IMG/VR virus record: IMGVR_UViG_3300044950_000923
Location: 1 to 20,764 of that record
DNA from: a virus
Length of the DNA: 20,764 bases
Direction: 5' to 3' (one strand)
Under the pieces are notes generated by a model. The model was not told the origin of the DNA. It worked only from the letters and a program-made list of their open reading frames with translations, and ran no database searches. Numbering within the stretch: position 1 is the stretch's first letter; every line of letters begins with the position of its first letter. This document shows, one piece after another, positions 1 to 20,764 of this stretch. Position numbers and translations under genes: made by a program.

Positions 1-37
1 TATCACCTGCTGGTATTGTGTTTGGATTACGTAACAT
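1..37 (-). CDS. Start of a further gene, truncated by the window edge
   Basis: After the thioredoxin stop codon, an ATG at 37-35 opens a frame reading MLRNPNTIPAGD and running off the window. The 12-nt gap from the upstream stop and the A-rich leader match the spacing of other genes here. Only 12 residues are visible, so no function can be given. It could be chance, but the position just behind thioredoxin and the lack of any other frame favour a real gene. Confidence 0.45.
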   Translation of the reverse strand, partial: MLRNPNTIPAGD

Positions 38-49
38 TTGTTTTAGTTT

Positions 50-316
50 TTAGTTTAAAATAAATTCTTTTAATTCTTCTACTCCTAGTCTTCCGGATGC
101 AGCTTTTGGTTCTACTCCCTCTTGTACAACTACCGTATGAGGAATTCCTCTTACTCCGTATTCACCTGCTAAATTTTCAGGATCATTTTCAACATTAATT
201 TCTAAGAAAGTAATCTCATCACTTTCTAATTCTTCTCTCACTTGAGTAAAAGATGGTCCGTAGATCTTACAAGGTCCACACCAATCGGCGAAAAATTTAA
301 TTACCTGCTTTGCCAT
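50..316 (-). CDS. Thioredoxin-like protein (WCGPC active site)
   Basis: This 88-aa cytosolic protein has a minimal thioredoxin fold. The redox motif WCGPC lies at residues 12-16 after a short beta strand, and the cis-proline loop (GIPHT) lies near residue 57. Both are hallmarks of thioredoxins, which reduce disulfides by dithiol exchange. The likely partner is the phage class I ribonucleotide reductase encoded upstream at 8348-11044, whose C-terminal cysteine pair must be re-reduced each cycle; this is inference from family knowledge. It is shorter than bacterial thioredoxin (about 105-110 aa), as phage versions often are. Its start overlaps a 51-aa ORF. An AAGGAG Shine-Dalgarno-like site sits 4 nt before the ATG, unusually strong for this window, and supports this start. 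A glutaredoxin-type role is the main alternative. Confidence 0.93.
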   Translation of the reverse strand: MAKQVIKFFADWCGPCKIYGPSFTQVREELESDEITFLEINVENDPENLAGEYGVRGIPHTVVVQEGVEPKAASGRLGVEELKEFILN

Positions 317-452
317 ATGCTCCTTTTGATTTGTAGTGATCAGCTTTGCTGAATTTAGTTGATGATTGTTCTACGGCTTGTTTTGGACGGTTCAGTGTAG
401 GAATCCATTCCATTAGTTGAGTATAGATACTCTTTGCTGAATTTTTAGACAT
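297..452 (-). CDS. Small hypothetical protein (51 aa) overlapping the thioredoxin start
   Basis: An open frame from an ATG at 452 to a TAA at 297 fills the otherwise empty gap between two genes. It overlaps the thioredoxin start by 20 nt in another frame. The product begins MSKNSAKSIYTQLMEWIPTL and ends KSKGAYGKAGN; it is basic, hydrophilic and has no membrane segment or recognised domain. The leader is A/T-rich without a Shine-Dalgarno site, as for most genes here, and a promoter-like motif (476-505) lies just upstream. The thioredoxin Shine-Dalgarno site lies inside its 3' end, consistent with coupled translation. Function unknown. It is called from frame openness, the way it closes the gap and the upstream motif, not from homology. 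Confidence 0.55.
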   Translation of the reverse strand: MSKNSAKSIYTQLMEWIPTLNRPKQAVEQSSTKFSKADHYKSKGAYGKAGN

Positions 453-470
453 AAATTTGATTTTTGATTA

Positions 471-674
471 TTATTTAATATACGAAATTTCTTCCAGGTA
501 TCCAAGCATTATCTGATTATTTATTCTATTTTCCATAGTAACATAATCACCTACTTTGTCTACATATTTGAATTGCTGTATCTGAAAAACTTTAGAATCA
601 TTCACACAGGTTTCCTCCCACTTGTCTGTAAGTCGGTATGTCTTTCCTCTAAATTTAAAAGTGAATTCTTCCAT
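471..674 (-). CDS. Hypothetical protein, 67 aa
   Basis: This small soluble protein starts MEEFTFKFRGKTYRL and is rich in charged and aromatic residues, with no signal peptide or membrane helix. The N-terminus suggests an antiparallel beta pair, but I do not recognise a family. It has its own promoter-like element (680-709) directly before the ATG, leaving only a short leader. A second element of the same type lies in its last codons, apparently serving the next gene. It sits between the envelope-protein cluster and the thioredoxin end and could be an early small regulator; that is a guess from the promoter type only. Confidence 0.7.
   Translation of the reverse strand: MEEFTFKFRGKTYRLTDKWEETCVNDSKVFQIQQFKYVDKVGDYVTMENRINNQIMLGYLEEISYIK
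476..505 (-). promoter_or_regulatory. Promoter-like element, TTG-N20-TATATTA (copy a)
   Basis: On the minus strand TTG (505-503) is followed, exactly 20 nt later, by TATATTA (482-476), preceded by ATTTCG. It lies in the final codons of the 67-aa gene and about 24 nt upstream of the 51-aa ORF. The layout resembles the Bacteroidetes primary-sigma promoter (-33 TTTG, -7 TAnnTTTG). Five elements of the same form occur in this window. Confidence 0.6.
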
Positions 675-679
675 ATCTT

Positions 680-709
680 AAAGATACGAAATTTTTTACA
701 TTTCTCCAA
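680..709 (-). promoter_or_regulatory. Promoter-like element, TTG-N20-TATCTTT (copy b)
   Basis: TTG (709-707) and TATCTTT (686-680) are separated by exactly 20 nt. The -7-like box extends to TATCTTTA, seven of eight matches to TAnnTTTG. The 11-mer AAATTTCGTAT is shared exactly with copy a. It sits in the short gap before the gene starting at 674, so the mRNA leader would be only a few bases. Confidence 0.6.
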
Positions 710-1151
710 CAGCTTCTACTAAAGCTTTTTTAACTGCTCCTGAGAATGCAGTCTTGTTAAATGGTAAGTTATCGTCGTTCAAATCTAAGAATGTTGATTG
801 AACTGTTACGTTTGCTTCTCCTTGACCCCAGTATTCCTCTTTTCCTATTATAAGTCTTAATTTTACAATAGTAATTTTTTTAGTTTTAGAGAATGGACCT
901 AAAGATGTATTTGTGGAAGGTGCTTCAACTGATAGTACTTCTACTTCTACTGGAGTTCCATCTTCACATATGTCATGCTTTTCAGATAGAATTTCTTCTG
1001 TCATTTGTTTAATTCCGAATACAACTCTTTCTTTTTTCATTTCAGGTGCTTCAACTTGTGAAGACACTTTTGTTACTTTATAACATTCCTTAGTAGTTGT
1101 ATCAGCTGATACTAAAAATACTAATGCTAATAATAAAAATAATTTTTTCAT
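696..1151 (-). CDS. Small exported hypothetical protein
   Basis: This 151-aa protein has a clear signal peptide: a KK n-region, a Leu/Val-rich core and a likely cleavage after LVSA near residue 16. There is no lipobox cysteine. The mature part is predicted to be beta-rich with two cysteines (near residues 23 and 61) that could form a disulfide in the periplasm, and it ends in a short helix. I do not recognise the family. It is the last gene of a run of envelope proteins that includes a CsgG-like protein and a putative outer-membrane barrel, so a periplasmic accessory role is plausible by context only. It follows the 22-aa micro-ORF without a visible promoter. Confidence 0.75.
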   Translation of the reverse strand: MKKLFLLLALVFLVSADTTTKECYKVTKVSSQVEAPEMKKERVVFGIKQMTEEILSEKHDICEDGTPVEVEVLSVEAPSTNTSLGPFSKTKKITIVKLRLIIGKEEYWGQGEANVTVQSTFLDLNDDNLPFNKTAFSGAVKKALVEAVGEM

Positions 1152-1165
1152 AATACTAAACTGTT

Positions 1166-1234
1166 TTATCTTCCAAAAAGGAAATTTGATACCTTATCGT
1201 AAAACCTTTCAAATAATTGATTTAATTTTTTCAT
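1166..1234 (-). CDS. Candidate micro-ORF, 22 aa, amphipathic and basic
   Basis: ATG at 1234-1232, two bases after the stop of the barrel gene (TAA TT ATG), opens a 22-codon frame ending at TAA 1168-1166. The peptide MKKLNQLFERFYDKVSNFLFGR is Phe/Leu-rich and basic and could form an amphipathic helix. It occupies most of the 85-nt gap between two exported-protein genes. The tight coupling to the upstream stop is the main support; a chance ORF of this length is possible. Function unknown. Confidence 0.4.
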   Translation of the reverse strand: MKKLNQLFERFYDKVSNFLFGR

Positions 1235-1236
1235 AA

Positions 1237-2667
1237 TTAAAATGTCAATTTACCACCTGTTAATATTTGGTAATTTAAAAATTCTTTACCTGCTTCGTAT
1301 ACTCCTGTAAAACTTACATTAAACTTAAATGTCTTAGTTATTTTTAAATCCCATGAATTAAATGGTACTACTATTATGCCAGCATCCCACCATTTACCTT
1401 CGTAGAACTGAGTGAATGGAGAGTATACTCCTAATACAAGTACGCTAGTACTAACTCTATCGCTTAGTTTAAAACTACTATGTGCTCCACCTACAGCTGA
1501 TAGATTCAATAAAGCTCTTTCTCCCATTTTACCTGCTGTAAAATTGACACCAAACATTCCTGTTAGTTTGTTACTTACTTTATATGATTCTAATACTGTC
1601 GTTGTACTAAAGAAATTTTTATCAAAATCCATCATAATGGATTGAGCTCCTACTGTGTTTAATTTTTTAGATTTATTAATCCAGGATTTATAAAAAGTAA
1701 CATTTAAGTTATTAACTCCTGAGGTATAATTGAATAATACTCCTTTGATTCTAGTTCCTCTAGTATTGGCATGAGTTATACTTCCTACAAATCTAAAGTT
1801 CTGAGTTTGATCAGTATTGGCAATAGCTACTATATCTCCTGAGGCAATTAAACTTCCTACACTTTTAGCTGCATTATTAGATTTTTTACCACCGCCTGAT
1901 GTTCCTCCACCGCCTGAACTTCCTCCGTCAGATGATCCTCCATCTACAGAGTTGGATAAAGAGTTAGCTAAATTACTTCCTCCACCGCTTGAACCTTCTA
2001 CAGACGACTCAGACGATGAACCTCCTGTTGAAGCTGGTTGATTTGGACTTGTAGTTTCTCCTCCTTGTTGAGGTGTTCCTGTTGAAGATCCTGTAGGTGT
2101 TCCTCCAGAAGGGTTAGAAGTGGTTTGGCCTCCTTGACTTTGGTTACCTGTTGGGCTTGTTCCAGTAGTTCCTGTATTTGTTCCTGAATTGGTATTTGAA
2201 TCGGATTTTTTTTCATCTTTTGAGTTTTGGTTAGTACTACCTCCTTCACTTTGTGAAGAGTTTGTTACGCCTCCGGCTGTAGCTGTCATAGAGCTTCCCA
2301 TAGATCCTCCTATGGTCGCTATGGATTGAGCTACGTTTGTTACTGATATTACATTTGTAACAACAGTTAATGTGTTAGCAACTGTTACATTGGTTATACT
2401 ATTTACAATAGCTGTAGTTACTGATTCACAAGGTGAGTTTGAATTTTGTTGAGATACTAGAGTTATCCAGTTATCGAAGACTCCTGAGGAGAAGTCATTT
2501 GCAGAAAATGTATTATGGTTATCAAAGTAGTTTACCATTACATTTCCCCCAGCAGGTACGAATACGCTCTTGGATTGTAGTGTACACGGATCTGTATAGG
2601 TGTAGCTGTACTGGGCTGAAGCCTGTAGGAAAGCAAAGAATATAAATAAAGAAATCCATTTTTTCAT
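1237..2667 (-). CDS. Putative outer-membrane beta-barrel protein with long Gly/Ser/Thr linker
   Basis: This 476-aa protein has a signal peptide (residues 1-18, ending ASAQ). The N-terminal domain (about 19-110) includes a Val/Thr/Asn-rich stretch with repeated TNV units. A low-complexity Gly/Ser/Thr/Asn/Gln linker follows (about 125-265). The C-terminal part of about 200 residues has alternating polar/hydrophobic strands (such as NLNVTFYKSW and FKFNVSFTGVYEAG) and ends in a terminal Phe. A C-terminal aromatic after amphipathic strands is typical of outer-membrane barrels, so insertion in the host outer membrane is inferred. The start overlaps the stop of the CsgG-like gene in a TAATG junction, implying coupled translation and a shared job. 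I see no clear match to CsgF or any named porin. A secreted adhesin or virion protein is the alternative. Confidence 0.7.
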   Translation of the reverse strand: MKKWISLFIFFAFLQASAQYSYTYTDPCTLQSKSVFVPAGGNVMVNYFDNHNTFSANDFSSGVFDNWITLVSQQNSNSPCESVTTAIVNSITNVTVANTLTVVTNVISVTNVAQSIATIGGSMGSSMTATAGGVTNSSQSEGGSTNQNSKDEKKSDSNTNSGTNTGTTGTSPTGNQSQGGQTTSNPSGGTPTGSSTGTPQQGGETTSPNQPASTGGSSSESSVEGSSGGGSNLANSLSNSVDGGSSDGGSSGGGGTSGGGKKSNNAAKSVGSLIASGDIVAIANTDQTQNFRFVGSITHANTRGTRIKGVLFNYTSGVNNLNVTFYKSWINKSKKLNTVGAQSIMMDFDKNFFSTTTVLESYKVSNKLTGMFGVNFTAGKMGERALLNLSAVGGAHSSFKLSDRVSTSVLVLGVYSPFTQFYEGKWWDAGIIVVPFNSWDLKITKTFKFNVSFTGVYEAGKEFLNYQILTGGKLTF

Positions 2668-3380
2668 TAGTTCGGAAATATCCCCTTTTTAATCATTTTT
2701 GATACTACTCTTGAAGAGGCAGTTTCTAATGACTTTTTGGTAGATACTCCGATTGTTGATTGATTAAATTTAATATCGTCGAGTCCATCTAATAAGCTTG
2801 CCTTCTTCACTGTAACTGCTTCACCGGATCCTGATCCAGTAATTATTTCACCGCTCTGTGCATCCACAAATCTTACTTGTAACCCTAATATTGTTTTTTG
2901 TCTTATCTCAGCTCCAGAGGTTGAAACTTCTTCATCCTCACCTATGCTGAAATCATAGACTTCTATATAAACAAAATACTTTGCTAATATAACATTTCCT
3001 TTAACTTCTATTTTATTTTCTGATATACCCTTAGCTGAAGCTATGTGTTGAGCAATCATTTTTTGTTTTATTTCTTCTCTGTCTTCTGTAAACTTAAATC
3101 TATTTGTGGACTCTAAATACTCTAATACTATATTTGATACTCCTAAACCAACTCTTTTATCTTTTAGTTCAGGGTACATTTCATATAATTCCTCATTGAT
3201 ACCAATCTTAAGGATCTGAATAGGGATGACTATGTCTCCGCTATAATCAGATACAACCTCTAATGATTGCTTCTTTTCAAAATCGGCTTGGTAGACTTCA
3301 GTTTTAACAGACCCTACTTTTTGAGCAGAGCCTATTATGCTTGCTAATAAAAATAGTATAAATATTAATTTTCTTACCAT
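2667..3380 (-). CDS. CsgG-like protein (curli secretion pore family)
   Basis: I chose the ATG at 3380 because it forms a TAATG overlap with the preceding stop and gives a signal peptide beginning MVRKLIFILF and ending GSAQ; an ATG three codons upstream (3389) is possible. The 237-aa length is close to CsgG. Family-like features are the stretch IVLEYLESTNRFKFTEDREE (where the family has a short helix, then RF.v.ER), an alternating strand pair around YFVYIEVYDF, and LQVRFVDAQSGEIITGSG, matching the lRlvDa.TGeii pattern. CsgG forms a ring-shaped outer-membrane channel for curli subunits. Unlike Escherichia coli CsgG there is no lipobox cysteine, so it would not be lipid-anchored. No curli subunit repeats are evident nearby. 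From memory, CsgG-like genes have been reported in some marine phages, with lysis or exclusion proposed; I could not check this. Confidence 0.75.
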   Translation of the reverse strand: MVRKLIFILFLLASIIGSAQKVGSVKTEVYQADFEKKQSLEVVSDYSGDIVIPIQILKIGINEELYEMYPELKDKRVGLGVSNIVLEYLESTNRFKFTEDREEIKQKMIAQHIASAKGISENKIEVKGNVILAKYFVYIEVYDFSIGEDEEVSTSGAEIRQKTILGLQVRFVDAQSGEIITGSGSGEAVTVKKASLLDGLDDIKFNQSTIGVSTKKSLETASSRVVSKMIKKGIFPN

Positions 3381-4363
3381 TAGAACCAATTTCTTGGATT
3401 AGCTTTACTTTTTTCTATTGCTTTACCTGCATTATTAAGTGCATCTTGAGCTTCTCTTGCTTTTCTATCAAGTACGTCTTGAGCTTCTCTTGCTTGTCTT
3501 TCTAATTCTCTTTGAGCTGCTGCTGCTTCTTCAGCTAATCTTCTCTCAGTTGCTGCAGCTTGTTCTGCTAATACTCTAGCTGCTTCATCTGCTACACGTT
3601 TTGTTTCTGCTGCTGTTTCTTCTGCTACACGTTGTGCTTCAGCTGCTTCTTGAGATGCTAATAAATCTGCTGCTGCTTTAGCCGCTTCTTCTGCCGCTGC
3701 TTTAGCTGCTTCTACTTCATCCGATACATCTATAGTTACTGATGCGTCTACATCTACACCAACTAAAAGTGCTAATTCACCTTCAACTCCTAATGTGATA
3801 GCTCCATCATCGTAAGTAGCTCCACCTCCAACTTCTGCTCCTGCTTGTACCCCTACAGATACTCCTGCATTTGCTTCTGCTGATACATCACCTGATTGTG
3901 CTGTTACTCCTGCTTCTACTCCTACTGATGTTCCCACTGATGCTCCTGCGTTAGCTTCAGCTCCATGTTCTCCTATTGAAGCATTTGCTTCTACTCCTGC
4001 ATGTGCTTCTGCATATGCTCCGGCATGTACTCCTGCTGTTCCGTAATCAGTTTCTACTTCTGTTGAAGCTTCTACCTCTACTTTTACTTCAGCTGTTACT
4101 CCAGCTGATGCTGAAGCGTCATGTCCATCCCATCCTGCTTGTGCTTGTGCTTCTACTGATGCTTCTGCTGTAGCGTGTGCTTCTGAATTAATATCTACTC
4201 CTTCTACAACTTCGGTTGTATTTTCTACATTGGCATGAGCCTCGGCTGATACTCCGGCATTTGCTGATACTGATGTATCTGTTACTTCTGTTCCCGCGTG
4301 TGCTTCTGCTGATGCACCTGCTTGTTCGTTACCTACTACAACTCCGATTGTTTCGTCTGCCAT
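3380..4363 (-). CDS. Ala-rich EAHA-repeat protein with C-terminal coiled coil
   Basis: This 327-aa protein has no signal peptide and no cysteine. Residues 1 to about 200 are low-complexity Ala/Gly/Val/Glu with alternating small and beta-branched residues and recurring EAHA units (for example SAEAHAG and AYAEAHAG), as expected of a beta-rich repeat fold. Residues about 205-315 form a long Ala/Glu/Arg coiled coil (AAKAAAEEAAKAAADLL, then RVAEE- and QAREAQ-type heptads). The tail is NPRNWF. It is translationally coupled (TAATG) to the CsgG-like gene and follows two small membrane proteins. A fibrous or scaffold-like role linked to the envelope genes is suggested by context; a virion fibre is equally possible. 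I do not recognise a named family. Confidence 0.7.
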   Translation of the reverse strand: MADETIGVVVGNEQAGASAEAHAGTEVTDTSVSANAGVSAEAHANVENTTEVVEGVDINSEAHATAEASVEAQAQAGWDGHDASASAGVTAEVKVEVEASTEVETDYGTAGVHAGAYAEAHAGVEANASIGEHGAEANAGASVGTSVGVEAGVTAQSGDVSAEANAGVSVGVQAGAEVGGGATYDDGAITLGVEGELALLVGVDVDASVTIDVSDEVEAAKAAAEEAAKAAADLLASQEAAEAQRVAEETAAETKRVADEAARVLAEQAAATERRLAEEAAAAQRELERQAREAQDVLDRKAREAQDALNNAGKAIEKSKANPRNWF

Positions 4364-4365
4364 TT

Positions 4366-4635
4366 TTATTTATTTTTTTGTATTAATAAATCTTCTATAT
4401 ACTTTTCTCTTTGATCTGTTAAATCTTTTACTCTTTCTAATAAAATTGCTTTATCTTCTTTAGTAGTTTCCTCAATATAAGCCTTTTGAGCCTCATAGAG
4501 TTTTTGCCAATAGGCAACTCTTTCTTCCATCATCACTCCCTGGTACCAGATTATTCCTACCATAACTATTATAGTAAAAGACTGTTCCTTTAGTTTAGAC
4601 AGGAATGTATCCATGAACCCTTTTGTCTCTTCCAT
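4366..4635 (-). CDS. Single-pass membrane protein with C-terminal coiled coil
   Basis: The 89-aa product has a short N-terminal segment, one hydrophobic helix (SFTIIVMVGIIWYQGVMM, about residues 19-36) and a charged coiled-coil tail to the C-terminus. This topology, an inner-membrane anchor with a coiled coil, is that of inner-membrane spanins and also of many small phage membrane proteins. No partner lipoprotein (outer spanin) is evident. It is packed between the other small membrane-protein gene (3 nt upstream) and the EAHA-repeat gene (2 nt downstream), so the three are probably co-translated. Spanin or holin-accessory function is a possibility, not a finding. Confidence 0.65.
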   Translation of the reverse strand: MEETKGFMDTFLSKLKEQSFTIIVMVGIIWYQGVMMEERVAYWQKLYEAQKAYIEETTKEDKAILLERVKDLTDQREKYIEDLLIQKNK

Positions 4636-4638
4636 CTA

Positions 4639-4962
4639 TTACCAAGATTCTTTTTGAGCAGGAGCTGGTGCTGGTGCTGCTTGTTGAACTGGAGCAGGAG
4701 CGGCTTTAGCTGAATTAGAGTTGTTTGATTGTTGTTTTTGTTGGTTGGTGTTGTTGTTCTCCAAATTAACATTAATGACAGGTGCTGCTGCTGGTGCTGG
4801 TGCTACTTGTTCTGTTTTCACTTCTTCTTTATCTTCTGAGTGACCTCCGAATAAAGTTGTTGATACCCAAATACCTGCTCCACCGATTACTGTAGTTAGA
4901 GTTCCGATTAAGGTTTTTTTCAATCCTGATAATCCACCTTCGTTGTTTGTTTCTTCTGACAT
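4639..4962 (-). CDS. Small membrane protein with Ala/Pro/Gln/Asn-rich tail (holin-like candidate)
   Basis: This 107-aa protein has a polar N-terminus, one Gly-rich hydrophobic segment (TLIGTLTTVIGGAGIWVSTTL, about residues 17-37) and a disordered tail with APAPAA and QQA tracts and an Asn/Gln run, ending KESW. It is 3 nt from its neighbours on both sides. The single Gly-rich membrane segment with a hydrophilic tail would fit a holin-like or membrane-scaffold protein, but no diagnostic motif is present. Its tail composition resembles that of the neighbouring Ala-rich repeat protein. Function not recognised. Confidence 0.6.
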   Translation of the reverse strand: MSEETNNEGGLSGLKKTLIGTLTTVIGGAGIWVSTTLFGGHSEDKEEVKTEQVAPAPAAAPVINVNLENNNTNQQKQQSNNSNSAKAAPAPVQQAAPAPAPAQKESW

Positions 4963-4965
4963 AGC

Positions 4966-5697
4966 TTATTTTTTTATTACTTTAAATGTTTTTGCGAAGT
5001 TCTTACTTCTTATATTTAATAAATAGTTACCACTTGGGTAAGCAGTTAGATCTCCATAAGTAGTATTCGGTCCTTTTGCAAAACGTTCTTTCTTTATACT
5101 TAGTTGATTTCCTCCCATGTCGTAAACTGCAATTTCATAATCTCCACTCACTGGTAAAGACATCTCCATTGTTATAATTCCATCTGTAGGTACTGGATAT
5201 ACTTTTCCGTGAATTCCATCTTCATCTAAAGGAGCTGCATACCTATTATAGTTGATATAACCATCTGTATTAGTTACAGCGATATCCCACCCTTGTACAT
5301 TTCCAGCTGTCTTTCTTCCTACGGTTATAGGAGTTGTAGTCCAGTTAGGATTAAGTACTGTAAATTTTAATATGAATAATTCTGTTGGAGCTGTTACAGT
5401 ATGCTGTCCATGTGTTCTATCATATCCTCCCCATCTTACTTTTCCACTTCCGGTATCCATTGTATAGGTTAACCAGGTTTGTGCTTTTTCAGATAAAATT
5501 ATTTCTGAGAATTGTAAAATGCTTTGATCGTAATTTAAAGCAAATTCTAAACTCCCTACTGCATTTCCATTTGTTAGAATAGCTACAGGTAGATCTATGG
5601 TATTAGACGGAGACACTGTAATCCCAGGCACTTGAAATTGTACCTGGGAATAGAGTGAATTTATTGATAACAGTGCTATGATTATATAGCGTAGCAT
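4966..5697 (-). CDS. Exported cohesin-like protein with type IX secretion C-terminal sorting domain
   Basis: The 243-aa product has a signal peptide (MLRYIIIALLSINSLYSQ, residues 1-18). A cohesin-like beta-sandwich follows (about 20-150: IDLPVAILTNGNAVGSLEF, then ALNYDQSILQF), as in cohesin and related Bacteroidetes domains. Residues about 160-243 match a Por/type IX secretion sorting domain: VYPVPTDGIITMEM, YEIAVYDMGGNQL, YPSGNYLLNI and a basic end KTFKVIKK. In Bacteroidetes this domain directs export across the outer membrane and surface anchoring, so the protein should use the host's T9SS. It starts one base after the stop of a second cohesin-like gene. Phage genes with this sorting signal seem unusual. 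The sorting domain is the surer call; cohesin-like is from pattern only. Confidence 0.85.
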   Translation of the reverse strand: MLRYIIIALLSINSLYSQVQFQVPGITVSPSNTIDLPVAILTNGNAVGSLEFALNYDQSILQFSEIILSEKAQTWLTYTMDTGSGKVRWGGYDRTHGQHTVTAPTELFILKFTVLNPNWTTTPITVGRKTAGNVQGWDIAVTNTDGYINYNRYAAPLDEDGIHGKVYPVPTDGIITMEMSLPVSGDYEIAVYDMGGNQLSIKKERFAKGPNTTYGDLTAYPSGNYLLNIRSKNFAKTFKVIKK

Positions 5698-5698
5698 A

Positions 5699-6790
5699 TT
5701 AGTTGCGTCCTGTTCCGTTTGCGTCTCCTAATACTAGAAGATAGTAATTGGCTGCTGTTGTATTGTTAATGTTAGCTGATAAGAATGTTGCTACCCCTGG
5801 AATTGTTGCTGACTGATCTGTTGTAGCTGCTGCAATAGTGTTGTATTGAGCTTCTGTAAAGAATAGTAAATCAGGTGTGTTTGGGTAAACTGATAAACCT
5901 TGAGCCAATCTAGAGAATACTGTATATGAATCTGAAATTGTTATTCCATTTGCTTGGTTAGGGTTAGCAGTATAGAATTGAGTTCCAGTTGGAGCTTGTA
6001 TTCCTGTAGCGATTTGAGCAATCATATTTGCATCTGCTGCTGCTAATGCTCCTGGTGCTGTTAATCCTGGTGCTACTTTTACTCTAATTTGCCAGTAGTT
6101 TTGATCTAAGTTAGTTGTGAATGATGCTACTCCTGTTGTAGTTGCTGTATTAACTGTCATTACATCTACCCAAGTTGTTCCGTTTGAAGATTTTTGTAAT
6201 ATTACTGGAACGTCTGAAGCTGGGTTGGTTGGATCATTTAAGAATGTAGCAGCATAGTTAAATACTGGTTCTGTGAACGCTCCTCCGTAATTATGTAATC
6301 CTAGTGTAGTATCAGTTCCATTTGCTAGAGTACCGTAAGCCGGGTAAGCTGTCGCTCCTGTAAACGCCATTGCTGTTACTGCACCGTTTGTATAACCTGC
6401 TTTAAATGGTAAAGCTACGTTGAACATTGCTCCGTCAGCAATATTGAAAGCAGCATCTGCTCCTGTGTAAACCCATGTAACTGTTACATTTCCTTCAGTA
6501 GCATTTACTAATGTTTGGAAATAATTGTTTGCTTCAGTTCCAGTGTAAGTCACTGTAGGAGAAGCAAATACGTTTTTGTCGTACCAAAATCTGTACTGTA
6601 CTGCTTTGATAGCTGTAGAACCAGCATTATCATAATAAATTGCAACGTTTGTAGGTGTTGCTCCAAGTGGTGCCAGGTTGTAACTAGCGTCAAATATTAA
6701 GTAAGGCTTAGTAGCATCAGGTGCGATAGTTTGTGCAAATCCTGTTAATGATACTAAAACTAAACTCAATACTAAAAGTAATTTTTTCAT
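5699..6790 (-). CDS. Exported cohesin-like protein with dockerin-related C-terminal module
   Basis: This 363-aa protein has a textbook signal peptide (MKKLLLVLSLVLVSLTGFAQ). The N-terminal beta domain (about 25-170: VAIYYDNAGSTAIKAVQYRF, then WYDKNVF) resembles the cohesin-like part of the downstream gene product. The C-terminal 88 residues (276-363) align with the end of the lectin protein: TISDSYTVFSR, then YPNTPD, FTEAQYNTI and ATIPGV. The calcium-loop positions that are Asp/Asn/Asp in the lectin protein are Asn/Asn/Ala here, so calcium binding is probably lost. It ends GDANGTGRN. No type IX sorting domain is visible, so surface retention may depend on a partner. It is coupled to the T9SS-tagged gene through a one-base gap. 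Confidence 0.82.
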   Translation of the reverse strand: MKKLLLVLSLVLVSLTGFAQTIAPDATKPYLIFDASYNLAPLGATPTNVAIYYDNAGSTAIKAVQYRFWYDKNVFASPTVTYTGTEANNYFQTLVNATEGNVTVTWVYTGADAAFNIADGAMFNVALPFKAGYTNGAVTAMAFTGATAYPAYGTLANGTDTTLGLHNYGGAFTEPVFNYAATFLNDPTNPASDVPVILQKSSNGTTWVDVMTVNTATTTGVASFTTNLDQNYWQIRVKVAPGLTAPGALAAADANMIAQIATGIQAPTGTQFYTANPNQANGITISDSYTVFSRLAQGLSVYPNTPDLLFFTEAQYNTIAAATTDQSATIPGVATFLSANINNTTAANYYLLVLGDANGTGRN

Positions 6791-6851
6791 TTCTTTTGTT
6801 TTTAAGTTATTTTTATTTCACAACCGGGTGCTTATGCACTCTCATACCTTT

Positions 6852-6860
6852 TATAAATAG
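6852..6860 (-). promoter_or_regulatory. Recurrent intergenic motif CTATTTATA (copy 1)
   Basis: This 9-mer lies in the 78-nt gap about 62 nt before the ATG of the cohesin/dockerin-like gene. On the plus strand it reads TATAAATAG, containing the T4 late promoter core TATAAATA but pointing against the genes. The rest of the gap holds a GTGC-ATAA-GCAC mini-hairpin and an A-rich leader; no terminator is seen. Confidence 0.4.
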
Positions 6861-6868
6861 TACTGATT

Positions 6869-7867
6869 TTAGTTGCTATACCCTAGTCTAGTAATATAGT
6901 AAGAAGAAACTCCACCCGATACAGGTGTATTAATTGTAATTGTCTGTACCCCTGGAAATGTTGCTTTCAGGTTTGTTGTACTTGCATTAATTGTACTCCA
7001 TTGAGTTGTTGTAAATATTCTACTGTCTGGAGGGGATGCTGGAAAGGATGTAAATATTCCGTTTCTTCTAGCAAATATTGAATAAGTATCTGATATTGTT
7101 ACTCTACCATCATTATTAACATCAAATCTAAAATAGTCTCTACTCTTTAAAGCCAGTGATCCTAGAGTTACAGTGTTTGAAATCTGTGCATCACTTATTT
7201 GCAATGTAGGTAGGGTTGGAGGAGTAAAAGTTATGTAATATTCTACAGAAGGATTTGTTGGTGTTGAAAATACATATCTCCCTGTTACATCTGTTGTTGC
7301 TGTTGTTACCAAAGTCCAGGGTGTAAAAGTCACTATATAGTCAAATTCTAATACATACGGTAAAGATGTATTTGGTAAATCATTCCATTTACCGTTTCCT
7401 ACAAATTGAGTATAATCTTCATTATTTGAATTATTAGGTTCTCCTGAGTTCCAGTTTCCCCAAGTGTACGGCTCTCCTGTTACCCATCTCCATTGGCCTT
7501 CTACTACTTCATCTGTTAATCCTATCCATCCATCAGACCATAAGTTAAATATAAAGTTATTTTCAGCTGCTGTAGTTACAGTTACTAAATATCCTCCCAT
7601 ATTAGCACAAGCCTGTCTTGCAGCTGTCCATGTCATTGAACTTGTTGATCTATAATAGGAATGTCCGTTATAATTTTGCTGGTTTGTAAATCCTGTTAAA
7701 GTAGGTGTTGTTCTACTATATAACTGCACCTGTACTCCTTGTATACCTGTAGCGTTTGATCCATAGATATAACCAGAGTGCGTAAAGGTTTGACCGTACG
7801 TAGATAAAATACCCCCTAGTATTAGTAGAGGGTATAACATTTTTACTATTTTGGCTAATATATTCAT
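6869..7867 (-). CDS. Exported C-type lectin-domain protein with dockerin-like EF-hand
   Basis: The 332-aa product has a signal peptide (residues 1-26, ending STYGQ). A transthyretin/carboxypeptidase-regulatory-type sandwich begins at about 28-50 (IQGVQVQLYSR) and seems to resume at about 183-215 (TTDVTGRYVF). Between these lies a C-type lectin domain (about 69-175) with WIGL (114-117), the calcium/sugar motif EPN (143-145) and WND (161-163). EPN in animal lectins favours mannose-type sugars. Only one of the usual cysteines is present. The C-terminal module has a dockerin-type loop DVNNDGRVTISD with ligands Asp249, Asn251, Asp253 and Asp260, and is shared with the next gene. Binding of glycans on the host surface or of other cells is plausible; virion display is an alternative. 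Confidence 0.85.
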   Translation of the reverse strand: MNILAKIVKMLYPLLILGGILSTYGQTFTHSGYIYGSNATGIQGVQVQLYSRTTPTLTGFTNQQNYNGHSYYRSTSSMTWTAARQACANMGGYLVTVTTAAENNFIFNLWSDGWIGLTDEVVEGQWRWVTGEPYTWGNWNSGEPNNSNNEDYTQFVGNGKWNDLPNTSLPYVLEFDYIVTFTPWTLVTTATTDVTGRYVFSTPTNPSVEYYITFTPPTLPTLQISDAQISNTVTLGSLALKSRDYFRFDVNNDGRVTISDTYSIFARRNGIFTSFPASPPDSRIFTTTQWSTINASTTNLKATFPGVQTITINTPVSGGVSSYYITRLGYSN

Positions 7868-7871
7868 TTCA

Positions 7872-7880
7872 TATAAATAG
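7872..7880 (-). promoter_or_regulatory. Recurrent intergenic motif CTATTTATA (copy 2)
   Basis: The 9-mer nearly fills the 13-nt gap between the nuclease stop and the lectin-protein ATG. If it were a sense -10 element the mRNA would be almost leaderless. It could instead be a translation or processing signal. Confidence 0.4.
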
Positions 7881-8336
7881 CTATTCTTCCGTGATCTCTA
7901 CTCGGTTTCCATCTACTGCAATTTCATGCCAGTGAACTCTTCCTTCTTGAATTGCTTTTTTAATATTCTTTTGTTTTCCCATTAAAAATGCATTTCCTGA
8001 TTTTACTTCAATGAAATGTACCTCACATTTGGTTTTACTCTCTGTGTTAGTAAACCCTACATAGTCGATTGGCATTCCTAGGAATACTACATCTTCTGCC
8101 GGTATAGGGAACTTTGTCATAAACGGAACAAAGTGTTCAATTGTTTTACCCCAGTTAACTGCTGAAGATCTAAATGTTGAATCTTTTTTTACTTTTGCTT
8201 TCTCAATTATATGAGCTGCAGCTGTTTCTTCAATTTGTTTTCTCAATTGCGCTACTTCTTCTACATAGTCTTTTAGCTTTACTGTTAGTAGAAAAATTAC
8301 AACTGCTAGAAATAGTGAAATAATTAATAGTGTCAT
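7881..8336 (-). CDS. Membrane-anchored Holliday-junction-resolvase-related nuclease
   Basis: This 151-aa protein starts with one transmembrane helix (about 3-19), then a short coiled coil (20-50). A domain resembling the Endonuc_Holl family ('endonuclease related to archaeal Holliday junction resolvase') follows at about 55-140. The putative restriction-endonuclease-fold residues are present: Glu67 (GKTIEHF), Asp91 (PIDYVGF), Glu110-x-Lys112 (FIEVKSG) and Gln122, followed by EGRVHWHEI. The substrate would be branched or damaged DNA during recombination or packaging; this follows from the family name only. It lies 11 nt after nrdA and probably belongs to the replication operon. A nuclease tethered to the inner membrane is odd and may act on incoming DNA or at membrane-bound replication sites. 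Confidence 0.8.
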   Translation of the reverse strand: MTLLIISLFLAVVIFLLTVKLKDYVEEVAQLRKQIEETAAAHIIEKAKVKKDSTFRSSAVNWGKTIEHFVPFMTKFPIPAEDVVFLGMPIDYVGFTNTESKTKCEVHFIEVKSGNAFLMGKQKNIKKAIQEGRVHWHEIAVDGNRVEITEE

Positions 8337-8347
8337 ATTTTTATTTT

Positions 8348-10057
8348 TTATCCATCACAGCTTAAACAGTCTTCAGAAGTTCTACTTCCAATATCTCCGT
8401 TTATGACAGAATCGGTTCTTAGATAATATAACGTTTTTAATCCAAGTTTCCAAGCTGTCTGGTGAACAAGGTTTATAAATTTAGGACTATCTCCCGGATC
8501 GAATGCTAAGTTTAATGATTGAGCCTGGTCAACATACTTCTGTCTTACTGAAGCCTGTTCTACTAAAGCCAATTGATTTATTTCTGCAAATGTTAAGAAT
8601 ACTTCTTTATCGTCAAACGGCATAATGTCTTCAGGTAGATTTGCAATTGATCCTCTATCTTTTAAAATTTGTTGCCATACCTCTTCTGTATTATGTCCTT
8701 TGTCTTCTAAATACTTTTCTAATACTGGATTCTTTCTAATAAAAGTTCCTTTAGATGAATTAAAAGTATAAACGTTTGCTGGAATTGGTTCAATACCTGC
8801 TGATACTCCTCCTGAGATTGTTGAATTGGATACTGTTGGAGCAATAGCAATTAAATGCGTATTTCTCATTCCTGTTCCTTTACACCAGATTGGTTCACCA
8901 TACTCTTCAGCTAATTTTCTAGAAGCTGCTTCTGCTTGTGTTTTAATCTGTGCAAATATTCTATTTGTCCAAGAAGTAGATGCGATTGAATTAAATGGTA
9001 ATCCTTTTGATTGTAAGAATGAATGCCATCCTAATACTCCTAATCCTAATGCTCTTCCTTTTTTAGCAGAACGGTGTGCTCTAATCATAGAATCTTTACC
9101 ATTTGTCTTAACTAAAAATTCTTCTAATACTCCGTCTAAGAAATAGATTGCTGTTTCAACTAAGTCAGTATCTTTCCACTCATCGTATCTTGTAATATTC
9201 AAAGAAGATAAACAACAAACAAATGAATGCTCTTCGTCAGTATGTAATGCAATCTCTGAACAGATATTAGTCATTGTTACATCTAAGTTGTTTTTTACGT
9301 ATGCCTGTGGATTAGCGTTGTTAACGTTATCCTTAAACATAAGATAAGGCTCTCCTGTCTCAACTCTTGACTTTAAAATCTCAACCCATAATTCCATTGC
9401 CTCTGGATCTCTATGCTCTAATCTCTGCATAAACTTATCATCAATAGAAACACATTGGTGTAAATTTAAACACTGACGGTTTGGATCTCCTTGAGGTCTT
9501 CTAATACGTAAAAACTCTTTTATGTCTTCGTGATTAATATCTAAGTTTACAGAAGCTGCTCCTCTACGAACTGATCCTTGATTTGTAGCAATGATAGTTG
9601 AATCATAGATCTTAGCCCAAGGCACAATTCCTTCTGAGTTACCTGTATCGCCATTTGCGATCTTCTTTCCTCTTCCTCTAACTCTTCCTAATCCAATTCC
9701 AACTCCTCCTCCTAAAGAAGTAAGTCTCATTAGTTCTGCATTAGTTAATCCTATACCTCTGATTGAATCAGGAGTATCTATACCGAAACATGAGATTGGA
9801 AGTCCTTTGTCAGTTCCAGTGTTTGATAATACAGGTGAAGCTAGGTTTAACCAACCCTTCCACATGTACTTGTAAAATTTATTTGCTAGATCAGGACGAT
9901 CTAATCTCTTAGCTACTGCATCAGCAACTCTTTTGTAAGCTTTCTTTGGATTTTCATCAGGTAATAAATAACCATTTGAAATTGTAGCCAAAGATACTTC
10001 ATTCATCCATTCCGGATAATCTACACCTGGTTTCCAGGTACTGTAATCTACTCCCAT
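8348..10057 (-). CDS. nrdA: Ribonucleoside-diphosphate reductase, large (alpha) subunit
   Basis: The 569-aa catalytic subunit reduces ribonucleotides to deoxyribonucleotides. Residues matching the E. coli active site are visible: Cys90 (LPISCF) and Cys281 (FVCCLSS) for the redox pair, Asn264, Cys266 and Glu268 (NICSE) for the thiyl radical centre, Tyr544-Tyr545 (LYYLRTD) for the radical path, and a C-terminal Cys564-x-x-Cys567 that would be reduced by thioredoxin. It is much shorter than E. coli NrdA (761 aa): the N-terminal ATP-cone that controls overall activity is absent, as in T4 and many other phages, so dATP shut-off should not apply. It follows nrdB after 9 nt; a phage thioredoxin is encoded downstream. 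The start is well placed behind an A/T-rich leader. Confidence 0.97.
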   Translation of the reverse strand: MGVDYSTWKPGVDYPEWMNEVSLATISNGYLLPDENPKKAYKRVADAVAKRLDRPDLANKFYKYMWKGWLNLASPVLSNTGTDKGLPISCFGIDTPDSIRGIGLTNAELMRLTSLGGGVGIGLGRVRGRGKKIANGDTGNSEGIVPWAKIYDSTIIATNQGSVRRGAASVNLDINHEDIKEFLRIRRPQGDPNRQCLNLHQCVSIDDKFMQRLEHRDPEAMELWVEILKSRVETGEPYLMFKDNVNNANPQAYVKNNLDVTMTNICSEIALHTDEEHSFVCCLSSLNITRYDEWKDTDLVETAIYFLDGVLEEFLVKTNGKDSMIRAHRSAKKGRALGLGVLGWHSFLQSKGLPFNSIASTSWTNRIFAQIKTQAEAASRKLAEEYGEPIWCKGTGMRNTHLIAIAPTVSNSTISGGVSAGIEPIPANVYTFNSSKGTFIRKNPVLEKYLEDKGHNTEEVWQQILKDRGSIANLPEDIMPFDDKEVFLTFAEINQLALVEQASVRQKYVDQAQSLNLAFDPGDSPKFINLVHQTAWKLGLKTLYYLRTDSVINGDIGSRTSEDCLSCDG

Positions 10058-10066
10058 AAAATTAAA

Positions 10067-11044
10067 TTAAAATGCGTTGTCCCAATCCATATGCCCTTTA
10101 GCATAATTTGTTACTCTTGATGCGAAAAAATCTGTATGCTGTTTTCCTGCTACTACAGCATCAAACCATAACATTTGTTTTAAAGCTCCTTTATCGATTT
10201 GATCTGAAGGTATTAATGGTTTTAATCCTAAATCTCCCATCTTAGTATTTACTCTGTGTTTAATAAAGTTTTTTAGTTCGTTTTTAGATAAGTTTTCTAA
10301 ATCTCCCATTTCAAATACTTTATCAATAAAATTGAATTCTAATTCTAAAGCAAGCGTTGCCGCTTCTCTAATATCGTTGATAAGTCTTTCTGTTTTTAAT
10401 TCTGGATATTCTTCCATTAAAGTTCTGAATAACCAACATCCTGCTTCTGAGTGAAGTGATTCATCTCTTACAGACCATTCAACTATCTGCCCTACTCCTT
10501 TTAGCTTGTTTCTCATTTTAAATGATAACAATACTGCAAAAGAAGAGAATAAATTTACTCCTTCAGTAAATGCTGAGAATATTGCTAGAGATCTAGCTGC
10601 TTCATGCCAATCTGTTTCTCCTGCATTTCCATCTCTAACATCCATTAAAGATTGAATTTTAGCTGCAGTTGATTCGTCTTCTAAGAATTCTGCAAAATTA
10701 TCTAATCCTAATTGTTCGTTTAGTAAAGCATATGCTTCAGCATGGATTGTTTCGAAAGCTCCAAAAGTAACTGCCATCATAATAACTTCTGGTTTTCTAA
10801 ACCATTTTGTTACTAAAGATGTCCAGTAATCATTTACAACTGTTTCTGTTTGAGCAAAGCCTTTTAGGATTCCTCCTATAAGGTTTTTTTCGTGCGGTTT
10901 AAGGTTTGAATTCCAATCTGTTACGTCTTGTGACATTGGAACTTCTGTATGTAACCAGTGCGCTTGGTGCGCTTTAAGCCAGTAATCGTGTGCTTGTGGG
11001 TATTCAAATGGTTTATAAACTATGCGTTCGTCTTTTAGACTCAT
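10067..11044 (-). CDS. nrdB: Ribonucleoside-diphosphate reductase, small (beta) subunit
   Basis: This 325-aa ferritin-like subunit generates the radical used by NrdA. Metal-ligand positions match E. coli NrdB by spacing: Glu67 (Asp84 in E. coli), Glu98 and His101 (ETIHAEAY), Glu161, Glu195 and His198 (DESLHSE). The radical tyrosine is retained at Tyr105 (Tyr122 in E. coli), so this looks like a tyrosyl-radical class I enzyme rather than the Phe-type class Ic. Glu in place of Asp at the first ligand is the one visible difference. Length and C-terminus (DWDNAF) are intact. It comes before nrdA, the reverse of E. coli gene order, and has a 54-nt leader. Confidence 0.97.
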   Translation of the reverse strand: MSLKDERIVYKPFEYPQAHDYWLKAHQAHWLHTEVPMSQDVTDWNSNLKPHEKNLIGGILKGFAQTETVVNDYWTSLVTKWFRKPEVIMMAVTFGAFETIHAEAYALLNEQLGLDNFAEFLEDESTAAKIQSLMDVRDGNAGETDWHEAARSLAIFSAFTEGVNLFSSFAVLLSFKMRNKLKGVGQIVEWSVRDESLHSEAGCWLFRTLMEEYPELKTERLINDIREAATLALELEFNFIDKVFEMGDLENLSKNELKNFIKHRVNTKMGDLGLKPLIPSDQIDKGALKQMLWFDAVVAGKQHTDFFASRVTNYAKGHMDWDNAF

Positions 11045-11086
11045 ATCGGCTTTTTTTAATATTTGTTATAGATTATGGCTGTAGAA

Positions 11087-11094
11087 ATAAATAG
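11087..11094 (-). promoter_or_regulatory. Recurrent intergenic motif CTATTTAT (copy 3)
   Basis: This 8-mer lies in the leader between the helicase stop and nrdB, about 43 nt before the nrdB ATG; the ninth base is T instead of A. It may mark an RNR-specific promoter or processing point. Confidence 0.35.
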
Positions 11095-11098
11095 GCTT

Positions 11099-12451
11099 TT
11101 ATCCTGGAACTTGAGATTCTAATTCGAAGAACTTATTGGCAATATCTTTGTAACTCCCTCTTGGTTTGTCACCTGATTCGTCGATTAACATGTGCCCTAA
11201 GATCTCAATATGTCCATTATTTGTATCAACTTTAGCATCCCAAGTCATACCGTCCATTCCATATCTGTTCTTCATTACGTGAATTCTTCCTGTTCCTAAA
11301 ACTTTATCTTCTTTCATTCTCGATAGAGATAAACAAACATCTGCTACCATCATCTTGTCGTAAGAACCTGCTGCTTTGTCTCCTTCAATAACAGAATCCT
11401 TAGCACCCATTCTATTAACTTGAGATGGTGTTAGAATAGGTATTTGAAGTTCCTTAGCTAATCCTTTCGTTGCAATGAATACGTCATCTATTTCATCTTT
11501 TCTCTCTGTGAAACGAGATTTCGAAGGTGCTTTTAAATAATCGACATAGTCAATAACAATCATATCTGGTTTGTGATCCATATCCATACATTTCTGAATA
11601 TGAGATTTAATTGTATTAATTGAAGCTCCTTTTGGTGGATATTCCTTTACGATAAGTTTTCCTTTTAACTTACCTACAATTTTTTCTACTTCTCCTCTAT
11701 GCTTATTTACTTCTTCAATTCCGTAACCTGTAAAGTAGCAGTCAAAGCGTTTACCTACATAATCCTCTCCAAGTTCTAAAGTATAGTAATTTACATTATA
11801 ACCCATTAGTACTGCATGTGCTGCTGCTGCAACCATCGTCCAAGACTTTCCTCCTCCAGGGTTACCAAACATAATAATTAAATCTCCAGGTCCGAATCCT
11901 CCTCCAATAGTCTCATTCATAATCGGCCAAGGTGTTGGAATAGTTGGTCTGTAGTTCTCTCTATAACGGCTCTCTACATCCTTATTATACTCATGACCCA
12001 TATTCTTATCCATACCAGCTCTCATAGCTCTTTCAATCAATCCTCTGATTCCATCAAAGTCTCCTTGGTTTAAAAGATCTGCTGAGTTTAATAATGCTGC
12101 TTTAAGTTCTTGGTTCTTGGCAAAGGTAGTAAATTCTTCTACAACGTATGCTAAATCTTCCTGAGTTGCTTCATAACAATTTCTCAATTCTGATTTAACT
12201 GCTACTTGTAGAATATCATTCTCTACTTTCTGTAATTCGATTTTTAATGCCTCTAAAGAAATTGTAGTATGATACTTATCATAATACTTAATAGTAGTTT
12301 CTAGAATCCATTTGTGAGCATCTGAATCAAAATAATCTGGTCGTAATAAATCTCTTGTGTTAAGCAAGAATTTTTTGTCTGTTAATAATGCTCCCAATAC
12401 TTTTAATTGGAACCCTTTTCCGTAAGAAGATAATTTTGCTAATGATGTCAT
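11099..12451 (-). CDS. Replicative DNA helicase, DnaB/T4 gp41-like
   Basis: The 450-aa protein has an N-terminal helical domain (about 1-140; LKVLGALLTDKKFLL resembles the DnaB-N start) and a RecA-fold C-terminal motor. Walker A is GNPGGGKS (196-203); Walker B is MIVIDYVDYL with Asp301. LTPSQVNRMG followed by AGSYDKMMVADVCLSLSR fits DnaB motifs H3-H4, including the usual Gln sensor. It should form the hexamer that unwinds DNA ahead of the phage polymerase. No primase gene is seen in the window, so priming is encoded elsewhere or borrowed. It follows the 5' nuclease after 20 nt in the replication operon. The N-terminal domain could alternatively load through a gp59-type partner. Confidence 0.93.
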   Translation of the reverse strand: MTSLAKLSSYGKGFQLKVLGALLTDKKFLLNTRDLLRPDYFDSDAHKWILETTIKYYDKYHTTISLEALKIELQKVENDILQVAVKSELRNCYEATQEDLAYVVEEFTTFAKNQELKAALLNSADLLNQGDFDGIRGLIERAMRAGMDKNMGHEYNKDVESRYRENYRPTIPTPWPIMNETIGGGFGPGDLIIMFGNPGGGKSWTMVAAAAHAVLMGYNVNYYTLELGEDYVGKRFDCYFTGYGIEEVNKHRGEVEKIVGKLKGKLIVKEYPPKGASINTIKSHIQKCMDMDHKPDMIVIDYVDYLKAPSKSRFTERKDEIDDVFIATKGLAKELQIPILTPSQVNRMGAKDSVIEGDKAAGSYDKMMVADVCLSLSRMKEDKVLGTGRIHVMKNRYGMDGMTWDAKVDTNNGHIEILGHMLIDESGDKPRGSYKDIANKFFELESQVPG

Positions 12452-12471
12452 GTAACTTATTTTATTATAAC

Positions 12472-13494
12472 TTATTTTTTATATGTTGAAAGCGGTCTAA
12501 ATATTTCAAGCCATCCTTCAACGTTTTTGTTTAGAGCTTCGATTTGATCCGCCTCTAACATGTTTAAAAAAGTAACAACCTGTAGAGCAGGTATTGGCTC
12601 TCTTATCTTATCTAATATATGAACTATTTCGTAATCTCCCAACCTTGGCTCTAAAAGATTCATTAATTCATAGTTAGTTTTTACTTTATTCCAATCATAC
12701 AGTATTTGTGCAAATATTTTCTTAGTCTGTAATTTTTCTGTACAAATTTTATGAATATCTTTTAATTCAAATAAAGGATGCTTTACTAGTCCTGGAAATT
12801 CTTTTAGTAATGTCTTAGGTCCTAACCCTTTTATACCTGTCAGGTTGTCTGAGTTATCTCCTAGAAGTGCTTTCATGATTAAATAATTCGCAGGAAGTAC
12901 TCCTACTTCTTCCTGTACCTCTTTTTTTCCATAGGTTTTTTTCTTAATAGGGGAATAAACTTCTATATTTTCGTCCACTATCTGTAAAAAATCTTTATCA
13001 GAAGAAACAATTGTTACCTTTTTACCATTAGCTCCAAATTTCTGAGCTAGATAGGATATAGTATCATCTGCTTCTATCTTATCAATAGAGATTAGAGTAA
13101 GAGGTAAACATTGTAGGTACTCAACCAATCGTCCCATTTGCATTGTCATGCTCTGGAATTCATCATCTTTATCATCGAATATTTCCCAATTGGTAATCCT
13201 CTTAATATTTCTATTTGCTTTGTATTCAGGATCAATACTCTTTCTACTTGAAGAGGAAGCTTGTCCGTCAAATACGCAAATGATTCTAGTAGGGTCAATT
13301 GTTCTATTTAGAAAACCCAGTGACCTTAAAAAACCAACAAGACCACCAGTGTGATGGCCTTGTGGATTCATAGACTGTAGCATTGCAAAAGACCTTATAA
13401 AGGTATTCATACTATCTACAATCAAAACATGGTCGTTTAGTTTCCTGTCTGGTTTTTTTTCGATTTTATTTAGGATGTCTAAATAATTACTCAT
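12472..13494 (-). CDS. 5'-3' exonuclease / flap endonuclease (T4 RNase H-like)
   Basis: This 340-aa protein has the acidic clusters of the FEN/5' nuclease family: Asp27 (LIVDSMN), Asp76 (CVFDGQA), Glu141, Asp143 and Asp144 (KIEADDT), Asp166 and Asp168 (SSDKDF), and Asp213 and Asp216 (LLGDNSDN). An H3TH-like segment follows (TGIKGLGPKTLLKEF). Such enzymes remove RNA primers and flaps on the lagging strand. As the polymerase here carries no 5' nuclease domain, this protein supplies that activity in trans. Its ATG overlaps the last 8 bases of the uvsX-like gene (ATGAGTAA), a coupling signal. The C-terminal 90 residues are helical and unrecognised. The T4 rnh-type role is inferred from the setting. 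Confidence 0.93.
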   Translation of the reverse strand: MSNYLDILNKIEKKPDRKLNDHVLIVDSMNTFIRSFAMLQSMNPQGHHTGGLVGFLRSLGFLNRTIDPTRIICVFDGQASSSSRKSIDPEYKANRNIKRITNWEIFDDKDDEFQSMTMQMGRLVEYLQCLPLTLISIDKIEADDTISYLAQKFGANGKKVTIVSSDKDFLQIVDENIEVYSPIKKKTYGKKEVQEEVGVLPANYLIMKALLGDNSDNLTGIKGLGPKTLLKEFPGLVKHPLFELKDIHKICTEKLQTKKIFAQILYDWNKVKTNYELMNLLEPRLGDYEIVHILDKIREPIPALQVVTFLNMLEADQIEALNKNVEGWLEIFRPLSTYKK

Positions 13495-14566
13495 CGAGCA
13501 TTTCCATATCGGTTCTTACATCTTCTCCTACTTCGGCTTCTATTGTTACTGTAAAGTCTGTTGACCCTAAAGTATTAGCCCAAGATCCTTTATGTGCGTC
13601 TTTATATGCATCAATTGCTTTCTTATCGTCTGCAATAAATCCATGACTTGTCATAATGATAGCTCCTCTTGACTGTACTCCATCGATATGATTCTTCTCT
13701 ATCTGAACTTTTGTTCTTTTAGCAAATTCATATTCCTTTCCTTTGTTTACAGCTTTAATTTTAGAAGTACCTGAGTTGGTAATGTTTCCAAATGTAATGA
13801 TGACTGTTGCGTCATACCACATTGTCTTTCCTCCTTTATTCTCCAATCGAGGTTGACCCATTGGATGTTCAGGTTTTGCAGTCCAGACTTTGTTAATTGC
13901 TACTAGAGTATTTGTATACTTACTTGCTTCTTTTCTTGATAACATAATCTTTTGATTTACGTTATTTCCAAATTGAGTAGACATTGCTCCGGCATTCCAT
14001 TCATTATTATTCTTATTCGACCTTACTGATAAATCACTTGGAACTGATCCAACTGAATCCCATAAGAATAGTAGATCATAAGGAAGATTTCCTTTCTTCT
14101 GTTCATCGATTAAGTCTAATATGTAAACTGCTACGTCTTCTATCGTGTTTAGAGTTCCTCTATCTGCGTATAAGAAAAATCCTTTGTAGTCAGTTATTTC
14201 TCCTGTCTCTTGATCAACTACTTCTTCAACTTGAAGACCCATCATTTGAGCATGAGGCCATGACCATTTCATCTCAGTAATAATGAATACTGGAAGTATC
14301 TGTTGCTTTTGTGCTTCAACGGCTGCTTCTAGTAATAGAGTAGTTTTACCTGTATCAGAATGTCCTCTTAAGAGAGTAATATGTCCCATAGGAATTCCTT
14401 TGAGAGATGTTACTTCAGTAAAAGCATCTGAGACTTTAATCCAGTCTTGTTCTTTAAATTTTACAGAAGAATTACTAAATCCTTTGTTTTTCTTAAAGTT
14501 ATCAAGACTGAAACCGCCTTTGATTATCTCGCTAGCGGTTTTAGGGGCTGTTTTTTTAACTGCCAT
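13487..14566 (-). CDS. uvsX: UvsX-like RecA family recombinase
   Basis: The 359-aa ATPase has Walker A GHSDTGKT (68-75) in an LLRGHSDTGKTTLLLEA context typical of UvsX, and Walker B LLFLWDS with Asp170. The following SVGSVPSDL and the Asn-rich loop (NNNEWNAGAMSTQFG) fit the DNA-binding loop region of RecA-type proteins. It should coat ssDNA and drive strand exchange, recombination-dependent replication and repair. The gene lies 2 nt after the gp32-like gene and overlaps the nuclease gene, so recombinase, SSB and nuclease are expressed together. The N-terminus is basic (MAVKKTAPKT). The acidic C-terminus (RTDMEMLDE) is as expected for a recombinase tail. RecA proper is less likely given the motif context and phage setting. 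Confidence 0.93.
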   Translation of the reverse strand: MAVKKTAPKTASEIIKGGFSLDNFKKNKGFSNSSVKFKEQDWIKVSDAFTEVTSLKGIPMGHITLLRGHSDTGKTTLLLEAAVEAQKQQILPVFIITEMKWSWPHAQMMGLQVEEVVDQETGEITDYKGFFLYADRGTLNTIEDVAVYILDLIDEQKKGNLPYDLLFLWDSVGSVPSDLSVRSNKNNNEWNAGAMSTQFGNNVNQKIMLSRKEASKYTNTLVAINKVWTAKPEHPMGQPRLENKGGKTMWYDATVIITFGNITNSGTSKIKAVNKGKEYEFAKRTKVQIEKNHIDGVQSRGAIIMTSHGFIADDKKAIDAYKDAHKGSWANTLGSTDFTVTIEAEVGEDVRTDMEMLDE

Positions 14567-14568
14567 TA

Positions 14569-15420
14569 TTAGTTAAATAATTCGTCAAATTTATTTACTG
14601 TACTTTTGTTACCCTCTACTGCAGTCTCTAAAGTGAAATCTGTTTTATGATTTCCTAAAGTTGCTGATAGATCAGTTTCTTCTGCCACTACTGCAACCGG
14701 AGTTGCTGGTGCAATTGATTCTGCTGGAATGTTTGCTGGTGTAGCAACTTCTTCTCCTGGGTTAAGGTACTCTTGTAATTTTTTCTTGATGTATTCGTAG
14801 TCGTACTGAGTTTGTACTTCTAAAGCATTTGGTTGTTCTTTTAACCACAAGTCAACTTTAGTATTATCATCTGACAATGTTGTTTGTTTAGGTTTAATAC
14901 GAACTGTAGTTGTTGGGAATTGACCTGGTCCTGCTGCTGGTGTATTTTCTACAACCATATCCCATCCGCTCATTACGTCTGTAAAATCTCCAATGTCTTC
15001 ATCTTCTGCTAAAGCAAGTAATGCTTTGTAGATGTTTACTCCGAATGACCAAAGACGAACTCCTTTTTCTTCTTCACCTCTTACAATAACAGGAGCAAAA
15101 AATCTTGACTTAGGAGATAACTTTCCAGATAATGACCAGTTGTCTTTATCAGAAGTCTTTCTTAACTCTTTTACAAATTCTTCGATTGGATCTTGTTTGC
15201 CGTAATTCGACAATGACATCATAGGGAACTTCCCAATGTTGTAGTGCAGTTTCAATTCTGTGAAAGGATCTGCAGCATTAAAAGCTGAAGGAACGATTCT
15301 AATTGTTGATTTTCCGTTTGCAGGTCTCCAATAGATTTTGTCGAAGTCTACTTTTTCACGGTCTTGATTTCCGGTGCTGTTTAAAGCGGCCAGTTTAGCT
15401 TTGATAGCATTAATGTCCAT
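14569..15420 (-). CDS. ssDNA-binding protein, T4 gp32-like
   Basis: This 283-aa protein has a basic N-terminal arm (MDINAIKAKLAALN), where gp32 has its cooperativity (LAST-type) segment. The OB-type core (about 25-200) includes IYWRPANGKSTIRIVPS and RFFAPVIVRGEEEKGVRLWSFG, patterns seen in gp32 relatives. A low-complexity linker leads to an acidic tail ending KFDELFN, like the protein-interaction tails of SSBs. T4 gp32 binds zinc through His and Cys, but this protein has no cysteine, so the zinc site is absent. It protects ssDNA and organises polymerase, helicase and recombinase. The order gp32-uvsX-nuclease-helicase supports the call. A promoter-like element (15457-15486) precedes it. Confidence 0.88.
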   Translation of the reverse strand: MDINAIKAKLAALNSTGNQDREKVDFDKIYWRPANGKSTIRIVPSAFNAADPFTELKLHYNIGKFPMMSLSNYGKQDPIEEFVKELRKTSDKDNWSLSGKLSPKSRFFAPVIVRGEEEKGVRLWSFGVNIYKALLALAEDEDIGDFTDVMSGWDMVVENTPAAGPGQFPTTTVRIKPKQTTLSDDNTKVDLWLKEQPNALEVQTQYDYEYIKKKLQEYLNPGEEVATPANIPAESIAPATPVAVVAEETDLSATLGNHKTDFTLETAVEGNKSTVNKFDELFN

Positions 15421-15456
15421 AATGTAACTGATTTTTAATTAAAACTTTTATCTATA

Positions 15457-15486
15457 TAATATAAGAAATATAATTGGATATTCCAA
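15457..15486 (-). promoter_or_regulatory. Promoter-like element, TTG-N20-TATATTA (copy c)
   Basis: TTG (15486-15484) is 20 nt from TATATTA (15463-15457), which is preceded by ATTTCT. It fills the 66-nt gap before the SSB gene, leaving about 36 nt of A/T-rich leader. Placed before the gp32-like gene, it would give extra transcription of a protein needed in large amounts. Confidence 0.65.
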
Positions 15487-15942
15487 CTATAGTTCTATAA
15501 TTCTAAATAATTTTGTGTTGACTCTTTTTAGTTCTGCACCTTTTGTTAATAGTATGCAGTTTTGATAGTCATTCCAATCTACTTTAAAGCTTGTATCTAA
15601 TACTCCTCCGTTTAAAGACTCTATTAGACGATTTAGTGAATTGATTGTGTATAGGGTGTTTGATTCTTTTTTTCTATGTACTAAGATAGTATTTTCTAAG
15701 AAATTAGAAACGTTTCCAAATTCTACATTATATGTACAGATATATTCATCTTGGCTCTTTGAATAAAGAACGAAAATTTTGTTATAAATGATCTTGTATT
15801 TGGTCTGTATTGTACTTAATATACCTTCTAGTTGTTGTTCAGAAGAAAAAGTACAAAATAACTTATTGCTCATGTCGGCTGCATTAAAATTATACTCGAT
15901 GTCATAATCGAATATTGTTGGCGCTACATTATTTTGTATCAT
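15487..15942 (-). CDS. Unknown protein in replication operon
   Basis: This 151-aa soluble protein starts MIQNNVAPTIFDYDIEYNFN and has no signal peptide. It appears alpha/beta with a C-terminal section GGVLDTSFKVDWNDY followed by a helix and RIIEL end. I do not recognise the family. It lies between the polymerase and the SSB, where T4-like phages often keep small replication accessory or translational-repressor genes, so a replisome accessory role is possible on context only. A CTATTTATA motif lies 1 nt upstream of the ATG, and an internal promoter-like element in the polymerase gene may drive it. There is one other ATG at codon 24, but the first fits the spacing better. Confidence 0.75.
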   Translation of the reverse strand: MIQNNVAPTIFDYDIEYNFNAADMSNKLFCTFSSEQQLEGILSTIQTKYKIIYNKIFVLYSKSQDEYICTYNVEFGNVSNFLENTILVHRKKESNTLYTINSLNRLIESLNGGVLDTSFKVDWNDYQNCILLTKGAELKRVNTKLFRIIEL

Positions 15943-15943
15943 T

Positions 15944-15952
15944 TATAAATAG
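15944..15952 (-). promoter_or_regulatory. Recurrent intergenic motif CTATTTATA (copy 4)
   Basis: The 9-mer sits in the 19-nt gap between the polymerase stop and the next ATG, with only one base between motif and ATG. It is part of the palindrome ATTTATAAAT. Such closeness argues against a simple sense promoter. Confidence 0.4.
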
Positions 15953-15961
15953 GTTTTTATT

Positions 15962-17287
15962 TTATAAAACTAAGTTACTACTGTATTTGAACTTTATAGG
16001 GTATTTTCCTCCCTGGTTCATTATTTTTTCTAAAGATTCTAGTGTTTCCTTGCTGTCTGATTTATCAAAGTCAAATACAAAAGCATCATAAGTATAGAGT
16101 GCTAAACTGCTCTTCTTATCTTGAAGAAACATAAGCACATCTTTTAATATAAGAATATTTCTTGAGGTTTCCAAGCTCTGCATCATATAGTTCATAAGCT
16201 TCTGCGGATGCATCTCTGGAAGATCTTGTGTAAATCTTTTTCCTGATATTGGATCTTCTACATATCCTTGTTCTTTAAATTGCTTCCAAAGACCGTTTAT
16301 ATAATTCTGAATCTTATCGAAGATTTCTAAGAAAGCATACTCAGGTGGAATCTTTCCGTAAATGGCATGGAAGTTAATTTGTTTTGCTTTCGCATATTCA
16401 TCTTCAGCTATTTCATCTTTACCGAAGTACAGTCTAGCCAATTGAACGTGTGCGGATTCATCTGTTAATTCATAACCTATTTGTTCGCATAATAGTCTTA
16501 AATGATATCCATCAAAGTCCATTTCTACAAATACATCGTTCTGAGGAATAATTGCTTTTCTAAATTCAGGTGCTTTTGGTATTGCAGCAAAATTTACTGA
16601 ATTAAAAGCATTTGTTGGACGAGAAGTTGTATTATATAAATTATACGAAGTATATATAATATTGTTATCAATACTATATACAGGATTGTTTGGTTTAAAC
16701 AATTCTAGAAAAGATTGATAGGTTATTCTCAGTCCAGCTCTCTCAATCATAAAGAAAACAGACGTTGCAGTTTTATTATAGAAATCAAAGCCATTGGGTA
16801 TTGCAATCTGCAATATCTTTTGTAATGACTTATAATTCTCCTCACATTTTTCAAATAGCTTTGATATTGGAATTATAGCATTTATTTCTTTAAAATCATG
16901 AAAGCGATTGTAATACCAATTGCAAGTTGAATTAGATCTTGGAAGTTCAAGTCTATTGTAAGAAGTCATTGAATAAAGTAGGGAAAGATCTATAACATCC
17001 TTTAATATAAAGTGGTACATCAATTCTTTCTTATCAAACGTATAAAGGGTTGTGTATTCTTTTAGTATGTCAGAGACACAATCTTTTGATAAGTTTAATC
17101 CTTCGTCATGGCTTATTGGAATAATGTATCCTTCTGGATGATCTAAGGGTCTTAAGTAGATTGCTACAGTAGTTGTAAGAAGTGGATGGTAGTTATCATT
17201 TGAAGAAATGACTTCTACATACCCTCCTTTCCTTCCTAAATTTTTTAGAAGCTGTATTTGCTCCTCTGTCTCTACTATATAAAACAT
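15962..17287 (-). CDS. Family A DNA polymerase, short phage type
   Basis: This 441-aa enzyme has a Pol I-type palm and fingers (about 170-441). Motif A is VEMDFDGYHLRLL with Asp257. Motif B is AKAKQINFHAIYG, with Lys302, Phe306 and Tyr310 matching E. coli Lys758, Phe762 and Tyr766. Motif C is LYTYDAFVFDF with Asp401. Both catalytic aspartates are present, but motif C reads Tyr-Asp-Ala instead of His-Asp-Glu, and the motif B Arg754 position is Tyr298. The first 150 residues may be a relic of the 3'-5' exonuclease fold, but I see no Asp-x-Glu site, so proofreading seems lost or supplied elsewhere. There is no 5' nuclease domain; a separate gene at 12472-13494 provides it. It opens the replication operon just after a terminator and promoter. 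Confidence 0.88.
   Translation of the reverse strand: MFYIVETEEQIQLLKNLGRKGGYVEVISSNDNYHPLLTTTVAIYLRPLDHPEGYIIPISHDEGLNLSKDCVSDILKEYTTLYTFDKKELMYHFILKDVIDLSLLYSMTSYNRLELPRSNSTCNWYYNRFHDFKEINAIIPISKLFEKCEENYKSLQKILQIAIPNGFDFYNKTATSVFFMIERAGLRITYQSFLELFKPNNPVYSIDNNIIYTSYNLYNTTSRPTNAFNSVNFAAIPKAPEFRKAIIPQNDVFVEMDFDGYHLRLLCEQIGYELTDESAHVQLARLYFGKDEIAEDEYAKAKQINFHAIYGKIPPEYAFLEIFDKIQNYINGLWKQFKEQGYVEDPISGKRFTQDLPEMHPQKLMNYMMQSLETSRNILILKDVLMFLQDKKSSLALYTYDAFVFDFDKSDSKETLESLEKIMNQGGKYPIKFKYSSNLVL
16145..16174 (-). promoter_or_regulatory. Internal promoter-like element in polymerase gene (copy e)
   Basis: Inside the polymerase coding sequence TTG (16174-16172) is 20 nt from TATATTA (16151-16145), preceded by ATTCT. 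It matches the intergenic copies in spacing and box. It would feed the unknown gene at 15942 and the SSB. Being in coding sequence, it may be chance. Confidence 0.4.
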
Positions 17288-17305
17288 TTTCTATAACCTT
17301 TTCTT

Positions 17306-17335
17306 TAATATAAGAAAAAAGGCCTGCAAAAGCAA
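17306..17335 (-). promoter_or_regulatory. Promoter-like element, TTG-N20-TATATTA (copy d)
   Basis: TTG (17335-17333) lies inside the terminator hairpin, and TATATTA (17312-17306), preceded by TTTTCT, lies 20 nt downstream, about 18 nt before the polymerase ATG. It marks the likely start of the replication operon. Confidence 0.65.
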
Positions 17336-17340
17336 GCCTT
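17313..17340 (-). terminator. Rho-independent terminator after the virion genes
   Basis: On the minus strand AAGGCTTGC (17340-17332), loop TTTT and GCAGGCCTT (17327-17319) form a 9-bp stem with one G-U pair, followed by a T run. It starts 4 nt after the stop of the proline-tract gene. The plus strand also has a short T-rich tail, so the hairpin could act both ways. Confidence 0.82.
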
Positions 17341-17344
17341 ATTT

Positions 17345-18319
17345 TTATTCTTTTGTATCGAAATTTGCTTTTCGGTAATTTTCTAATTCTATCAGAGGAT
17401 CTTTTACTGTTGCTGAAAGTGTGTCTGGTATGAATAGTTGACTTGGACGTGTTGGCGGTACAAGGTATGCAAAGTCTCTTACAACTCTAGTAATTCCTGG
17501 CATTTGTTTTTCCAGTGCTACTATAGTATTTAGATTCTTAGTTGCTGCTCCTTCGTATTTATAATTTCCAAACATTATATCTTCTGCAGGACCTTGTATC
17601 TTCCAATTCACTTCTGCATATTTCCTATTTGGTAATTGTTTTTTAAGCTCTACATAATCCGGTTTTGTTAATTCTACAATTTTATTTGTTACCGGATCTT
17701 GTGTAAAGTATCTTTTTACCTCTCCTAATACTACTTCACTTGTGGTTGGTTTTTTTCTAATTACTCCTCCTTTCAGTGCCTTGAGTAGTAATGGACTTAG
17801 GGTTGCAAAAGCTTCCCCCAATAAGTCAAAATCTCCTCTATCTCTTACCTTTTCTAACTCCTCACCCATTTGCTCTGGAGAGCTCCCTGCATAGTATTTT
17901 TTCTTGAAAGTCTCTATATAACTCCCTGTGTATGGTTCTTTTGTAGATTTAATAACAAATTCTCCTCCGTTAGTTGATTTAGGTTTTCTATATCTAGATT
18001 TTGGTAAGTACCAAGATCCTTTCTTTTTTCTATCCGGTGCTGGTGGTGGCTCCGGTGGTGGTGGTGGTGGTACTATTTCCGGTGTTGGAGGCGGAGGTGG
18101 TGGTGGTGCTAATTTATAAAAATTTACATTACCTTTTCCTAATGCTCCAAAATTTTCTACTGTTCTAGAAACATGTCCTTTTGCGGAATCTATATTAAAA
18201 TTTACTCCTGACCATACTTCTTTTCTTACAAATGCCCCATCTGCGTACACCTCTATAACAGGGTCCATACCTTCAAGGTATGTTCTGTATGTAAAGCTTT
18301 TTACTTCTATGTTTGCCAT
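17345..18319 (-). CDS. Probable virion structural protein with polyproline tract
   Basis: The 324-aa product has an N-terminal beta domain (1 to about 65: IEVKSFTYRTYLEGMDPVIE), a proline tract at about 72-95 with two runs of six to seven Pro, and a basic linker (KKKGSWYLPKSRYRKPK). A C-terminal domain begins GGEFVIKSTKEPYTGSYIET. No signal peptide, membrane helix or catalytic motif is seen. Its place, 12 nt after the baseplate/hub gene and before a terminator, suggests a baseplate or tail component; the family is not recognised. Consecutive prolines usually need EF-P for translation and form a rigid spacer. Confidence is high that it is a gene, moderate on the structural role. Confidence 0.72.
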   Translation of the reverse strand: MANIEVKSFTYRTYLEGMDPVIEVYADGAFVRKEVWSGVNFNIDSAKGHVSRTVENFGALGKGNVNFYKLAPPPPPPPTPEIVPPPPPPEPPPAPDRKKKGSWYLPKSRYRKPKSTNGGEFVIKSTKEPYTGSYIETFKKKYYAGSSPEQMGEELEKVRDRGDFDLLGEAFATLSPLLLKALKGGVIRKKPTTSEVVLGEVKRYFTQDPVTNKIVELTKPDYVELKKQLPNRKYAEVNWKIQGPAEDIMFGNYKYEGAATKNLNTIVALEKQMPGITRVVRDFAYLVPPTRPSQLFIPDTLSATVKDPLIELENYRKANFDTKE

Positions 18320-18331
18320 TGTGGTATATTA

Positions 18332-20764
18332 TTAAGCTGGTCCCCAGTATTCAAAATGCCATAATTCATCTGTACCTGATACGTCTGATAATCTCCAAGG
18401 ATTATACCATCCGTGTTTAGCACCCAGTGTTGCCATTTGTTTATAGATAGGAGTTTTTCTTCCTTCTTGATTTCTCTTTGGATCACCGCTTCCATTCACA
18501 ATTCCATGAAGGTTTCCAAAGTCTAATGCTCCTCCCCATCCATGTGGTGATGATCCTGGGCTTGCTACAGTGCTGCCTGGTTTTAATCCTCCTTGGTGTA
18601 CCTTACTTCTATATGCACTGGACATTCTGTAGGAAATTCCTGCAGCTTTCATATCTGCTTTCCAGGCTTTCCATGCTTTAGCAGCTGCTGGATGTAACAT
18701 GTATTCTGGTGCTTTTGTAGCAGGGTTTTTGTAATAAGTACTTGCTCCGCTAGTTTCCCCTATAAATACAAGTAGTTTAGGATTTGTTTGACTTAGTAAA
18801 CCATTCTGTCCTCCATTTGTTTTTGAGTTTGCAACAAGTGGTGATGCATTATAACCTACTGCTCCTACTTTCTTAGGATTAATAATAGGTGCTGGGTCCT
18901 CTCCTGGTTGTACTGGTCCTGGTGGTGTATAATTTGCTGCTCCAACTGCTTTTGGTGAAGGTGGCGGTGTTGGGTTAATTACTTGTGGTTGTCTTGCTTC
19001 TTGTTTTAACTGTTCTAATAAATAAAACTGAGTTGTTACTGAGGTTTCCCATACACTATTGGTACCGATTGTGTGTTCTACCCCTGTTATGATATATCCG
19101 AACTTACCGTTATACTTGTCAGGTAAAAGTCCTGGAGATATTCTAAAGGTTGATGCTATTCTAAGTCCTCCAATACCGTCTAGTTTTAGAGTAAGTTCAA
19201 CAGGTATTGGAGATGGTCCTGCATCTGTTCCTGAAGCCGGTCTTCTTGTTACGTTTTCTACAGTATAGTGAGCGTGTTCTGTTTTTACAGCTTCTAACTC
19301 GTCTTTATCATATCCTCCTCCTGTAAAATCTGTAAAGAATGTTTTTATAGAGTCTTTCCAATCCTGTAGAATTTCTTCTTGATCTGCTTTTACTGCCTCT
19401 TCTCCGTCTTTATTTTTAGCTTGAACATCTTTAGTTACTACAACCCTATCTACAATACCTGGATTCCATTTTAACATGTTCTCCACATTTTCAGAATAGT
19501 TCTGTGTTGTCCCTTGTGCAGCAATAGCAATTTGAGAGGAAGTCTCGTTACTAATTTTACTACTAATACTTATTTCTTTATAGATACTGTTAACCCCTAC
19601 TAGTGTTAATTCTGCAGGTGGTTTGGTTTCTGGTGTTAAGTTTCTATCAATTACGTAAAAAGTTCCTCCTTGATCTTCATCATCGTATGCTATATCAAAA
19701 TCATTTATACCTCCCAGTGCTGTAGATACTCCATCTAGAATACTCTTCAATACATCGGACATACTTTTGTTAAACTTTCCATCTGTATCCAAAGCTTCAT
19801 CAAACTTGCTTTTTAGGTATAGAGAGTTAATATATATATTAAGTACATCACTAGTTATTTCCGCTGGCAGACCTTGGGTAGCTCCGTGTATAAAAGGCAG
19901 TACGCCTAACCCTTCGTCGTTTGGAGCCAGTATTACACATACCAACGGATCCGGTGAAAAGTGCTTAGGACCTGTTATAAACTTTGTGGATTTCTTAATA
20001 TCTGTATTAAACTTACACATAGTAGCATTTGGAGTACCCGGTGTTTTTGTAAGATCTTTTATCGCTACAAAATTATTGTATATATCTAAGATAAGTGCCA
20101 GCGGTACCCAATGCATCGGTGCCTCTGTATCCCAAAGCCAACTATCATCTATTTCAACAGCTGCCCAAAATACTATAAAGTCTTGTAGCGGGGCAGCTAA
20201 TGATGGTGCTTCGCTGGCAAGGGTTTCTTTACCGACTACACCTTGTTTTAGTAATGCTAGTTTTTGTAAGAAGTAGTGGAAGATACTTTTTCTCTGTTCC
20301 TTACCTTCATCACTAGTTGCAGAATCCATTTCATCTTTAGGTATTAAATTACCTGGGGAGAGTTTTACCGGTGCTGATTCTAGTATCTCTCCTGTTGATA
20401 TTATACTTACACTACAGTCGTACCCTCCGTTTGAGTTATAATTCCAAGAAAAGTTTTTACAATACCCAATCATTCCTTCGTAATTGTAATCACTCTCTTG
20501 TCTTATTTTTTTTATTTCATCTGTAATTTTAGACATTTCTAAACCTTTCTTAAAAAATAAGTCTGGGCTTATTGTCTTAATTGTTTTCTCTAATGTAGTA
20601 TCATTATTAATATAAAGAGAATGTCCCCATTCAAGTAGCATTGTAAATCCTGGTCGTAGATAAAGTCTTTCCATTACTTCAAACTCTTCTAAAGACCATA
20701 CAGAAAATTTAACATCTGCTTCTCTTAAGGTACCGTAAGAGAAGCAGATGTTAAATTTTCTGTA
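18332..20764 (-). CDS. Baseplate/tail hub-like protein fused to M15 peptidase (5' end missing)
   Basis: The frame is open from the stop at 18332 to the window edge. The ATG at 20674 is probably internal, since LREADVKFSVWSLEEFEV reads naturally before it and resembles the start of T4-like baseplate proteins; bases past about 20735 look artefactual. The main body (about 780 aa) is structural; ITGVEHTIGTNSVWETSV recalls tail-hub proteins. A Pro-rich linker with two similar units (PKAVGAANY and PKKVGAVGY) leads to a C-terminal M15/VanY-type domain: YRMSSAYRS, SPHGWGGALDF with His711 and Asp718, and ELWHFEYWG with Glu770 and His773 (numbered from ATG 20674), the zinc and catalytic residues. It should cut peptidoglycan peptides during DNA entry, as T4 gp5 lysozyme cuts glycan. 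Confidence 0.85.
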   Translation of the reverse strand, partial: YRKFNICFSYGTLREADVKFSVWSLEEFEVMERLYLRPGFTMLLEWGHSLYINNDTTLEKTIKTISPDLFFKKGLEMSKITDEIKKIRQESDYNYEGMIGYCKNFSWNYNSNGGYDCSVSIISTGEILESAPVKLSPGNLIPKDEMDSATSDEGKEQRKSIFHYFLQKLALLKQGVVGKETLASEAPSLAAPLQDFIVFWAAVEIDDSWLWDTEAPMHWVPLALILDIYNNFVAIKDLTKTPGTPNATMCKFNTDIKKSTKFITGPKHFSPDPLVCVILAPNDEGLGVLPFIHGATQGLPAEITSDVLNIYINSLYLKSKFDEALDTDGKFNKSMSDVLKSILDGVSTALGGINDFDIAYDDEDQGGTFYVIDRNLTPETKPPAELTLVGVNSIYKEISISSKISNETSSQIAIAAQGTTQNYSENVENMLKWNPGIVDRVVVTKDVQAKNKDGEEAVKADQEEILQDWKDSIKTFFTDFTGGGYDKDELEAVKTEHAHYTVENVTRRPASGTDAGPSPIPVELTLKLDGIGGLRIASTFRISPGLLPDKYNGKFGYIITGVEHTIGTNSVWETSVTTQFYLLEQLKQEARQPQVINPTPPPSPKAVGAANYTPPGPVQPGEDPAPIINPKKVGAVGYNASPLVANSKTNGGQNGLLSQTNPKLLVFIGETSGASTYYKNPATKAPEYMLHPAAAKAWKAWKADMKAAGISYRMSSAYRSKVHQGGLKPGSTVASPGSSPHGWGGALDFGNLHGIVNGSGDPKRNQEGRKTPIYKQMATLGAKHGWYNPWRLSDVSGTDELWHFEYWGPA
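20699..20764. repeat. Perfect 29-bp inverted repeat flush with the window end
   Basis: The arm at 20699-20727 is the exact reverse complement of 20736-20764, with an 8-nt spacer AGGTACCG between them. The left arm encodes sensible hub protein (ADVKFSV). The right arm ends at the last base of the window. This is best explained as a fold-back join rather than a biological hairpin. Confidence 0.85.

Follow-up and report, generated by a model that had tools for sequence, protein, structure and literature searches.

The stretch of DNA analysed here (hereafter, the window) is the viral record IMGVR_UViG_3300044950_000923, which is linear and spans 20,764 bases, and whose main genes all lie on the same strand. 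It contains a cassette of genes transcribed in the order tip, g363, coh_T9, tm107, tm89, coil, csgG-like, OMP-like and g696. As had been remarked in an earlier note made from the sequence, coh_T9 shares its genome with DNA replication genes: the cassette adjoins replication and nucleotide genes whose products match the NrdA, NrdB, DnaB-type helicase, exonuclease, UvsX-like recombinase and ssDNA-binding protein families. The features of the cassette are the following (the evidence is reported in brackets):

6869..7867, minus strand: tip protein, with a signal peptide, a C-type lectin, an Ig-like linker and a dockerin-type tail, without T9SS signal
5699..6790, minus strand: g363 adaptor, with a signal peptide, a cohesin fold, an Ig-like/X module and a dockerin-type C-terminus, without T9SS signal
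4966..5697, minus strand: coh_T9 anchor, 243 aa, signal peptide plus cohesin plus T9SS type A sorting domain (Pfam, TIGR04183)
5647..5697, minus strand: Sec-type signal peptide of coh_T9, residues 1-17, followed by Q18 (sequence and heuristic)
5317..5643, minus strand: cohesin domain of coh_T9, residues 19-127 (PF00963)
4969..5202, minus strand: T9SS type A C-terminal sorting domain of coh_T9, residues 166-243 (TIGR04183, PF18962, six-frame search of the record)
4639..4962, minus strand: tm107, small protein with one hydrophobic segment (synteny and homologues)
4366..4635, minus strand: tm89, small membrane protein, optional, in a minority of loci (synteny)
3380..4363, minus strand: coil, Ala-rich coiled protein, optional, inserted in a minority of loci (synteny)
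2667..3380, minus strand: csgG-like exported protein (synteny)
1237..2667, minus strand: OMP-like protein, 476 aa, no family match (synteny)
696..1151, minus strand: g696, small exported cassette protein (signal heuristic 73/87, synteny)

The ORF at 4966-5697 was borne out as a minus-strand gene of 243 codons, and the motifs YPVP, YDMGGNQL, YPSGNYLL and KTFKVIKK were located, as claimed, in the C-terminal region of its product. The last 78 residues are recognised by TIGR04183 (Por_Secre_tail; E 4.7e-10, 39.3 bits, cut-off 23), whose alignment covers residues 166-243 and the entire profile (1-72 of 72), and by PF18962 (E 1.4e-9, 38.6 bits, cut-off 27). Both scores exceed the curated cut-offs, and the HMM match on which the proposal of a Por/T9SS sorting domain hung was thus found. 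The cohesin-like sandwich is likewise matched above its curated cut-off by Cohesin PF00963 (E 6e-8, 33.4 bits, cut-off 24.1, residues 19-127), while a search of PHROGs with coh_T9 gave no match. The N-terminus, MLRYIIIALLSINSLYSQ, has the Sec-type character that had been proposed, according to a heuristic of our own, and presumably follows the pattern of a Bacteroidetes Sec signal. In one related locus (L018, 7951-8676), coh_T9 contains a single in-frame stop directly past the cohesin, the frame of the sorting domain running on beyond it; this is either a sequencing error or a broken copy, and the sequence was left out of set A1.

Concerning the distribution of the gene, the complete 160-kb genome of Flavobacterium phage immuto shows nearly the gene order of the window, without tm89 and coil. 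In a collection of annotated phages, coh_T9 was found in four immuto records (three isolates and one RefSeq copy), with 70% identity over the whole protein; it is annotated there as "cohesin domain-containing protein" only, and the adjoining genes as lectin C-type and hypothetical. The gene is thus carried by a phage genus that was isolated on Flavobacterium, and the host phylum previously proposed, Bacteroidetes, fits. The window itself is a virus record and no host chromosome segment, as its gene order recurs, nearly unchanged, in the complete genome of an isolated phage. A scan of IMG/VR with the coh_T9 protein disclosed 28 viral loci, so that the occurrence of the gene in related phage genomes is established by these and by immuto. 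Profile scans, whose locus sets overlap one another, returned 45 loci with the anchor and 49 with the adaptor; with the csgG-like protein the best 80 of 124 were used and, with the fused scaffold described below, the best 80 of 309, all of the latter being IMG/VR stretches found in one scan. Scanning bacterial genomes with two peptide patterns retrieved one relative, on a contig (L031) of the metagenome-assembled genome (MAG) G018, which carries phage replication genes and the cassette in the same order. Since this sole bacterial relative sits on a phage-like contig, no cellular source was found with the two patterns scanned.

In divergent phages, g363 and coh_T9 form one ORF of about 630-650 aa with the organization Coh-X-Doc-Coh-T9SS signal, to whose residues 1-380, approximately, g363 is homologous. 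Pfam recovered in five of these fused proteins, listed singly, Dockerin_1 (under the gathering score, best 21.8 of 22.9 bits), Cohesin and Por_Secre_tail in this order, and another Cohesin stretch in 4/5; among 50 non-redundant fused members, Por_Secre_tail was matched in 50, Cohesin in 45 and Dockerin_1 in 32 (best E 7.8e-5; the other 18 had no match at E <= 0.1). When the profile of the fused family was compared with the PDB, a dockerin (4uyp_B, 3e-4, both repeats covered), cohesins (6kg8 and 6kgc, 8e-4 and 1e-3) and T9SS sorting domains (8glj_D and 8glk_D, 0.007 and 0.011) were matched, each at the expected place. The AF2 model of one fused orthologue (L113; pLDDT 86.8, pTM 0.68) points in the same direction: its residues 402-540 and 29-183 (the former being the counterpart of the coh_T9 cohesin) were superposed on solved cohesins with Z 14.8 (rmsd 2.5, 136 aligned) and Z 14.0 (rmsd 2.8, 138 aligned), respectively, and residues 27-305 on the cohesin-X-dockerin of CipA (4fl4_I) with Z 14.2 over 228 aligned residues, the rmsd of 9.4 indicating that order and folds agree better than relative placement. 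The C-terminus of the model matches PorU 1058-1156 with Z 9.9, and unrelated Ig-like proteins about equally (Vpr, Z 9.9; RbmA, 9.4). Foldseek against viral models retrieved viral proteins of 363 and 243 aa, which are also the lengths found in immuto. It further retrieved a protein of an uncultured phage that spans the whole scaffold and is called "Secretion system C-terminal sorting domain"; the fused protein, therefore, already bears this automatic name.

As far as g363 of the window is concerned, neither Pfam nor a PDB profile search with this protein alone gave any match, and its own AF2 model, built on 19 rows, reached a pLDDT of 43.8 and was not used for folds; the folds attributed to it are read from the model of the fused orthologue only. 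The split parts the dockerin-type domain from the second cohesin, and both halves have a signal peptide of their own. A tree was built from 94 distinct csgG-like proteins, 67 of them belonging to fused and 27 to split loci; in it, the split rows fall inside the fused ones, with two changes (1-2 in bootstraps). Since the tree has a midpoint root only, near-copies inflate the clustering and the fused row of L113 falls, with unsure placement, among the split rows, it is a suggestion of these sequences that the fused form came first and the split form later. In the split form the T9SS signal is on coh_T9 only, so that g363 would need to bind coh_T9 in order to stay with it; we take this as indirect support for a dockerin-cohesin pairing of the two proteins. 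The earlier interpretation of coh_T9 as a phage product with a full T9SS type A sorting signal stands, and was incomplete in regarding it as a single protein, for it appears to be the anchor of a cohesin-dockerin set of two or three proteins within a larger exported cassette.

The analysis of synteny witnesses the cohesion of the cassette. When loci fetched by the csgG-like gene, split anchors shorter than 225 aa and loci too short on either side are left out, the csgG-like gene is located within 3 kb downstream of 79/79 distinct anchors (31/31 split and 48/48 fused), the OMP-like gene within the same distance of 78/79 (31/31 and 47/48), and tm107 of 48/48 fused and 19/31 split anchors; the tip gene lies nearby in 61/61 cases (22/22 split, 39/39 fused). 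With the csgG-fetched loci included, the csgG-like gene follows 90/90 distinct anchors and the tip accompanies 67/67. ORFs were sought with ATG starts only in these comparisons, which shortened some csgG-like ORFs or missed them. In three relatives (L010, L011 and L015), coh_T9, g363, csgG-like and OMP-like are 79-94% identical to those of the window and nrdA is 72% identical, the dnaB of L011 being 58% identical; since the four cassette proteins are closer to the window than nrdA and dnaB are, the cassette seems, judging from these identities, to be passed from one phage background to another mostly as one block. Not all of its genes follow suit: tm107 is 62-86% identical in the three loci, g696 is 52-53% identical in L010 and L015 and 95% in L011, and the tip is 36-52% identical across approximately half its length in L010 and L015 and 91% in L011. 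In 96/96 distinct tm107 homologues, the C-terminus, past an acidic stretch, is SW (63) or PW (33). The coil protein (3380-4363), between tm89 and the csgG-like gene, contains repeated EAHA/EANAG-type motifs.

The dockerin-type domain links the other members of the set. An HMM built solely from the dockerin-type region of the fused scaffolds matches 108/108 g363 ORFs (41/41 distinct) and, at E < 1e-3, 88 of 92 distinct tip tails (best 9e-25; tip ORFs shorter than 280 aa were left out of the count), while no match was obtained among locus ORFs outside the named families. Three of the four remaining tips lie at 0.0011-0.0019, and the fourth, in L171, has no match and is, on its sequence, probably another LamG protein rather than a tip. 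In 28 whole records, some of which are near-copies, the domain occurs at exactly two places in 27 and at three in that of L008, the two usual places being the scaffold and the tip. Inspection by eye shows a degenerate first EF loop and, in the second loop of g363, N in place of the first D; in the 50 fused members, G249, D262, G272, D285, N287, D296 and G306 are invariant. Dockerin_1 is insignificant in the tip of the window (E 0.075), where Lectin_C is matched with E 2.6e-17, and neither Pfam nor TIGR04183 detected a T9SS signal in this tip or in g363.

The heads of the tips fall into three single-linkage sequence clusters (73, 10 and 9 distinct proteins), within which further head types can hide. 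Pfam, run on 21 of the 98 distinct tips, revealed a C-type lectin, alone or with LamG/Ig-like domains, PA14, or GEVED; the lectin match is under the cut-off in the tips of L114-L117 and L175, no Pfam match was obtained for those of L012 and L127, and none for the head of that of L029. The tips of L029 and L031 share an almost identical tail and differ in their heads (by eye, PA14-like and GEVED-like), which points to the tail as a constant plug and to the head as the variable part. As read from the sequences, then, heads are swapped on a constant tail.

The reading that we consider probable, with some reserve, is that of a phage cohesin-dockerin scaffold that the host T9SS would anchor on the infected cell and that would display a binding domain. 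According to it, coh_T9, g363 and the tip protein would be made together during infection and exported by Sec; the host T9SS would then recognise the sorting domain of coh_T9 and carry it over the outer membrane, leaving it on the cell surface or releasing it nearby. g363 might dock on coh_T9 via dockerin-cohesin pairing, a link that is covalent in the divergent phages, where the two form one chain; the tip might in turn dock by its dockerin-type tail onto a scaffold cohesin, so that its head (a C-type lectin in the window, PA14 or GEVED in relatives) would be displayed on the infected cell, where it could bind a glycan or other surface ligand. As candidate routes, g363 and the tip might cross the outer membrane by piggy-backing on coh_T9 or through the csgG-like/OMP-like pair. 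As for the purpose, receptor masking or superinfection exclusion is our tentative first guess, and the tethering of neighbouring cells or particles a more doubtful second one. Within this reading, the domains and signals, the gene order, the fusion and the swapping of heads come from sequence or structure prediction, and the export through the T9SS, the cohesin-dockerin binding, the display on the surface and the purpose are inferences.

It might be argued that the cohesin, adaptor and lectin proteins are instead parts of the virion (fibres or head decorations) binding host glycans, and that the sorting domain is a mere Ig-like module. Phage C-type lectin and Ig-like domains are frequently virion-borne, the swapping of heads on a constant part resembles that of receptor-binding proteins, and the fold of the sorting domain is, as the Z scores above indicate, a general Ig-like sandwich. 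Nevertheless, a crude heuristic for Sec-type N-termini (a hydrophobic run, a preceding K/R, and a site resembling A-x-A followed by Q) is passed by 35/38 coh_T9, 77/80 fused scaffold, 38/41 g363 and 81/98 tip distinct ORFs, versus 0/130 NrdA, NrdB, DnaB, exonuclease, recombinase, SSB, endonuclease and thioredoxin ORFs from the same loci; moreover, the T9SS signal is matched by the C-terminal domain of all 50 fused members, and the cassette adjoins replication and nucleotide genes. A virion role is, on balance, unlikely. In the same loci, the heuristic is passed by 93/106 csgG-like, 73/87 g696 and just 55/100 OMP-like ORFs.

The last two proteins are the centre of another explanation, in which the cassette is a device for lysis or permeability of the host surface or envelope, the csgG-like and OMP-like proteins forming an outer-membrane pore and the cohesin proteins merely assisting. 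The csgG-like gene is the best-conserved cassette member across distant loci, and PMC9004378 proposes that the CsgG of a marine phage acts in lysis timing. Against this stands the weak membership of the family: PF03783 (CsgG) matches 3/32 members (best E 8.5e-5) and not that of the window, which has no Pfam match at all, E. coli CsgG aligns with the family over 22 columns only (probability 2%), and of two PDB searches one gave no credible match (succinate-CoA ligase only, E 1.5) and the other none. The identity of 2667-3380 as CsgG is thus weakly supported, and "csgG-like" is used as a label only; Pfam searches of ten window proteins gave no curlin match either. The OMP-like protein has a Gly/Ser-rich middle, and no Pfam family was matched; its C-terminal half is likely to be beta-rich, as far as the sequence indicates, and a beta-barrel is a guess. 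Lysis would also have no need of a T9SS tag, of two cohesins or of lectin heads that are swapped, and we give this explanation little credence.

One T9SS signal match was found in each of 18 phage records, and ten in a 19th record, MAG G018, only one of which is the phage's own (C11). Among 50 further records, all have a match at E <= 1e-3, 48 over the cut-off, with a single match in 47 and two in 3; for the 38 of these reached via the csgG-like gene alone, the figures are 38/38 and 36. Overall, 68/68 phage records match at E <= 1e-3, 66 over the cut-off and 65 with only one match, numbers that do not represent a frequency among phages, the records having been chosen for having relatives and some being near-copies. 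A search for SprA, whose sensitivity is unproven because it was silent in all of its 14 control genomes, detected none in 8 phage records and matched MAG G018 in part (61 bits, below the cut-off of 200).

Between the window and its closest relatives (L004, L006 and L008), the dN/dS of the sorting domain is 0.13-0.20. Versus six other relatives, the sorting domain is 46-57% identical with dN/dS 0.35-0.66, whereas the signal peptide and cohesin are 79-93% identical with dN/dS 0.08-0.17, which indicates a weaker constraint on the sorting domain between distant relatives. In L010, for instance, signal and cohesin are 93% and the sorting domain 57% identical to those of the window, and both versions score as T9SS signals; such a pattern fits a signal that would keep its type rather than its letters. 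It could also be read as that of an unused passenger, copied with the cohesin from a host surface protein, and the surface proteins of Bacteroidetes commonly combine domains in a similar way. The match retained in every one of the 68 records, the low dN/dS among the closest relatives, and the C-terminal position kept in both fused and split forms make an unused passenger improbable. Very improbable, finally, is an auxiliary nutritional function as a mini-cellulosome tying polysaccharide to the infected cell, to which the cohesin-dockerin logic and the carbohydrate-binding type of the heads would lend themselves, since no enzyme domain was found by Pfam among the 21 of 98 distinct tips scanned and the dockerin-type domain is limited to two places in 27/28 records.

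The anchored scaffold shares with several known systems some of its parts. Like Bacteroidetes T9SS type A cargo, coh_T9 has an N-terminal Sec-type signal and a C-terminal sorting domain over the cut-off; unlike it, coh_T9 is phage-encoded, and its signal is the only one in 65/68 phage records. The order and folds of cohesin, X module and dockerin-type domain resemble those of cellulosome scaffoldins (Coh-X-Doc of CipA, ScaB/ScaC), which differ in that here the anchoring would be through a T9SS signal, there are just two cohesins, binding domains replace enzymes, and the whole is phage-borne. The use of the host T9SS by a phage was proposed in 2020 for Cryophage, in PMC7468147, where its T9SS cargo, three variable genes (endoglucanase, GH39 and PA14), is presented as "a unique occurrence", and as an idea it is thus not new; phage type A sorting domains and a PA14 head are common to both cases, but the cassette described here has one anchor within a fixed cohesin-dockerin set instead of three variable genes. 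The crAss-BACON ORFs of gut phage lineages similarly join a sorting domain to a putative carbohydrate-binding domain in a phage ORF, and the passages of PMC6949934 concerning them describe no cohesin or dockerin, unlike here. Marine phage CsgG/CsgF genes, as treated in parts of PMC9004378 and PMC7198788, resemble the exported csgG-like gene of the cassette, which differs in its weak CsgG membership and in lying beside a T9SS anchor. A literature search whose coverage stopped short of bioRxiv and most subscription journals revealed no phage cohesin-dockerin scaffold and no T9SS anchor in these phages.

In F. columnare, mutations of gliding/T9SS genes gave resistance to a phage (PMC9233685), and in other flavobacteria gliding proteins are discussed as adsorption targets (PMC13288928). 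A functional T9SS would thus often be present in the hosts of phages of this kind, and surface proteins delivered by it may be phage receptors. If the anchored-scaffold reading is true, phages would reprogram the exterior of infected Bacteroidetes with a modular scaffold, borrowing the phylum's own secretion system, and the cassette would represent a natural T9SS surface-display kit. Relatives are widespread, one of the phages has been isolated along with its host, and every step lends itself to testing. Scaffold and tip domains were also observed on contigs of 205-434 kb (L121, L146, L147, L183, L186 and L238), and are thus present in jumbo-sized phages as well. It is quite conceivable that many large Bacteroidetes phages, including those represented by jumbo-sized contigs, carry a self-contained display machine fixed by the T9SS, with an exchangeable tip, i.e., a programmable lectin coat that would block rivals or capture neighbours.

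Two further observations concern the surroundings of the cassette. In L034, ORFs that, judging from their sequence ends, we take to be GroES- and GroEL-like (2772-4710) lie upstream of it. In the window, the large protein running off the end (18332-20764) had no PHROG match at E 0.01; presumably, its C-terminal part resembles a peptidoglycan peptidase, and the remainder is tail/baseplate-like.
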